Under the pieces are notes generated by a model. The model was not told the DNA's origin. It ran no database searches and was given only the letters and a program-made list of their open reading frames with translations. A stretch of DNA of 64,000 nt from Akkermansiaceae bacterium (GTDB lineage: Bacteria > Verrucomicrobiota > Verrucomicrobiia > Verrucomicrobiales > Akkermansiaceae): the NCBI GenBank assembly GCA_025363295.1, contig JANYEC010000085.1:1-64000 (forward strand), in the 5' to 3' direction. A program made the translations under genes and the position numbers. Positions 1 to 64,000 of the stretch are shown piece by piece; within the stretch, counting starts at the first letter, position 1, and each line of letters begins with the position of its first letter.

Positions 1-69
1 CGCCTCCACTCCGTCCGCCCCAACGGAAACCCTTGTCAAAACCACCCCAAACAACCAAAACCAAACCAA

Positions 70-218
70 GCGCCAGGTGTCATGAATCCTGGCGCAACGA
101 CCTACCTCCTCCGGTGTCATTTATCATTGGCGCAATACGGACTAATCCAGGGCGCACTCTAGAAGGCCTCCGAAGTAGTCGATAAGCGCTAAATTTGGCG
201 TCATTTGGCGGCGCAAGA
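70..218. repeat. Three short degenerate copies of GGYGTCAT-N5/7-GGCGCAA, the first inside a GCGCCAGG/CCTGGCGC hairpin
   Basis: ggtgtcatgaatcctggcgcaa (76-97), ggtgtcatttatcattggcgcaa (113-135) and ggcgtcatttggcggcgcaa (near 198-217), all downstream of the 2287-aa gene. Confidence 0.5.
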
Positions 219-219
219 G

Positions 220-3200
220 TCACTGTGAGTGAGAGGGTTTTCTCATCGCTCCCATCGCTCCAACTAACACGCAGAGCAGCATTCCGAGCCACGAATAGCT
301 GCTGCTGACACGCTGGAGTTTCAAGTCGATCGACATCGGGCGGTCGCCATCGACTTGCACGCTGCGCCCGAATGTTAGGACGGTGCCGCGTTCGGGTAGA
401 GTGACATCGAGCGCAACGGGCGCGGGCTCGGCGGCGAGCTGTTGGGTGACGATGCGGTTGGCGATTTCCTTGAGGGCAGAATTTTCATCGGCCGTGTTCC
501 CTTCGAGAAAACGGTCGAATTGTTTGGGATCGTAGTTGTAGCCACCGCGCAAAACGGGATTGGCTTCGGCGGCGCGTTCGAGCTGCTCGTTAGCAAAGGT
601 AGCGTTAGATGAATTGTTATCGAGCGAAAGCTTCTGGCGGCGAGTGTTCAGTCCGAGAACCGCTTGTTGGGTCTTGAGCTGGCGGAGCTGGACACGAGCG
701 TCCTCGCCGGATGCGGCATCGAGCTGGTTGCTGCGAACCGCGTTTCCGAGAGCGATGCCGGCTTTTTCCTGATCGCCCGCACGCAGCCAGACGTTCGCTT
801 GATCGAGCAGAGCGACGGCGCTTTTTGAGGCACTTTGTTTTTTGCTTTCGACGAAGGATTGATATTCCTCCAAGCGAAACGAGCCCATCGCTTGCTGCTG
901 TTTCAAATCGAAATCGCCACGGTGATCGGTCATTTTCCAACCTTCCGGAACGAGCACGCGCCAAGTGAGACTTTCCATCGGCACGTTCAGGATCGGACCT
1001 TCGAGGTGTTTTCCTTTGGAAGTTCCGGCGGAGTAAACAAAATGCACGGTCGCGGGGCGGCCGACCTCCGGTGATGGAAAAACGTAGAACAACCATTCGT
1101 CACCCTCGCGGACCAAGGTGGCTCCCTCATCGTTTACTAGCACATTGAACAGTTCTGATTTTTTGGGCAGCTTCAGTCGCAGCGTCCCCTTCCCTGTCAC
1201 CTGCATCTTTAAATCCACTGCCGTTAATGCATCTCCATCCGGCGACATCAAAGTAGTTAGACTTCCATCCGACACACGCAGCTTTTGAAGATCGGCTAAC
1301 TGGTGGCGCTTCAAAACAACGGGCAACGGGCCTTCGGGATCCGCCACACGATAGGCCATCAGCGGCGCGACATTGCCAGCAGCTTGGCCGAGCGTGGATT
1401 GCAAGACGGCCCAATCTGCTTTCTGCCAGCCCCGTGGAAGGGTGCCGGATTCAAGTTCGAGCCGACCAGCTGCCCTCACGGCCACAAAGTAGGAAAGCTT
1501 CTTCACGTTTTCTAACACGAGCGGCTGAATCACCTCGGTGCCATCGTCCTTGCTGGCGCGTTGGAATTCGATGTCCACACTAGTTTCCCCTGCCACACCG
1601 CGTTGGAATTGGATTTCCCATAGCCCTTCTTCACCCGCGATCGGAACAAAATCCGCCACGGCCGCGCCACTGGCGCGCACGGTCGCCGCAGAGGTGGCAT
1701 CGAGGCCCGGAATTCTAACACGCAGAGATTTGAGTGAGGCATTTTCAATTTTATAACCGATCACAGCCCGCGTGAGCATCTGGCCTTCCCGGAGTGTGGC
1801 ATCGTGATAGACTTGCGCGGTCACCCAGGCATCGAGCCGGCTGATTGCTAGATTGAGCGACCAATCACTTTGTAAAAGCCGATAAGCCAGTGCCCCAGGA
1901 CGAGCGGCGGCGCGGGCGGAGTTGTTCGGAGCGTCTGCCAGTTCGCGCGGGTCAAGCTGGGAAACATTTTTGCGATCCACTGTGAGCACTTGTAAACCCC
2001 GCTCAGGAATTACGGTGACCACTCCCGTTTCACGGGAAGCATCACGCAGTGAAAGCCGTGGCACGGCCCACTTCGCCTGCGCACCGGGCGGACGGGCGGT
2101 GAGAGTGAGATTAAATTCGCGTTTGCCGATGGTCTTTCCTGATAGATGGAGAGTGAGAATACGAGTATTACCATTTTTCCCTTCTGTCCAATGGCTGAGC
2201 CCCTCTCCCGTAGCACTTTCGATTTCCAAGCCATCGGGGATTTCAAGATCCAGGCGAAAAACACCGGAGCGCGTAATCGTCACCGTTAGATCATCAGCGA
2301 TCACCATGCGATCCTCACCGAGCGAAACTAACTGCCACGAGTCCGCACGAATTTCTGGGGAAACGGCAGCCACTTTGACATGGGCTTTCACCGCACCGGA
2401 GCCATAACGGAAAGCGTTCTGTAGCACGACAAGCGGATTGCCTTCTTTGTCGCGCGGTACGAGGTTTCTTGTGAAATCCTCAGGATTCACGCGTGAGAGT
2501 CCTTCAACCGTTACCGTCTCAGGCTGGGTATCATCGCCGAAAGCGAGGGCGAGAAATCCGACTTCACCTGCGGCACCATTGACTCGGATCGGTTCGAGAT
2601 CGAGATTCATAGGCAAAGCACCTTCTCCGCGCTGAGTCTCAATGGTGAGTGCGAACGCTTGGGCTTGCGCCGGTTCCACGGAGACACGCAGCTCGTGTTT
2701 TTCTGGATCAAATCGCCACGAACCCACCGGACCATCGTTCACATCGCTCACGGTAAATCCTTCTGGTACACTCATCACTAACGACGAAACCTTACCCTGC
2801 GCGGTGCGGATCACCACCCTGTGCCTGCCATTCACCACACCCGGACCGGGCAGGTAAAGGTTAGAAACCTCAGAGAAAAAGCGCGTTTCCTCAGCACCGA
2901 TATTGCGTTGTTTTGGGCGGGCTTGAATGGTCACAAGAGAAGCCGGACCTAACACCATCACCGCACCACTTTCATTTTCCGTGAGACCTGATAGATCCTG
3001 AGTCTTCGCGGCGCTTGGTGAGAAAAACTCCCATCCGCTCTGATCCCAACGTACGGTGACCTGCCGCATGGCCGCGGGTCCGCCAGGCAAAGACCAGCCT
3101 TTCACGGGATCGGCTAGAGGCATTTCAAAGGTAGCCTTGCCGGTGAGTTTCCCACTGCTTTCGGCAACGAGAAAATAAGCATTAGTATCCCCTAACGGAG

Positions 3201-6200
3201 ACTTCACCACCCTGAGACCCGCTCCTGAGAAGCCATTGAGAGTCGCAGGGGGCTGGAGCAGCAAAAAGCGGTCGCCCGTAGTGGCGTGCAGAGTGATTTC
3301 CATGGTTCCATGAAGTCGCCCATCACTGATTTTCCAATCTTGTATCATGGACTCAGCAGATTTTACTCCGGGAATTTCTCCCGCTTGGATATGCCCCGAA
3401 CATAAAAAGGCTAGAAAGATCATGACCGCTGCGGATTCGATGGCTTTCGACCCACGTGCATCGCGCATTACCTGCCAGATTCGAGGCAACAGCCACCATA
3501 CACCCACGAATGCAATCACTCCGAACGAAAATGCTGCCCCTCCGGAAATTGATAGAGCCATCGCGAGAATCATCGACAAGCCAGCGACCATCAGCAGGCG
3601 CTGTTGCATTAACTTGCCAAATATGAGCGCCCCCACTCCCAATATGCCTATCAGCCCCATGCCGATGCCGATTCTTGCCGCCCAAGGAGCGACATTGCCT
3701 ATTTCCACTGCAACCTCGCTGCCCGCTGCCACAACTGGCGCGGCGTATTCTAACATATCGGCATTACCTCTGGCAGAAGTGGCAGCAGATAAACCAAGCA
3801 TCATCGAAATCGCGATGAAGCCAATCACCGCAAAGATCGAGAAAATCCGGCGCGCGCTCGCAGGCTCACCCTTACCAAGAATCAAAGCAGCAACACTCGA
3901 TAAGATAAGTGCCGCCAGGCCAGGCAAATGCCTACCCTGCCATTCCCAGCCGTTTTCTGCCAGAGCGGGGCGAACCAGTTGCGCGGAGCCGCCGCGTGGC
4001 ACCAGCGTGCGGCCATCGTCGCCGGTCACTGTCCACTCGCCGATGACCACCGGGGCTGCCAACTTCGGTGCGACAAGGTGAGGGCGGGTGGCATTTTCAG
4101 AACGTGCGCCATAGCGTAATGAAACTTCCACGGATTGGTTAGGGTCAGTCTTCAAGGGCAGCGGGATCAATGTCTCGCCGCCGTCCGAACGCGCGTTCAC
4201 GGACTCTCCATCGACTTTCGCTTCCCATAGAGAAACGCCTTTCGGGAGAATCATACGCATCGCATTGCGTCCTTTCGATTTAACGAAAAACCGAGCATCC
4301 GTCACCCATTGCCCATCGCGCGAAACTTGGCTGGATAGTTTGAGGAAATCGACGACTTGATCGACCGTTTCCCCCTGATCGAACCATTCAATTTTCATGC
4401 CGATTTTAAAATCTCGTGCCGTGTATTGCCATGCAGCTAACGTCGGCGCACTGCTGAGCAAACGGAATTCCGCGGGCAGCTCGGTGGGATCAATCGCGAG
4501 CAATGCACCTTCGCTCACCGGTTTCTCAAACTTCACTTGGAGCGGACTCACCACCTGCACATATCCCCGTTCTGCTTGCACGTCTAACGGCCGGACCTCG
4601 CCGGGTGTTAGTAAACCGCCACGGGCACTCATCGGCTGTTCGAAAGTGAGTAAAACGGTGCCCGTTCCAAGCACCGGACGCGAGAGTGGGATAGTCACGA
4701 TATTTCCTTCGCGCCGCCAATCGCGACCCACGTTCTGCCCGGTTACGTCGATATTTCCAGCCCCTTCCGGCACGGAGATTCTCCACCCGTTCGCCGGTGC
4801 ACCGACGACAAAGTAATTAATCAAAACGCTGCCATAAGCCGCGCCCGCCTTGAGCGAGTAAAGGTGAAACACATCCGCCTGCACGCTTTGACCCAGTGCC
4901 TCGACCGTTAGACCGACTTTCCAATCCCTCTCACGCAAGCGGAACGATTGCTGCAAACCCGCCGTTTTCTTCGGGAAAAATGTCACGGGGACTTCTGCCA
5001 CTCCATTGATTTTTCCAGCGCCTAACCGATAGCCTGCCGCTGCCACCGCACCCACATAACCGCGGCGCGATTTCACCCCCGGGAATCCGAGAGGAGAGAG
5101 CTCCCACCCACCTGCCTTCGCGGCATCGTTTTTCTCTAACTTTACGCTGACGAGCTGGCGATTTCCAACAGTCTGTTTAAAAATGATTTTTAGCATGCGA
5201 TGCCCATCCTTTGCCTCACTGGCCACGGCGTAGTCCGCCACCTCTGCACCTGTGACGGATGCCACAGCGTAGTCCGCCGGGATCTCGATTTCCCACTCGC
5301 GCAGCGGGGCCTCACGTATATCTAACTCAAGATCACTGGTGATCCGGCGGTCGGTCTCACCAAGTTCGTAAACGGTCACTTCGGTCACTCCGATTTCCGG
5401 CAACACTTGATCCGCTTGGATCGAATACCCATAGTCCGCTGATGGGAACCGATAGACAAAAACCTGCCGCAGTTTTTCATCCACACCGCCTGGGAATTGC
5501 CCGGGTGCGAGTTGAATCAGACCACGTGCATCAGCGACTTCAATTCTAACCGCACCTTCGTTCGCCACCCGCAACCAACCGCTGTGGCGGAGTGCACCCA
5601 CGGGAGCCATGCGCAGAGCTTCTGCCCGCACCGGAAAGCTGCCGAGCGCGGATTGAGCCTCTATCACAATGCGTCCACTGCCCTCGATGGGGCGGCTGAG
5701 TTTCACATCCAGTCGTCTCACATCGCCGTCTTGCCTCACTATCCAGCCGAGCACGGGATCCCCGGAAACAGATAGAACCTCGCCGGGACCGCTGAGTATG
5801 AGTGAGAGTTCCGACAGTTTACCCTGCAGCACGCGCAGGTCCACGGTGGTCATTTGGCGCAGCAGTCCGCTGCCCACACGGACGTCGCTCGTTTCGGTGC
5901 TAGAGAAAAAAAGTGCGCCATCCGCCACAGCATCGGTGGGGCGCCAAGCCATCGCAACCAGGCCATTCGCCGGGAGAAAGCCACGCCAGCTTTGGCCATC
6001 TCGTTCGGGGACTACGGCCAGCTCGCGGTTGAATGAAACTTTGTCTCCCAAGCCTTCGATCCAAAGCGGCACCACCACGCCAGCGGGCAATTTGAAGTCG
6101 AGAGTTTGCCAGTCGCCCTTATGTTTCACGGGCACTTCGATATCGAGAGCGACCGCAAATTCACCACTGCGCTCCGCAATTAGATCGTAAAAATAGCTGC

Positions 6201-7083
6201 CGCTTTTCTCTCTCAGAACCACATGCCAACCATCGCCGGAAACAGTGCCTGCCAGCGCGGCACCACCACCTAACAACTCAACCGACGAGCCTTCAGCCGC
6301 AGAGCGAGCCTTACCTGTCAGATGGAATGAAACGTTGTTGCCGTCTTCGGATTTTCTTCCCACGACGTTCACATCCATCATTTCCAAGCCGCGCGAGCCT
6401 GAGCCATTGGGGAAAACTTCGACGTCCAAAGCGGCAGCGCTGGTGCCGATGAATTGGTGGGAATCCGCTGAATGCACCGGGGCGAGGCCATCCGCTTTGA
6501 CAACTCGGATATCAACTCCGGCATCCGTGGTAATTTTGAGAGCGAGCGAAAATCCCGTGGCAACGCCGGGCGCAGGGAGAAGCAAATTACCATAATTCTT
6601 TTCAATTTTTAGCCGGGTTTTCACCACGACTTTGAGATCTATTGGAAATTTTCCTTCCACTGGCATCGGACGTACATCGAGAAAGCGCGAGCCATCTTCA
6701 GTGACCCGGACCGACCAATCGCGTAGGCCATCGCCAGTTACGGCAATCACATCCCCTGCCCCGCTGAGGCCGAGCGTTAGAGTTTCAGCCTTGCCTTGGT
6801 GAATATGAAAGGACAACCGCTGTTCGCTGATGATTTCTGATAGGCTCACCTGGGCATCGACTTCCGCAGTGGCGGAGAAGAAGAGCGGGACCTCTTTTGG
6901 GGCCTTCTCGACGGGAAGGATGACGACGCGGTCAGAGGGTTCTTGGGCGATCCCGAGTGTGGCAAGGGCGATAAGGAGAGTGAACTTTACTGTCCACTGG
7001 AAGAAGGAACAACAAGATCCCTGCTCATTATTTCTGGTAAATAGTGTTTTCATAACGGTTTGATTTTTGACACGGTTCGACAT
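220..7083 (-). CDS. Giant (~2287 aa) exported/membrane protein with repeated beta-type modules and a central multi-TM segment
   Basis: Long uninterrupted ORF. Signal-like N-terminus (FTLLIALATLGIAQ), several hydrophobic segments mid-protein, C-terminal TM (YSWLGMLLCVLVGAMGA). Confidence 0.88.
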   Translation of the reverse strand: MSNRVKNQTVMKTLFTRNNEQGSCCSFFQWTVKFTLLIALATLGIAQEPSDRVVILPVEKAPKEVPLFFSATAEVDAQVSLSEIISEQRLSFHIHQGKAETLTLGLSGAGDVIAVTGDGLRDWSVRVTEDGSRFLDVRPMPVEGKFPIDLKVVVKTRLKIEKNYGNLLLPAPGVATGFSLALKITTDAGVDIRVVKADGLAPVHSADSHQFIGTSAAALDVEVFPNGSGSRGLEMMDVNVVGRKSEDGNNVSFHLTGKARSAAEGSSVELLGGGAALAGTVSGDGWHVVLREKSGSYFYDLIAERSGEFAVALDIEVPVKHKGDWQTLDFKLPAGVVVPLWIEGLGDKVSFNRELAVVPERDGQSWRGFLPANGLVAMAWRPTDAVADGALFFSSTETSDVRVGSGLLRQMTTVDLRVLQGKLSELSLILSGPGEVLSVSGDPVLGWIVRQDGDVRRLDVKLSRPIEGSGRIVIEAQSALGSFPVRAEALRMAPVGALRHSGWLRVANEGAVRIEVADARGLIQLAPGQFPGGVDEKLRQVFVYRFPSADYGYSIQADQVLPEIGVTEVTVYELGETDRRITSDLELDIREAPLREWEIEIPADYAVASVTGAEVADYAVASEAKDGHRMLKIIFKQTVGNRQLVSVKLEKNDAAKAGGWELSPLGFPGVKSRRGYVGAVAAAGYRLGAGKINGVAEVPVTFFPKKTAGLQQSFRLRERDWKVGLTVEALGQSVQADVFHLYSLKAGAAYGSVLINYFVVGAPANGWRISVPEGAGNIDVTGQNVGRDWRREGNIVTIPLSRPVLGTGTVLLTFEQPMSARGGLLTPGEVRPLDVQAERGYVQVVSPLQVKFEKPVSEGALLAIDPTELPAEFRLLSSAPTLAAWQYTARDFKIGMKIEWFDQGETVDQVVDFLKLSSQVSRDGQWVTDARFFVKSKGRNAMRMILPKGVSLWEAKVDGESVNARSDGGETLIPLPLKTDPNQSVEVSLRYGARSENATRPHLVAPKLAAPVVIGEWTVTGDDGRTLVPRGGSAQLVRPALAENGWEWQGRHLPGLAALILSSVAALILGKGEPASARRIFSIFAVIGFIAISMMLGLSAATSARGNADMLEYAAPVVAAGSEVAVEIGNVAPWAARIGIGMGLIGILGVGALIFGKLMQQRLLMVAGLSMILAMALSISGGAAFSFGVIAFVGVWWLLPRIWQVMRDARGSKAIESAAVMIFLAFLCSGHIQAGEIPGVKSAESMIQDWKISDGRLHGTMEITLHATTGDRFLLLQPPATLNGFSGAGLRVVKSPLGDTNAYFLVAESSGKLTGKATFEMPLADPVKGWSLPGGPAAMRQVTVRWDQSGWEFFSPSAAKTQDLSGLTENESGAVMVLGPASLVTIQARPKQRNIGAEETRFFSEVSNLYLPGPGVVNGRHRVVIRTAQGKVSSLVMSVPEGFTVSDVNDGPVGSWRFDPEKHELRVSVEPAQAQAFALTIETQRGEGALPMNLDLEPIRVNGAAGEVGFLALAFGDDTQPETVTVEGLSRVNPEDFTRNLVPRDKEGNPLVVLQNAFRYGSGAVKAHVKVAAVSPEIRADSWQLVSLGEDRMVIADDLTVTITRSGVFRLDLEIPDGLEIESATGEGLSHWTEGKNGNTRILTLHLSGKTIGKREFNLTLTARPPGAQAKWAVPRLSLRDASRETGVVTVIPERGLQVLTVDRKNVSQLDPRELADAPNNSARAAARPGALAYRLLQSDWSLNLAISRLDAWVTAQVYHDATLREGQMLTRAVIGYKIENASLKSLRVRIPGLDATSAATVRASGAAVADFVPIAGEEGLWEIQFQRGVAGETSVDIEFQRASKDDGTEVIQPLVLENVKKLSYFVAVRAAGRLELESGTLPRGWQKADWAVLQSTLGQAAGNVAPLMAYRVADPEGPLPVVLKRHQLADLQKLRVSDGSLTTLMSPDGDALTAVDLKMQVTGKGTLRLKLPKKSELFNVLVNDEGATLVREGDEWLFYVFPSPEVGRPATVHFVYSAGTSKGKHLEGPILNVPMESLTWRVLVPEGWKMTDHRGDFDLKQQQAMGSFRLEEYQSFVESKKQSASKSAVALLDQANVWLRAGDQEKAGIALGNAVRSNQLDAASGEDARVQLRQLKTQQAVLGLNTRRQKLSLDNNSSNATFANEQLERAAEANPVLRGGYNYDPKQFDRFLEGNTADENSALKEIANRIVTQQLAAEPAPVALDVTLPERGTVLTFGRSVQVDGDRPMSIDLKLQRVSSSYSWLGMLLCVLVGAMGAMRKPSHSQ

Positions 7084-7113
7084 GGAAATGGGTAAATGCC
7101 TTGTAAATTCTGT

Positions 7114-10100
7114 TTATTCGAGTTTCCCAATCACCCAAAGCATTTCCGCGACGCGGGTGCTATTGCCGTAGAATTGTTTTACTAACGCCTTCGGGCCGGA
7201 GAGTTGTTTGAAATCAATCGCGTCTGCTAGGGGGCCGCCGCGCAGTTTTTCGGCGGCGAGCATCGAGAGCCCGGCGAGCTGCATAGCGGGCGCGGCACGA
7301 TCAAAGGACAAAGCGCTAGACTCGAAAGGAATGGTCCAAGTGCGTTCCACCATTTCGTCTTTTGCCGTATCGCGAAAACGCACACTTACTTCGCCGATCT
7401 CGCCGATTCCTTGGGGCAAGGTTTCGACTTGATAGATAGCGACCCCGGCTTCCTCGGCGGCGAGTTCGGCAGCATCGACCGCATCGTTGCGGAAGTCTTC
7501 TGTTTTTAAACGATCTTTCTCGAAACCGATCAACTTGTAGCGGCCGACACGCTCAGGGTTGAGATGCACCTGCACTTTCACATTCTCCGCAGCCGGACGG
7601 AAAGCCCCGGCGAGTTGACGGGCGAAGCTGTCGTTTTTTTCACCGCTAACAACATAATAGCGACCGTTTCCGTTGCGCGCGAGTTCGGATAGAAGACGGT
7701 CGTTGAGCCCATCTGCCCCAATGCCGGCGATATCGAACGCGATGCCTTTCTGGCGCATGGATTTTACGCGCTCGGCAAGGCGGTCGGGCTTGGCGTCGCC
7801 TAGATTAGCGGCTCCATCGGTAAAAAGCACGATACGGTTTTGTTGGCCAGCAATTTGGTGACGAGCGGCCATTTGTTCGCCGAGCTTGAGCGCTTCTTCC
7901 AAGTTAGTGCCACCTTCGCTAGCGGTTTGGTTGATGAGGTCGCCGAGTTTCTCGGCTTGATCGCCCGTAATATCATCGGCGAGCAAATGTGACTGGCGAG
8001 AGAAACCGATGACGGTGAGGTGATCGTTAGGTGTTAGTAAACCGCCGAGCTGTTTCAGAGCGTTTGCCATCGCAGCGCGGCGGTCTTCGCGTACCATCGA
8101 GCCAGATTGATCAATGAGCAACGTGAGCCTAAGCGGTTGTGAAGCACCGCGACCGGCCGCAGCGATTTTCAATGCGACGCGGACCAGATTTCGGCCTGGA
8201 ATAATCGGATGCGCAGATTGCTCGATGGTGGCTGCAACAGGTTCGTTAGATGTTGGCGCGGGATCGCCATAGTCCACGGCGTTATAGAACTGCTCGATCT
8301 TAATGCCAGTAGGATCGGGCCGATTGCCTTTTTCGAGCGCTGCCTTGGCGATCTGGAACGAGGCGTCGTTAATGTTGAGGGAGAAGGTGGAGTAGGGTTC
8401 TTCCACAGTCGCGATTTCTTCGATGGATTCGAGGGGTGTTTGGATGGGGGCGCTAGCTACGTCTGTTTTGAGAGAGAGGCCAGACGTTTCTGCAAACTCC
8501 ACACCCTCGCTGGCTGCTGAAGCTGACGGCTTCAAATCTTCATCTACCTTGGATAATGAATTTTCTTGAGCGCGACCTACGAAGGCAATGGCTCCTGGTT
8601 CAGAAGCCTTTCTAGCATGGTTCAAAAGTGACGGGGCTTCGTTGTTTTCTATCTGTTGGAAATCTGAGCGTGAAGAATTTGCGTCAATTCCTAAATTGGA
8701 TTTATCAGCGAGCCCATGACCGGGAGATTCGTTACTGTCTAACGGTAGCTCACTCGCTGTTTCACTTTCTGTTCTATTTGAAGTGAGCTCACGAGAGGGT
8801 GCGGAGGGCTGAAACATAGCACCGCCGCGGCGAGCTTCACTTTTTGGCTGAGACAAATTTGGAGCTCCAGCACCTTTGCCACCACCCGAAGCGTATCCCA
8901 CTCCATCAATGGAGTTAAAGGACCCGTTCCCAGCGAGGGCTCCGTGGTCGTTCTTCATTTCATCTTTGGCCTCTGAATCACTCAGGTTCGCATCGATATC
9001 ACTTAAAGCGGCGCTAGAACTCATGGTCCGGCTGCTTTGAGCAAGTTCCCCTGTAGCCAGAGTTTTTTTTGCTTTTGCTAGATCGGTGGCAGGCTCCATG
9101 GATCTTTCCTCGGCAGGAGCGTTGGAAGGGGTGTTTTCCGAATCGGAGAATCCAGCAGTGAAGGCACCTCCCTGAGCCTGCGATGCAACAACGCGAGGTT
9201 TGAAAGATCCCACTGCAAGCCCCGGCTGCGGTGCGGGAAGTGAGGCTGCTTTCTTTTCAACTTTTCCATCACTGCCGCGGTCATTGCTCGCCAGCTGTGC
9301 GGCTGCAGGCATCTTGGATAAAAATGGAATGGCAACGTGACTGGTGATTTCAGGTTGATCGATAACTTCAATACTATCATGGCCCATTTTGGCTGAAATC
9401 GTTCCCGCTATCTGTTTGAGCTTCATCTGTTGGAGCAACTGTTGATCTGTTTCGAAATCGCGCTTTGCCTCCACATAATCTTGGGCATCGAGTCCGCGCG
9501 TGATGGCTTCCTCACGCGCACCTCCATTTACGTCTGAAGCCCCGTAAAATGAATCCATTCCCTTATAGATAATGCCTTTAGTCCTAACGATCATGGCGAG
9601 AACCTTGCGGCGTTCCTCCACTTTATCCTCTTGATCGCGGATCGCTTTGTTGAGTTCAAACAAAGACTTTTCCGCATTTTTACGCTCAATTTCGGTCCGG
9701 TAGGCTTTGTAAGCTTTGACTACTTCGGCGGTGATGTCTCTGGCATCCTCAACGTTCGCATTCCTTGCGCGGATCGAGATCAGATCGGTTCCCTTGACGT
9801 TCTGAACCGTAACGCTTTTCTTCAGCAATCTCATCGCAGACTCCTTGTCCACCCCCCAGCGGTCTGCTAGATCAAGATTAGTAATTACTTTTTCAAGCGA
9901 ACTACGGCTCTTGATTTTTCCAAACTCCGTCCCGAAAAACTGTGGGGTTAAGGGTTGGTTGAAAGCACTCGCTGAATGAGAGCCTTCGAGCAGTGTGGTG
10001 CCATTCTGTGGCTTGATCTCAATGATCGCTTCGCTTTCAAATTCTTTAGGGAGAAAAGGGAAGATTGATAGAGTTAGAATCACACATGCCGCAATTGCTA

Positions 10101-10422
10101 ACAAGGCACGGCGTCCACTGCGGCGAAGATGGATTTCTTTATTAAGTTCCAGTCTGACAACTTTTTCCTCACCTAAGATTTCTTCCAGTGCCTTGCGTTT
10201 TTCATTGGGAAGTTTCCAGGAGTCATCACTCTCGGAGGATTGGGTTTCAGCGAGGATACTGTGGAGGGAACGCATGCGGCGCTGGAAAACAAGGAGTTCC
10301 GGGCGCTCGTCGCACAAACGTTCTAGCTCCGCCGCTTCGAAGGCGGAGGCCTCACCGAGCACCCACGCAACGATGCGGGCCTCAATGGGCTCGTCGCCAA
10401 TGGTGTCGAAGGGTTCGTTCAT
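7114..10422 (-). CDS. Anti-sigma-like N-terminus, TM, Wzz-like coiled coil, VWA domain and YfbK-type C-terminus (1102 aa)
   Basis: N-term EARIVAWVLGEASAFEAAELERL; TM ALLAIAACVILTLSIFPFLP; Wzz-like SEAIIEIKPQNG...EFGKIKSRSSLEKVI; MIDAS LLIDQSGSM; YfbK-like flanks (YSTFSLNINDASF, GVAIYQVETLPQGIGEIGEVSVRFRD). Confidence 0.88.
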   Translation of the reverse strand: MNEPFDTIGDEPIEARIVAWVLGEASAFEAAELERLCDERPELLVFQRRMRSLHSILAETQSSESDDSWKLPNEKRKALEEILGEEKVVRLELNKEIHLRRSGRRALLAIAACVILTLSIFPFLPKEFESEAIIEIKPQNGTTLLEGSHSASAFNQPLTPQFFGTEFGKIKSRSSLEKVITNLDLADRWGVDKESAMRLLKKSVTVQNVKGTDLISIRARNANVEDARDITAEVVKAYKAYRTEIERKNAEKSLFELNKAIRDQEDKVEERRKVLAMIVRTKGIIYKGMDSFYGASDVNGGAREEAITRGLDAQDYVEAKRDFETDQQLLQQMKLKQIAGTISAKMGHDSIEVIDQPEITSHVAIPFLSKMPAAAQLASNDRGSDGKVEKKAASLPAPQPGLAVGSFKPRVVASQAQGGAFTAGFSDSENTPSNAPAEERSMEPATDLAKAKKTLATGELAQSSRTMSSSAALSDIDANLSDSEAKDEMKNDHGALAGNGSFNSIDGVGYASGGGKGAGAPNLSQPKSEARRGGAMFQPSAPSRELTSNRTESETASELPLDSNESPGHGLADKSNLGIDANSSRSDFQQIENNEAPSLLNHARKASEPGAIAFVGRAQENSLSKVDEDLKPSASAASEGVEFAETSGLSLKTDVASAPIQTPLESIEEIATVEEPYSTFSLNINDASFQIAKAALEKGNRPDPTGIKIEQFYNAVDYGDPAPTSNEPVAATIEQSAHPIIPGRNLVRVALKIAAAGRGASQPLRLTLLIDQSGSMVREDRRAAMANALKQLGGLLTPNDHLTVIGFSRQSHLLADDITGDQAEKLGDLINQTASEGGTNLEEALKLGEQMAARHQIAGQQNRIVLFTDGAANLGDAKPDRLAERVKSMRQKGIAFDIAGIGADGLNDRLLSELARNGNGRYYVVSGEKNDSFARQLAGAFRPAAENVKVQVHLNPERVGRYKLIGFEKDRLKTEDFRNDAVDAAELAAEEAGVAIYQVETLPQGIGEIGEVSVRFRDTAKDEMVERTWTIPFESSALSFDRAAPAMQLAGLSMLAAEKLRGGPLADAIDFKQLSGPKALVKQFYGNSTRVAEMLWVIGKLE

Positions 10423-10444
10423 AAGGATTTCAAATTTGGGATGG

Positions 10445-11026
10445 TTAGCCTTCTGCTGACTCCACGCCTAGACGGCGGAGGGAATCAGCGAGGTGTTTGA
10501 GAGAGTGATGGAGTTTGTAGCCGACGTTACTAACACTGAGGCCGGTGCGTTGGCTGATTTGATCGTATTTGAGGCCTTCGTGGTATTTGAGGGCAATGAG
10601 TTGGCGATCCTCTTCGTGAAGTTCTGCGACCAGGAGCTGAAGGGTGCCCATGGCTTCCAGTTTACCAAGGGCTTGTTCAGGATCGGGCGATGGGCTTTCC
10701 CATTCACGACCGGTTTCGATAGATGTTTCACGTTTGTGATCGCGGAGGTGGTTGAGTGCGAGATTTCTAATAGATCGGAAAAGCCACGCGCGGGGATTGG
10801 TGACTTCGTCCCAATGTTGGTGGAGTCTGAGAAACGCCTCTTGGACGAGGTCCTCCGCCGTTTCCCGCTGTCCGACGAGTCCGTAGGCGTAGCGCATGAG
10901 TGGTGATTCTTCCGCAACGAAGACCTGCCGGAGTGTCGATTTTTCCTCCATGGGTCTTTGAAGCGTGATCACAGGCTTTCGTTGAGCGTCATCCGGGGAA
11001 CAGGCAGTGGCGGTTTGAATTTCCAT
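10445..11026 (-). CDS. ECF-type RNA polymerase sigma-70 factor
   Basis: Region 2 AEDLVQEAFLRLHQHWDEVTNPRAWLFRSIRNLALNHLRD; region 4 LIALKYHEGLKYDQISQRTGLSVSNVGYKLHHSLKHL. Confidence 0.93.
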   Translation of the reverse strand: MEIQTATACSPDDAQRKPVITLQRPMEEKSTLRQVFVAEESPLMRYAYGLVGQRETAEDLVQEAFLRLHQHWDEVTNPRAWLFRSIRNLALNHLRDHKRETSIETGREWESPSPDPEQALGKLEAMGTLQLLVAELHEEDRQLIALKYHEGLKYDQISQRTGLSVSNVGYKLHHSLKHLADSLRRLGVESAEG

Positions 11027-11189
11027 GAATCGACGGGTGCGTGGTCATGCATTCCATCTATGAAGACACGATGGGGGAAACTTCCTTAGAAAATAAATTT
11101 AGGGTAGCGGCGGGCCATCTGGAATCTCAAAAGTTTTGATTCTACAAAGGCACCTTTTCGAGAACTCGCTAGGACTTTTGAATGGGCAC

Positions 11190-11219
11190 AAAAAAGGCCC
11201 GGCCATTGCTGGCCGGGCC
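11190..11219 (-). terminator. Intrinsic terminator downstream of tkt
   Basis: ggcccggcca-ttgc-tggccgggcc, a perfect 10-bp stem (11196-11219), next to A6 on + (U-run on the minus transcript). Confidence 0.85.
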
Positions 11220-11245
11220 ATGGTTGAATCGGTGATCTGCGGGAA

Positions 11246-13222
11246 TTATTTCGCCGCAGCGATAATGTGTTCCTTGGTGATGCCGAGTTCCTTGAAAACG
11301 ACGTCTCCCGGTGCGCTCATGCCGAAGCGGTCAATTCCGAGCGCTTTGCCTTCGGTTCCGACGTATTTCCACCATAGATCGGTGACACCGGCCTCGATCG
11401 AAATGCGCTTAGTAACAGCCTTGGGCAGCACGCTTTCACGATACTCGGCGCTCTGACGATCAAAACGCTCGAAACAAGGCATGGACACTACGCGGACGCC
11501 ATCTCCCAGCTCAGCGGCAGCGGCCATCGCGTGTTGCAGCTCGGAACCGCTTCCTAGCAGAATAGTGGTGAGTGCGCCTGTTTCCTTGCGGGCAATGTAG
11601 CCACCGCGGAGCACCCCATCGCGGCGGAACTCGACGGACAACTCGTTCATTAACGGAATTGCTTGGCGTGTTAGAATGAGAGCGGTTGGTCCATCGGTGC
11701 GGCTCATCGCAGCCACGAATGCACCAGCGGTTTCCTCGGCATCGCCGGGGCGAACTACGTCGAGGTTAGGAATGACGCGGAGACCACTCACGGTTTCCAC
11801 CGGCTGATGAGTAGGTCCATCTTCACCCACGCCAACGGAGTCATGGGTGAAAATATAGGTCACTGGCAGACCGGATAGAGAAGCAAGGCGGATCGAGCCA
11901 CGCAGGTAGTCGGCGAAGACAAGGAAGGTCGCGCCGCTCGCACGGAACAGACCATCATAGGCGATGCCATTGCAGATCGCGCCCATCGCGTGCTCGCGAA
12001 TGCCGAACCAGATATTTCTACCCAGCGAATTGGAAGCGGAAAAATCACCGCCGTCCTTAATGTAGTTTTTGGTCGAGCCGAAAAGATCGGCGCTTCCGGT
12101 GAGGAATTGCGGCATCGCCTTCGCCACCGCATTAATAACCGTGGCTCCTGCGGAACGGGTGGCATCTTTATAATCTGCAGCGAAAGCCGGGATTTGCGAA
12201 GTGAGATCGAGCGGGACGGCGTTAGAGATACCCGCTGTTAGCTGAGAAGCGAGTGCCGGATTGGCGGCGGCCCATGCGTCGTACTTGGCTTGCCATGCTT
12301 CGAACACTCCTTTTGACGCTGCTTTTCTATCAGCGAAATAGGCGAGAGTTTCAGGAGAAACATAAAAATGCTCATCCGCCGGGAGGCCGAGACCGGCGCG
12401 GGCGGCATCGATGAATTTTGCCCCGCCTTCGCCATGGCCTTTTGCCGTGCCTGCGACTTCAGGAATTCCCTTTGCGATGAGAGTTTTCGCGATGATGACC
12501 TTGGGACGTCCGTTGTTGTTAGCTTTGGCAGTTTCAATCGCCGCAGCAATGGCCACAAGGTCGTGACCATCGATGGTGACCGCGTCCCAACGTTGTGAGG
12601 TGAAATATTGCTCGGCGTCTTCGCCCTGCGTGAATACCGCCATCGCATCAAGCGTCACGTCGTTAGAATCATAGATGAGAACGAGGTTATCGAGCCCGTT
12701 GTGGCCAGCGAATGCGATCGCCTCCTTTGCGACGCCTTCTTGAAGGCAACCATCGCCAAGAATGGCAAACACATGGTGATCGATGATCGTATGGTCGGCG
12801 GTGTTATAAAGCGCTGCGGCGCGTTTTCCCGAAAGCGCATAACCCACGGCATTGCCCACGCCTTGGCCGAGTGGGCCGGTGGTTGCTTCCACGCCGGGCG
12901 TTTCATGAAACTCTGGGTGCCCGGGTGTGATCGAATGCAGGCGGCGGAAATTTTTCAAATCCTCCCGAGAGACCGCATAACCTGCTAGATGTAGCCAACT
13001 GTAGATAAACATCGAGCCATGACCTGCAGAAAGCACGAAACGATCGCGGTTAAGCCACTTCGGTGCATCCGGGAAATAACGCAGAGACTCTCCAAACAGC
13101 ACTGCACCGATCTCGGCACAGCCCAGTGGGAGGCCCAGATGGCCGGAGTTACAGGCATGGACGGCATCCATGGCGAGGCCACGGGCTTCATTGGCGGCTT
13201 GCGCGAGTTGGTTCGTATTCAT
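11246..13222 (-). CDS. tkt: Transketolase
   Basis: [50 protein letters not shown]. Confidence 0.96.
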
Positions 13223-13431
13223 ATTCGTAGTAAAAACAGGGTGGCTTGTTGTGCCCCGATGAAAGGGCAGTTACCCTAGAAATCCACCCCCGCTTGACAA
13301 GCCAGTATTCAGGGTAATCACAGGAAACCCGTTCATTTCCACCATGATCCCGGCAGTCACGATTTTTTCCCTAAAAAAACCTTGCACAGTCTGAGCGATT
13401 GCGGTTCTTTTCCGCCCGCCTCACAGCACAC

Positions 13432-13506
13432 GACCCGTTCGTCTATCGGTTAGGACTCCAGGTTTTCATCCTGGCAAGAAGGGTTCGACTCCCTTACGGG
13501 TCGCCA
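13432..13506 (+). tRNA. tRNA-Glu (anticodon TTC), CCA encoded
   Basis: Acceptor gacccgt/acgggtc; anticodon stem ccagg/cctgg with loop ttTTCat; T-arm agggttcgactccct; terminal gcca. Confidence 0.95.
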
Positions 13507-13518
13507 ATTTAATCATCA

Positions 13519-13544
13519 GCCTCCGCCCCAAGCGGGGGCTTTTT
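13519..13544 (+). terminator. Intrinsic terminator after tRNA-Glu
   Basis: gcctccgc-cccaa-gcgggggc followed by a T-run. Confidence 0.75.
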
Positions 13545-13568
13545 AGTTTCTGAAAGTGTGAAACCCCA

Positions 13569-14342
13569 GTGACCGCCCTTCAAAAAGCCGAATCCATCCG
13601 AGCCCGCAAAGCCGGTCTCCCCATCGCAGCGCTGACCGCTTACGATTACCCGAGCGCCCGCCTACTCGATGAAAGCGGGATCGATGTTCTTCTCGTGGGC
13701 GACTCGCTCGGCATGGTCGTTTTGGGCTTCCCGGATACCACGCACGTCACTTTGGACCACATGCTTCATCACATCGCCGCCGTCGCCCGTGCGAAACCGC
13801 GCGCATTGATCGTAGGCGATTTCCCAATTCACACTTACGACACGCCTGCTCAAGCGCTAGAAACCGCCCGGTGCCTCGTCGCAGCAGGTGCAGAAGCGGT
13901 GAAACTCGAAGGCGGCACCCGCCAGGCGGAAAAGATTCGAGCCATCACCGGTGCGGGCATTCCCGTCATGGGGCACCTCGGCATGCTTCCCCAGCGCGTG
14001 CGAGAGGAGGGCGGCTATCGGAAAAAGGGCAAAACCCCCGAGCAAATCGAAGCCATCCGCGAAGGTGCCGACTCGATCATTCAAGCCGGCGTGTTTGCAA
14101 TCGTTTTCGAGTCCATCATTCCAGAAACTGCTAGACTCCTTTCCCAATCACTCGCCGTTCCCACCATCGGCATCGGTTGCGGTCAAAGTACCTGCGATGG
14201 TGAAGTGGCAGTTCTTACGGACCTGCTAGGTTCTTATCCATGGTTCGTGCCACCCTTCGCCAAACCCGAAGCAGAAGTAGCGTCAATCACCCGCGCCGCC
14301 GTGGCCAGTTACATTTCACGGGCCCAGCATATCGAAAGTTAG
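13569..14342 (+). CDS. panB: 3-methyl-2-oxobutanoate hydroxymethyltransferase
   Basis: ALTAYDYPSARLLDESGIDVLLVGDSLGMVVLGFPDTTHVTLDHM and GHLGMLPQRV; GTG start. Confidence 0.95.
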   Translation: MTALQKAESIRARKAGLPIAALTAYDYPSARLLDESGIDVLLVGDSLGMVVLGFPDTTHVTLDHMLHHIAAVARAKPRALIVGDFPIHTYDTPAQALETARCLVAAGAEAVKLEGGTRQAEKIRAITGAGIPVMGHLGMLPQRVREEGGYRKKGKTPEQIEAIREGADSIIQAGVFAIVFESIIPETARLLSQSLAVPTIGIGCGQSTCDGEVAVLTDLLGSYPWFVPPFAKPEAEVASITRAAVASYISRAQHIES

Positions 14343-14345
14343 ACC

Positions 14346-15431
14346 TTGCTGCTTTATCTACATATCCCCTTCTGCCATCGGATCTGCCCTTACTGCTCGT
14401 TTTACAAGCACACCCCTGGCGCCACTTCGATAGGAAGTTTTATCGATGCGCTCACGGAGGAGGCAAAACAACGCCTGATAGAAAAGCCGCGCACGATCTA
14501 TCTAGGCGGCGGCACGCCGAGCATGCTTTCACCCAGCCATCTCTCGCGACTCTTCACCGCTTTGCATGAGAAGATCGATTTCTCAAAACTTGATGAAGTC
14601 ACCTTGGAAGCAAACCCGGCGACCTTTGATGCGGCAAAAGCCAAGCTTTTCCGTGAACTTGGTGTGACTCGTGTCTCGCTCGGTATCCAATCCTTCGCAC
14701 CACATATTTTAGAAATTCTGGGCCGCGAGCACACCGTTGCGCAAGCCAGTGAATCTATCAGTATCCTCCGCGAGGCGGGTATTCCCTCGATCAATATTGA
14801 CCTAATGTTTTCCATCCCGGGCCAATCGAAGGCCGACTGGGAGGAAACCCTACAACACACCATCGCACTCAAACCGGATCACATTTCCGCGTATAATCTT
14901 ACTTACGAAGAAGACACGGTCTTTTTTGAATCCCTGCGCCGTGGCGAAATGCGCGAGAACGAGGACCATGACGCCGAGTTTTTCCATCTTGCCGATGAAC
15001 TGCTAGAAGCTGCGGGTTTCGATCATTACGAAACTTCAAATTACGCAAAACCCGCCCATCATTCCTCTCATAACCAAGGCTACTGGCGCGGCGAAGATTA
15101 TCTCGGACTCGGCCCGTCCGCCGTCTCTACCATCGATTCCGTCCGCTCGAAAAACATCCCTGACACCGCCCGCTACGTGACTCAAGTGCAATCGATCGGC
15201 CACGCCCTCCACGAATCCGAAAGCCTCGATGCAGAGGCTCGCCGCCTCGAAAGAATCGCGCTCGGCCTGCGGACAAAAGACGGCATTCTGATCTCACTCC
15301 TCAGCCCCGATGCACTCGCACGAGCCGGACATCTCGCAAATGAGGGACTGCTGCACTTTTCTAACGACAGAATCACCCTCATTCACCGAGGTCGTGCACT
15401 GGTCGATCCCATCGCATCGGAGCTGATCTAA
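14346..15431 (+). CDS. hemW: Radical SAM heme chaperone HemW-like (coproporphyrinogen III oxidase-like)
   Basis: LYLHIPFCHRICPYCSFYKH, YLGGGTPSML, VSLGIQSF, YNLTYEEDT; TTG start 3 nt after panB. Confidence 0.92.
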   Translation: MLLYLHIPFCHRICPYCSFYKHTPGATSIGSFIDALTEEAKQRLIEKPRTIYLGGGTPSMLSPSHLSRLFTALHEKIDFSKLDEVTLEANPATFDAAKAKLFRELGVTRVSLGIQSFAPHILEILGREHTVAQASESISILREAGIPSINIDLMFSIPGQSKADWEETLQHTIALKPDHISAYNLTYEEDTVFFESLRRGEMRENEDHDAEFFHLADELLEAAGFDHYETSNYAKPAHHSSHNQGYWRGEDYLGLGPSAVSTIDSVRSKNIPDTARYVTQVQSIGHALHESESLDAEARRLERIALGLRTKDGILISLLSPDALARAGHLANEGLLHFSNDRITLIHRGRALVDPIASELI

Positions 15432-15449
15432 TCATTCGGGAACAGAATC

Positions 15450-16667
15450 CTATTTCGAAAAAACCTTGATTGCAGCATCGATCACCGGATCCTGCCATGC
15501 TTCGATATTCTTCCGTTCTTCTGGCGCGAGTGTATTGATCCGACAGCGTTTTTGGAAATTCGTACGGCCCACATCATCGATGAGCACTGGCACATCCGGA
15601 GTAATCCCCTTCCGGTGCGGAGTTTTCCCGGATGGCGTATGGTAGGTCGCAATTGTTAGACGCAGCGCCGTTCCACCGCCCATGGGAATGATGTTCTGCA
15701 CCGAACCTTTCCCGTAGCTGAGTTCGCCCACGATCATTGCCCGCTTTAAATCCTGAAGCGCTCCCGCCGTCAATTCGGAGGCCGAGGCCGACATCCGGTT
15801 AAGCAGAATAACGACAGGATAGTCACGCTTCCGGCGCTGTCGTTCGGGTGTCTTCATCGGCTCAGCGGACTCCCCACCGCGGCCACGGGTGGTGACAACT
15901 GCGGTGTTAGGAGGCAGAAAGAGACCGAGAATTTTCACGGTTTCATGCAAATCGCCGCCGCCGTTTTCGCGCAGATCAAAAACCAATGACTTCATCCCCG
16001 CGTCTTCTAACTCATCAAGCGCCGCTTCCATTTCACGAGCGCAATTGTTACCAAACGATGCCAGCCTCACATAGCCGATCCCTCGCGGCTTATCCCAAAT
16101 TTTCGTCTCAACCACCGAGCGTTGCTCGACCATTCGATGCACCAGCGAAACCTCGAACGGCTGCGGTGCGGCCGGAGATTTTAGGAGCAATTTCGTCGTT
16201 TCTCCGGGTGCACGGCTTAAGGGCGCAAGCAATTCTGTAAATGCCACACCTGCCGTTTTTCTCCCATCAATCTCCAACAGCGCCGATCCAGGCAAAATGT
16301 TAGCAAGCGCCGCCGGACCCTGCGGAGAAATGTTAGTAACATAAGGACCATCATCACGCACCCCCAAAGCAAGACCTAACGAGGGCAGCTCAGGATTCAA
16401 ATCCGCATGCTCTCTCAACTGCGTGGCCATCTTCGGATGGATGAACGACGAATGCGGATCAAGGCTCGCTAACATCCCTTCGAGCGCATGATTCACGAGG
16501 CGATCATAAGCGAGCCGATCTACGTCGGGATGGCGCTTGCGCACCGCTTCCAAAACTTCCACGAAACGTTCGATCGCCGGATAGGCTGCCTCATCCGGAT
16601 CGGGCGGTAGCGGAGGCCCTGCGAAGACTGCGGTAGCGCTCACACAAAAGAGACAAACGAATTTCAT
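15450..16667 (-). CDS. S41 family C-terminal processing peptidase (PDZ plus TSPc)
   Basis: GMLASLDPHSSFI, PDZ GPAALANILPGSALLEIDG, MSASASELTAGALQDLKRAMIVGELSYGKGSVQ. Start placed at the signal-peptide Met (MKFVCLFCVSATAVFA) instead of the ORF-track start at 16865. Confidence 0.9.
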   Translation of the reverse strand: MKFVCLFCVSATAVFAGPPLPPDPDEAAYPAIERFVEVLEAVRKRHPDVDRLAYDRLVNHALEGMLASLDPHSSFIHPKMATQLREHADLNPELPSLGLALGVRDDGPYVTNISPQGPAALANILPGSALLEIDGRKTAGVAFTELLAPLSRAPGETTKLLLKSPAAPQPFEVSLVHRMVEQRSVVETKIWDKPRGIGYVRLASFGNNCAREMEAALDELEDAGMKSLVFDLRENGGGDLHETVKILGLFLPPNTAVVTTRGRGGESAEPMKTPERQRRKRDYPVVILLNRMSASASELTAGALQDLKRAMIVGELSYGKGSVQNIIPMGGGTALRLTIATYHTPSGKTPHRKGITPDVPVLIDDVGRTNFQKRCRINTLAPEERKNIEAWQDPVIDAAIKVFSK

Positions 16668-17049
16668 GAAGCAACAATTAACATCCTTGAAGCCGGGCGA
16701 CAGAGTAAAATCCAGTTTCCGAAAACTCTCAATTTGCATTTGTGAAGCCTTTTCTTTTTTCAAATTTCGGTTGCGGGAATACGCCTCAGGGGTAATCTGC
16801 ACGCGACTGCTGTGTACGACTAATTTGGTAGCTGGCCCGAACCGATATGATTGAACCGGGGTCATCTTCCGATGGACGATGTCATGCCTATTTAGGAAGA
16901 CGGAAAACCACCGGACGACCCCACTTATTGAGTTTACGGAACGTGGCTCACAGCGCCAAGGACGGCACAGCGGTTTTCTTTTTTTTGATGGGCGGGGCCC
17001 ATGGTAGTCCTTGCCTCATTTTATCGAGCGGGCCATCGTTCCCCACGTA

Positions 17050-17826
17050 ATGCGATTTGTGGTGCTTGGCAGTGGAAGTAGTGGAAATGCGGCGGTCATC
17101 GAATGCGGTGGGATGTGCCTGCTAATCGATGCCGGGTTGAGCGCGAAACAACTGTCACTGCGTCTCCGCCAGGTCGGGGTTGAGCCCGCTGGATTAGACG
17201 GTATCCTGTTAACTCACGAGCACGGTGATCACGTCAAAGGGCTCAAGATTTTTCTCAAGCAAAATCCCCTCCCCGTTTACACCACCGCCGCCACGGCCCG
17301 CGTTGTCCGCGAGGCAGGCATCGATGGCGGGCAATGGAAACTGTTTGAGGCAGGGCAAGCATTCTCAGTCGGCGGAGCGACGATCGAAACGTTCGCGATC
17401 CAACATGACGCCGTGGACCCGGTGGGCTTCGTCGTGGGCGATGACTCGCGGCGTCTGGGATTTCTATCCGATGCCGGGTTCGTGACTCGCAGCATGACCG
17501 AGCGCTTGCGCGGCTTGCGTGGGCTTTTCGTCGAGGCAAACTATGATGAAGCCCTGCTGGAAGCGGACACCAAACGCCCATGGTCGATCAAGCAACGCAT
17601 CAGCTCTCGTCATGGGCATTTATCTAACGGCCAAGTTACCGAATTGATCCGGGAAATCGCCCACCCCGCGCTCGGCCGTATTGTGTTAGGCCACTTGAGC
17701 TCGGATTGTAACACCCCTGAAATCATCCTTTCCTCTCTCCGCTCATGCCTCAGCGATGTCGGCCACGGACACATCGACCTTCACTGCGCCTGCCAGCACG
17801 AGCCATCCGCATGGTTTGATCTTTAA
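17050..17826 (+). CDS. MBL-fold metallo-hydrolase (YycJ/WalJ-like)
   Basis: MRFVVLGSGSSGNAAVIECGGMCLLIDAG, LTHEHGDHVKGL, ILGHLSSDCNTPE-like C-terminus. Start placed at Met 14 of the ORF-track entry. Confidence 0.88.
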   Translation: MRFVVLGSGSSGNAAVIECGGMCLLIDAGLSAKQLSLRLRQVGVEPAGLDGILLTHEHGDHVKGLKIFLKQNPLPVYTTAATARVVREAGIDGGQWKLFEAGQAFSVGGATIETFAIQHDAVDPVGFVVGDDSRRLGFLSDAGFVTRSMTERLRGLRGLFVEANYDEALLEADTKRPWSIKQRISSRHGHLSNGQVTELIREIAHPALGRIVLGHLSSDCNTPEIILSSLRSCLSDVGHGHIDLHCACQHEPSAWFDL

Positions 17827-18018
17827 GCGGTGAAACGTGCGAAGGATTGAGACCTTTTGTTAGGAAATATGCTGAAAGTCATTTCCGATGGTAGGTGGCA
17901 TAGTGCAAATGGTTTACCGCTCGCCCGTGTGTGCGTGAAATCAGAAAGCCGCCCCGTGTGAAAAATGCACGTGCTGTATCTCTATTCTATACATTCATGA
18001 ATTCCGATCATGAGTGAG

Positions 18019-18030
18019 GCTCAATCAATT
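18019..18030 (+). promoter_or_regulatory. Candidate operator: 12-mer GCTCAATCAATT upstream of the NrtA-like gene
   Basis: Exact 12-mer recurs in opposite orientation upstream of nirA (19261-19272). Confidence 0.35.
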
Positions 18031-18087
18031 TAATTCCATTTCCACGCAATCTTTAAAATTGGCATTCAAAAAGCTTAAGGAGTCCAA

Positions 18088-19149
18088 ATGGTCGCCCTTA
18101 ACTCGCAGTTTTCAGGACATTCCGCAATCCGCTTAGGCTTTGTGCCGTTGAGTGACTGCGCGCCGCTAGCGGTGGCGAAGGAGACAGGGATTTTCGAGCG
18201 TTACGGCCTGAATGTGGAGCTTTCTCGCGAACTGGGCTGGGCGAGTGTGCGGGACAAAATGATTTTCGGCCATTTGGATGCAGCGCAGTCCATTGCAGGG
18301 ATCGCTCTGGCCTTGGGCTTGGGTTTCAATGAAATGCGCTGTGAGGTCGCGGTTCCGCTGATTCTCAGTCTGCACGGGAATGCCATCACGATTTCCACCG
18401 AAATGGGCCCGGAAAAGATCGGACGCGGTGAAAAGCTCGGTGCTTACCTGAGCCACTCCTGGAAAAAGGAACGGCCTTTCACGATGGCCGTCACCCACCG
18501 TTATTCATCGCACTTTTCGCTTCTGCAAAGCTGGCTGAAACGCAGCGGTATCACCTCTAACGATGACGTGGAAATCATCTTTTTGCCGCCGCCCCTGATG
18601 CCACGGCATTTGAAAGCCGGCCACATCGACGGCTACTGCGTGGGCGAGCCTTGGAATTCCGAGTCCATCATGGCCGGAACCGGCTGGTGCCCGGTGACCT
18701 CCGCAGATATCTCACGCGGCCACCCTGAAAAAATTCTGCTGCTTTCAGGAAATTTCCTCCGCGAAAGAAAAGAAGAAACCATCGCGCTCTCCGCCGCTCT
18801 GCTAGAATCGTGCCACCTCTGTCAGCAAGCAGATTTCCGCGACGACTTGGTAAAAATTCTCGCCCGCAAAGAATACACCGGAGCGGCGATTGAAGTTCTC
18901 AATAACAGTCTCGGAGCGGTTTTCAACTCAGGGGTCGATCACACGAACGCCTCTTCATTTCACGTCTTTCACGGCAATTCGCTCAACCGCCCCTCCGTGG
19001 ATAAGGCGTCCTGGGTGCTAGCGGGCATGCGGAACGCCGGCATTATCCCAGATGGCACCTGCGGCTCTCTATCAAGAATCTATCGAGAAGATCTCTATCA
19101 TTCCGCTGAGCAGTTGCTCGTCGAGGCGAAGTCCCCGGCCATGGCGTAA
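18088..19149 (+). CDS. CmpA/NrtA-family substrate-binding-like protein, no obvious signal peptide
   Basis: IRLGFVPLSDCAPLAVAKETGIFERYGLNVELSRELGWASVRDKMIFGHLDAAQ. Confidence 0.85.
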   Translation: MVALNSQFSGHSAIRLGFVPLSDCAPLAVAKETGIFERYGLNVELSRELGWASVRDKMIFGHLDAAQSIAGIALALGLGFNEMRCEVAVPLILSLHGNAITISTEMGPEKIGRGEKLGAYLSHSWKKERPFTMAVTHRYSSHFSLLQSWLKRSGITSNDDVEIIFLPPPLMPRHLKAGHIDGYCVGEPWNSESIMAGTGWCPVTSADISRGHPEKILLLSGNFLRERKEETIALSAALLESCHLCQQADFRDDLVKILARKEYTGAAIEVLNNSLGAVFNSGVDHTNASSFHVFHGNSLNRPSVDKASWVLAGMRNAGIIPDGTCGSLSRIYREDLYHSAEQLLVEAKSPAMA

Positions 19150-19218
19150 ATTCTGTATCCTAGATTGAAATAATCGTGACAGGTATTTGCCTGCACTTTT
19201 CTCAGGATTTGTGGCAAT

Positions 19219-19228
19219 GGGGGGGGGG
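19219..19228. repeat. G10 homopolymer upstream of nirA
   Basis: gtggcaatGGGGGGGGGGctt read directly. Confidence 0.85.
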
Positions 19229-19249
19229 CTTATCAGTTTCGCTCATGCG

Positions 19250-19275
19250 CGTGATGTCTCAATTGATTGAGCATC
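19250..19275. promoter_or_regulatory. Candidate dyad operator upstream of nirA
   Basis: gatgtctcaattgattgagcatc: ctcaat/attgag flanked by gatg/catc; contains the 12-mer shared with 18019-18030. Confidence 0.4.
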
Positions 19276-19337
19276 CCAGAGACCTGCGAGTCCGTGGCAT
19301 GCCAGTTGCTATTTGAAGTGAAACCAATCTCATTTTC

Positions 19338-21104
19338 ATGGTAGATTTCAACAACTCAGGTTTTACCGAGGATCAAACTTCGTATCTGTCCGGCTTCGTC
19401 TCGGGCATTCTACAAGCTCGCGACCTTCCCTTCCTCGGGCAGGACGCGCAAAGTCGTTTCACCCACGAGCCGTCCAAAGCCATCGAAACCGTATTCGGCA
19501 CACCCATCGATGATCTCTGCCGCGAAGAAGTCATCAAGCATGAGCAAAACGGCCTCGATTGCTACGATGCCATCCTCGCGAACGCGGAAACGAACAGCTT
19601 TCCCACCGATGGCGACGTTTTCCGCTACAAGTTTCACGGCTTGTTTTTCGTCACTCCGGCGCAGGAAAGTTTCATGCTGCGCTGTCGAATTGCCGGTGGG
19701 GCTCTCAGCACCTATCAGTTTCGAGGCCTAGCAGAAATCGCCGCCGACTGGGGCCCCGGCCACACTGATCTAACCACTCGTGCCAACCTTCAAGTCCGCG
19801 AAATCATGCCAGAAAACTGTCCGGCGATCCTGATGAAACTTAGCGAACTTGGCCTCACCTCCCAGGGATCCGGCGCTGACAATGTCCGCAACATCACCGC
19901 CACTCCCACCACCGGATTTGATCCCACGGAGCTCATGGATGTCATGCCCTACGCGCGGGCAATGCACCATTATATTCTTAAAAACCGAGATCTCTACGGG
20001 CTACCACGTAAGTTTAACATCTCTTATGATTCTGGCGGGAAAATCTCCAGCTGCACCGATACCAATGACATCGGTTTCTACGCGGTGAAAGTCGGACCTA
20101 ACGAAAATGGCATCGTACCCGGTGTCTATTTTCGCATGCAACTCTGCGGCATCACCGGGCATCAACAATTCGCCACGGATTGTGGCCTGCTACTCACCCC
20201 TGCTGAAACCGTGCCCGTGGCGGCAGCTTCAATGCGTGTGTTCATCGAAAACGGCGACCGCACAAACCGCAGGAAAGCCCGCCTCAAGTACCTCGTCGAT
20301 GACTGGGGAATCGAAAAAATGCTAGAGGAAACCGCCAAGAAACTCACCTTCCCTCTGCGTTATTTTCCGTTAGACAGCTGCGAACCGTCCGCCCCGAAGT
20401 CCAAGCACGGGCACCTAGGCATCCATCCGCAATCGGACGGCAAACATTACATCGGCGTGCTCACCCCGGTGGGACGTATGTCCGTCGCGCAGATGCTCGC
20501 TCTAGCAGACGTCGCAGATCAATTCGGTCGCGGAGAAATCCGGCTAACCGTCTGGCAGAATCTCATCATTCCAGGTATCGCTGAGGATAACCTCCAAGCC
20601 GCCATCACCGCCATCCAGGCAGCCGGCCTCGATCATCGAAACAACACGCTCACCGGCGGCCTCATCGCCTGCACTGGCAGCAAAGGTTGCAAGTTCGCCG
20701 CCGCCGATACCAAGGGCCAAGCCATTGCACTCGGCAAGCATCTCTCCGCGAAAATGATCCTCGATCAGCCCGTAAACATTCACCTAACTGGCTGTCAGAA
20801 CTCCTGCGCCCAACATTACATTGGCGATATCGGCATGATGGGCACCCGCGTGAAAATCGAGGACGGCTCGACCGTGGATGGTTACACCATCGTGCTTGGC
20901 GGAGGAGTCGACGACACCCAAGCAATCGCTCGGGAAATTTGGAAATCCGTCCGTGCCGATGAAATGCCCGCGCTCATCGAGCAAATCCTCGTCACGTATC
21001 TGCGTGACCGGAATGAGGAAGAAACGTTCGCTCAATTTACTAACCGCCACACCCCGGAGCAACTCATTCATCTTTGCGATCCCGCGAAGACCGCCGCCGC
21101 CTGA
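19338..21104 (+). CDS. nirA: Ferredoxin-type nitrite/sulfite reductase (NirA-like)
   Basis: [43 protein letters not shown], siroheme/4Fe-4S motif [16 protein letters not shown]. Confidence 0.9.
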
Positions 21105-21123
21105 CCCAACATTCACTGAACTC

Positions 21124-21714
21124 ATGCCGCTCACCGTCCCGAACACCGCACCATTCTCCGGCCCTCAGAAAATGTGGCTCAAGGGCTATCTCGATGCCTT
21201 GAATTCCGCTCTAACTCCTTCCTCCATTGGAAATGCCGTGACGGCTCAAGCTCCCGCAGTTAGTCTTCCAATTACCATCCTCTGGGGTTCCCAAACTGGA
21301 AACTCCGAAATGCTGGGCAAGAAACTCAGCAAAGCCCTCGCCACAAAGGGCCATTCCACCACCCTGCGTAACATGGCGGATGTCACGCCCGCGGATCTAT
21401 CCGCCACATCCCATCTTCTTATCATTACCTCCACTTATGGCGATGGGGAACCACCAGATAATGCGGCAGCCCTCCATGCCGCCCTCCACGCTGTCGACGC
21501 TCCATCTCTAACATCGCTCAGTTATTCTGTCCTCGCTCTGGGAGACTCCAGCTACCCGGACTACTGCAAATGCGGCAGCGATTTTGACCAGCGGCTTTCC
21601 TGCCTCGGTGCGAGACGCATGACACCGATCGTCGAGTGCGATGTCGATTACGACAAACCCTTCGCCACTTGGATCTCACAAGTCGAGCGAGCCCTGAGCA
21701 TCGCCGCTGCATAG
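21124..21714 (+). CDS. Flavodoxin-domain protein resembling the N-terminus of sulfite/nitrate reductase flavoproteins
   Basis: FSGPQKMWLKGYLDAL, ILWGSQTGNSEMLGKKLSKAL, STYGDGEPPDNA, ALGDSSYPDYCKCGSDFD. Start placed at ATG 21124; the ORF-track extension overlaps nirA. Confidence 0.88.
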   Translation: MPLTVPNTAPFSGPQKMWLKGYLDALNSALTPSSIGNAVTAQAPAVSLPITILWGSQTGNSEMLGKKLSKALATKGHSTTLRNMADVTPADLSATSHLLIITSTYGDGEPPDNAAALHAALHAVDAPSLTSLSYSVLALGDSSYPDYCKCGSDFDQRLSCLGARRMTPIVECDVDYDKPFATWISQVERALSIAAA

Positions 21715-21732
21715 CCTAACTGGCGCGCGGAA

Positions 21733-23412
21733 TTGATTCCGCCAATCTCATTTTTCTCTCTCCACCCTGTGCCTCCGCCCTTTCAACGGCTGCCAGCTCT
21801 CAAGCGCTCAAGCGCGGCGGACACCGACCCGGGCAATCTCATCGATCAACTCCTCGCCGAGCAAAAACAGCTCCAGACCCCAGTTGCGAAGTTCTCTGAA
21901 ACCCATCACCGCCAGCCAGACCTTGCGGATCACTATCGCAGCCTCATCCCCCTCACCAAGCCCGGTGAGGGTGAGCAATACGCCTTCGAGGTGTCGCTTG
22001 ATCGCTGCACCGGCTGCAAGGCTTGCGTTTCCGCCTGCCACTCGCTCAATGGGCTCGACGACCACGAAGCCTGGCGCGATGTCGGCACCTTGTTAGGTGG
22101 TGATGAAGCGCCCAAGTGGCAGCAAACAATCACCACTGCCTGTCATCATTGCGAAGACCCCGGCTGCATGAACGGCTGCCCGGTCGGCGCTTATGATAAG
22201 GATAAGGACACCGGTATTGTCCGCCATTTGGATGACCAATGCATTGGTTGCTCCTATTGCATCCTTAAGTGCCCATACGATGTTCCGAAATACTCGAAAA
22301 AGCGAGGTATTGTTAGGAAGTGTGATATGTGCCACCAGCGTCTCGCAGAAGGAGAAGCCCCCGCCTGCGTGCAAGCCTGCCCAACCGAGGCAATCCGCAT
22401 CGTCAAAGTGGCCACAAACCCAAAGCCGGAGGCCAGACGAAAAAATACGAACACCAATCTATTTCTATCAAGTCCCAGTGCACAATTTTCCAGCGTCGCA
22501 AACTCTGCAATCACTCTGCCCACGACCCGTTACATCGGCCGTGAAGTCCCGGCCTCCGCCACTGCGGCTGATCGTCTGGCCCTCATTCCCCAGCACGCTC
22601 ACTGGCCGCTCGTCTTCATGCTGATGCTAACTCAGGCTGGGATCGGTATTCTTCTATCAGCCCATGGCGATCTCCCCCTAACACTCACCGGCACTGCCAT
22701 TTTTTTCTGCGGCATGGGTGCATCCGTCCTCCACCTCGGTCAGCCGCTCAAGGCTTGGCGATTTTTCATTGGTCTCCGCACCTCATGGCTCTCCCGGGAA
22801 ATCCTCGCATTCTCCCTCTTCGCACCCCTTCCCGTTCTTCTCTCCACCTTCGCCGCGCTTCCCTATCTCCCAAAACTCCCCATTCCTCCTTTCATTGCCG
22901 ATCTAATCCCACTCTGCTCACGGCTCACTCATTTCTCGGCATTTCCTCTCAGCGCCATAGCCGTCTTCACCAGTGTCATGATCTATCACGATACCCACCG
23001 CTCCCTCTGGCGATTTCCGTTAGGAGCGACTCGGTTCTTTGGCACCGTCGTGTCGTTCGCGGCACTTGGAAATCTAATCGGACGTGGTCCAGGCCTCCTT
23101 GCTTGCAGCCTTTTCGCCGCCACCGTGATCGCCAAGCTGCTTCCCGAATTGCGCTTGCTTAAACTCGGTGAGGACGAAGACGCGGCTTGGACGCCGGATA
23201 CTCACAGCGCCCGACTTCAGCTTGGCCCGTTAGGCGTCATCCTACGTGCCCGTTTCACCTTCGCCCTGCTCGCAGTTTTGGTCTCCCTAACCGTGCCATG
23301 GATCGCCCTTCCGATCTTACTATTCGCGGATTTGCTCGAACGTCAGCTCTTTTTCCAATCGGTTCATGCCCCGAAAATGCCGGGTAATTACGGCCCCACG
23401 CACGGCCATTAA
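21733..23412 (+). CDS. Fusion of 4Fe-4S ferredoxin (DmsB/NrfC-like) and DmsC-like membrane anchor
   Basis: CTGCKACVSACHSL, CHHCEDPGCMNGCPVGAY, CIGCSYCILKCPYDVPKY, CDMCHQRLAEGEAPACVQACP, then about 8 hydrophobic segments. Confidence 0.9.
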   Translation: MIPPISFFSLHPVPPPFQRLPALKRSSAADTDPGNLIDQLLAEQKQLQTPVAKFSETHHRQPDLADHYRSLIPLTKPGEGEQYAFEVSLDRCTGCKACVSACHSLNGLDDHEAWRDVGTLLGGDEAPKWQQTITTACHHCEDPGCMNGCPVGAYDKDKDTGIVRHLDDQCIGCSYCILKCPYDVPKYSKKRGIVRKCDMCHQRLAEGEAPACVQACPTEAIRIVKVATNPKPEARRKNTNTNLFLSSPSAQFSSVANSAITLPTTRYIGREVPASATAADRLALIPQHAHWPLVFMLMLTQAGIGILLSAHGDLPLTLTGTAIFFCGMGASVLHLGQPLKAWRFFIGLRTSWLSREILAFSLFAPLPVLLSTFAALPYLPKLPIPPFIADLIPLCSRLTHFSAFPLSAIAVFTSVMIYHDTHRSLWRFPLGATRFFGTVVSFAALGNLIGRGPGLLACSLFAATVIAKLLPELRLLKLGEDEDAAWTPDTHSARLQLGPLGVILRARFTFALLAVLVSLTVPWIALPILLFADLLERQLFFQSVHAPKMPGNYGPTHGH

Positions 23413-23507
23413 GGAAAATCCCGGAGGAAAAATGCCTGATTCCCCGCTTGAGGAACCATTGGATTCCTGATTCAATGGAACCTAACAAAGATCCGTCGAA
23501 CGTCCGT

Positions 23508-24041
23508 ATGAAAGCCATTCCATTCACAATCTTTCTCTGTATCGCTTTGGCCTCCCAGTTAAAAGCGGACACCTGCCAGGAAGTCGTTCGCGATGGGTCA
23601 GGGCGGATTATTCGAACGATCCAACATCAGAAGAGCTCAAACGGCACTGTAAGCTCGACGACGCGTAATGCCTCCGGTATTGTCACCGGCACATCCACGA
23701 GCCGATCGGATTCCAGCGGCAAGACGACGAGCACTGAATACCGAGACGGGAGCGGTCGCCTAACCGGGGCAGCGCAAACCTCTGCTAACGGCACATCCTC
23801 GCACACCACATACCGGGATGCCACCGGTCGCGTGGCCGGTATCGCCGATTCTCATGCCGCCGGCAGCTCCAGCTCCAGCACACAATACAGGGATGATTCA
23901 GGACGCATTATCGGAACGACTAACACGAGCAGCAGTCAATCGGGAACGTTCACTGGCACCCAGCGCGATGCATCAGGCCGGGTGACAGGAACTAACAGCG
24001 GCAAATGCCCAAGCGTTGTCCCGGTCCCCATCCCGCACTAG
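23508..24041 (+). CDS. Small secreted repeat protein with degenerate YRDxSGRxxG repeats
   Basis: Signal peptide MKAIPFTIFLCIALASQLKA; repeats RDGSGRIIRT, YRDGSGRLTGA, YRDATGRVAGI, YRDDSGRIIGT, RDASGRVTGT. Confidence 0.75.
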   Translation: MKAIPFTIFLCIALASQLKADTCQEVVRDGSGRIIRTIQHQKSSNGTVSSTTRNASGIVTGTSTSRSDSSGKTTSTEYRDGSGRLTGAAQTSANGTSSHTTYRDATGRVAGIADSHAAGSSSSSTQYRDDSGRIIGTTNTSSSQSGTFTGTQRDASGRVTGTNSGKCPSVVPVPIPH

Positions 24042-24375
24042 ACCAAGACTCGTTTGTTTCGAGCACCGGAGTCGGGCGAAGCTGAATTTATCCTAACCGA
24101 ACAAAAGGCCCTATTCGTTCAATTTCAAAATCGCCGAATTTTTTGCTTCGGAAGAATTTCCACTGATGATCTCGAATTCATCTGGTTCGACAACTTGGTT
24201 CATCGCTTCGTCATACATTTGCAGCATTTCAGGGAAAGGATTGTTCAATTTTTTCCAACCAAGGGAAAATTTCCGGAAGCCGCTACGTCAGCCCCGTAAT
24301 TAAAATACTTTTGGAGGTTTCGAACAAACCGACATTGTCGATGTTTCTATAAGCTGTTCTGTGATTCCTAGCAAT

Positions 24376-25167
24376 TCACTTCTTGCCAAGCTCGCGAAGC
24401 ATCACATTTCGATAGAACACTTGGTTGCCGTGTTCCTGAAGCATGATGTGTCCGTCCGCCCACTCCCCAAATCCGGGGATATTATGGTATTTGCTTTCAG
24501 CAACACGAGCTCGGAAATCCTCCGAGCCACGATCAAACTCGACAGTTTTCACCCCATTAAGCCAGAAAGTGACATGCTTACCCTGCGAGAGGATGTGGGC
24601 TTGATTCCACTCGCCGATGGGCTTCACGTTCTTGTCCATTGGTGCTGGAATGAGATCATAAAGCGAGCCAATGGTCCGGTCTCCATTTCGGCCAAGCTTC
24701 GCATCTGGGTGAACCTTGTCATCGAGGATTTGGAATTCCATTCCAATAGCAGATCCGACTGCCGCCGGTTCTCCCGCTTTACCGATGGGAGCGATATTTG
24801 GTTGGACGAAGATCTTAATCCCGCTATTCGCCCCGGTAGTGATTTTGAAATCCACCTTGAGTTCGAAATCCGCATAACGCTTGCGGGTAATGATGTCACC
24901 ACCGCTAGCAGCCTCTTTCCCCTTGTTTTCCAACGTACTGAGCATGCCATCGCTTATGATCCAGCCTTTGGTGGGAAAACTGTCGGACTTAGGACTGCGC
25001 CAGCCCTCGTTAGTTTTCCCGTCCCAGAGCAGGGTCCAGCCTTCGGCTTTTTGGGCATCAGTTAGTGTGTTAGTTTCATTCTTCTGAGCGAAGGAAGAGG
25101 TGGAAACCCCCAGAAGTGTAGCGAGCACGAGGGCGCCGATTCGCGTTTGTCTAATGTTAGCTTTCAT
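24376..25167 (-). CDS. DUF1080 / 3-keto-disaccharide hydrolase domain secreted protein
   Basis: WTLLWDGKTNEGWRS, GWIISDGMLST, YADFELKVDFKITTGANSGIKIFV, EFQILDD. Start at the signal-peptide Met (MKANIRQTRIGALVLATLLG). Confidence 0.9.
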   Translation of the reverse strand: MKANIRQTRIGALVLATLLGVSTSSFAQKNETNTLTDAQKAEGWTLLWDGKTNEGWRSPKSDSFPTKGWIISDGMLSTLENKGKEAASGGDIITRKRYADFELKVDFKITTGANSGIKIFVQPNIAPIGKAGEPAAVGSAIGMEFQILDDKVHPDAKLGRNGDRTIGSLYDLIPAPMDKNVKPIGEWNQAHILSQGKHVTFWLNGVKTVEFDRGSEDFRARVAESKYHNIPGFGEWADGHIMLQEHGNQVFYRNVMLRELGKK

Positions 25168-25876
25168 AATTACGTAAGCGATTTTTGTTGGCGAATACGT
25201 TGCCAATCATCCCACCTCGCAGGAGCACTCGGGAGTGTGACCGCCCAGTCTGAGCGATGGCGGCCGCTGTCCGGACAACTTGGTAGCGGATAAGTTATTT
25301 TGAAAAAGGATGAGATTCACGAGGGCTTTTGGGATTCATCGCGTGAGAATAATTAGGGAGTTCACCGAGGTAAACATTTTTACGCTTTACCCATCGAGGT
25401 GGCGCTTCCGGGCGCTCGCTCAGATCGAGCAGCACAACACCAGGCCGAATGATGCAATATTGCATTTATATTTCTATGCCGGCTTCGGCTCAAGGTCAAC
25501 GGTTGTAAGCTTAATTAGAAAAATTGAGCCGCCGATGGACGAAAATTCGCGCAAATGCTCATAGAATTCCATCGATACCCACTCTGCCCCCCGGGGTGAA
25601 GCTGGAATTCTTTAGAAGTTCTTGGAATCAATCTCCTCCTGCGTTCAAGTGGGGAAGAAGCCTCCCGGGAGACCCAGTTTTCCCGGTCTTGACACGGTTC
25701 TTCGTGGAAAGCAGATTTCCGCCCGTTTCTTTACCTATCGGCGTTGCTTCCATGAATTCAGGAAGTTTCCGCGATGTATCAGGAGCTTCCAAAATGCTAA
25801 TTTTCCCGACCCGCCACCTTGCGCCGTGACCCGGCACCACTAATTTCGACAAGAATCTCCTTCCTTCATATCTCCC

Positions 25877-28800
25877 ATGTCAGAATCACAGACATCCCCA
25901 TTTGGTTGGCCCGCTCCCCAAGGACTTTGGCACCCTTCACGTGAGAAAGACGCTTGCGGCGTCGGCTTCATCGCCCATCTCAAAGGCAAGCGCTCGCATG
26001 ATATCATCCTGAAAACCCTCACGATGAATAACCAAATGGACCACCGCGGCGCGAGTGGCTCCGATCCTGCGACCGGCGACGGCGCGGGGATTTTCATCCA
26101 GATGCCTGACAAGTTCCTGCGTCGGGAAATGGCGAAAAAGGGCGTCACACTCCCGCCAGAAGGTGACTATGGCTCGGGCTGCGTGTTTTTCTCACCAGAT
26201 GCCGCCGTGCGTGAGGTGGCGATGCAGGTGTTCGAAAACATGATCAGCGATGAGGGGCAAAAGTTCCTCGGCTGGCGCACAGTGCCGGTGAAAAGCTCGA
26301 TTCTCGGGAAAACCTCCGGCCGCTACGAACCGGTCATCAAGCAAGTCTTCATCGAAAAGGATCCCGCCATCACCGATCCGATGGAATTCGAGCGCAAGCT
26401 CTACGTGATCCGCAAGCGCGTGGGCTATGCAATCCGCAACAACGAGGTGCCTAACAAATACCGCGACGTGCATGGAACAAAGAGCAACTCCTTCCCCGGC
26501 GCGGATTATCATTATGTGACCGGCCTCTCCGCTCGCACGATGATTTACAAAGGCATGCTCACGCCTTGCCAGTTATCCGAGTATTTCCCGGATTTTCTCG
26601 ATGAGGATTTCGAGTCGGCACTCGCGTTGATGCACACGCGTTTCTCGACAAATACTTTCCCGAGTTGGTCCCGCGCCCACCCTAACCGATTCATCGCCCA
26701 CAACGGCGAAATCAACACGGTGATGGGCAACGCGAACTTTATGAAGGCGCGTCAAGCGCTTTGCGCAAGCGATGTTTTCGGCACGGAAATTGAAAATATT
26801 TTCCCGGTCATCAACGAGGATGGATCTGACTCCGCGCGTTTTGACAATGCTCTGGAGTTCATGCACTACGGTGGTTATGACCTCGTTCATGCGATGATGA
26901 TGATGATTCCCGAGCCATGGGAACGCCATACTATGATGGATGATGACAAAAAGGCGTTCTACGAATACCACGCTTGCATGATGGAGCCTTGGGATGGTCC
27001 GGCTTCTATCACCTTTTCCGATGGCCAACAAATTGGCGCCGTTCTGGACCGCAATGGTCTCCGCCCCAGTCGCTACTATGTCACCGATGATGATTTGGTC
27101 ATCATGGCATCTGAAGTCGGCGTCATTCCTGATCTCGATCCTAACACAATCATCGAAAAAGGCCGCCTACGCCCTGGCCGGATGTTCCTCGTGGACATGA
27201 AGGAAGGCCGTATCGTGCCGGACGAAGAAGTCAAAAAGCGCGTTTACTCTGCGAAACCCTATGCCAAGTGGCTTGCTGAAAATCGCATCACTTTGGATGA
27301 TCTTCCCGCACCAAAGCACGCGATGGCCGTGGAAGTGGACCGCGTTACCGAGCGTCAGCTCGCGTTTGGATATACCTACGAGGATCTTCGCATGCTGCTC
27401 GAACCCACCGCTAAAACCGGTGTGCAGCCGATTTCCTCAATGGGAAATGACACACCACTCGCCGTGCTCTCTAGCAAGCCGAAGCATCTCTATCATTATT
27501 TCAAACAGATCTTCGCGCAGGTCACGAACCCGGCGCTCGACTGCATCCGCGAGGAACTCGTCACCGCAACGGAAACTTTCATCGGCTCCGAAGGGAATCT
27601 GCTAGCACCCGGCCCGAAAAGTTGCCGCATGATCCGTCTTGACAGCCCTCTCATCGATAACACCAAGCTCGCCCAAATCCGCGAGGTAAGTCTTGATGGG
27701 TTTAAGGCCACCACCATCGACGCTCTCTTCTCTGCCAATCAAGGCGGGAAAGGACTCGAAGCAGCGTTCGATAAAATCTGTGCCGCTGCTGACCAAGCTA
27801 TCGCCGAGGGCTACAACTTGCTGATTTTTTCCGATAGAAATATCGACAAGGACCATGCCGCCTTCCCCACCCTGCTTTTAATGGGGGGTATCCACCACTA
27901 TCTGGTCGGAAAAGGCACGCGCACGCTCGTTTCTATCATCCTCGAAACTGGCGAGGCCCGCGAGGTTCACCACTTCTCCACTCTCATCGGCTACGGCGCG
28001 GATGTGATCAATCCCTACATGGCATTCGAATCAATTTATAAGATGATTCAAGATGACATGTTAGAAATCGACTTTGACAAGGCGGTTTACAATTTCATCA
28101 AGGGCTCGATCAAAGGCGTAGTAAAAACCATGGCGAAGATGGGCATTTCGACGGTCGCCTCGTATCGGGGAGCGCAAATTTTTGAAACTATCGGTCTCAG
28201 CACGGATCTAGTGGACAAGTATTTCCGCGGCACCTCCAGCCGTTGCGAAGGCTCGGATATCGATAAGGTAGCTGAAGAAGCACTCATTCGCCACCGCGAA
28301 GCATTTCCGGACCGTCACATCGATGCAGAAGAAGCCGCACTGGATGCTGGCGGTGTCTATCAATGGCGCGCCGATGGTGAGTTCCACCTTTTCAATCCAG
28401 AAACCATTCACTTGCTTCAAAAGGCGACACGCACAGGCAGCTACGAGGTGTTCAAGCAGTATGCGAAAAAGGTCAACGACCAGAGCGAAAATCTATCCAC
28501 TCTGCGCGGCCTCATGAAATTCAAGACGAACCGCAAGCCGGTTCCGATAGAAGAGGTGGACTCTATCGAAGCGATCACCAAACGCTTCAAAACAGGCGCG
28601 ATGTCCTACGGCTCGATTTCAAAGGAGGCCCACGAAACTCTCGCTATCGCCATGAACCGAATCGGTGGCAAGTCGAACACCGGAGAAGGTGGTGAAGATC
28701 CGGAGCGTTACATCCCAATGGAGAACGGCGACAGCAAACGCTCGGCCATTAAGCAAGTTGCCTCCGGGCGCTTCGGTGTCACAGGCGAATACCTCGTCAA

Positions 28801-30547
28801 TGCCGACGAAATTCAAATCAAAATTTCCCAAGGCGCAAAACCCGGTGAAGGCGGCGAGCTCCCCGGCTCAAAAGTCTATCCGTGGATCGCAAAAGTGCGC
28901 TACTCCACTCCGGGCGTCGGCCTCGTGTCCCCTCCCCCGCACCACGACATTTATTCGATCGAAGATCTATCAGAGCTCATTCACGACCTAAAAAATGCCA
29001 ACCCGCGGGCCCGTATCAATGTGAAGCTGGTGGCAGAAGTCGGCGTCGGTACGATCGCTGCCGGTGTGGCAAAAGCCCACGCGGATGTCATCTTGATCGC
29101 CGGTCACGATGGCGGCACGGGCGCATCCCCATCCTCATCCATCTTCAACGCCGGAGCACCATGGGAGCTCGGCCTTGCGGAAACGAACCAGATCCTCCTT
29201 CTCAACGATCTCCGAAGCCGTGTCGTGTTAGAGACTGACGGCCAACTCAAGACCGGGCGCGATGTCGCAATCGCCACGCTGCTAGGTGCTGAAGAATATG
29301 GATTCGCCACTGCTCCACTGGTGACGGTCGGCTGCTTGATGATGCGCGTCTGTCAGAAAAATACCTGTCCGGTTGGAATCGCCACGCAAGACCCGGTTCT
29401 TCGGAAAAATTTCGAAGGTAAGCCGGAGCACGTCGTGAATTTCATGACTTTCATTGCCATGGAACTCCGCGAGATCATGGCGGAACTGGGTTTCCGCACC
29501 ATCAACGAAATGGTCGGCCAAGTGGGATGCCTCGATACTAACGAAGCGACCGAACATTGGAAGGCTAGCGGCGTCGATCTCACGAGCATCTTTCACAAGC
29601 CGGATGTAGGCGACGAAGTCGGTGCTTACCATCAGAAGGCCCAAGACCACGGACTCAAGGACGCGCTCGACAATACGCATCTGTTAGCGCTTTGCAAACC
29701 CGCCATCGAGCGTGGTGCCAAGGTCCGCGTCGAGCTTCCGATCATCAACGTGAATCGCGTCGTGGGCACGATCACGGGCAGCGAAATCTCTCGCAAGTAT
29801 GGCAGCAAAGGCCTGCCGGAAGACACCGTGTATCTCAAGTTCAACGGCAGCGCGGGACAATCCTTCGCCGCATTTACTCCTCCAGGCATGACCTTTGAGC
29901 TTGAGGGCGATGCGAACGACTATGTCGGGAAGGGCCTCTCCGGCGCGAAGATTGCGATCTATCCGCCACGCAACGCCCGCTATAAGGCGGAGGACAACAT
30001 TATCATTGGCAACGTCGCCTTTTACGGAGCCACCTCCGGCGAGGCCTTCATCAATGGCATCGGTGGCGAACGTTTCTGCGTCCGTAACTCCGGCGCAAGA
30101 ACTGTCATCGAAGGCATTGGCGATCACGGTTGCGAATACATGACAGGCGGTCAGGTGATCGTGCTGGGAGAAACTGGGCGTAACTTCGCCGCCGGGATGT
30201 CCGGTGGCACTGCTTACGTTTATGACATCGATGGGCTGTTTGAGAAGCGCCTGAACAAAGAGATGGTCAATCTCTATCGGCTTATCGAGTGCAGCGATGC
30301 AGATATCGAAAACGTGAAGACCACGATTGAAAAACACGTCTCCCTCACCGGTTCCGCACGCGGCACGTTCCTGTTGGAAAACTGGGATGCCGAGCTTCCG
30401 AAGTTTTTCAAGGTTTTACCACGCGACTACGAGCGCATGCTCCAAGCATTCAAACGAGTGGAAGAACAAGGGCTCACCGGCGATGATGCCGCAATGGCCG
30501 CATTCGAAGAAAACCTTAAGGACCTGTCCCGCGTTGGCGGCAACTGA
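25877..30547 (+). CDS. gltB: Glutamate synthase large subunit
   Basis: [15 protein letters not shown]-terminus; [53 protein letters not shown]. Confidence 0.98.
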
Positions 30548-30589
30548 GCGTCTTCATTTTAAATCACAATTTTCAGATCTCTAATCAAT

Positions 30590-32086
30590 ATGGGTAAGCC
30601 AACAGGATTCATGGAAGTGGAACGGAAGAACGATTCCGAAACCGCACCGATCGAGCGTGTTAAAAACTGGCGGGAGTTCAAGGCTCACCCTAACGAAAAG
30701 GACCAACGCGCCCAAGGCTCACGTTGCATGGATTGCGGCACGCCCTTTTGCCACACCGGCCACATGGTTTCCGGTATGGCCAGCGGCTGCCCGGTGAACA
30801 ATCTGATCCCCGAGTGGAACGATCTCATCTTTCGCGGACGTTGGAAGGAAGCTTTGCAACGCCTTCACAAAACTAACAATTTCCCTGAATTCACAGGCCG
30901 TGTTTGTCCCGCTCCTTGTGAAGGTTCGTGCGTGCTGGGCGTGATTCAACCGCCGGTGACCATCAAGAGCAACGAGTGCGCCATCATCGACCGCGGCTGG
31001 GAAGAAGGCTGGGTCACTGCCAAGATTCCGGCGATCCGCACTGGCAAGAAGATCGCCATCGTCGGCTCTGGGCCTTCCGGACTTGCCTGCGCCGACCAGC
31101 TCAACCAAGCTGGCCACAGCGTCACCGTTTTCGAACGCGAGGACCGCGTCGGCGGCTTGCTGATGTATGGAATTCCTAACATGAAGCTCGACAAGGAGCT
31201 CGTCGTCCAGCGCCGGGTGAACTTAATGATCGAGGAAGGAATTGTTTTCAAAACCGGCATCTCTATCGGCAAGGACAGTGACTGGACCACCGAACGCCTG
31301 ATCAAGGATTTCGACTCCGTCGTTCTCTGCTGCGGTGCCACCGCCGGCCGCGATCTCGCGATCGAAAGCCGTGATGCCGAAGGCGTTTATATGGCGATGG
31401 AATTCCTCACCACAAACACTCGCTATCAGCTCGACCACAAGTTCGACGGTACTAACCCACCACTCAATGCCACGGGCAAAGACGTCGTCGTGATCGGCGG
31501 AGGTGACACCGGCACCGACTGCGTGGGCACGAGCTTGCGCCACGGTTGCAAGAGCGTGATCCAGTTAGAAATCATGCCGCAACCACCTGAAAAGCGCGCG
31601 CCTAACAACCCATGGCCTGAGTGGCCGAAGGTTTACAAAATGGACTACGGCCAAGAAGAAGCCGCCGCAATCCAAGGCCGCGATCCACGCCACTACCTTG
31701 TCCAGACCAAGCGATTCATCAAGGACGCCGCAGGCAAACTCACTGGCCTCGAAATCGTCGAAATCGAATGGGCAAAGGACGATCAAGGTCGCTTCGTTCC
31801 CAAAGACGTCGAAGGCACGCTGCGCGTCATTCCCTGCCAACTCGCTCTGCTCGCCATGGGCTTCACCGGCCCTGAGCAGGAAGTGATTTCTAAGTTTGCT
31901 TTGGAAATTGACGCCCGCTCAAACGTCAAAGCCGAGCACGGGACATTCACCACTAACATCCCCGGAGTCTTCGCTGCGGGAGACGTTCGCCGCGGTCAAT
32001 CGCTCGTCGTCTGGGCCATCAACGAAGGCCGTGGTGCCGCACGCGAATGCGACCGCTTCTTAATGGGTTCCACGAACTTGCCTTGA
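30590..32086 (+). CDS. gltD: Glutamate synthase small subunit
   Basis: [67 protein letters not shown]. Confidence 0.97.
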
Positions 32087-32090
32087 TCGA

Positions 32091-32534
32091 ATGCTACCGA
32101 CTTCCCGCGCCTGGCTGAACGCCTTGCGACTCGGCCTACTCGCAAGCGCGTGCGGTTGGGGGATTTCGTTTTTCTTCACGTTTTCGCCTTGGGAGGTCGC
32201 GACTCGCCAACTGTATGAAATGGGAGCGGGCATCGTCCCCTATGATCCTCTGCTGAGTTATTGGATGAGGATGGCCTCAGCGGCGTTCGGCTGCATCGGA
32301 ATCGCTTCCGCTCTCGCATGTGCCGCCCCCCATTCCTACCTCGGGCTCATTCGCCTTCTCGGCCCGTTTCATTTTTTCATCGGGATCACACTCGCTGTTG
32401 CAGCCTATCAGAATCATCTATCACCCACGCTGCATCCCACATTCATCCCGGACATCACGTTCTGTTTGATTGCGGGGGTGTTGATCCAACTGCCGCTCAT
32501 CCACGGATGGTGGACTCAACCGAAAAACAGTTAG
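32091..32534 (+). CDS. Small multi-TM membrane protein, unknown function
   Basis: 147 aa, about 4 hydrophobic segments, starts 5 nt after gltD. Confidence 0.65.
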   Translation: MLPTSRAWLNALRLGLLASACGWGISFFFTFSPWEVATRQLYEMGAGIVPYDPLLSYWMRMASAAFGCIGIASALACAAPHSYLGLIRLLGPFHFFIGITLAVAAYQNHLSPTLHPTFIPDITFCLIAGVLIQLPLIHGWWTQPKNS

Positions 32535-32733
32535 ATCAATCCAAGCCAGACTTGGTTGGCTAAGCTTCGCATCCAATGGCCAGTCATCCTGACGAGCAGC
32601 TTTAGAAATCGGCGAAGCGGTGAGATTCGCAGTGAGGGCGAATGTAAATAAATTGGGTAGGTGTATGGTGGATTTGTTGGTGATGAGCGTTTCCGCATTC
32701 CCATTTCCAAAGCAAGATGAAGCTCCTCGGCCG

Positions 32734-33909
32734 TTATGGATCGAGCCGGTGAACCAGGCGGACGTAGTCGGTTTCTCCCGTGAATGCCTCGCGGTTCTCG
32801 GCCATACAGCGGGTCTTAAGCGTTTGCCAGTCCGATTGAGAAAGCGTTTCAAAGAAGTGAAACAAACTTTCATCAAGCGGCTCGGCAAAGGTCCAGCCTA
32901 ACTCGTGCTGTTCGATCCATCGACCGGTTTCAGTGTTTCTAGCAGAAATTACCGGGACACCGAAACAGCCGCCTTCATAAATCCGGTTAGGCAATAACCA
33001 TGCAGAGTTACCGTTAGGATCGCTCATATCGAAAGCCCAGTTGAAGTCGATCCCAGCATACATTTCTGCGAGATCGTCCGGGTAAGTGTAGGGGCCAAGA
33101 AATTGGAAGTTGGACAGAGTTCCTAACAATGTATCAAAATCATCAGCTATGGTTCCTGCGGGATAACCACGCAGCACGAAGCGCACCCGGTCGCCTAACT
33201 TCAGTGCGAGAGCGTGCATAATTTCGAGACTGCGCTCGCAGCGTAGTGCGCCGAAACACCCGATCACCCACGGCCTCCCTGATGCGATGGGACCGGTGTC
33301 CTCTATGATTGCGGGCGGGAGTCGATGACTGGGATAGACTTTATTTTCTAGCAGAAAAACTTCTCCCGTGTAGCCTTGGATTGGTTCGAAGTAGTTTCTG
33401 ATAAATCCCGGAGAAGTAGTAACTAACAATGAGGTGCGCTTGAGCACGAAACGCTCGATGCTGCGGAGAATTTTAGAAATGATACCACTCCCTGTCATGG
33501 CAGGTTGGATGTCAGCAAGTTCGAGCACCAGCGGCACACGGCGACCCGCGAAAAATCGACCTAGCAGCGCGAGCAACGCGTTGTCGGTGTTGACAACGTA
33601 GAGGGTGGAACACTTTCCCAAGCGCTGTCGATGCTTCCACAGGATACCCACACATTTCGCAAAAACTAACAGGCGTTGGAAATAGCGACGGTTGTAGGTC
33701 GTGCCGAGATGAATGTTTTCCCAGGTGGGAGGGACATCCGCCTTGTCGCGGACGCGGTGGAAGGTGAAACCGATGACTTTTTTGCCCTGCGCTTGGAGCG
33801 CTGCGATCCGCTTCATCACCCGAGCATCGCCGCGTTCGTGGGCGAAGAAGGCGATGGGTGAGGGCTCGTGGGCTGACATACCGGATAAAACGAAAGTCCG
33901 CGTCAGCAA
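32734..33909 (-). CDS. Glycosyltransferase (GT4/GT1-like)
   Basis: VPLVLELADIQPAM, TTSPGFIRNYF, GCFGALRCERSLEIMHALALKLGDRVRFVLRG, NRIYEGGCFGVPVISA. Confidence 0.85.
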   Translation of the reverse strand: MLTRTFVLSGMSAHEPSPIAFFAHERGDARVMKRIAALQAQGKKVIGFTFHRVRDKADVPPTWENIHLGTTYNRRYFQRLLVFAKCVGILWKHRQRLGKCSTLYVVNTDNALLALLGRFFAGRRVPLVLELADIQPAMTGSGIISKILRSIERFVLKRTSLLVTTSPGFIRNYFEPIQGYTGEVFLLENKVYPSHRLPPAIIEDTGPIASGRPWVIGCFGALRCERSLEIMHALALKLGDRVRFVLRGYPAGTIADDFDTLLGTLSNFQFLGPYTYPDDLAEMYAGIDFNWAFDMSDPNGNSAWLLPNRIYEGGCFGVPVISARNTETGRWIEQHELGWTFAEPLDESLFHFFETLSQSDWQTLKTRCMAENREAFTGETDYVRLVHRLDP

Positions 33910-34038
33910 ATGAGTGGCAACGACCTGTGGGTCATTTCTTCATGCTGCCTTAGGTGAGAAGAAACAATAAGGTCCCTGCTCCTTATTTGGCAAGCGCCAC
34001 AGCCGTGGCATTCCCGCCTAGCGGAAATGCAAAGTCGC

Positions 34039-34251
34039 TTAATCCGCCAGCCCCCTCGCGTAAACATCCTGCTCGGTGAAAACGATCATCATCGGTCGGC
34101 AGCAAATTTCGCAATCATAGTCCACTTCAGTCGGCATCTCACCGGGATGCGGGACGACCACTTCGAAGACTTCGAAACAAGTCGGGCAGGTGACGCTGGC
34201 GTAATCCATGAGACAGTCTCGCACCGTGAGAGGACTTTTCCAAGCCTGCAT
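34039..34251 (-). CDS. CPXCG-motif cysteine-rich small protein
   Basis: VTCPTCFEVFEVVVPHPGEMPTEVDYDCEICCRPMMI. Confidence 0.8.
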   Translation of the reverse strand: MQAWKSPLTVRDCLMDYASVTCPTCFEVFEVVVPHPGEMPTEVDYDCEICCRPMMIVFTEQDVYARGLAD

Positions 34252-34302
34252 GTCAATTCAGTAAGCTTGCAAGCACTGCCTGCCCTGCCATTCTGAGCGC
34301 GG

Positions 34303-34650
34303 ATGAGCGAGAAGACATTGTTCGAAAAAATCTGCGACAAGGAAATTCCGGCGAAGATCGTTTATGAAGATGAGCGCTGCATCGCATTTCGCGACATTTC
34401 TCCGCAGGCTCCGGTGCATATCCTAATCATTCCGCGCAAACCGATTCCTCGGGTGGTGCTGGCCACGACGGAGGATGAAGCCCTGCTAGGTCACCTGCTA
34501 CTCACCGCCGGAAAAGTTGCCCGCAGCGAGGGCATGGCGGAATCCGGTTTCAGGCTGGTCATCAATAACGGGCCGGACGGCGGCGAGGCAGTGCCGCATT
34601 TGCATGTGCATTTGCTAGGCGGGCGTCAAATGGAATGGCCACCCGGTTAG
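34303..34650 (+). CDS. HIT family (HinT-like) protein
   Basis: FEKICDKEIPAKIVYEDERCIAFRDISPQAPVHILIIPRKPI; HLHVHLLGGRQMEWPPG. Confidence 0.95.
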   Translation: MSEKTLFEKICDKEIPAKIVYEDERCIAFRDISPQAPVHILIIPRKPIPRVVLATTEDEALLGHLLLTAGKVARSEGMAESGFRLVINNGPDGGEAVPHLHVHLLGGRQMEWPPG

Positions 34651-34663
34651 ATTCCCCCCCTGT

Positions 34664-35323
34664 ATGAAACTCCGATTTTTCCCATTTTTCTCGGCCTTGC
34701 TCATGGCTGGCCCTTCGTGCGCCGCTAGTCCTCCGGCAGCCCGAACAGGCCAACGGGTGGTTCTGGTGCATGGATTTCTGGAAACCGGTAACACATTCAA
34801 AATGCTCAAGGAACGTCTCGAAAAACGCGGCATTGAATGCTTCGTGCCGCGCCTCAATCCGAGCGATGGCCGCGGCGGATTAGAGACACTTGCACTCCAT
34901 CTGAAGCATGACATCGACGCGAAATTCGGCCCCGAAGATCCCATCAGCATCGTCGCCTTCAGCATGGGCGGGGTGATCAGCCGCCAATATTTACAAGTGC
35001 TCGGTGGAGCGGCGCGTTGCCAGAAGTTCATCACCATTTCCTCACCCCATCACGGCACGAACGCTGCCTGGCTTTACCCAACGAAAGGTGTTGAGGAAAT
35101 GCGTCCCGGCAGCGAGTTTCTAGCAAATTTAGAACGCACCCAGGGCGCACTTGGGGATATGCCCGTGACCTCCTATCGAACGCCGCTGGACTTGATCATC
35201 CTGCCTCCCAGTAACTCGGTCTGGAGTCGCGCAGAAAATCTAGCAGTTCCAGCACTGCTGCATCCGCTGATGCTAACGGACACACGCGTGATCGATGGCG
35301 TGGAGCAGCGTTTGGTAAAATGA
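34664..35323 (+). CDS. Alpha/beta hydrolase (lipase-like), secreted
   Basis: VVLVHGFLETGNTFKML, AFSMGGVISRQYLQ, ISSPHHGT. Confidence 0.85.
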   Translation: MKLRFFPFFSALLMAGPSCAASPPAARTGQRVVLVHGFLETGNTFKMLKERLEKRGIECFVPRLNPSDGRGGLETLALHLKHDIDAKFGPEDPISIVAFSMGGVISRQYLQVLGGAARCQKFITISSPHHGTNAAWLYPTKGVEEMRPGSEFLANLERTQGALGDMPVTSYRTPLDLIILPPSNSVWSRAENLAVPALLHPLMLTDTRVIDGVEQRLVK

Positions 35324-35358
35324 AAATCCCGTGCCTCACGAGGGAAGCACGGGATTTT
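35323..35358. terminator. Bidirectional intrinsic terminator between hydrolase and rlpA
   Basis: aaaatcccgtgc...gcacgggatttt, perfect 12-bp stem, between convergent genes. Confidence 0.8.
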
Positions 35359-35383
35359 CGGGTTAGGAGGGGAGTCGGAAGGT

Positions 35384-35833
35384 TCAGTTGCCTTCCGTCG
35401 CGATTTTACCGAGCACTTCCACTCGGACGGCAGTGACGCCGCTGTGTACAAAACCGAGTCGCTCCGCAGAGCCAATGGTAACGTCGATGATGCGTCCTTT
35501 GACATAAGGACCGCGATCGGTGATCGTCACCACTTCGGATTTGCCATTCGCCTCATTGGTCACGCGCACCTTCGTTCCCATGGGGAGCGTTTTGTGAGCG
35601 GCCGTGAAGGCAGTGTTCGAGAGGCGTTCGCCACTGGCGGTGCGCGTTCCATAATTGGTCGCGACAGAATACCAGGAGGCTTTGCCAAGTTGTGTGGACC
35701 GCACCGCATATTGCGGATCGTCCGGGTTGTTTCGATGGTTTGTGTTAGCATTCCCAGTTGACGCGCAACTGGGAACAAGGATGACGCCGGCGATTGCCAG
35801 GGCCACGGATCTTAGTTTCCGGGTCATGTTCAT
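35384..35833 (-). CDS. rlpA: RlpA-like septal ring protein, lipoprotein
   Basis: Lipobox LVPSC; GKASWYSVATNYGTRTASGERLSNTAFTAAHKTLPMGTKVRVTN; ITDRGPYVKGRIIDVT. Start moved to MNMTRK. Confidence 0.9.
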   Translation of the reverse strand: MNMTRKLRSVALAIAGVILVPSCASTGNANTNHRNNPDDPQYAVRSTQLGKASWYSVATNYGTRTASGERLSNTAFTAAHKTLPMGTKVRVTNEANGKSEVVTITDRGPYVKGRIIDVTIGSAERLGFVHSGVTAVRVEVLGKIATEGN

Positions 35834-36105
35834 CGTGTTTAGTCCCCTTTGGGGCGCGGCTGGCATAAGCGCTTCAGAATGTGGAAACAAGACAAAAATG
35901 CCGACTACAAATGGAGGATAAAACCCCCAAAACACGGGAGATAAATGGTAAGTATTACGGATATCCTTACTAAAAAAACTTAATTTTTGGGTCCAATTTG
36001 GACGGATTTCCAAGAATTCCTCGCCGCCGAGTCGTGACCCGCCAAGGGCAAAATCTTCATGGATAATTTCGCTAACTTGGCGGCTAGTATTGACGCCTTC
36101 CTCAA

Positions 36106-37023
36106 TTAGCCATCTGTGAAGTAATCGGAATCGATCCTCTTCACTTCATAGTTCGAAGCGGTCGCCACTCCCACCCCATGGTCGAACATCAACTTCGTGA
36201 GGCGTGCTCCATCAATCAAGATGATCTTGCTCTCAATCCGAGACGTGTAATCGACGGCCTCCCCAGTGAATGTCGATGTCGTGATAAAAATTCCTTTCCT
36301 CGCTCTCTGGCCCTGAAGAGCTCCAGCAAATTTCTGAATTTCAGGGCGCCCAACAGTTCCTTCCCAGCGCTTCGCTTGCAAATAGATGATATCTAGCCCT
36401 AGAGGATCTTCCTTAATAATACCATCGATTCCCTCATCACCTGAACGTCCAAGCGCCTCACCCGCATCTTTGCGGCTGCCTCCGTACCCCATTCTTACCA
36501 CTAAATCTACCACCACCCGCTCAAGGAACTCTGGTGGAGAACTTTTGATCTGAGCTAGGAGCTCACTCTCAATCTGTCTCCGAACCTGCACATACGCATT
36601 CTCTAGCAATTCTTCGGGCGTCTGAGAGTCTTGGATTCCCAGCTCAGGAGAGTCGATCTCTTCTTCGCCAGGGGTTTTGCGACGGTTGCGGAATTCTCGA
36701 TACTCTTCATAACCATTGAGGACACGCAGGTCGATTCGCTCGGGGTGTGTCCGTAACGACTCATGCCCTCGATCTGTGATCATTGAGACCCCTCTACGAG
36801 GCGCTGTGAGTAAGCCCGCTTGAGTAATGTGGGACTTCGCCCAGCCAATGCGGTTATCGAATAGGCGGGCACCGCCACTGGGTAACAGCTCGCGGCGTTC
36901 ATCGTCCGCCAGACCAAACTGGTAAGCGAGTTGAGCTACTAAATCGCGATTGAGGTGCTCTTTCCCATCAGCATGTGCTTCTAAAAGGGGCCGCATCAGA
37001 GACTGAAAATCGGGTATCGGCAT
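36106..37023 (-). CDS. mrr: Mrr-type restriction endonuclease (putative type IV)
   Basis: Winged-helix N-term; RGHESLRTHPERIDLRVL; catalytic GDEGIDGIIKEDPLGLDIIYLQAKRW; GIFITTSTFTGEAVDY. Confidence 0.93.
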   Translation of the reverse strand: MPIPDFQSLMRPLLEAHADGKEHLNRDLVAQLAYQFGLADDERRELLPSGGARLFDNRIGWAKSHITQAGLLTAPRRGVSMITDRGHESLRTHPERIDLRVLNGYEEYREFRNRRKTPGEEEIDSPELGIQDSQTPEELLENAYVQVRRQIESELLAQIKSSPPEFLERVVVDLVVRMGYGGSRKDAGEALGRSGDEGIDGIIKEDPLGLDIIYLQAKRWEGTVGRPEIQKFAGALQGQRARKGIFITTSTFTGEAVDYTSRIESKIILIDGARLTKLMFDHGVGVATASNYEVKRIDSDYFTDG

Positions 37024-37185
37024 GATTGGTTCTATATTCGACTAACAGTTTATTTCCCCCCCAAGAATGTGCATACATTCCAGTGGAGACGCAATTCTAA
37101 TCCAATATTGAAATCCTGCGGATCATCCACAGATCACTTTTTAGGATTTCCCATCAGCCTCTTGCTTGCGTAAACTCCACGCGAG

Positions 37186-37707
37186 ATGTCTGACTCCCTC
37201 CGTTCTGCGATCCGTAATGTGGTTGATTTTCCGAAACCGGGGATCATTTTCAAGGACATCACACCGATCCTTAGCAACGGTGCCCTTTTCCGCGAGTCCA
37301 TCGACCTGCTTTGCGCGACGGCCGGAGGGGTAAAAATCGACAAAGTGGTGGGCATCGATGCGCGCGGTTTCATTTTCGCGGCCGCCGTGGCCGATCGTTT
37401 GGGGGCGGGCTTCATTCCGGTGAGGAAAAAAGGAAAGTTGCCGTGGCAAACGTTAGAAGCATCCTACTCGCTCGAATATGGCGATTCTATTGTCCAACTT
37501 CATAAAGACGCGATCCAACCCGGCGAATCCATTTTGCTAGTGGATGACCTGCTCGCCACCGGAGGAACTGCCGCCGCCGCCGTGCAACTGCTAGAAGAAC
37601 TCGGTGCAAATCTCATCGGCATTTCAGTACTCATCGAACTGTGCTTCCTGAATGGCCGGGAAAAACTCAGCCCCCACACGGTCCATTCCATTTTAACCTA
37701 CGAGTGA
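37186..37707 (+). CDS. apt: Adenine phosphoribosyltransferase
   Basis: RNVVDFPKPGIIFKDITPIL, DARGFIFAAAVADRL, VLIVDD-like ILLVDDLLATGGTAAAAVQLL. Confidence 0.95.
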   Translation: MSDSLRSAIRNVVDFPKPGIIFKDITPILSNGALFRESIDLLCATAGGVKIDKVVGIDARGFIFAAAVADRLGAGFIPVRKKGKLPWQTLEASYSLEYGDSIVQLHKDAIQPGESILLVDDLLATGGTAAAAVQLLEELGANLIGISVLIELCFLNGREKLSPHTVHSILTYE

Positions 37708-37802
37708 TTACATGATTCGCATTGATCATTCTCCCACCGCTTTTTCATATCCTTTAGTCTTCTCTACTCACTAATTATTACTCACTTTAATTTCACACCA
37801 CG

Positions 37803-39356
37803 ATGTCCTGGCCATCCTACAATCAAAGTCTCGTCCGCTACCCCCAACACGGATTCTCACTCGATCTATCTCTGATGGACATCGAGCCTACTTATGTCGC
37901 CGCGCTGGCACCGAAAATCGCCAAGGCCTTTGCCGACATGGGAGCCGTTGAGTCCGGGGCGATCGCGAACCCCGATGAAGGGCGCATGGTCGGCCACTAT
38001 TGGCTGCGAAATGCTGATCTCGCACCGACCGAAGAAATCAAAAAATCGATCACCGAGCCTCTCTCGGCGCTCAAGCATTTTGCGGAAAAAATCCACACAG
38101 GAACCATCCACCCACCGAAGGGCGGAAGCTTTAAACAAGTTCTGCTGATTGGCATCGGCGGGTCGGCGCTCGGCCCACAACTCGTGTGTGAGGCTATTGG
38201 CCAGAACGCACGGCTGCCGCTTTACTTTTTCGATAACACCGATCCTGCCGGCATGGACAGCGTGATTGCTAGACTTTCAAAAATCGGTCTCGATAAAACC
38301 CTCGTGCTCGTCATTTCAAAATCCGGCGGCACTGCCGAAACCCGCAACGGCATGCTCGAAGCCAAGGCCGCCTTTGAGGCCGCGGGCCTCGACTTCGGCC
38401 GCCATACTGCTGCCGTCACTGGCACGGGATCCAAGCTCGATCAATACGCCGCCGAACATCATTTCATCGCCACCTTTCCGATGGAAGATTGGGTGGGTGG
38501 GCGCACTTCCGTGCTCTCCACCGTCGGCCTTGTGCCCGCCGCACTGCAAGGCCTCGATATCGATGCCCTGCTCGCCGGTGCCGCTGCGATGGATGTGGAA
38601 ACACGCAAACAGGACGCCGCCAAAAACGCAGCCATGCAGCTCGCCATCGCTTGGCATAGCGCGACGAACGGCAAGGGTGAAAAGGACATGGTCGTGCTGC
38701 CCTACAAGGATTCGCTCGTGCTGTTTTCCAAATACCTCCAACAGTTAGTAATGGAGTCGTTAGGCAAGGAACATGATCTCGATGGCAAGGTCGTGAACCA
38801 AGGGATCGCCGTTTACGGCAACAAAGGCTCCACCGATCAACATGCCTACGTCCAACAACTCCGCGACGGGGTGAACAATTTTTTCGCCACTTTCATCGAA
38901 GTGAGAAAAGGCCGTAGTGGCCACAGCATCGAAGTCGATCCCGGCACCACCACTGCGGACTACCTACAGGGTTTCCTGCGCGGCACCCGCAAAGCGCTGC
39001 ACGATTCCGGGCGCAAGTCCGTCACGATCTCCATCCCTGAAGTCACGCCTTTCCAACTCGGTCTGCTCATTGCACTCTTCGAACGCACTGTTTCGTTCTA
39101 CGCCTCACTGGTTAACATCAATGCCTATCACCAACCCGGTGTGGAAGCAGGGAAAAAAGCCGCAGGTGCATTTATCGAAACTCTCACCAAAGTCCGCGGC
39201 CACCTCACTGCCTCCGCGAAAACGGCCGAGGCCGTGGCCACAGAAATCGATGCCGATCCAGAGGACGTCTATCACTGCCTTACCCATCTATCAGCAAACG
39301 GCGAGGTCCAGATCTCTATCGGAAAAACTCCAGCAGAGGATCAATTCAGACTCTGA
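37803..39356 (+). CDS. pgi: Glucose-6-phosphate isomerase
   Basis: IGIGGSALGPQLVCEAI, VISKSGGTAETRNGM, GGRTSVLSTVGL, YGNKGSTDQHAYVQQL. Confidence 0.95.
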   Translation: MSWPSYNQSLVRYPQHGFSLDLSLMDIEPTYVAALAPKIAKAFADMGAVESGAIANPDEGRMVGHYWLRNADLAPTEEIKKSITEPLSALKHFAEKIHTGTIHPPKGGSFKQVLLIGIGGSALGPQLVCEAIGQNARLPLYFFDNTDPAGMDSVIARLSKIGLDKTLVLVISKSGGTAETRNGMLEAKAAFEAAGLDFGRHTAAVTGTGSKLDQYAAEHHFIATFPMEDWVGGRTSVLSTVGLVPAALQGLDIDALLAGAAAMDVETRKQDAAKNAAMQLAIAWHSATNGKGEKDMVVLPYKDSLVLFSKYLQQLVMESLGKEHDLDGKVVNQGIAVYGNKGSTDQHAYVQQLRDGVNNFFATFIEVRKGRSGHSIEVDPGTTTADYLQGFLRGTRKALHDSGRKSVTISIPEVTPFQLGLLIALFERTVSFYASLVNINAYHQPGVEAGKKAAGAFIETLTKVRGHLTASAKTAEAVATEIDADPEDVYHCLTHLSANGEVQISIGKTPAEDQFRL

Positions 39357-39362
39357 GCCTGC

Positions 39363-40772
39363 TCACCAAGTGCTGGTATTTCTCAGCTCTTCGAGTTTCG
39401 AATCGTAAATATTGAACTCGATTCGACTGAAAGCGGCGATCTTGAAAACGGCGCTGCCAAAGTTTTGATTCGTTCCAACGAGCGTGCCATCGCCCACGGA
39501 TTCGAGGCGGAACACGATAGATGTCCCATCTGGGAACCAGCCGCGGACGTCACCATTCTCGCGCTTGCAAGTCTCCCTCGCAGAGGGTTTTAAGGCGATG
39601 GTTTTGAACCTTTCGACAGGCAACCTGATTTCTTTGAAGGGAGTCTTGATCGCAATCATGTCGCCAGCAATGGAAACAATCTCACCCACGAGGCTGTCCC
39701 CGTTGCGCAGCATCATCCGGCCCTTCGTCGGTTTTTCTTCGACCGGCGGCTTTTGATCCTCCTGCATTTCTTGCCCCCCAAATTGGCGAAAGCCAGCGGC
39801 GGGCTGGATCTCGGGCATTTCATCCACCACGCCATCCCAAACACCGACTTGAATGTTAGATAGCCGCACAGGTGAGGCATTGAGCGTGATGAAATGAATG
39901 CCGCGCCCGATGATATTTGCTGCAACATCCGCGTCCTTCCACACTGCGGTGCACTTGCCATCAATGAAGACCGCGATCTGTCCGGACTTCGAGCTCGCGT
40001 GGATTTCGATTTTCGCCATTTCATTTTCCTGAAGTGCAAACGCATTGGCAACGCGACCGAGGGCTAACTGATTCTTGCCGCTCTGGAGAAAAATCGAGCG
40101 CTGCTGGAATGTCATTGAATACCCGCTCTCCGGGGAATCCTGTTTGAGATCATTCGAAAAGAAATTCACTTTTAAAGCGAAGGTGCCCCGCCAAGCCGCC
40201 TCGAAAACAAGACGGCATTCATCAGGAAGATCACAATTTCTAGCAATCCCCCCGGCAGCAGTGGAGCGAAATGATGAGTCCCGATAAGTCCATGCAGGCG
40301 GCTCCTCGGTTTGTGTCCAGTCGCTCAGTCCTGTAGGTCCTTGATAGACTAACGCCATTTGCTCATCGATCTGGATGTTTGCAATATTGACCCGGCGGAA
40401 TTTCATCCGTCCGGCGAACCAAGTATCGAGCTCGACTGCATCGTCGGTGATAGATGCAAGCTGGCCGCGAATGGTGTCGCCTTTGTAACCCGCAGTATGA
40501 TCGCGATTGGTCAGTGTAATGGTGGCCTCATACTTCGCTTCGCTTTTCGGCTGGGCGGGAGAAAGTTTAAGTTCCACGACGTCCTTGAGAAAAAATGGTG
40601 CGGGCTTTTCCAAAATGGAAGAGTTCCACACCAAGCGCTCTGTCGTGAGAGACTCCAAAGAGCCGGAAAGTAAATCGTTGTTAGAAAAGCGCACCACGGC
40701 CCCCGCTTCATCCGCTGCGGAAGCGAGGGCGAGTGAGGCAGCCAGTGCAATGATCGGGATCACAGGTTTCAT
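39363..40772 (-). CDS. Secreted protein, paralog A
   Basis: Signal peptide PIIALAASLALASA; FSNNDLLSGSLESL; LVYQGPTGLSDWTQ; IEIHASSKSGQIAVFIDGKCTAVW. 4-nt ATGA overlap with the upstream gene. Confidence 0.85.
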   Translation of the reverse strand: MKPVIPIIALAASLALASAADEAGAVVRFSNNDLLSGSLESLTTERLVWNSSILEKPAPFFLKDVVELKLSPAQPKSEAKYEATITLTNRDHTAGYKGDTIRGQLASITDDAVELDTWFAGRMKFRRVNIANIQIDEQMALVYQGPTGLSDWTQTEEPPAWTYRDSSFRSTAAGGIARNCDLPDECRLVFEAAWRGTFALKVNFFSNDLKQDSPESGYSMTFQQRSIFLQSGKNQLALGRVANAFALQENEMAKIEIHASSKSGQIAVFIDGKCTAVWKDADVAANIIGRGIHFITLNASPVRLSNIQVGVWDGVVDEMPEIQPAAGFRQFGGQEMQEDQKPPVEEKPTKGRMMLRNGDSLVGEIVSIAGDMIAIKTPFKEIRLPVERFKTIALKPSARETCKRENGDVRGWFPDGTSIVFRLESVGDGTLVGTNQNFGSAVFKIAAFSRIEFNIYDSKLEELRNTSTW

Positions 40773-42124
40773 TTTTCAGGGGCTTCCTTGGGTTTCCGAT
40801 CTTGGCGCTGCAAGGCAGTGACACCCGCCCGCCGGATGTTCAGCAGACCTAGCAATGGATGCATTGCAGAAACCGTAGTTTCGGTGAACGAGCAGGACGA
40901 GACATGTAGCATTCCGTTAGCCTGCAAGCGGAGAACAAATGGGTGGAGAGCATCTGCTTGTTTCACCTCATCCCGTTTTGCAAAGAATACCGTGGAAACA
41001 TCCGATTCCTGAAGCTCTAACGGTGCTTCTTGAAAATCGCTCTTGAAAGAGAAAACTAAGCCCTCACCCGTCTTCTTAATATCCGTTAGTTTTCCTCCCC
41101 AGCGATCGTCATCACGGCTGATCATGCTGTCCATTTTAGGATCGCCCCGTTCCTCCGAGCGATGGCGGCCCCGGGAGTCATCAAGCTCAAGGATCTCGAT
41201 GCCGCGAATTTCCTGTTCTATCCCGTTATTGGCATTACTCACCAAACAGACACCATTGCCTTCGGGTGCGCCTTTGATTGGATCGATCCCGGCTCCCTCG
41301 GGTTCACCATTGAGGAAAAGATGCAAGCGGGAGGACTTCCGATCTACTCGAATTTCCACATCGAGTTTGCTCTCGGAAAATTGCTCCGGCGTGCGGTTAG
41401 AAAGGATCACGGTGGTGTAGCGGTTGCCTTGAGTGGATTCGCGTTTGAGCTCAATTCCCGCTCCTGCGAATTGCAGATAATATCGATCGGCGACTTCCCC
41501 TTTAGGCTTGAGCGGATCAGCGAAGTAGATCTGGAAATTCGGATTGCCCTGCCATTTCAGAGAGAATCGGAAGATGAACTGAGTGGGAGTGTTGAAATTT
41601 TTCGCAACATAAGCCGGGCCGTTAGCAACCAGCGCATTGTTTTCAAAACGCCAGTTCTTCTCCCCTTCGATATCGCTGGTCCACTCATCAATGTTCTTCG
41701 GGCCGGAATAGATAACCTTGCTCACTTGGACCCCTAACTGAAGCGCTTTCACCGCCCCACGTGGGATGACAAGGCGACCGGCATCCATCGTCATCACGGT
41801 GATCCCCTTCTCGTCTAAGCCCTCAATCTTAACGGGAAGCAGGTCACCATTGATGAGCTCCACGACAGCCCCCGGTGTGTCGGGTCGATCATGAGGTGGA
41901 CTGAACTCCACTTTTTCTAAAGCTGCAGATTTAAGCAAAACCGGCTCCGGAGACAACGTGGTGGAAAGCTCGACCACACCCGCTTCATTGATCGATCGGA
42001 TCGTCCCACTGAGACTCGCATCTCCGGATAATGCGATTTCATCCGCATGCACTGAGACAGCTGCGAACGGGACGAGAACCATGCACAACCAGGACCTCAA
42101 GTTAAAAATCCGCATTCCAATCAT
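40769..42124 (-). CDS. Secreted protein, paralog B
   Basis: Signal peptide; VIYSGPKNIDEWTSD; LDVEIRVDRKSSRLHLFLNGEPEG. Shared architecture with its neighbours. Confidence 0.85.
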   Translation of the reverse strand: MIGMRIFNLRSWLCMVLVPFAAVSVHADEIALSGDASLSGTIRSINEAGVVELSTTLSPEPVLLKSAALEKVEFSPPHDRPDTPGAVVELINGDLLPVKIEGLDEKGITVMTMDAGRLVIPRGAVKALQLGVQVSKVIYSGPKNIDEWTSDIEGEKNWRFENNALVANGPAYVAKNFNTPTQFIFRFSLKWQGNPNFQIYFADPLKPKGEVADRYYLQFAGAGIELKRESTQGNRYTTVILSNRTPEQFSESKLDVEIRVDRKSSRLHLFLNGEPEGAGIDPIKGAPEGNGVCLVSNANNGIEQEIRGIEILELDDSRGRHRSEERGDPKMDSMISRDDDRWGGKLTDIKKTGEGLVFSFKSDFQEAPLELQESDVSTVFFAKRDEVKQADALHPFVLRLQANGMLHVSSCSFTETTVSAMHPLLGLLNIRRAGVTALQRQDRKPKEAPEK

Positions 42125-43625
42125 CGATACTGTTATTAGAGGGTTGAAAATCGAGCATGACTGCGGACTCCAGATTGAAATCCAGTTCCCCGGCGCACGG
42201 GTGGAGAATTTTTATCGCAGATGAAGTTCCTGATAGTGGACGCCCAGTGACTTGCCCCAGCGGACTGAGACGTATCACGATATTGTCCGCAGGCTCTTCC
42301 GTTTTACTAGCCAGTCGATTGCGGGCGAAGCGGATCTCAGCAATGTCGTCGAGTGGAAATTGGAATTCTCCATGTTTAGTTTCCAACAGAATTTTCCCAT
42401 CGTTGAGTGATTTCACATTTCCAGAAAAACGGTCCACCCCGTTGGAAAGAAGCACAATATCCTGGTCGTCCACTTGAAGGCTCCGGGCTGAGTCTGGCAT
42501 GCCATTCCACTCGGCCACCATCACGTCCGATAATCTAACTGGCGAGTTCTCCGACTGCACGATGAAGCCGAAGCCCGACCCTTTGGTGGACAGCGCTGGC
42601 ATCGCGGCACCACCCTCGCCGCCATCCGTCCACTGCGCGGCGAATTCATCATTGATAAAAAGCGAGATTTGGCCGGTGTTCCGATTACTACGGATTTCCA
42701 TCGTCGCATTCCCGGAATCACTGAGTCTGACATTGTTAGCATTCACCAAAACCCTTCCGATACTCGCAACGCCATCACCATTCACTGAAGTCCGATAGAG
42801 CATCAGGTGGCTGGAAAAAATATGTAACACATAGCTATTGCCAAAAATAATGGGCAACAACGCGGAATCACCCGACCCAAACTTCACAGCCTTTCCCGCG
42901 CCATCATTTCCTAAATCGCCTGCTTCCTTGCCGGGCTTGGGCTGGGCGAAGTCCGCGTGAAAACCAATCGCGATGGAGAGACGGTTTTTCCAAGCCAGTT
43001 CGAAACGCAGGATCGCGCGGTCTGGCATGACGTCCTTGCGCAGGATCGCAGTGCCAGACAGCTTACTTTGCCAATACCATGCGGAACCTGAAAATCTCCA
43101 TCGCCCCGGCATATCCTTTGCATCGCCTTCCTTCTTCCCCGAATCGGGAGCAGGATCCACAAAAGCGTTAGGAAAGGAGGCGTTCGCCATCTGCCACTCG
43201 TCTTCCACGAATGGCCCGTGATACTGAATACGCCCACCTAACGGGCTGGGTGCCAGCATCGCTACTTGATTGCGGGGAATTCGCACGACTCCGGCATACG
43301 ACGTATCAAGGGTGACCGTCTCATCGTCGAGTTTGCGGATGATCCCCGGCACACGGTCACCATCGACGAGAGCCACGTGCGAAAGCGATGTTAGGGATTT
43401 TAAAGCTCTCCCCCCATGCAGCACGATGTGGCGGATGCGGGACGGTTTAAAATCAACAGGTATAGTTAGATCCTCCCGTTGCCAGATCGCCTGCGGGCCG
43501 GATTTGAAGCCGAGATAGGTTCCGTGGAGTTGATCTCCATTCGTAAAACGCAACAAGTCGGATGGCTCGGCTGCCATTAACCCGACCAAGCCGGATAGCC
43601 ATGAGATGGAAAGTTTTCGAATCAT
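42102..43625 (-). CDS. Secreted protein, paralog C
   Basis: LLRFTNGDQLHGTYLGF; IQYHGPFVEDEWQM; ATMEIRSNRNTGQISLFINDEFAAQW; PVRLSDVMVAEWNG. Confidence 0.85.
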   Translation of the reverse strand: MIRKLSISWLSGLVGLMAAEPSDLLRFTNGDQLHGTYLGFKSGPQAIWQREDLTIPVDFKPSRIRHIVLHGGRALKSLTSLSHVALVDGDRVPGIIRKLDDETVTLDTSYAGVVRIPRNQVAMLAPSPLGGRIQYHGPFVEDEWQMANASFPNAFVDPAPDSGKKEGDAKDMPGRWRFSGSAWYWQSKLSGTAILRKDVMPDRAILRFELAWKNRLSIAIGFHADFAQPKPGKEAGDLGNDGAGKAVKFGSGDSALLPIIFGNSYVLHIFSSHLMLYRTSVNGDGVASIGRVLVNANNVRLSDSGNATMEIRSNRNTGQISLFINDEFAAQWTDGGEGGAAMPALSTKGSGFGFIVQSENSPVRLSDVMVAEWNGMPDSARSLQVDDQDIVLLSNGVDRFSGNVKSLNDGKILLETKHGEFQFPLDDIAEIRFARNRLASKTEEPADNIVIRLSPLGQVTGRPLSGTSSAIKILHPCAGELDFNLESAVMLDFQPSNNSIDDWNADF

Positions 43626-44623
43626 TTCTCGTAGATCGGCAGGTAGCGAAAATTCAGCGCCAATGATAGAAGTGCTCCCGCAGTGTTGAATGAAGCCCCT
43701 TGATTTCCCGGAAAAGAACCATCTGATAGCTGGATCGTGGAAAGGTAACGAATGTTACGTGCATTCCATTCCTTCCATGTCGTCTCATCCGCGTGGAACA
43801 GGGCCTGAGACATATAATATTCGTAATAGTAAGGATAATAACGGTCTCGATAATCGAGATTCTTTTTTAAGTAAGCCAGACTGGACTGATAGGATTTTGA
43901 ATCCGTCTCCTTGGCCAAGGACAAACAAAGCGTACCAACGGCCGTTAGCGTCGCCTTGCCGCCAGAGGAAGATGTATAACCGTATGACCCATCGGCACCG
44001 CGGCAACTCGCAAGAAAGGATAGGCCTTTTTTGATCGCTTCGTCGGGGACGCCGATTCCGGCGTTTCTCGCAGCAAACAAAGTGACCATCTGACAACCTG
44101 TGACGGTCGTGTCTGCATCGCGACTGTCTGGCGTGTATCGCCAGGCACCGAAACGGTTCTTCTTTTGCGAACTTAGAATCAGCTCGACCGCGTGCTTCAG
44201 TGCGGGCGCGATCTTTGGGTTATCCACCATGCCATAGGATTCTGCCAATGCTTTCGTGGCGAATGCGTGGTTATACATGCTGGAGCCAATATAGCCATTC
44301 GAGGCGTTCTGTTGGCTTAGAATATAATCTATTCCAGAGCGGATCGTTTTCGCGTAGGGACCGTTGTTAGGATCTTCACCGTGGGCGAGAATGGATGCGA
44401 CGCATAGACCCACCACCCCCGGCTCCGTTCCCACACTGTCATTCCAGTTGCCTTTTTCATTTTGGGTTCGGAGGAGGAATTGCAGCCCGCGCTCATAGAT
44501 CAATTCCGCTTGGGCAGGCACAGCATCCTCTTGGCGGCCTGGCACATCTTGAGCCACCACGGCACCTGCGAAAACGCCGAGCAAAGCAAGCAAGCAAACC
44601 CGTAAATGAGCGTGATATGACAT
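43622..44623 (-). CDS. Prenyltransferase/squalene-cyclase-like alpha-alpha toroid repeat protein, exported
   Basis: GLQFLLRTQNEKGNWNDSVGTEPGVVGLCVASIL, GIDYILSQQNASNGYIGSSMYNHAFATKAL, GLSFLASCRGADGSYGYTSSSGGKATLTAVGTLCLSLA; signal peptide. Confidence 0.85.
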   Translation of the reverse strand: MSYHAHLRVCLLALLGVFAGAVVAQDVPGRQEDAVPAQAELIYERGLQFLLRTQNEKGNWNDSVGTEPGVVGLCVASILAHGEDPNNGPYAKTIRSGIDYILSQQNASNGYIGSSMYNHAFATKALAESYGMVDNPKIAPALKHAVELILSSQKKNRFGAWRYTPDSRDADTTVTGCQMVTLFAARNAGIGVPDEAIKKGLSFLASCRGADGSYGYTSSSGGKATLTAVGTLCLSLAKETDSKSYQSSLAYLKKNLDYRDRYYPYYYEYYMSQALFHADETTWKEWNARNIRYLSTIQLSDGSFPGNQGASFNTAGALLSLALNFRYLPIYEK

Positions 44624-44637
44624 CGTTTGGCTTTCTG

Positions 44638-45267
44638 TTATTTGATCTTTTGTTCAGCGCCTCGGTTGTAGGCATCGAGAGCACCTCTAAATTCTTCGGG
44701 GAGCGAATGACCCGCAAGGCCGGCAGCTTTCGGCACGCGCCGGGCTTCGCTTTTACCGCCAGCTTGACCACCCGTTAGATCGTTAGGAGTATCAGATAAG
44801 CCGGAAACACCGCCGCCATTTCCCTTGTCGCTGGGCTTATCACCCTTGCCCTTACCCGGTTGATCGCCTTCCGGCTTTTTCCCCATCATCCGCTCCATCA
44901 TATCCATCATGGCGCTACCGGAATCACCCTCACCCCCTTGTTTCTTCTTTTCCTTGGCCGCCGCATGGATCTTTTCGATGATCTCTGTCTGTGCGGCGAT
45001 GGTGTCGCCACCCGTGTCGCTTTTCGCTAATCGGTCAGTGGCTTCGTCCATGATTTTTTCAACATCATTGAGAAGCTCGATGACCTGTGGTGTGGTTTGT
45101 TCGATGGTAAGCTGCTGAACATCCGCAGACAGTTCGTCTTGTTTGTCAGCAACTTTGGTGGAGCCATCGGTGTGTTTCGCCTCCTTGTCAACGAGAGGCA
45201 CGTCGTCGCCTAACACTAACTGACACGCGAGAAGCAGCAGCGCGGTGATTCGAAGTTGAGACCTCAT
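44638..45267 (-). CDS. Small exported protein, unknown function
   Basis: Signal peptide (ALLLLACQLVLG), charged/Gly-rich; ATGA overlap with 45264. Confidence 0.75.
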   Translation of the reverse strand: MRSQLRITALLLLACQLVLGDDVPLVDKEAKHTDGSTKVADKQDELSADVQQLTIEQTTPQVIELLNDVEKIMDEATDRLAKSDTGGDTIAAQTEIIEKIHAAAKEKKKQGGEGDSGSAMMDMMERMMGKKPEGDQPGKGKGDKPSDKGNGGGVSGLSDTPNDLTGGQAGGKSEARRVPKAAGLAGHSLPEEFRGALDAYNRGAEQKIK

Positions 45268-47960
45268 GGCTTTTCGGGGGTGTCAGGGGTTTCTTCAAAC
45301 TTGCGGTGAAGTTGCTCAAGCGCGCGAGTCTGGGCGCGGATGTCCTGCTCCTGTTGAATCAGCTTCATGACCCGCAGCATAAATTCAAAATCCTCGTCTT
45401 CCGGACTGGCTCCGCCACCGTCACCACCACCGCCACCCGCATCATTGTCGTTCTCACCTTCAAGTTTTTTCGCCCATTCGCTGAGTTTATCCGCCCATTT
45501 TTTCACGCCTTCGGTGGCGGTGAATGATTTGTTAGACGTCAATAACATGCGGACTTCTTCCAGCTCGATATCGATGCGGGAGTCCTTCATTTCATCCATG
45601 ATTTGTTTAAATGATTCCGTCTGGGTGCGGGCGAAGTAATGGGCCAGATCTTCCTGAATCCAGCGCACATCGGACGCGGTGTTGAGCTGCTGACTGGTGG
45701 CTTCATTGAGACGGCGCACATCCGAGGGATCGAGTTTCGCAGTCTTTGCGCCGAGAATCCGATCATACGCATCCACCAATGAACTGGCGATGCCGGTTTC
45801 CTCACCCGCCGCTTTTTTCAAACGATTCACAAAAGTGCCTGCTTCAAACTGGCGGTTCGCCTCGTTCGCTTTGTCGATGGCCTTCTGCATTTTCTCGATG
45901 ACCTTCTTTTGTTCCTCCACAGCCTGCGCCACGTCCTTCTGGGCTTTGTCCGGCGTGTTCGACTGCTCTCGCGAATCCCCAAGTTTTTGCTGCACCTTTG
46001 GAACGTCTTTTTCGCTGAGTTCCTGCATTGACTTCAGCGACTCCGCCATTTTTTTGAGAGTGTTTTTCTCAATGTCGCCGTTGCGCGTGGCGTCTTTCAT
46101 CAGATCTTCCATCCGCCTCGTTAGGTCATCGATCCGTCGCTTAGTTTCGGACTCCGCCTGATTCTGGGTTTCGAGACGATTTTTACTTTCGTCTTTCTGC
46201 AGTTCCTCACCGCTTAGTTTTTCGAGGCGTTGATTCTCATCTAACAACTCAAGCTCGTGACGCGCGAGATCTTCGAATTCGGTAATATTGCGATCAAACT
46301 TGCTCTTGAGCATTTGCGCATGCTCATCGCGAGTGAGCACATAAAGAATCACTGGTTCCGAATACACACGACCACGATTCGGAAAATAATCCTCACTGTA
46401 GGCACGAAGCGTGATTTTCTGCGGCTTAATCCCAAATGCAGCGGGAGAAAATGATGCGGGCTTGAGAATCCGACGTTGCTCGGCGGAGCCCTCGGCAAGT
46501 TTCATCTCACCCTTTGCGAGGGTCTCATCCGTGAGGCGGGTGAATTCGCCGCTCCATTCTAGGCCACTTTGTTTCACGCCGAAATCGTCTTCAGCGAGGA
46601 CTTCAAAATCCACCGTCTCCTCGGGCAGCATGACTTTTTGACGGTCCATTCCTTGAAGATAACAAGTCGGTGCTGCGTCGCGAAGTGCATCGACCCGCAA
46701 ACGAAAGCCCCCTTCGCCCACGAGACCTAACTGGTCAGTCCACTCGAAGGGGATTTCAAACGGAACCGTGCCCACTTCCATCACCGGCGTTTTGGCGACC
46801 GATCCTGATAGAGTGAGAGAACCTTGGAGCGGCTTGAAGTCGGGTGCGTCCTTGGTTTCCTCGATCACTTGTCCGCGGGTGGGGCCGAAAGACGCGCGAT
46901 CCAAGGGGCGATTAGTCGTTAGATCAATCCGCACCTTGCTACCTTCTACCGCGCTTAGCACACCAGTATTGAGATCGAGAGTCTTTTCCGGTATTCCGAG
47001 ATACGCGGGTGGCGTCACCACGGCGGCGACTGATTCGATGCTTGGTCGTGGCATCGGCTCGACCCGGACTTCATGCCGCAAATCGCCGATTTTAAAAACG
47101 AGCGTGCCCGGATCCTGCTGACCGGGAAACATGAAATGGTAGGTGTTATTTTCCAAACGCGTGGCCACTTCCGCTTGTAAACCATAGCGACCGCTGGCCG
47201 TCGCCGGGCGCTGCTCAGATTCCTTCGCGAGGCGGAGTGAAATTTCAAACGCTTCGCCAAAAGCCACCGCCCGATAGTGTGGAGGGTTGTCGAGCTTGGT
47301 GAAGGTGTAGCGCTCGGTTTTCGAAAGCGGCATTAGCCAACGCTGCAATGCATTGAAGCCTGCGCGTGGTGTTAGAATGAAAGCCGTTGCCGTGATGCCT
47401 GCCAGACCCAGCGCCGCCAATGCCCACCTTCGATGCCGCTGCGGAGGTAGGGCATCATCAAATTTCCTGCGACCCGCTTCCACCGCGACTGCCTCCATCG
47501 CCGCCTCACGCAGGCGCGGGGAAAGTGAATCCGAACTGCCCTGCTGATCTTGCAGCTCGATGACACCTAACAATCTATCACCAAGCCCCGGATAACGTTT
47601 AGCGATCAGCCGCGCGAGCTGTTCTTCCCGTCGCTGCCGCCACACCCAACGGTGCAACCAATAAGGCGCGAACAGTCCGAAAAGAGAAATGCCACCTAGC
47701 AGAATCCCCATGCGGACCAGTGCAGGTGTTGGAAAAATACGATCCAAACCGTAAACGAGAAGAAATGATAGCAGCAGCCCGATCACCCCTGCGGCGATCG
47801 CCTCCATGATTTTCACCCACCATAAGTGACGCCGAAAATCATCCAACTGAAGCCGTAGGGCTTCGGGAATGACCGCTTTAGGTGTAGCTGGAATGGGCGG
47901 CAGTGACATTTGAGAAATTGACCAAACTCCGGTGCGGCGGCGAAAGAAGGAAGCTCCCAA
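45264..47960 (-). CDS. Large membrane-anchored coiled-coil protein (DUF4175-like); true start probably at MSLPPIPATP
   Basis: Two N-terminal TM segments (IMEAIAAGVIGLLLSFLLVYGL, LGGISLFGLFAPYWL), one at WALAALGLAGITATAFIL, long charged coiled coil. Confidence 0.82.
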   Translation of the reverse strand: MGASFFRRRTGVWSISQMSLPPIPATPKAVIPEALRLQLDDFRRHLWWVKIMEAIAAGVIGLLLSFLLVYGLDRIFPTPALVRMGILLGGISLFGLFAPYWLHRWVWRQRREEQLARLIAKRYPGLGDRLLGVIELQDQQGSSDSLSPRLREAAMEAVAVEAGRRKFDDALPPQRHRRWALAALGLAGITATAFILTPRAGFNALQRWLMPLSKTERYTFTKLDNPPHYRAVAFGEAFEISLRLAKESEQRPATASGRYGLQAEVATRLENNTYHFMFPGQQDPGTLVFKIGDLRHEVRVEPMPRPSIESVAAVVTPPAYLGIPEKTLDLNTGVLSAVEGSKVRIDLTTNRPLDRASFGPTRGQVIEETKDAPDFKPLQGSLTLSGSVAKTPVMEVGTVPFEIPFEWTDQLGLVGEGGFRLRVDALRDAAPTCYLQGMDRQKVMLPEETVDFEVLAEDDFGVKQSGLEWSGEFTRLTDETLAKGEMKLAEGSAEQRRILKPASFSPAAFGIKPQKITLRAYSEDYFPNRGRVYSEPVILYVLTRDEHAQMLKSKFDRNITEFEDLARHELELLDENQRLEKLSGEELQKDESKNRLETQNQAESETKRRIDDLTRRMEDLMKDATRNGDIEKNTLKKMAESLKSMQELSEKDVPKVQQKLGDSREQSNTPDKAQKDVAQAVEEQKKVIEKMQKAIDKANEANRQFEAGTFVNRLKKAAGEETGIASSLVDAYDRILGAKTAKLDPSDVRRLNEATSQQLNTASDVRWIQEDLAHYFARTQTESFKQIMDEMKDSRIDIELEEVRMLLTSNKSFTATEGVKKWADKLSEWAKKLEGENDNDAGGGGGDGGGASPEDEDFEFMLRVMKLIQQEQDIRAQTRALEQLHRKFEETPDTPEKP

Positions 47961-48048
47961 AAGAATCCCGGTAGTTCCAGCGTATTATCGCCGCGTTCGG
48001 CGGTTTTCACAAGACACTTTGTCTCGCGCTCAGAATTTCATAAACCAT

Positions 48049-48984
48049 TCATTCTGCGCCCCTCGCGACGAGCCGCTCCCGAATCCTTTGCAGCAACTCC
48101 GCGGTATGCGGCATCGCCACTCCGGATGCCTGCCCGCGTCGCAGCGGTTCGGCCCAGATCGGCGCCACTTCCACTTCCCGTCCCTCCACAAAGTCGATCA
48201 TGCTGGAGGTCCGATAAGCTCCCATTGGCCGGGTGCGCTCGATGTTGGAATGAATCAACTCGTCCTCCAAATCAAGGCCCTGCACTCTTGCCGCTTGCAC
48301 GACTTCCGTCATCAAAATGCGAATCTCGTTTTCCAAATTGCTGTCCGCCAGCAAAACGTCCGTTGTCACGCCGCCTTCTGCGACTGATAGACCATTGAAC
48401 GGAATGTTCCAAATCAACTTTTCCCATTGGGATTTGCGAAGATTTTCCACAGCAACTGCCTGAATCTTCGCGGCTTGGAAGCGTTTTGCCAATTCTGCCG
48501 CCCGCCCTTGTTTGCCCTTGCTCCACTCGCCGATGGAGATGCGTCCGCCGCCTGAATGGCTAACAAGACCGGCAGAAATTCGGTTGATGCACACGAAACA
48601 TAAGCCACCGAGGACGCGCTCTTTCCCCACAATTTCTGCGATGCTCTCACAGTTTCCTAAACCATTCTGCAACGTGAGCACCTGTGTTTTCTCATGCAGA
48701 AGCGGTGGTAAAACCTCGCCGAGCTGATCATTCGCGGTCGCCTTCCACGCGATGATGACCAAATCCACCGGCCCGATTTCGCTGGCCGTGCGATAGGCCT
48801 TCAATTCCGGAAATTCAAAATCCCCATCGATGCTCCGAACCTTCAAACCGTGCTCTGAAATCGCCTCGAAATCCGAGCGGATCAGAAACCGAACGTCTTC
48901 AGCCGCTGCCGCCAGGCGACTTCCGTAATAAAGCCCGATCGCGCCGGACCCGACAATTGCCACGCTTTGGAATGTCCAACTCAC
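48049..48984 (-). CDS. panE: 2-dehydropantoate 2-reductase (ketopantoate reductase)
   Basis: VAIVGSGAIGLYYGSRLAAA, LQNGLGNCESIAEIVGKERVLGGLCFV, WEKLIWNIPFNGLS. Confidence 0.93.
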   Translation of the reverse strand: MSWTFQSVAIVGSGAIGLYYGSRLAAAAEDVRFLIRSDFEAISEHGLKVRSIDGDFEFPELKAYRTASEIGPVDLVIIAWKATANDQLGEVLPPLLHEKTQVLTLQNGLGNCESIAEIVGKERVLGGLCFVCINRISAGLVSHSGGGRISIGEWSKGKQGRAAELAKRFQAAKIQAVAVENLRKSQWEKLIWNIPFNGLSVAEGGVTTDVLLADSNLENEIRILMTEVVQAARVQGLDLEDELIHSNIERTRPMGAYRTSSMIDFVEGREVEVAPIWAEPLRRGQASGVAMPHTAELLQRIRERLVARGAE

Positions 48985-48993
48985 TTCGGAAAA

Positions 48994-50046
48994 TCAGTCC
49001 TCTTTGAAGCCCTCAGCGCGACGTAAGTCAATGCAACGAGTCAGCCACTGGACTAGCTTTTCAGCCTCTTCAGACTCATTGCGCATCGAAGTGAGTGCGG
49101 CCCAATCGAGATGCGGTCGTGATTTGGGTGCGGAAATCCGGTTGAACTCGAGCCTTGCCATAATCGCCTCTGTTTCGCGCGGATGGGCATTCAAAATATT
49201 TGCTGGGCGCGGCAGATCCTCAAGCGCCTCTTCGGTTAGGCCGAACGAGGTCACACCCACGCCGAAAGTGGCACTCAAACGGCGGAGTCCGTCAGCCAGC
49301 GCTTCATCCTCAATCGGGGCGGCATAAATCAGTTCACCTCCTTGCGCCCACATCGAAACTGCGAGCGTTTGGAAAAAGTCCTCACGGTAAGTTTGCAAGG
49401 AGGGCTGGATTCTCAAGCGCGCCGCATGCAGGCGGAATGGCGCGATTCCCAGACGCTGCTTGAAGGCGAGCATCGTCTCATCTAACGACATTTCCTCATC
49501 CGGCGAGCCACCTGTTTCCCAATCGACTAACACAATCTCAGGATATTTCCATAAGTTACTAACTGGCGAGTCCTTGCCGAATGCCTGACGGAAAGCAAAA
49601 GGAAAGCGGCCATTGATTTCAAAATAACGCGTGACCACCGCACGGAATTTTCGGATCCGCAGCATCGCCCCGTCCACCATGTCGGAATCCGCGTAGGTGA
49701 GATCATCGAGGCGTCCTTGAGTGAGCGCTAACAGTTCCTGCGCCCCTGATAGAGCAGGCAGCGGCGCACTCCGGCGATAGTATCCTTGGCCTTTTTCCAC
49801 CTTCGCAATCGGCGAGGCCGGGTCGCAGGACATGATCGAAAAATGATAGCGGAGCGACGCATCGGAATAGTTCCCGGTCAGTTGCAAGCGTGTCAGACGG
49901 ATCAATTCGGTTCCTTTGATGGAATCCGCAGGATTCCCCGGCAAAAGGGAGGGAAGGATGTCTGATAGCTGCTTTCTGAGACTCATGGGGGCGATAAACG
50001 AAGGTTGCGTTGTGAGCATCCAATTCTCCCTCCACCCGATCATCAA
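48994..50046 (-). CDS. Uncharacterised protein with possible N-terminal winged-helix region
   Basis: Long ORF. LRKQLSDILPSLLPGNPADSIKGTELIRLTRLQL...DASLRYHFSIM looks like a DNA-binding N-terminus. C-terminal family not recognised. Confidence 0.7.
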   Translation of the reverse strand: MMIGWRENWMLTTQPSFIAPMSLRKQLSDILPSLLPGNPADSIKGTELIRLTRLQLTGNYSDASLRYHFSIMSCDPASPIAKVEKGQGYYRRSAPLPALSGAQELLALTQGRLDDLTYADSDMVDGAMLRIRKFRAVVTRYFEINGRFPFAFRQAFGKDSPVSNLWKYPEIVLVDWETGGSPDEEMSLDETMLAFKQRLGIAPFRLHAARLRIQPSLQTYREDFFQTLAVSMWAQGGELIYAAPIEDEALADGLRRLSATFGVGVTSFGLTEEALEDLPRPANILNAHPRETEAIMARLEFNRISAPKSRPHLDWAALTSMRNESEEAEKLVQWLTRCIDLRRAEGFKED

Positions 50047-50151
50047 GCCCCAAAAAAGCAGATTTTAAAAATTAACCGTCGCGACTGACGCTTTTTTGAA
50101 GGAAATCGCAGTGAAGCTTGTCCAATCCCGCGATTCCACCATCCTAAGACC

Positions 50152-50871
50152 ATGAATTTCAAATCAGTTATCACTGTGGCGGCACTCGTTTGCAGCGCCC
50201 AGGCCCAACAGCCCGACGCCAACGCCATCCTCCGAGGCGCTCGAATGTCCGCCACCCTCACCCAGCTGGACAAAAGTGAACCCCTCAATGGTAATCTCTC
50301 TAAAAACGGCAAAAAAAGCCCTATCGCCCTCTTTTTAGATGGCAAAAACATCCAGTTCCAATTTAACGAAAACAACGCTTGGCGTGTTTTCCACATGCGT
50401 CTCTCCGATGACAAATATGACCTTTTCGAGATGAGCAACGGCAAGACGCAGGACTTCCCCGCCGAAAAAATCTCCCAGCCCATCGCTGGCACCGATCTCA
50501 CCTACGAAGACCTCGCGCTACGCTTTTTCTACTGGCCGAACCCTAAATTCGAAAGCAACGAAGACGTTGGCGGCCAACCCTGTTATAAACTCCGCATCGA
50601 TAAACCCAAAGGCAGCCCCGGCAAATACGAGGTCGTCTATGTCTGGGTCCACACCAAGTTCGGTGCCTTCATGCAAATCCGTGGCCACGACAAAAACGGT
50701 GGACTGGTGAAGGAGTTTCAAGTCGAGGACGTCATGCCTATCGCCGACAACGTCTGGACCTTGAAAAAAATGCAGGTCGCCACCTGCGATCCTGCCACCG
50801 GCCGCCGCATCTCCATCACCGACGTCACCTTCGACGCCCCGAAAAAAATCGCCCCCCGCGGCCTGCACTAA
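50152..50871 (+). CDS. Outer-membrane lipoprotein-sorting-protein-like (LolA-type fold) exported protein
   Basis: Signal peptide MNFKSVITVAALVCSAQAQ; YEDLALRFFYWPNPKFESNEDVGGQPCYKLRI; VWTLKKMQV. Confidence 0.78.
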   Translation: MNFKSVITVAALVCSAQAQQPDANAILRGARMSATLTQLDKSEPLNGNLSKNGKKSPIALFLDGKNIQFQFNENNAWRVFHMRLSDDKYDLFEMSNGKTQDFPAEKISQPIAGTDLTYEDLALRFFYWPNPKFESNEDVGGQPCYKLRIDKPKGSPGKYEVVYVWVHTKFGAFMQIRGHDKNGGLVKEFQVEDVMPIADNVWTLKKMQVATCDPATGRRISITDVTFDAPKKIAPRGLH

Positions 50872-50907
50872 TCCACTGTAGCGGTCGCAGATACGCCGCC
50901 ACAACCC

Positions 50908-51699
50908 ATGTGGACCGACTCCCACAACCATTTGCAGTCCCCGCGCCTCGGAGATCCCGCGCCGATCATCGCCGCCATGCGCGCCGCCGGCATCTCCCGT
51001 TGCATCGTCAACGCCACTCGTGAAGACGATTGGAAAAACGTCGCAAACCTCGCCGCCAGCCACCCGGATTTCATCCTCCCGGCATTCGGCATCCACCCTT
51101 GGCATGCCCACACTGCTAGATTTGGATGGCAGGCAAGGCTCCGGGACTTGCTAGAAAAACATCCTCACGCCTCCATGGGTGAGTGCGGGTTGGACACTTG
51201 GGTTTCGGAGCCCCCGTTAGAAATCCAGCGGCCCATTTTCCTCGACCAACTCCGCCTCGCTCGCGATCTGGATCGCCCGATCACTCTCCACTGCCTGAAA
51301 GCATGGGGAGCGCTTTTCGAGGCTTTTGTGGAAGCTCCCCCACCCTCTCGTTTCGTCATGCACTCGTTCAGCGGCTCCATCGAGATCGCTCGGCGTCTAA
51401 TTCCCATGGGCGCATATTTTTCGTTCTCCGGCTATTTACTCCATCCAAGAAAATCCGCCGTGCTCGATGTCTACCGCCAACTCCCGCCAGACCAAATTCT
51501 GTTAGAAACCGACGCCCCGGATATGCTCCCGCCACTGGAAATCATCACCCATTCTCTACCGGAAAATCTCAACCACCCGGCCAACCACCCGGCCAATCTC
51601 CCCGCCATCGGCCACGCACTGGCGCAAGCTCTCGCAATCCATCCCGATGACCTAGCAGAGCTCACCCGTGAAAACGCCAAACGCTGCTTCGGCTTCTGA
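50908..51699 (+). CDS. TatD family hydrolase
   Basis: MWTDSHNHLQSPR, FGIHPWHA, GECGLD, ITLHCLKAWG, MHSFSGS, LLETDAPDMLP. Confidence 0.93.
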   Translation: MWTDSHNHLQSPRLGDPAPIIAAMRAAGISRCIVNATREDDWKNVANLAASHPDFILPAFGIHPWHAHTARFGWQARLRDLLEKHPHASMGECGLDTWVSEPPLEIQRPIFLDQLRLARDLDRPITLHCLKAWGALFEAFVEAPPPSRFVMHSFSGSIEIARRLIPMGAYFSFSGYLLHPRKSAVLDVYRQLPPDQILLETDAPDMLPPLEIITHSLPENLNHPANHPANLPAIGHALAQALAIHPDDLAELTRENAKRCFGF

Positions 51700-51731
51700 T
51701 CGAGATGCATCATTCTACTCATCTCTTTGAT

Positions 51732-51763
51732 GATCTGCGTGAATCTGCGTCCGTCTGCGGTTC
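51732..51763 (-). repeat. CGCAGATN-type dispersed repeat, copy 1
   Basis: Minus strand gaaccgcagacggacgcagattcacgcagatc. Confidence 0.6.
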
Positions 51764-51803
51764 GATTCTTTTTCTAAGTTGAATCGTGTTGCTATGATCC
51801 GAT

Positions 51804-53396
51804 TTATTTCGGCAACTTGATCTCCGGTGCGTCGGTTAGTTCGATGCTGGTATCGAGGTTCTTCAGTTTCACCCTGAAATCAAACAGATCCGTCCGCCGG
51901 TCGAGCCGAGGCGTGACGGAGCCGGAAGCCCTGGACCGATAGAGATCGCCAGTGTCAATGTCGGTGACTAACAGAGTTTCCACGTTAGAGTCGGCAATGG
52001 CTTGGATGCCGTCGCGGGCGAATTCAAAGTCGGATGGAGTGAACACCGCCGCTTGGCCGTAATGAATATCCATCGCCGGGACGCTCGGGAGATTGCCGAT
52101 GACCCCGGCGGTGGCGACGAAAATTTGGTTTTCAATCGCACGCGCCTGAGCGCAGTAGCGAACCCGAAGTTGGGCGTGGCGGTCGTCGCAGCAATACGGG
52201 ACAAAAAGGATGTCCACGCCTTGATCTGCTAGGTAACGGGTCGCTTCGGGGAACTCGACGTCATAACAGATCTGCACCGCGATCTTGGCTTTCGGCGTGG
52301 GCAGCACGATCAATTCGCTGCCGCCGGAAATGCCCCAGTAGCGTTTTTCCGAAGGGGTGATGTGCAGTTTCGGTTGGGCGATGTAGCGGCCCTCGGGATC
52401 GAAAATCAGGCACTTGTTATAGAGCTTGCCGTCCTCCTCGATCGGGTGGCTGCCGCCGATGATGTAGAGGCCATATTTTTGTGAGAGGCCGGACATCAGC
52501 TCGATAAAGGGGCCGGTGAAATCCGTGGATAGACGGCGAATGCCTTGGATGGATGACAGCGGCTCGATGAAGGAAAGCAGTTGGACCGTGAAAAACTCGG
52601 GAAACAGCACGAAGTCCGTGCGGTAGTCCGCCGCTGTTTCAACGAAGTATTCCACTTGATTGGCGAAGTCCTTGAAGCTGTCGATTTTCCGCACCTGGTA
52701 TTGCACGCAAGCGACGCGGACTTTCGACGACGATTCCGTTTCCACGTAATCGGGATTGAGCCACTCGATGAGGCTCGCGTGGTTCAGGCTCACCGGATCG
52801 GTGATGTAGTTGCGCAAGATGCCGCGGACGACAAATCCCTCGCGCAGTTGGAAACTCAGCACATGGTCGCGGATTTCGCCGTCCTTGACCTTTTGGACAT
52901 ACTCCTCAGGCGTCACATCCGCAGCGATCGGGGCATATCCGGCGAGCCGTCCCCCGGCAAGGATGCGGCGCAAATTGAGACGTTTGCAAAGCACGCGGCG
53001 GGCTTCATACAGCGCCGCGCCGATGCCCATTCCCTGGTTGTCGGGATCGACATAGACATCCGCGCCGTAAAGCGTGTCGCCGCTTGGGTCGTGGTTGTGG
53101 AAATAGCCGCCGTCGGTGACGCCCGCGTAGGTGTGCTGCCGGTAAGGGTCGCGATCCGCCTTGATAATCAGTGAAGCCACCGCGCCGACGATGCGATCGT
53201 TGATCACCGCGACGAGCTGTCCGACGGGAAAGACTTTCAGGTGATTATGCAACTGCCTCACACTCCAGACGACGTTCTCCTCGCCCAACAGCGGGAAGGC
53301 CTTGCTGTTCAGCTCGATGAGGCGGGGGAAATCCTCGGGCTCGACTTGCCGGATGATCACTTCCCCAGCTTTGGTTTGATACGTGGAAGTTTCCAT
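51804..53396 (-). CDS. GNAT N-acetyltransferase / carbon-nitrogen hydrolase (nitrilase) fusion
   Basis: GNAT: VDPDNQGMGIGAALYEARRVLCKRLNLRRILAGGRLAGY; nitrilase: LFPEFFTVQLLS, KLHITPSEKRYWGI, IAVQICYDVEFPEATRYLADQGVDILFVPYC. Confidence 0.93.
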   Translation of the reverse strand: METSTYQTKAGEVIIRQVEPEDFPRLIELNSKAFPLLGEENVVWSVRQLHNHLKVFPVGQLVAVINDRIVGAVASLIIKADRDPYRQHTYAGVTDGGYFHNHDPSGDTLYGADVYVDPDNQGMGIGAALYEARRVLCKRLNLRRILAGGRLAGYAPIAADVTPEEYVQKVKDGEIRDHVLSFQLREGFVVRGILRNYITDPVSLNHASLIEWLNPDYVETESSSKVRVACVQYQVRKIDSFKDFANQVEYFVETAADYRTDFVLFPEFFTVQLLSFIEPLSSIQGIRRLSTDFTGPFIELMSGLSQKYGLYIIGGSHPIEEDGKLYNKCLIFDPEGRYIAQPKLHITPSEKRYWGISGGSELIVLPTPKAKIAVQICYDVEFPEATRYLADQGVDILFVPYCCDDRHAQLRVRYCAQARAIENQIFVATAGVIGNLPSVPAMDIHYGQAAVFTPSDFEFARDGIQAIADSNVETLLVTDIDTGDLYRSRASGSVTPRLDRRTDLFDFRVKLKNLDTSIELTDAPEIKLPK

Positions 53397-53542
53397 GTCC
53401 CGAGTCTCCCGAGAATCGCAGCAGGGTCAAGCGGGGCTGTTCCTTGCAACACTAAAAAAGTGCGACTCATTTCGGGGAAAAGGCAGCGGTTTCACCCTAT
53501 CAGGCCCACCTTGGCGTTTCCTAAACTTAAAGGAAAAAACAG

Positions 53543-53568
53543 AACCGCAGATGAACGCAGATGAAAAC
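53543..53568 (+). repeat. CGCAGATN-type dispersed repeat, copy 2
   Basis: aaccgcagatgaacgcagatgaaaac. Confidence 0.6.
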
Positions 53569-53658
53569 AAAGAAATGTTTAGAATGCTGCACTCACCTAG
53601 ATGGTTCATGCCGGCAAAGGTTAGATTCACCCACCACAGTCCTGGCAAGGCGCCGATC

Positions 53659-54222
53659 CTAATTGGTCAGATCGAGGCCGAACTCGCGCTTGATCAACTC
53701 CACATCGGAAGCGCTCACGTCCGCCCAGTCGCAAAAAGTCTGGTTGCTAGGAGAGAACGCCACATGAACCACTTCTGGAATGCTTTGGACCCTGCGCGAG
53801 GTGGAACCGCCGCCGCTATCGCCATCCCACCGCCCCATCAGATCGCGCGATTGGAACGGGTTGAAAACATTCGCTGCCGGTTCGGGCTCCACGTCGTATC
53901 CCAGAAACGCCTCCGCGAAATGTACGGCGAGAACTTCCGATAGATTAGCGGCATCGCCTGCCAGCGGCTGCATGTCCCGTGCAAGAGCGCTGCGGATTTC
54001 AAACAACCACTCACTTAGCACCACTTCATCCATGGCGTTTGCGGCTGGCTCTTCCAAATCTTTTCCGCGTCCCGCTGCGGCCTTTGCGCCTTTGCGGTTC
54101 AAATCTTCTGTTTTCATGCTCAAACTAACGGCATTGGCCGGGAAAATGAAGTCGAGACAGCGAGCGCCCAGTTCGAATGGCAGGTAGTTACGGCCGTCAT
54201 CGAAGAATTTGACTCGGAGCAA
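53659..54222 (-). CDS. Hypothetical protein; start uncertain, contains a repeat-derived in-frame segment
   Basis: LLRVKFFDDGRNYLPFELGARCLDFIFPANAVSLSMKTEDL[NRKGAKAAAGR]GKDLEEPAANAMDEVVLSEWLFEIRSALARD looks coding on both sides of the repeat. Confidence 0.5.
   Translation of the reverse strand: MLRVKFFDDGRNYLPFELGARCLDFIFPANAVSLSMKTEDLNRKGAKAAAGRGKDLEEPAANAMDEVVLSEWLFEIRSALARDMQPLAGDAANLSEVLAVHFAEAFLGYDVEPEPAANVFNPFQSRDLMGRWDGDSGGGSTSRRVQSIPEVVHVAFSPSNQTFCDWADVSASDVELIKREFGLDLTN
54075..54100 (-). repeat. GAACCGCAAAGGCGCAAAGG repeat inside the hypothetical CDS
   Basis: Minus strand gaaccgcaaaggcgcaaaggccgcag. Confidence 0.6.
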
Positions 54223-54236
54223 GATGCACCGACAAC

Positions 54237-54260
54237 GGCCTGGGGCGAGACACCCCAGCC
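54237..54260. repeat. REP-like hairpin
   Basis: ggcctgggg-cgagaca-ccccagcc. Confidence 0.45.
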
Positions 54261-54368
54261 ACGGTCTGTCGATCCTCGGCTTCACTGCGTGCCATCCGGC
54301 CCGGCTCCTTCCCTTGATGCTCTCGCACTGCCCTTGCGTGCTGGGGGTCTGTCGTCTAAACCTTAGGT

Positions 54369-55004
54369 ATGGACCTTGCTGATTTTCGCAAAGAATACTC
54401 CGACCGTGGTTTGAGCCGGGAGGAGCTAAACGCCGATCCGGTGGCGCAATTTTCCGAGTGGTTCTCGCAAGCCACGGAGCTGAAGGTCCATGAGCCGAAT
54501 GCAATGACACTCGCCACGGTGGACGAAACCGGCATGCCCTATCAGCGCACGGTGTTGCTGAAATACTTCGACCGCGAGGGCTTCGTTTTCTTCACCAACT
54601 ACGAAAGCCGCAAGGCGAAGCAAATGGCATTGAATCCACAGGTGAGCCTGTTGTTTCCGTGGATCACGTTAGAGCGACAAGTGATCATCCAGGGGACGGC
54701 AGAGAAAATCAGCACTGCGGAGTCGCTCAAATACTTTGCGTCGCGGCCGAGGGAATCGCAGATCGGGGCCTGGGTCTCTAACCAGAGCGAAGTGATCACC
54801 TCGCGAAAATTTCTGATGCAGAAGCTCGCGGAGATCGGCGGAAAATTTAGCAAGGGAGAAATCCCGCTGCCGTCGTTTTGGGGCGGCTACCGAGTAAAGC
54901 CCGAGACGGTTGAATTCTGGCAGGGCGGACCCGCGCGCTTGCACGACCGTTTCCTCTATCAGGGCGGTGAGGGCGCGTGGAACATCGAACGCTTGTCACC
55001 CTAA
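54369..55004 (+). CDS. pdxH: Pyridoxamine 5'-phosphate oxidase
   Basis: RKEYSDRGLSREELNADPVAQFSEWF, GFVFFTNYESRKAKQMALNPQVSLLFPW, FWGGYRVKPETVEFWQGGPARLHDRFLY. Confidence 0.97.
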   Translation: MDLADFRKEYSDRGLSREELNADPVAQFSEWFSQATELKVHEPNAMTLATVDETGMPYQRTVLLKYFDREGFVFFTNYESRKAKQMALNPQVSLLFPWITLERQVIIQGTAEKISTAESLKYFASRPRESQIGAWVSNQSEVITSRKFLMQKLAEIGGKFSKGEIPLPSFWGGYRVKPETVEFWQGGPARLHDRFLYQGGEGAWNIERLSP

Positions 55005-55008
55005 CCGG

Positions 55009-55821
55009 TCACACTCCGTCGCCCGTCCCCGCCGGATTCACGGAGACGAACATACGATTTAACTGAAACTCACCAAAGATCGTCGCCAGCGCCACATCCG
55101 CAGCATCGCGACCGTAGGCAATGACGATTCGGTTGCCCTTGGTATTCGGTTGAGTGGCATCAAACGTGTACCATCGACCACCGATAAACGCCTCAAACCA
55201 TGCGTGCAGATCCATCGGCTGAAGCTCATGGAGGAAACCCACGACCATCCGCGCCGGGATGCTCATGGCCCGGCAGAGGGCGATCCCGAGATGCGCAAAA
55301 TCACGGCAAACTCCACAGCGAGATGCTAACGTATCGACCGCCGAGGTGGATGCATTGCTCGATTCAAATACATAGGTGATCTCGCGCCGAATCCAGTCAT
55401 GAATCTCCCAAACTTGTGAGTAGTTAGGCGGTAGGTTGCCGACGATGGACCTCGCCATTTCCGTCATCATATCGGATTGGCAATAGCGACTAGGTAACAG
55501 AAATTGGATCACGTCCGTGGGCAAAAATTCCATCGGCGTCAAGGGAGCATTGGGATCCACGTCGATGCCATCCGCCACATCCACATGGTATCTAACGGAA
55601 ATCTGAAACTCCCCCGCAGGCATCGTCGTCCTTTGGCAGAGATTTCCATAAACATCGGTGAATTCCAAGATCGGCACTGGGGGATAAATGCTAAATTCCT
55701 CGTGGAGGATCGATTGCGCCACCCCCGTTCTCGGACGCAGCATGAAGATCACTGCGACATCCTCGGTGATTTGATAAGAGAGCTGGCAAGTGGCATCGAG
55801 GATCATGGCGGGAGGGGACAA
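55009..55821 (-). CDS. Transglutaminase-like protein
   Basis: TLASRCGVCRDFAHLGIALCRAMSIPARMVVGFLHELQPMDLHAWFEAFIGGRWYTFDAT. Confidence 0.9.
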   Translation of the reverse strand: MSPPAMILDATCQLSYQITEDVAVIFMLRPRTGVAQSILHEEFSIYPPVPILEFTDVYGNLCQRTTMPAGEFQISVRYHVDVADGIDVDPNAPLTPMEFLPTDVIQFLLPSRYCQSDMMTEMARSIVGNLPPNYSQVWEIHDWIRREITYVFESSNASTSAVDTLASRCGVCRDFAHLGIALCRAMSIPARMVVGFLHELQPMDLHAWFEAFIGGRWYTFDATQPNTKGNRIVIAYGRDAADVALATIFGEFQLNRMFVSVNPAGTGDGV

Positions 55822-55975
55822 AGGTGCAAAACCGAAGCAGGCAAGTCATCTCCCCTCACCCACAGCAGTTAGACAAGGCAAATCGCGCCACCAAAGGGCC
55901 AGCGGGCAATCCCCCCGGAAGGAAAATTGAGAATAAATTCTTGTCGATCCGCACCCTACCCCACGATTCTCAGTC

Positions 55976-56668
55976 ATGAAGCCTTACCTGAAAATTGCCG
56001 AATCCACGATGCCTGATGGCACTCACTATTCGCTGCATCAACACGACGGTAAGATCTATCTGAAATACAACGGCCTCGAGCTCATGAGCACGGCGATGAC
56101 TTATTCGGAGCAGCAACTCGCGGATCTTGGTTGTCAGGCATTGCTTGTGGGAAAGCCATCGAGACCGCCCCACCCCAAGGTCTTGATCGGTGGCTTAGGG
56201 CTGGGATTCACGCTCAAGAGAACCCTCGAACTGGTGGGCAGCCCGGCGACCGTAGATGTCGCAGAATTGATGCCTCCCTTGATCGAGTGGAACCGGACTC
56301 ATCTCGTGGAATTTAATGGTCCCTTGCTGGAGGATCCGCGGACATCCATTATCCAAGGGGATCTTTTCGATATCGTCTCTAGCAAAAAACCTGGGACTTA
56401 CGACGCCTTGCTTCTCGACATCGATAACACCCCAGATGATCTCATCACTTCCGGAAATTCCCGACTGTATTCAGCTGGGTTTTTGGAGAAACTCCGGCAA
56501 GTGATCACGCCGCAGGGTTGCATCGCCTATTGGCTTTCGGAACCTGCTCCGAAATTTAAAAAAAGCCTAATCAAAGCCGGGTTCGCCGTGGAGGAGTTTG
56601 CTTCCCGGCCTCACGAACGATCGAAACGATCGAGGCACTGCATTCTGCTAGCGAGGCGCAAGTCGTAG
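55976..56668 (+). CDS. Spermidine-synthase-like methyltransferase-fold protein
   Basis: KVLIGGLGLGFTLKRTLE, VDVAELMPPLIEWNR, DALLLDIDNTPDDL. Confidence 0.85.
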   Translation: MKPYLKIAESTMPDGTHYSLHQHDGKIYLKYNGLELMSTAMTYSEQQLADLGCQALLVGKPSRPPHPKVLIGGLGLGFTLKRTLELVGSPATVDVAELMPPLIEWNRTHLVEFNGPLLEDPRTSIIQGDLFDIVSSKKPGTYDALLLDIDNTPDDLITSGNSRLYSAGFLEKLRQVITPQGCIAYWLSEPAPKFKKSLIKAGFAVEEFASRPHERSKRSRHCILLARRKS

Positions 56669-56737
56669 CAGCAGCGGTCGAGTGCTACCTGATAGAATCC
56701 TCAAGAAAAAAAATGGATTTTCCCGGACTGCATGATT

Positions 56738-58198
56738 TCAAGTTCCGCAAAAGGTCGCACGCACGACTTCCATCGGCGTGGGCGCGGCTTCGTAGGCGGC
56801 GAACTCTGCTTGTTCGGTGAATGGCTTTTGCAGCACTTGGTTCAGGCAATGGAAAGGTTCGTAGTCACCGCGGTTGCCCGCTTGGATCGCTTCCTCGATG
56901 CGATGGTTACGCGGAATGAAAATCGGATTGGTCCGGCGCATCAGCGCAAGGGCTTGGCGGTGATCGGTCGCCTGCAATCTCGCCCGCCACGCGGCCAGCC
57001 ACGCGGTGATCGATTCGGACTGCGCAAACAAAGTGCTTACCGGGAGGTCATCGCCCGTTTCTAACGCGTTTGATAGATGGCGAAATACGAGTGTGAAGTC
57101 CGCCTCGCCGGAAGCCATCGCTGAGAGTAAGTCGGTCACAAGGGCCCAGTCGGAGGTAAGGCTTTGATCCAAGCCGATCTTTGCTGCTAGACGTTCGTGC
57201 AGGGCGGTCTGATGGATTTCCGGGAATCGATCCAGCGCCGCTTCTGCTAGAGCAATGGATTTTGTTGAGTCGCCATCGAGCAATGGGATGAGAGTTTCCG
57301 CGAAGCGTGTTAGATTCCAATGCGCGATTGCTCCCTGCCGGCCAAAAGCGTAACGCCCTTGTTGGTCGATCGAGCTGAATTTTTTGAGCGGATGATAGGA
57401 ATCGAGAAAAGCACATGGGCCGTAGTCGATCGTTTCACCGGAGACGGACATGTTATCGGTATTCATCACGCCATGGATAAAGCCGAGCTGCATCCAATGA
57501 GCGATGAGCTGGGCCTGCCGCTTGATCACTCCATCGAGTAGGGCAAGGTAAGGATTTTCCGCGTGCATCGCGTATGGGTAGTGGCGGGCGATCACGTGAT
57601 CGGCGAGAATCCGCAGATGATGATCGTCATCTCTAGCAGCGAACCATTGGAAAGTGCCGATCCTGATATGCGACTGGGCAACGCGTGTAAACACGCCTCC
57701 GGGCACCATTCCCTCCCGCTGAACCTCCTCCCCGCTGGCCACTGCGGCGAGTGCACGGGTCGTGGGCACCCCGAGTGCAGCCATGGCTTCGGATACCACA
57801 TACTCCCTCAGGACCGGACCCAGCGCGGAGCGTCCGTCGCCGCGCCGCGAGAAAGGAGTGGGACCGGAGCCCTTCAACTGAATGTCGCGGCGCACCCCGT
57901 CTTTGCCGACGACCTCGCCTAGCAGGATGGCGCGGCCATCGCCCAACTGAGGTGAAAAGCCCCCAAACTGGTGACCGGAGTATGCCATGGCCAGAGGATC
58001 GGAGCCCTCCACGCGTTGGTTTCCTGATAGAACGGCAAGTCCTTCCGGCGACGTGAGACGAGCGACGTCGATCCCAAGATCAGCGGCCAGTTCGTGATTG
58101 AGCCGAATCATAATCGGAGCGCTGACCGGGGTGGGATCGGCCCTTTGGAAAAATGCGTCGGGCAGGCGCGAGTAGGAATTATCGAAGGGAAAGAGCAT
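56738..58198 (-). CDS. selO: Protein adenylyltransferase SelO / YdiU (UPF0061)
   Basis: AMAYSGHQFGGFSPQLGDGRAILLGE, DIQLKGSGPTPFSRRGDGRSALGPVLREY, HGVMNTDNMSVSGETIDYGPCAFLD. Confidence 0.96.
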   Translation of the reverse strand: MLFPFDNSYSRLPDAFFQRADPTPVSAPIMIRLNHELAADLGIDVARLTSPEGLAVLSGNQRVEGSDPLAMAYSGHQFGGFSPQLGDGRAILLGEVVGKDGVRRDIQLKGSGPTPFSRRGDGRSALGPVLREYVVSEAMAALGVPTTRALAAVASGEEVQREGMVPGGVFTRVAQSHIRIGTFQWFAARDDDHHLRILADHVIARHYPYAMHAENPYLALLDGVIKRQAQLIAHWMQLGFIHGVMNTDNMSVSGETIDYGPCAFLDSYHPLKKFSSIDQQGRYAFGRQGAIAHWNLTRFAETLIPLLDGDSTKSIALAEAALDRFPEIHQTALHERLAAKIGLDQSLTSDWALVTDLLSAMASGEADFTLVFRHLSNALETGDDLPVSTLFAQSESITAWLAAWRARLQATDHRQALALMRRTNPIFIPRNHRIEEAIQAGNRGDYEPFHCLNQVLQKPFTEQAEFAAYEAAPTPMEVVRATFCGT

Positions 58199-58448
58199 GG
58201 AGGGACGGTGTGAGTGATGATTTAACCGAGATCCTCCGACGAGGCAACCGAGCGCCCATTATAAATCGTAAATCGAGGATGAAAAACGGGGGCATTTAAA
58301 ATGGGTTTCCGTGAGCCTCCAACACTCTGGGCGCATTTACCAAATCTTAACAATTCTTTGCGAAACACACAGGCTTGGCTGGAGTTTCCTTTCTTGTCAG
58401 GACGCTGTCCGTTGCAGCGTTAGGGCAATCAAACAAAAACATAAAAAT

Positions 58449-58826
58449 ATGAAAACCTACATTTCCACGATCGGCGCCATGGCAGTCGCCGCATCCTTAT
58501 GCTTCGGAGAAGATCAACCACCCAAGGGTCCCGGCGGCCCAGGTGGTCCAGGCTGCCCAGAACGAGGTAAGCGTCCACCACCGGAGGAAGTTTTCAAGAA
58601 ACTCGACACCAGCGGAGACGGCTTGCTCAGCCTCGAAGAATTCAAAGCCGGGCCAATGGCCCTGAGAAACCCAGACAAGGCTGAGGAAGTCTTCAAGAAG
58701 ATCGATGCCGATGGCAATGGCAGCGTGACGCTCGAGGAATTTAAGAAACACCGCCCACCTCACGGCCCAGGAAAAGGCAAAGGCGATGGCGCAGGCGGCC
58801 CACCACCCACCCCTCCTGCCGAATAA
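58449..58826 (+). CDS. Secreted EF-hand protein
   Basis: Two EF-hands LDTSGDGLLSLEEF and IDADGNGSVTLEEF; signal peptide MKTYISTIGAMAVAASLCFG. Confidence 0.9.
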   Translation: MKTYISTIGAMAVAASLCFGEDQPPKGPGGPGGPGCPERGKRPPPEEVFKKLDTSGDGLLSLEEFKAGPMALRNPDKAEEVFKKIDADGNGSVTLEEFKKHRPPHGPGKGKGDGAGGPPPTPPAE

Positions 58827-58857
58827 TCGGATTTTCCCCGATTTCCCTCACGGGCTC

Positions 58858-58882
58858 CATGACCGGACATTCCAGTCATGGG
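58858..58882 (+). terminator. Possible terminator hairpin after the EF-hand gene
   Basis: ccatgaccgga-cat-tccagtcatgg, one mismatch, followed by a weakly T-rich tract. Confidence 0.4.
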
Positions 58883-59049
58883 GTCCTTTGTGTTTTAAAA
58901 TTTTCCTACCCTCTCCAGAAGGTTCGTCTGATTGGACGGCTGCATTCACATCAATCTTCGGGCCTAGTTTACCGCGAAATCGGCAATTTCCCAACCGTTG
59001 GGTAGGTTAGATTGACGTCACCCAGAGGCTAAGCTACTTCTGCCAAGTT

Positions 59050-59919
59050 ATGATCCTCAAGTGTTTCCGAATTCTTTCACTCCTCCTTGCGCTCGTCGGC
59101 CTCGCCCACGCGCAACTTTCTGCAACCTTGAGTGTCAGGAAACAACAATTTCTAGCCGGTGAGCCAGTGCTGGCAGTCGTCACCGTCACCAATCGCGCAG
59201 GAAAAGATCTGACTTTTGCCAGTGACGGCCGCACCCAGTGGCTGAACTTCATTATCACCGATGGCCAAGGCAATTCCGTCACGCCACGAGGCAGCACGAT
59301 GTTTGGGAAAATGACCATCAAGGCGGGAGAATCGTTGGCCCGCGAGGTCGATCTTTCGCAGCATTTCATCCTCACCGAACCCGGGAATTTCAGCGTGGGC
59401 GCGGTCATTCACATGCCGGGAGAGACCATCGAAGGCACCTCGACCAATCGGGTGCTCTTCAACCAAAATCCGGGCCTGCTCTACTGGTCGCAATCCGTCG
59501 GTATCCCCGGAAGCGCTAACAAAACCCGCAAATTCCACATCATCAACTTCGCCGGCGACCAAAAAACCCAAATCTACGCCCAAGTCGTCGATGGCCGGAC
59601 CGGGCAGTTCGTCCGCACTTTCCTCCTTGGCGACCTGCTGATGTTGCGCAAGCCCCTCGTCACCGTGGATCGAATGCAACACATGCACGTCATGTTTCTC
59701 GCCACCCCGACGATGTGGGTCCATTGCGAAGTCGATACCGATGGCAAGTTAGTCAACCGCGAGATTCACCAACGGGGCGACCAGGGTGACCCGCAGCTTC
59801 TCACCTTTGCCGATGGCACGGTGCGGGTGGCCAACAGTATTCCCTACGACGAAAAAGCCGCAGCCGAGCAAAAAGCCAAGATCCGCAAGGCATCCGATCG
59901 CCCTTCCGTCACCTTCTGA
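59050..59919 (+). CDS. Secreted hypothetical protein
   Basis: Signal-like N-terminus ILSLLLALVGLAHAQ; uninterrupted ORF. Confidence 0.75.
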   Translation: MILKCFRILSLLLALVGLAHAQLSATLSVRKQQFLAGEPVLAVVTVTNRAGKDLTFASDGRTQWLNFIITDGQGNSVTPRGSTMFGKMTIKAGESLAREVDLSQHFILTEPGNFSVGAVIHMPGETIEGTSTNRVLFNQNPGLLYWSQSVGIPGSANKTRKFHIINFAGDQKTQIYAQVVDGRTGQFVRTFLLGDLLMLRKPLVTVDRMQHMHVMFLATPTMWVHCEVDTDGKLVNREIHQRGDQGDPQLLTFADGTVRVANSIPYDEKAAAEQKAKIRKASDRPSVTF

Positions 59920-60019
59920 TCTGTCGCCGGATTGGAAATTTCTCGATTTAAAGCAAATCACCTTTACAATTTTAAAAAATATCAATATATCTTAATTGTT
60001 TTTGAAACCTTAACTTCCT

Positions 60020-60622
60020 ATGAAGACACTTTCCAAATTTCTCCTCCTCGTCACCGCCCTTCTGACGGGAACGGTGACACACGCTGAAAATTTCAGAACT
60101 GTCGTCATCGACCCAGGCCACGGCGGACATGACAACGGTGGCCAATGGGGGCTCGTATATGAAAAGCACCTCGCACTGGACACCGCCTATCGGCTTGAGG
60201 GCAAACTCAAGGCCCTCGGCTACAACACCGTGATGACGCGCCGCAGTGATTACTTCATTTCGCTTCCGGAACGTGTGAACACCGGGAACAACTGCCGGAA
60301 TGCCATTTTCGTCAGCATCCATTACAACTACACCTGGAAACAAGACGTCAGTGGCTTGGAAACTTTTTATTCGACCAGCCAAAGCAAGCCGCTTGCCGAT
60401 TATGTCCACAGCAGCCTGATGCGCCGCACCCGCACGGTGGACAGAAAGGTAAAATATGCTCGCTTTTATGTGATCCGGAATTCCGCGATTCCCGCCATTC
60501 TTGTTGAAGGCGGCTTTGTTAGCAACGATCCTGAACGCAATCGGATGAAGTCCGCATGGTTCCGCGATGCAATCGCCCAAGGCATCACGGATGGCGTCCA
60601 GCGCTACAGACGCGGAATGTAA
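60020..60622 (+). CDS. N-acetylmuramoyl-L-alanine amidase (amidase_3)
   Basis: VVIDPGHGGHDNGGQWGLVYEKHLALDTAYRLEGKLKALGYNTVMTRRSDYFISLPERV; ILVEGGFVSNDPE. Confidence 0.94.
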   Translation: MKTLSKFLLLVTALLTGTVTHAENFRTVVIDPGHGGHDNGGQWGLVYEKHLALDTAYRLEGKLKALGYNTVMTRRSDYFISLPERVNTGNNCRNAIFVSIHYNYTWKQDVSGLETFYSTSQSKPLADYVHSSLMRRTRTVDRKVKYARFYVIRNSAIPAILVEGGFVSNDPERNRMKSAWFRDAIAQGITDGVQRYRRGM

Positions 60623-60671
60623 AAGTTAGCCTCGCGGCAGCGAAGCTTCAAAACCCGGCAAATTCTCCACG

Positions 60672-62168
60672 ATGGGAGCTGTCACCCTCTCCGAAATGCG
60701 TGCCGCAGAAGTAGCGGCCAAAGCAAATGGTTGGTCGGAAGAGCAACTTCTCAATGCCGCAGGCGAACAGCTTGGCATCGCCATCGCTCGATTTTTCCCC
60801 CACTCTGGAACGGTCATCGCTTATTTGGGAAAGGGCCACAATGCCGGCGACGCATTGGTTGCGTTGAGGATTCTTCGCGATCAATTCGGCTGGAAAATCG
60901 CAGCCCGCAGTGCGTTCCCAATCGCGAGGTTTGCTCCCCTCACACTGAAAAAATGGGATGAGCTCGGCCTTCGTCTGCCACTGGATCGCAAACCGGCTTG
61001 GCGCGATTTGAAAGGCCCCTTACTTCTGCTAGACGGGCTCCTCGGCAGTGGTGGCTCCGGCGGACTGCGCGAGCCGCTGCTTCCGCTATCCCAAGAAATG
61101 GAATGGCTCCGCCAGCATGCGGGAGCACGAGTGGCCGCTGTCGATCTACCGTCGGGCATTGATCCAGACACCGGAGAAATCCCACCTTACACCGTCACTG
61201 CCGATGTAACCTTCATGATCGGCAATGCGAAGATCGGGCTGTTACGAGGGCATGCAGCGAATGCCACCGGGGCTTTGGTGCTTATCCCCGTGGAGGCACT
61301 AACGGTTGCGTGCCGCAGCGAACTAGAGCCGATCACTCCACAAACTAGCGAAGTGGGGAAAAAGCCACGACCCTTCGATTTTCACAAAGGCATGGCCGGC
61401 CGAGTCGCGGTCCTAGCAGGCTCAGAAAAATACACGGGCGCGGCAATTCTAGCAGCCAGCGGCGCGCTCCGTGGTGGGGCCGGTCTCGTCACCCTGCATG
61501 TGCCCGAGCAGATCGCAGCGAACATCGCTGCCAAATGTCCGCCAGAAATCATCGTACGCGGATTTTCCGATCCACGAGAACTGCTAGCCTTACCTTTCGA
61601 TGCTCTCGTCACCGGCTGCGGCCTTGGTGATATCAATGATGAAACCGCCGACCGTCTGCTAGAGCTCATTTTGAAATCCCCCGCTCCAGTGGTCATCGAT
61701 GCAGACGCGATTAACCTCATTGCTAAGCGCAATCAATGCCATCTTCTATCTGATGAACATATTCTCACCCCCCACCCTGGCGAATTCAAAAGGTTGGCCC
61801 CCGAGCTGGCAGAAAATAGCCGGGAAAAAGCCGCCCGAATTTTCACGGATCGTTTTCCGGTGACTCTACTCCTCAAAGGCTGCCGGACCCTCGTCACTCG
61901 CCAAGGCCAACCGCTCTGGTGCAACACGACCGGCACCCCCGGTATGGCGAGCGGAGGTCACGGAGATTTGCTAGCAGGCCTCATCGGCGCTCGACTCGCG
62001 GTAGGCGATTCACCCGTCGATGCCGCTTGCCTAAGTGCCTGGCTGTGCGGACGGGCCGCCGAACTCTCGCTGAACGAACCTCGCATTTCGGAGGAGTCAC
62101 TGATCGCGAGTGATGTGTTAGATTATCTAGGTGCGGCTTATCAGGACTGGAGAGCCTCAGCACGCTGA
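60672..62168 (+). CDS. nnr: Bifunctional NAD(P)H-hydrate epimerase/dehydratase
   Basis: YLGKGHNAGDALVALRIL; VDLPSGIDPDTGE; GAAILAASGALRGGAGLVTLHVPE; LTPHPGEFKRL; GTPGMASGGHGDLLAGLIGA. Confidence 0.95.
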   Translation: MGAVTLSEMRAAEVAAKANGWSEEQLLNAAGEQLGIAIARFFPHSGTVIAYLGKGHNAGDALVALRILRDQFGWKIAARSAFPIARFAPLTLKKWDELGLRLPLDRKPAWRDLKGPLLLLDGLLGSGGSGGLREPLLPLSQEMEWLRQHAGARVAAVDLPSGIDPDTGEIPPYTVTADVTFMIGNAKIGLLRGHAANATGALVLIPVEALTVACRSELEPITPQTSEVGKKPRPFDFHKGMAGRVAVLAGSEKYTGAAILAASGALRGGAGLVTLHVPEQIAANIAAKCPPEIIVRGFSDPRELLALPFDALVTGCGLGDINDETADRLLELILKSPAPVVIDADAINLIAKRNQCHLLSDEHILTPHPGEFKRLAPELAENSREKAARIFTDRFPVTLLLKGCRTLVTRQGQPLWCNTTGTPGMASGGHGDLLAGLIGARLAVGDSPVDAACLSAWLCGRAAELSLNEPRISEESLIASDVLDYLGAAYQDWRASAR

Positions 62169-62192
62169 AGCCTACCTACGGAACCCGCTAGT

Positions 62193-62411
62193 GTCTCGTA
62201 GAATTCACAATGACGGATGGGGAGGTGGCGAAGCATCGTTGGGGAGCACACGCGCCTCGCGTGTTGTGTTTGGCGCCCTCGCCGAAGACGGGCATTGCAG
62301 GCCATTCCAAGCTGTTTTCCACGAGGGCGTCGAAAACCACACGCGAGGGCGCGTGTGCTCCCCCAAGATTTTGAACCTTCGCGACATCCACCAATGACTA
62401 CTTTACGAGAC
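62193..62411. mobile_element. Palindromic MITE/REP-like element, ~219 bp, imperfect inverted arms
   Basis: Outer ends gtctcgta / tacgagac; inner arms ggggagcacacgcgcctcgcgtgttgtgtttggcgccctcg versus reverse complement ggggagcacacgcgccctcgcgtgtggttttcgacgccctcg. Confidence 0.75.
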
Positions 62412-62536
62412 AATAGTATTGCTCTCATTGATGTTAGATCCGTAGTTCCGCTCCACTCTCCGCACGATGTGGATCAGCAAACCGCCTGTAGCGGTCTGAG
62501 CAAAAGTGGATTCATTCGCTTCGTGAGCTACTCGAT

Positions 62537-62784
62537 CTACATCTCGCGATCCACCACACCCGGGTCGTCCAGAATGCTGGAGAGATCAGTTTCCAAGAAA
62601 GCCGTTAGGAGATCACACCCGGCGAGACCAAGCAGGTAACCATTGTCCAACAGCCAGAGAGCTTCCGAGTCATCTCCCGCCCACACCGCAAACGCCACAG
62701 TGGCTAGACATCCTCGCGGAATTGCGCCTTTAACCCAACGCGAATATCAAGAAAACCTGTCCACTTTTGCTCAGTCGCCGACAT
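62537..62784 (-). pseudogene. Possible decayed coding remnant, frame-disrupted
   Basis: MSATEQKWTGFLDIRVGLKAQFREDV* then, in another frame, IPRGCLATVAFAVWAGDDSEALWLLDNGYLLGLAGCDLLTAFLETDLSSILDDPGVVDREM*. Confidence 0.35.
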
Positions 62785-64000
62785 GGTAATTTTTTCTTGA
62801 AGTCTATCCAACAGCTAGATCTAATTGATAGTAACTTCAGCATGAATGATAGATTAGATTTCTATCTGAATGGATTTCCGACAGTGACCACTCCCTCGAA
62901 CTTTATGAAATACCTGAAATCCTTCGGCTTTCGAGCCCCTAGCACCGCGATCTGTTTGTTCCGCAAACCACTGATAGCAGTCGCACTGCTCGCTTTGTCG
63001 CTTGGAATCGTTCGACTAGAAGCCGCCGCACCATCCTGGAGCTTCAGCCCGCCTGCGGTAGGCCGGGCGCTTCAATCTGGTGGCTGGATGCTGTAGTATC
63101 CGCTAGGTGCCGTAAATGCGTCCCCGGAATTCAATTTCCCCTTGCAACTCGTCTATCTAACAACACGCCATCAGGAAGGCTTGTTCGGCAACGCTTGGTT
63201 CTGCCCGCAGTTGGAGTCATTGATCCTACCCGTGGGGAAGGGAGTCCTGTTATGGAGCATGCCCTCAGGCGGTCAAATAGTGCTCCAGCAGAACCCGGAC
63301 AAAAACAGCGAATACCGCAGCGCGGACCGCGAGTGGAAGGCTGAGGTTTATCCCAGCAAACAGATCGTCAGAAACGAGGAGGGCTGGGAATATCACTACA
63401 GCAAGGGCAAGATGGAAGGGGTGGTTTCTCCCAGCCGCCGGAAGCTGGAGTTCGAGTGGCAGAATGGCCGCTTGCTGGGCGTCCAGTTCCTCGATATTCC
63501 CAGCAATGCCCGCAGGCTCGTGCTGGTCGCGCTCTACGGCGAGGACAAGCGGCTCAGCAGTTTCAAGCTCGATGGGCAGTTGCACCGCTTCGCCTATGTG
63601 AAGGATGGCACGGTAGAGCGCTTGAAGGCGTGGGAGCCACCCGTCGGAGAAACCGTCCAGTTTCTCTATCACCCGGATACCGGTGTGCTGGCCAAGGTGG
63701 GAGTCGGGAATACCGAGGACCCGAGTCGGATTGAGAATTTCAGGACTGAGTTTGTAAATCCTACACCGGCTGGCACGCTGGCAGATGAATTCACCGCAAA
63801 AAAACAGCCTGCCAACTACTGGCTGAGGGAAGACCGGGCCGGCACCTATGACTACGGGCGGACCGTGAAGAGCAAAAAACAATGGAATCCGGCGGAGGTC
63901 ACGTTCACCCACCGCAGCGGCCTGATTGAGAAATCCGAATACGTGGAATCGCGCGGCATCGTCACCACTCAGCGGGATGGTATCCAACAGAAAAATTATT
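62767..64000 (+). pseudogene. RHS/YD-repeat-like secreted protein gene, 5' part, interrupted by an in-frame TAG at 63094-63096; continues past the window
   Basis: Same frame before and after the stop: ...APSWSFSPPAVGRALQSGGWML*YPLGAVNASPEFNFPLQLVYLTTRHQEGLFGNAWFCPQLESLILPVGKGVLLWSMPSGGQIVLQQ... to the window end. Confidence 0.7.

What the first reader, a model, noticed from the sequence alone, without database searches (positions are those of the whole stretch)
39363..47960. Six-gene translationally coupled operon of exported and membrane proteins with unknown purpose
Genes run 45264-47960, 44638-45267, 43622-44623, 42102-43625, 40769-42124, 39363-40772 on the minus strand. Three junctions are exact 4-nt ATGA overlaps (45264-45267, 43622-43625, 40769-40772), one is a 23-nt overlap and one a 14-nt gap. 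Products are a membrane coiled-coil protein, a small exported protein, a squalene-cyclase-like toroid with a signal peptide, and three related secreted proteins. Such strict coupling suggests an envelope complex made in fixed ratio. This is the best candidate in the window for an undescribed system.
Basis: partly seen in the sequence, partly recalled or inferred. Interest (0 to 1): 0.62.

Follow-up and report, generated by a model that had tools for sequence, protein, structure and literature searches.

The report
Split MoxR/Bat-type envelope machine operon
The six linked genes are real and conserved, but they are the exported half of a larger, still uncharacterised machine: in many other Verrucomicrobiota the same genes follow an ATPase (MoxR) and its von-Willebrand-type partner proteins in one operon, and here that other half sits elsewhere in the genome yet is kept or lost together with them.

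Summary
The six genes are confirmed, in order, with three ATGA overlaps. A = inner-membrane protein with Ig-like domains and a long helical stalk; B = small exported protein; C = exported single alpha-alpha toroid; D1-D3 = exported SH3-like/jelly-roll proteins. The order A-B-C-D is kept in 70 of 80 loci, nearly all Akkermansiaceae, and the overlaps are mostly kept. The system does not stand alone. In other families and classes of Verrucomicrobiota the same genes are the 3' half of one operon: MoxR, DUF58, BatA, a VWA/GATase-like protein, A+B (fused), [E], C, D. In this genome MoxR-DUF58-BatA and the VWA protein lie on other contigs. Yet A and BatA have identical presence/absence in 139 genomes, including 12 present / 8 absent within one genus (probably Akkermansia), where they are mostly hundreds of kb apart. 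A is a probable divergent DUF4175 relative. Best reading: the periplasmic half of a split MoxR/Bat-type machine, in which an ATP-driven MoxR acts on MIDAS-type VWA proteins and A/B carry the action across the inner membrane to C and D. The association is strong; the mechanism is inferred. It is a new variant of a known kind, not a new kind of system.

The parts
45264..47960 (-). gene A: inner-membrane protein (N-terminal helices), Ig-like domains, long C-terminal helical stalk; probable divergent DUF4175 (PF13779) relative; likely start ATG at 47909
44638..45267 (-). gene B: small exported protein, Gly/Lys-rich middle; fused to the C-terminus of A in other families; 4-nt ATGA overlap with A
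43622..44623 (-). gene C: exported single alpha-alpha toroid (squalene-cyclase/prenyltransferase-like fold), no DxDD acid motif
42102..43625 (-). gene D1: exported SH3-like / jelly-roll / SH3-like protein (by alignment to D3); 4-nt ATGA overlap with C
40769..42124 (-). gene D2: paralogue of D1; probable start ATG at 42115 (14-nt overlap with D1)
39363..40772 (-). gene D3: paralogue; model (mean pLDDT 85.9) shows SH3-like barrels flanking a galectin/LamG/CBM66-like jelly roll; 4-nt ATGA overlap with D2
48049..48984 (-). upstream ketopantoate reductase (ApbA/PanE); same strand, but only a local neighbour, not conserved with the system
48994..50046 (-). upstream conserved protein of unknown family; often near the operon, on either side, in Akkermansiaceae; membership uncertain

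Best explanation
The six genes encode the periplasmic arm of a MoxR/Bat-type envelope machine whose operon has been split in this lineage. Proposed working: MoxR (cytoplasmic AAA+ ATPase, encoded on another contig, C24) uses ATP to remodel VWA proteins that carry MIDAS metal sites (DUF58; the membrane-anchored BatA; and the VWA/GATase-like protein on C87). The change passes across the inner membrane to A, whose Ig-like domains and helical stalk, with B docked at the end, form a scaffold in the periplasm. A/B in turn present or mature the exported toroid C and the SH3/jelly-roll proteins D1-D3, which would bind a glycan, peptidoglycan or lipid ligand and so maintain or mature the envelope. Shown: gene content, order, fusion of A with B, operon linkage elsewhere, identical presence/absence. 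Inferred: location of each part, direction of force or signal, ligand, envelope-maintenance role. My confidence is about 0.9 for the association with the MoxR half, about 0.3 for the mechanism in detail; the figure given is for the statement that it is the periplasmic half of such a machine.
For: (1) Contiguous operons MoxR-DUF58-BatA-VWA-A/B-[E]-C-D, collinear and tightly packed, in other families of the order (L037, L038, L040, L043, L048) and in other classes of the phylum (L224, L225, L227-L230, L232, L234; nearly complete in L226, L231, L233). (2) Intermediate state: in L163 BatA-DUF58-MoxR lies about 2 kb away, divergent from A-B-C-D1-D2-D3. (3) The window's own genome keeps the other half elsewhere: MoxR-DUF58-BatA on C24 and the VWA protein on C87. 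(4) A and BatA orthologues have identical presence/absence in 59 relatives (52 present, 7 absent) and in 80 further genomes (36 present, 44 absent), with 12/8 inside genus g18 although mostly unlinked there. (5) A and B are fused in other families: B residues 63-206 match the C-terminus of the fused protein, E=1.5e-7. (6) DUF58, BatA and the VWA protein carry MIDAS DxSxS motifs; MoxR carries a Walker A. (7) PF13779 DUF4175 reaches A orthologues (G044 2.6e-4, G055 1.1e-4, G014 29.3 bits over the 27.3 cut-off). (8) A second, paralogous set MoxR-DUF58-BatA-VWA-...-toroid has the same order (L241-L243).
Against: No expression, interaction or localisation data. The window protein A itself does not reach the DUF4175 profile. 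In f1 and f6 the halves are unlinked, so dedicated partnership rests on presence/absence and distant synteny. The g18 genomes that lack it are mostly the smaller ones, so general gene loss could inflate the co-loss. D1-D3 and the fused, thioredoxin-bearing D of other families are only distantly alike.
Confidence: 0.68

Rival explanations
1. The six genes are a self-contained exported complex with its own job. The MoxR linkage elsewhere is an older arrangement, and after the split the halves work separately.
For: Order A-B-C-D1-D2-D3 is intact without MoxR nearby in nearly all Akkermansiaceae loci; D has changed from one large protein with thioredoxin to three proteins, and E is missing.
Against: Joint retention and loss of both halves in every genome tested, including unlinked ones; one locus still has both halves side by side.
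Confidence: 0.17
2. C is a lipid or isoprenoid enzyme and the operon is a metabolic (hopanoid-like or lipid-modifying) pathway with secreted helper proteins.
For: C matches squalene-hopene cyclase and prenyltransferase profiles above cut-off and sterol/hopene cyclases of known structure.
Against: C is one toroid, not two; it has no DxDD acid motif (sequence); it is exported; its neighbours are MoxR/VWA proteins, not isoprenoid genes.
Confidence: 0.07
3. It is a MoxR-vWA conflict/defence system of the ternary kind.
For: Shares the MoxR-VWA pair; such systems are described in planctomycetes among others (PMC7159879).
Against: No match to any defence model for ten proteins of the system and its neighbourhood; the clusters are conserved across families with fixed content; no variable effector seen.
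Confidence: 0.03

Closest known systems
Bat operons (Bacteroides aerotolerance) and spirochaete moxR-DUF58-bat clusters (PMC5700661, PMC3557215)
   Same: MoxR ATPase, DUF58, BatA double-anchor VWA with MIDAS, further partners including SH3-type domains; function unresolved
   Different: Here a DUF4175-like Ig/stalk protein, an exported toroid and jelly-roll/SH3 proteins; the operon is split in this family; BatD/BatE equivalents were not tested
Rhizobium leguminosarum RL3499-RL3502 (cmdA-cmdD) operon
   Same: [quoted passage not shown] mutants have envelope and morphology defects (as cited in PMC3893208 and PMC5700661; original paper not held)
   Different: Four genes; no toroid or D proteins named in the cited text; homology of individual proteins not tested here
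DUF4175 family (PF13779)
   Same: The profile reaches several A orthologues and, more strongly, paralogous A-like proteins
   Different: Window protein A is below detection
Squalene-hopene / oxidosqualene cyclase toroids (PF13243, PF00432)
   Same: Fold-level sequence match over the cut-off
   Different: Single toroid, signal peptide, acid motif absent
MoxR-vWA ternary conflict systems (PMC7159879)
   Same: MoxR-VWA couple
   Different: No third component of those systems recognised; no defence-model match

Membership tests
MoxR-DUF58-BatA (Bat/MRP-type) operon | MoxR AAA+ ATPase (PF07726) in the same operon as these genes | tested here: met
   Met in homologous operons of other families and classes; not met at the window locus itself, where MoxR is on another contig, C24
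MoxR-DUF58-BatA (Bat/MRP-type) operon | DUF58 and BatA-type double-anchor VWA proteins with MIDAS motifs | tested here: met
   PF01882, PF07584 and TIGR02226 matches; DxSxS motifs; in this genome on C24
MoxR-DUF58-BatA (Bat/MRP-type) operon | BatD/BatE (TPR) partners | not tested
   No BatD/BatE profile comparison was run; A has Ig-like domains
DUF4175 (PF13779) | Profile match over the curated cut-off | tested here: inconclusive
   One orthologue over the cut-off (29.3 vs 27.3 bits), two below at E about 1e-4; window protein not detected
Squalene cyclase / prenyltransferase toroid fold | PF13243/PF00432 match over the cut-off | tested here: met
   41.5 bits (cut-off 26.1) and 28.1 bits (cut-off 26.5)
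Squalene-hopene cyclase (enzyme) | Two toroid domains and DxDD(TA) acid motif | tested here: not met
   333 aa, one domain, no DxDD in the sequence; best NCBIfam match 43 bits against a cut-off of 322.7
3-keto-disaccharide hydrolase (PF06439) | Profile match over the cut-off | tested here: not met
   D2 16.6 bits vs 26.8; D1 and D3 none
MoxR-vWA ternary conflict system | Match to defence-system models | tested here: not met
   No PADLOC match for ten proteins
Any MoxR chaperone system | ATP-dependent action on the VWA/periplasmic partners | not testable with these tools
   Needs biochemistry

The most novel reading that the evidence does not exclude
An ATP-driven trans-envelope machine of Verrucomicrobiota in which a cytoplasmic MoxR ATPase acts through VWA membrane proteins and an Ig/coiled-coil scaffold (A/B) on an exported squalene-cyclase-like toroid and jelly-roll proteins. 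That would be a previously undescribed way to energise maturation or maintenance of envelope components in the periplasm, and it is present in probable Akkermansia genomes.
Probability: 0.3. Interest if true: 0.75.

Novelty: new variant of a known kind. Interest (0 to 1): 0.5.

Why it matters
MoxR-DUF58-Bat operons are widespread and their function is still open. This case gives the exported half a defined parts list (Ig/stalk scaffold, toroid, jelly-roll proteins) and a clean comparative handle: the two halves are on separate chromosomal sites in most Akkermansiaceae yet are kept or lost together. Because probable Akkermansia genomes carry both halves, single and double gene removals could test directly whether the MoxR half and the exported half are one machine and what it does for the envelope.

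Tried and rejected
Pfam, NCBIfam and PADLOC scans of A, B and D gave no usable names. Foldseek for D3 and A gave only domain-level resemblance: jelly roll for D3, Ig domains for A; whole-chain TM on the query side is about 0.1-0.3, so the listed toxin-domain and receptor names mean nothing beyond fold class. The DADTT stretch of C was considered as a cyclase acid motif and rejected by inspection: the position of the last aspartate of DxDD is a threonine. The upstream ApbA and 48994-50046 genes were considered as operon members; ApbA was rejected because its linkage is only local, the other was left open. The PF07090 (GATase1_like) profile reaches VWA proteins of second-type operons but does not detect the one of this genome. 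Papers: no description of the toroid together with MoxR/DUF58/BatA was found in the held library. The Verrucomicrobium spinosum essential-gene paper does not name these genes in its main text.

Full report
OBSERVATION. The six minus-strand ORFs are present as described. The exact 4-nt ATGA junctions A/B, C/D1 and D2/D3 are in the sequence. The D1/D2 overlap is more likely 14 nt than 23 nt, because D2 has a second ATG nine bases in and -14 is the commonest orthologue value. Protein A is annotated from a TTG, but orthologue lengths fit an ATG at 47909 better. In 80 loci from a species-level genome collection (Akkermansiaceae and other Verrucomicrobia records, among them Luteolibacter, Haloferula and Roseibacillus), 70 keep A-B-C in order followed by D genes, three are cut by a contig end, and seven keep C followed by D genes without A-B beside them. 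The -4 junction is kept in 44/69 (A/B), 54/74 (C/D1) and 58/68 (D2/D3). This is far beyond chance.

PARTS. A: helices at 33-75, 80-108 and 176-196, then beta domains from about 225 to 541, then helices to 889 (AlphaFold2, mean pLDDT 84.3, pTM 0.55); the beta part resembles tandem Ig domains. B, C and D1-D3 have Sec-type N-termini; B is not a conserved lipoprotein. C is over the Pfam cut-off for the cyclase/prenyltransferase toroid; it is a single domain and has no DxDD motif. D3 has SH3-like barrels on both sides of a galectin/CBM66-like jelly roll (pLDDT 85.9; CBM66 and Bacillus galectin-like matches with target-side TM about 0.6-0.7).

WHAT IT BELONGS TO. In other families of the order the genes lie in one run: MoxR (PF07726), DUF58 (PF01882), BatA (PF07584), a 735-aa VWA/GATase-like protein, A fused with B, an exported helical protein E, C, and a large D ending in a TlpA-type thioredoxin. 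Genomes of other classes show the same order (L224, L225, L227-L230, L232, L234). B's C-terminal part matches the C-terminus of the fused protein (E=1.5e-7). Locus L163 shows BatA-DUF58-MoxR divergent and about 2 kb from A-B-C-D1-D2-D3, an intermediate between joined and split. In the window's own genome MoxR-DUF58-BatA is on contig C24 and the VWA protein on C87. E was not found at the 20 same-family loci checked.

CO-OCCURRENCE. Among 59 relatives, orthologues of A and BatA are absent from exactly the same seven genomes (G003, G042, G043, G047, G050, G052, G057), which fall in five lineages. One A copy (G008) is cut by a contig end and was counted present. The VWA protein and C follow the same pattern except for single gaps in incomplete assemblies (G027; G025). 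In 80 further genomes of the phylum the sets are again identical, 36 present and 44 absent. Inside genus g18 (probably Akkermansia: the single contig of G170 is 2,664,102 bp, the size I recall for A. muciniphila ATCC BAA-835) there are 12 with both and 8 with neither. In most closed g18 genomes the two genes lie 0.4-0.8 Mb apart around the circle; in G285 they are about 16 kb apart. The 80 genomes were chosen mostly from those with some BatA-type hit, and relatedness means the Fisher values overstate independence; I count seven within-family contrasts (two in f1, one each in f2, f3, f4, f36, f47).

HOW IT LIKELY WORKS. From established knowledge of MoxR proteins (chaperone-like action, usually with VWA partners; PMC3893208) and of Bat and cmd operons (envelope and morphology defects in R. 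leguminosarum, function otherwise open; PMC5700661 and PMC3557215), the simplest model is an ATPase acting through MIDAS-type VWA membrane proteins on a periplasmic scaffold (A/B) that serves C and D in the envelope. The association is shown; the transmission across the membrane, the ligand of C and D, and the envelope role are inferred.

STANDING. Not a stand-alone undescribed six-gene system, and not a new kind: a new variant of the MoxR/Bat type, notable for its toroid and jelly-roll partners, for the split, and for the joint retention of unlinked halves. No paper in the held library was found that describes this combination; subscription literature was not searchable.

Noticed in passing
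48994-50046 (-): Conserved protein of no Pfam or NCBIfam family, 76-88% identical within the genus; lies just upstream of A in many Akkermansiaceae and downstream of D in probable Akkermansia genomes.
   Followed up: partly
L241, L242, L243 (and L240 in part): A second, paralogous operon MoxR-DUF58-BatA-VWA/GATase-...-toroid in the same order, present in some genomes alongside the one described.
   Followed up: partly
L174, L188, L191 (also L182, L194, L195, L196): C followed by D genes without A-B next to them: a further break point of the operon.
   Followed up: no
L043:929-4237, L046:9288-12761: The single large D of other families ends in a TlpA/ResA-type thioredoxin with CxxC; absent from the split D1-D3 of this family.
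   Followed up: partly
L043:5287-7848, L040:3388-8270: Gene E between A/B and C in other families: exported helical repeat protein, up to three tandem copies, no family match.
   Followed up: no
G000:C112:11960-12355 (L002, L108): A second, weakly similar toroid protein elsewhere in this genome.
   Followed up: no
51804-53396 (-): GNAT acetyltransferase fused to a carbon-nitrogen hydrolase.
   Followed up: no
56738-58198 (-): SelO-type protein adenylyltransferase, strong Pfam match.
   Followed up: no
34664-35323 (+): Alpha/beta-hydrolase-fold protein.
   Followed up: no
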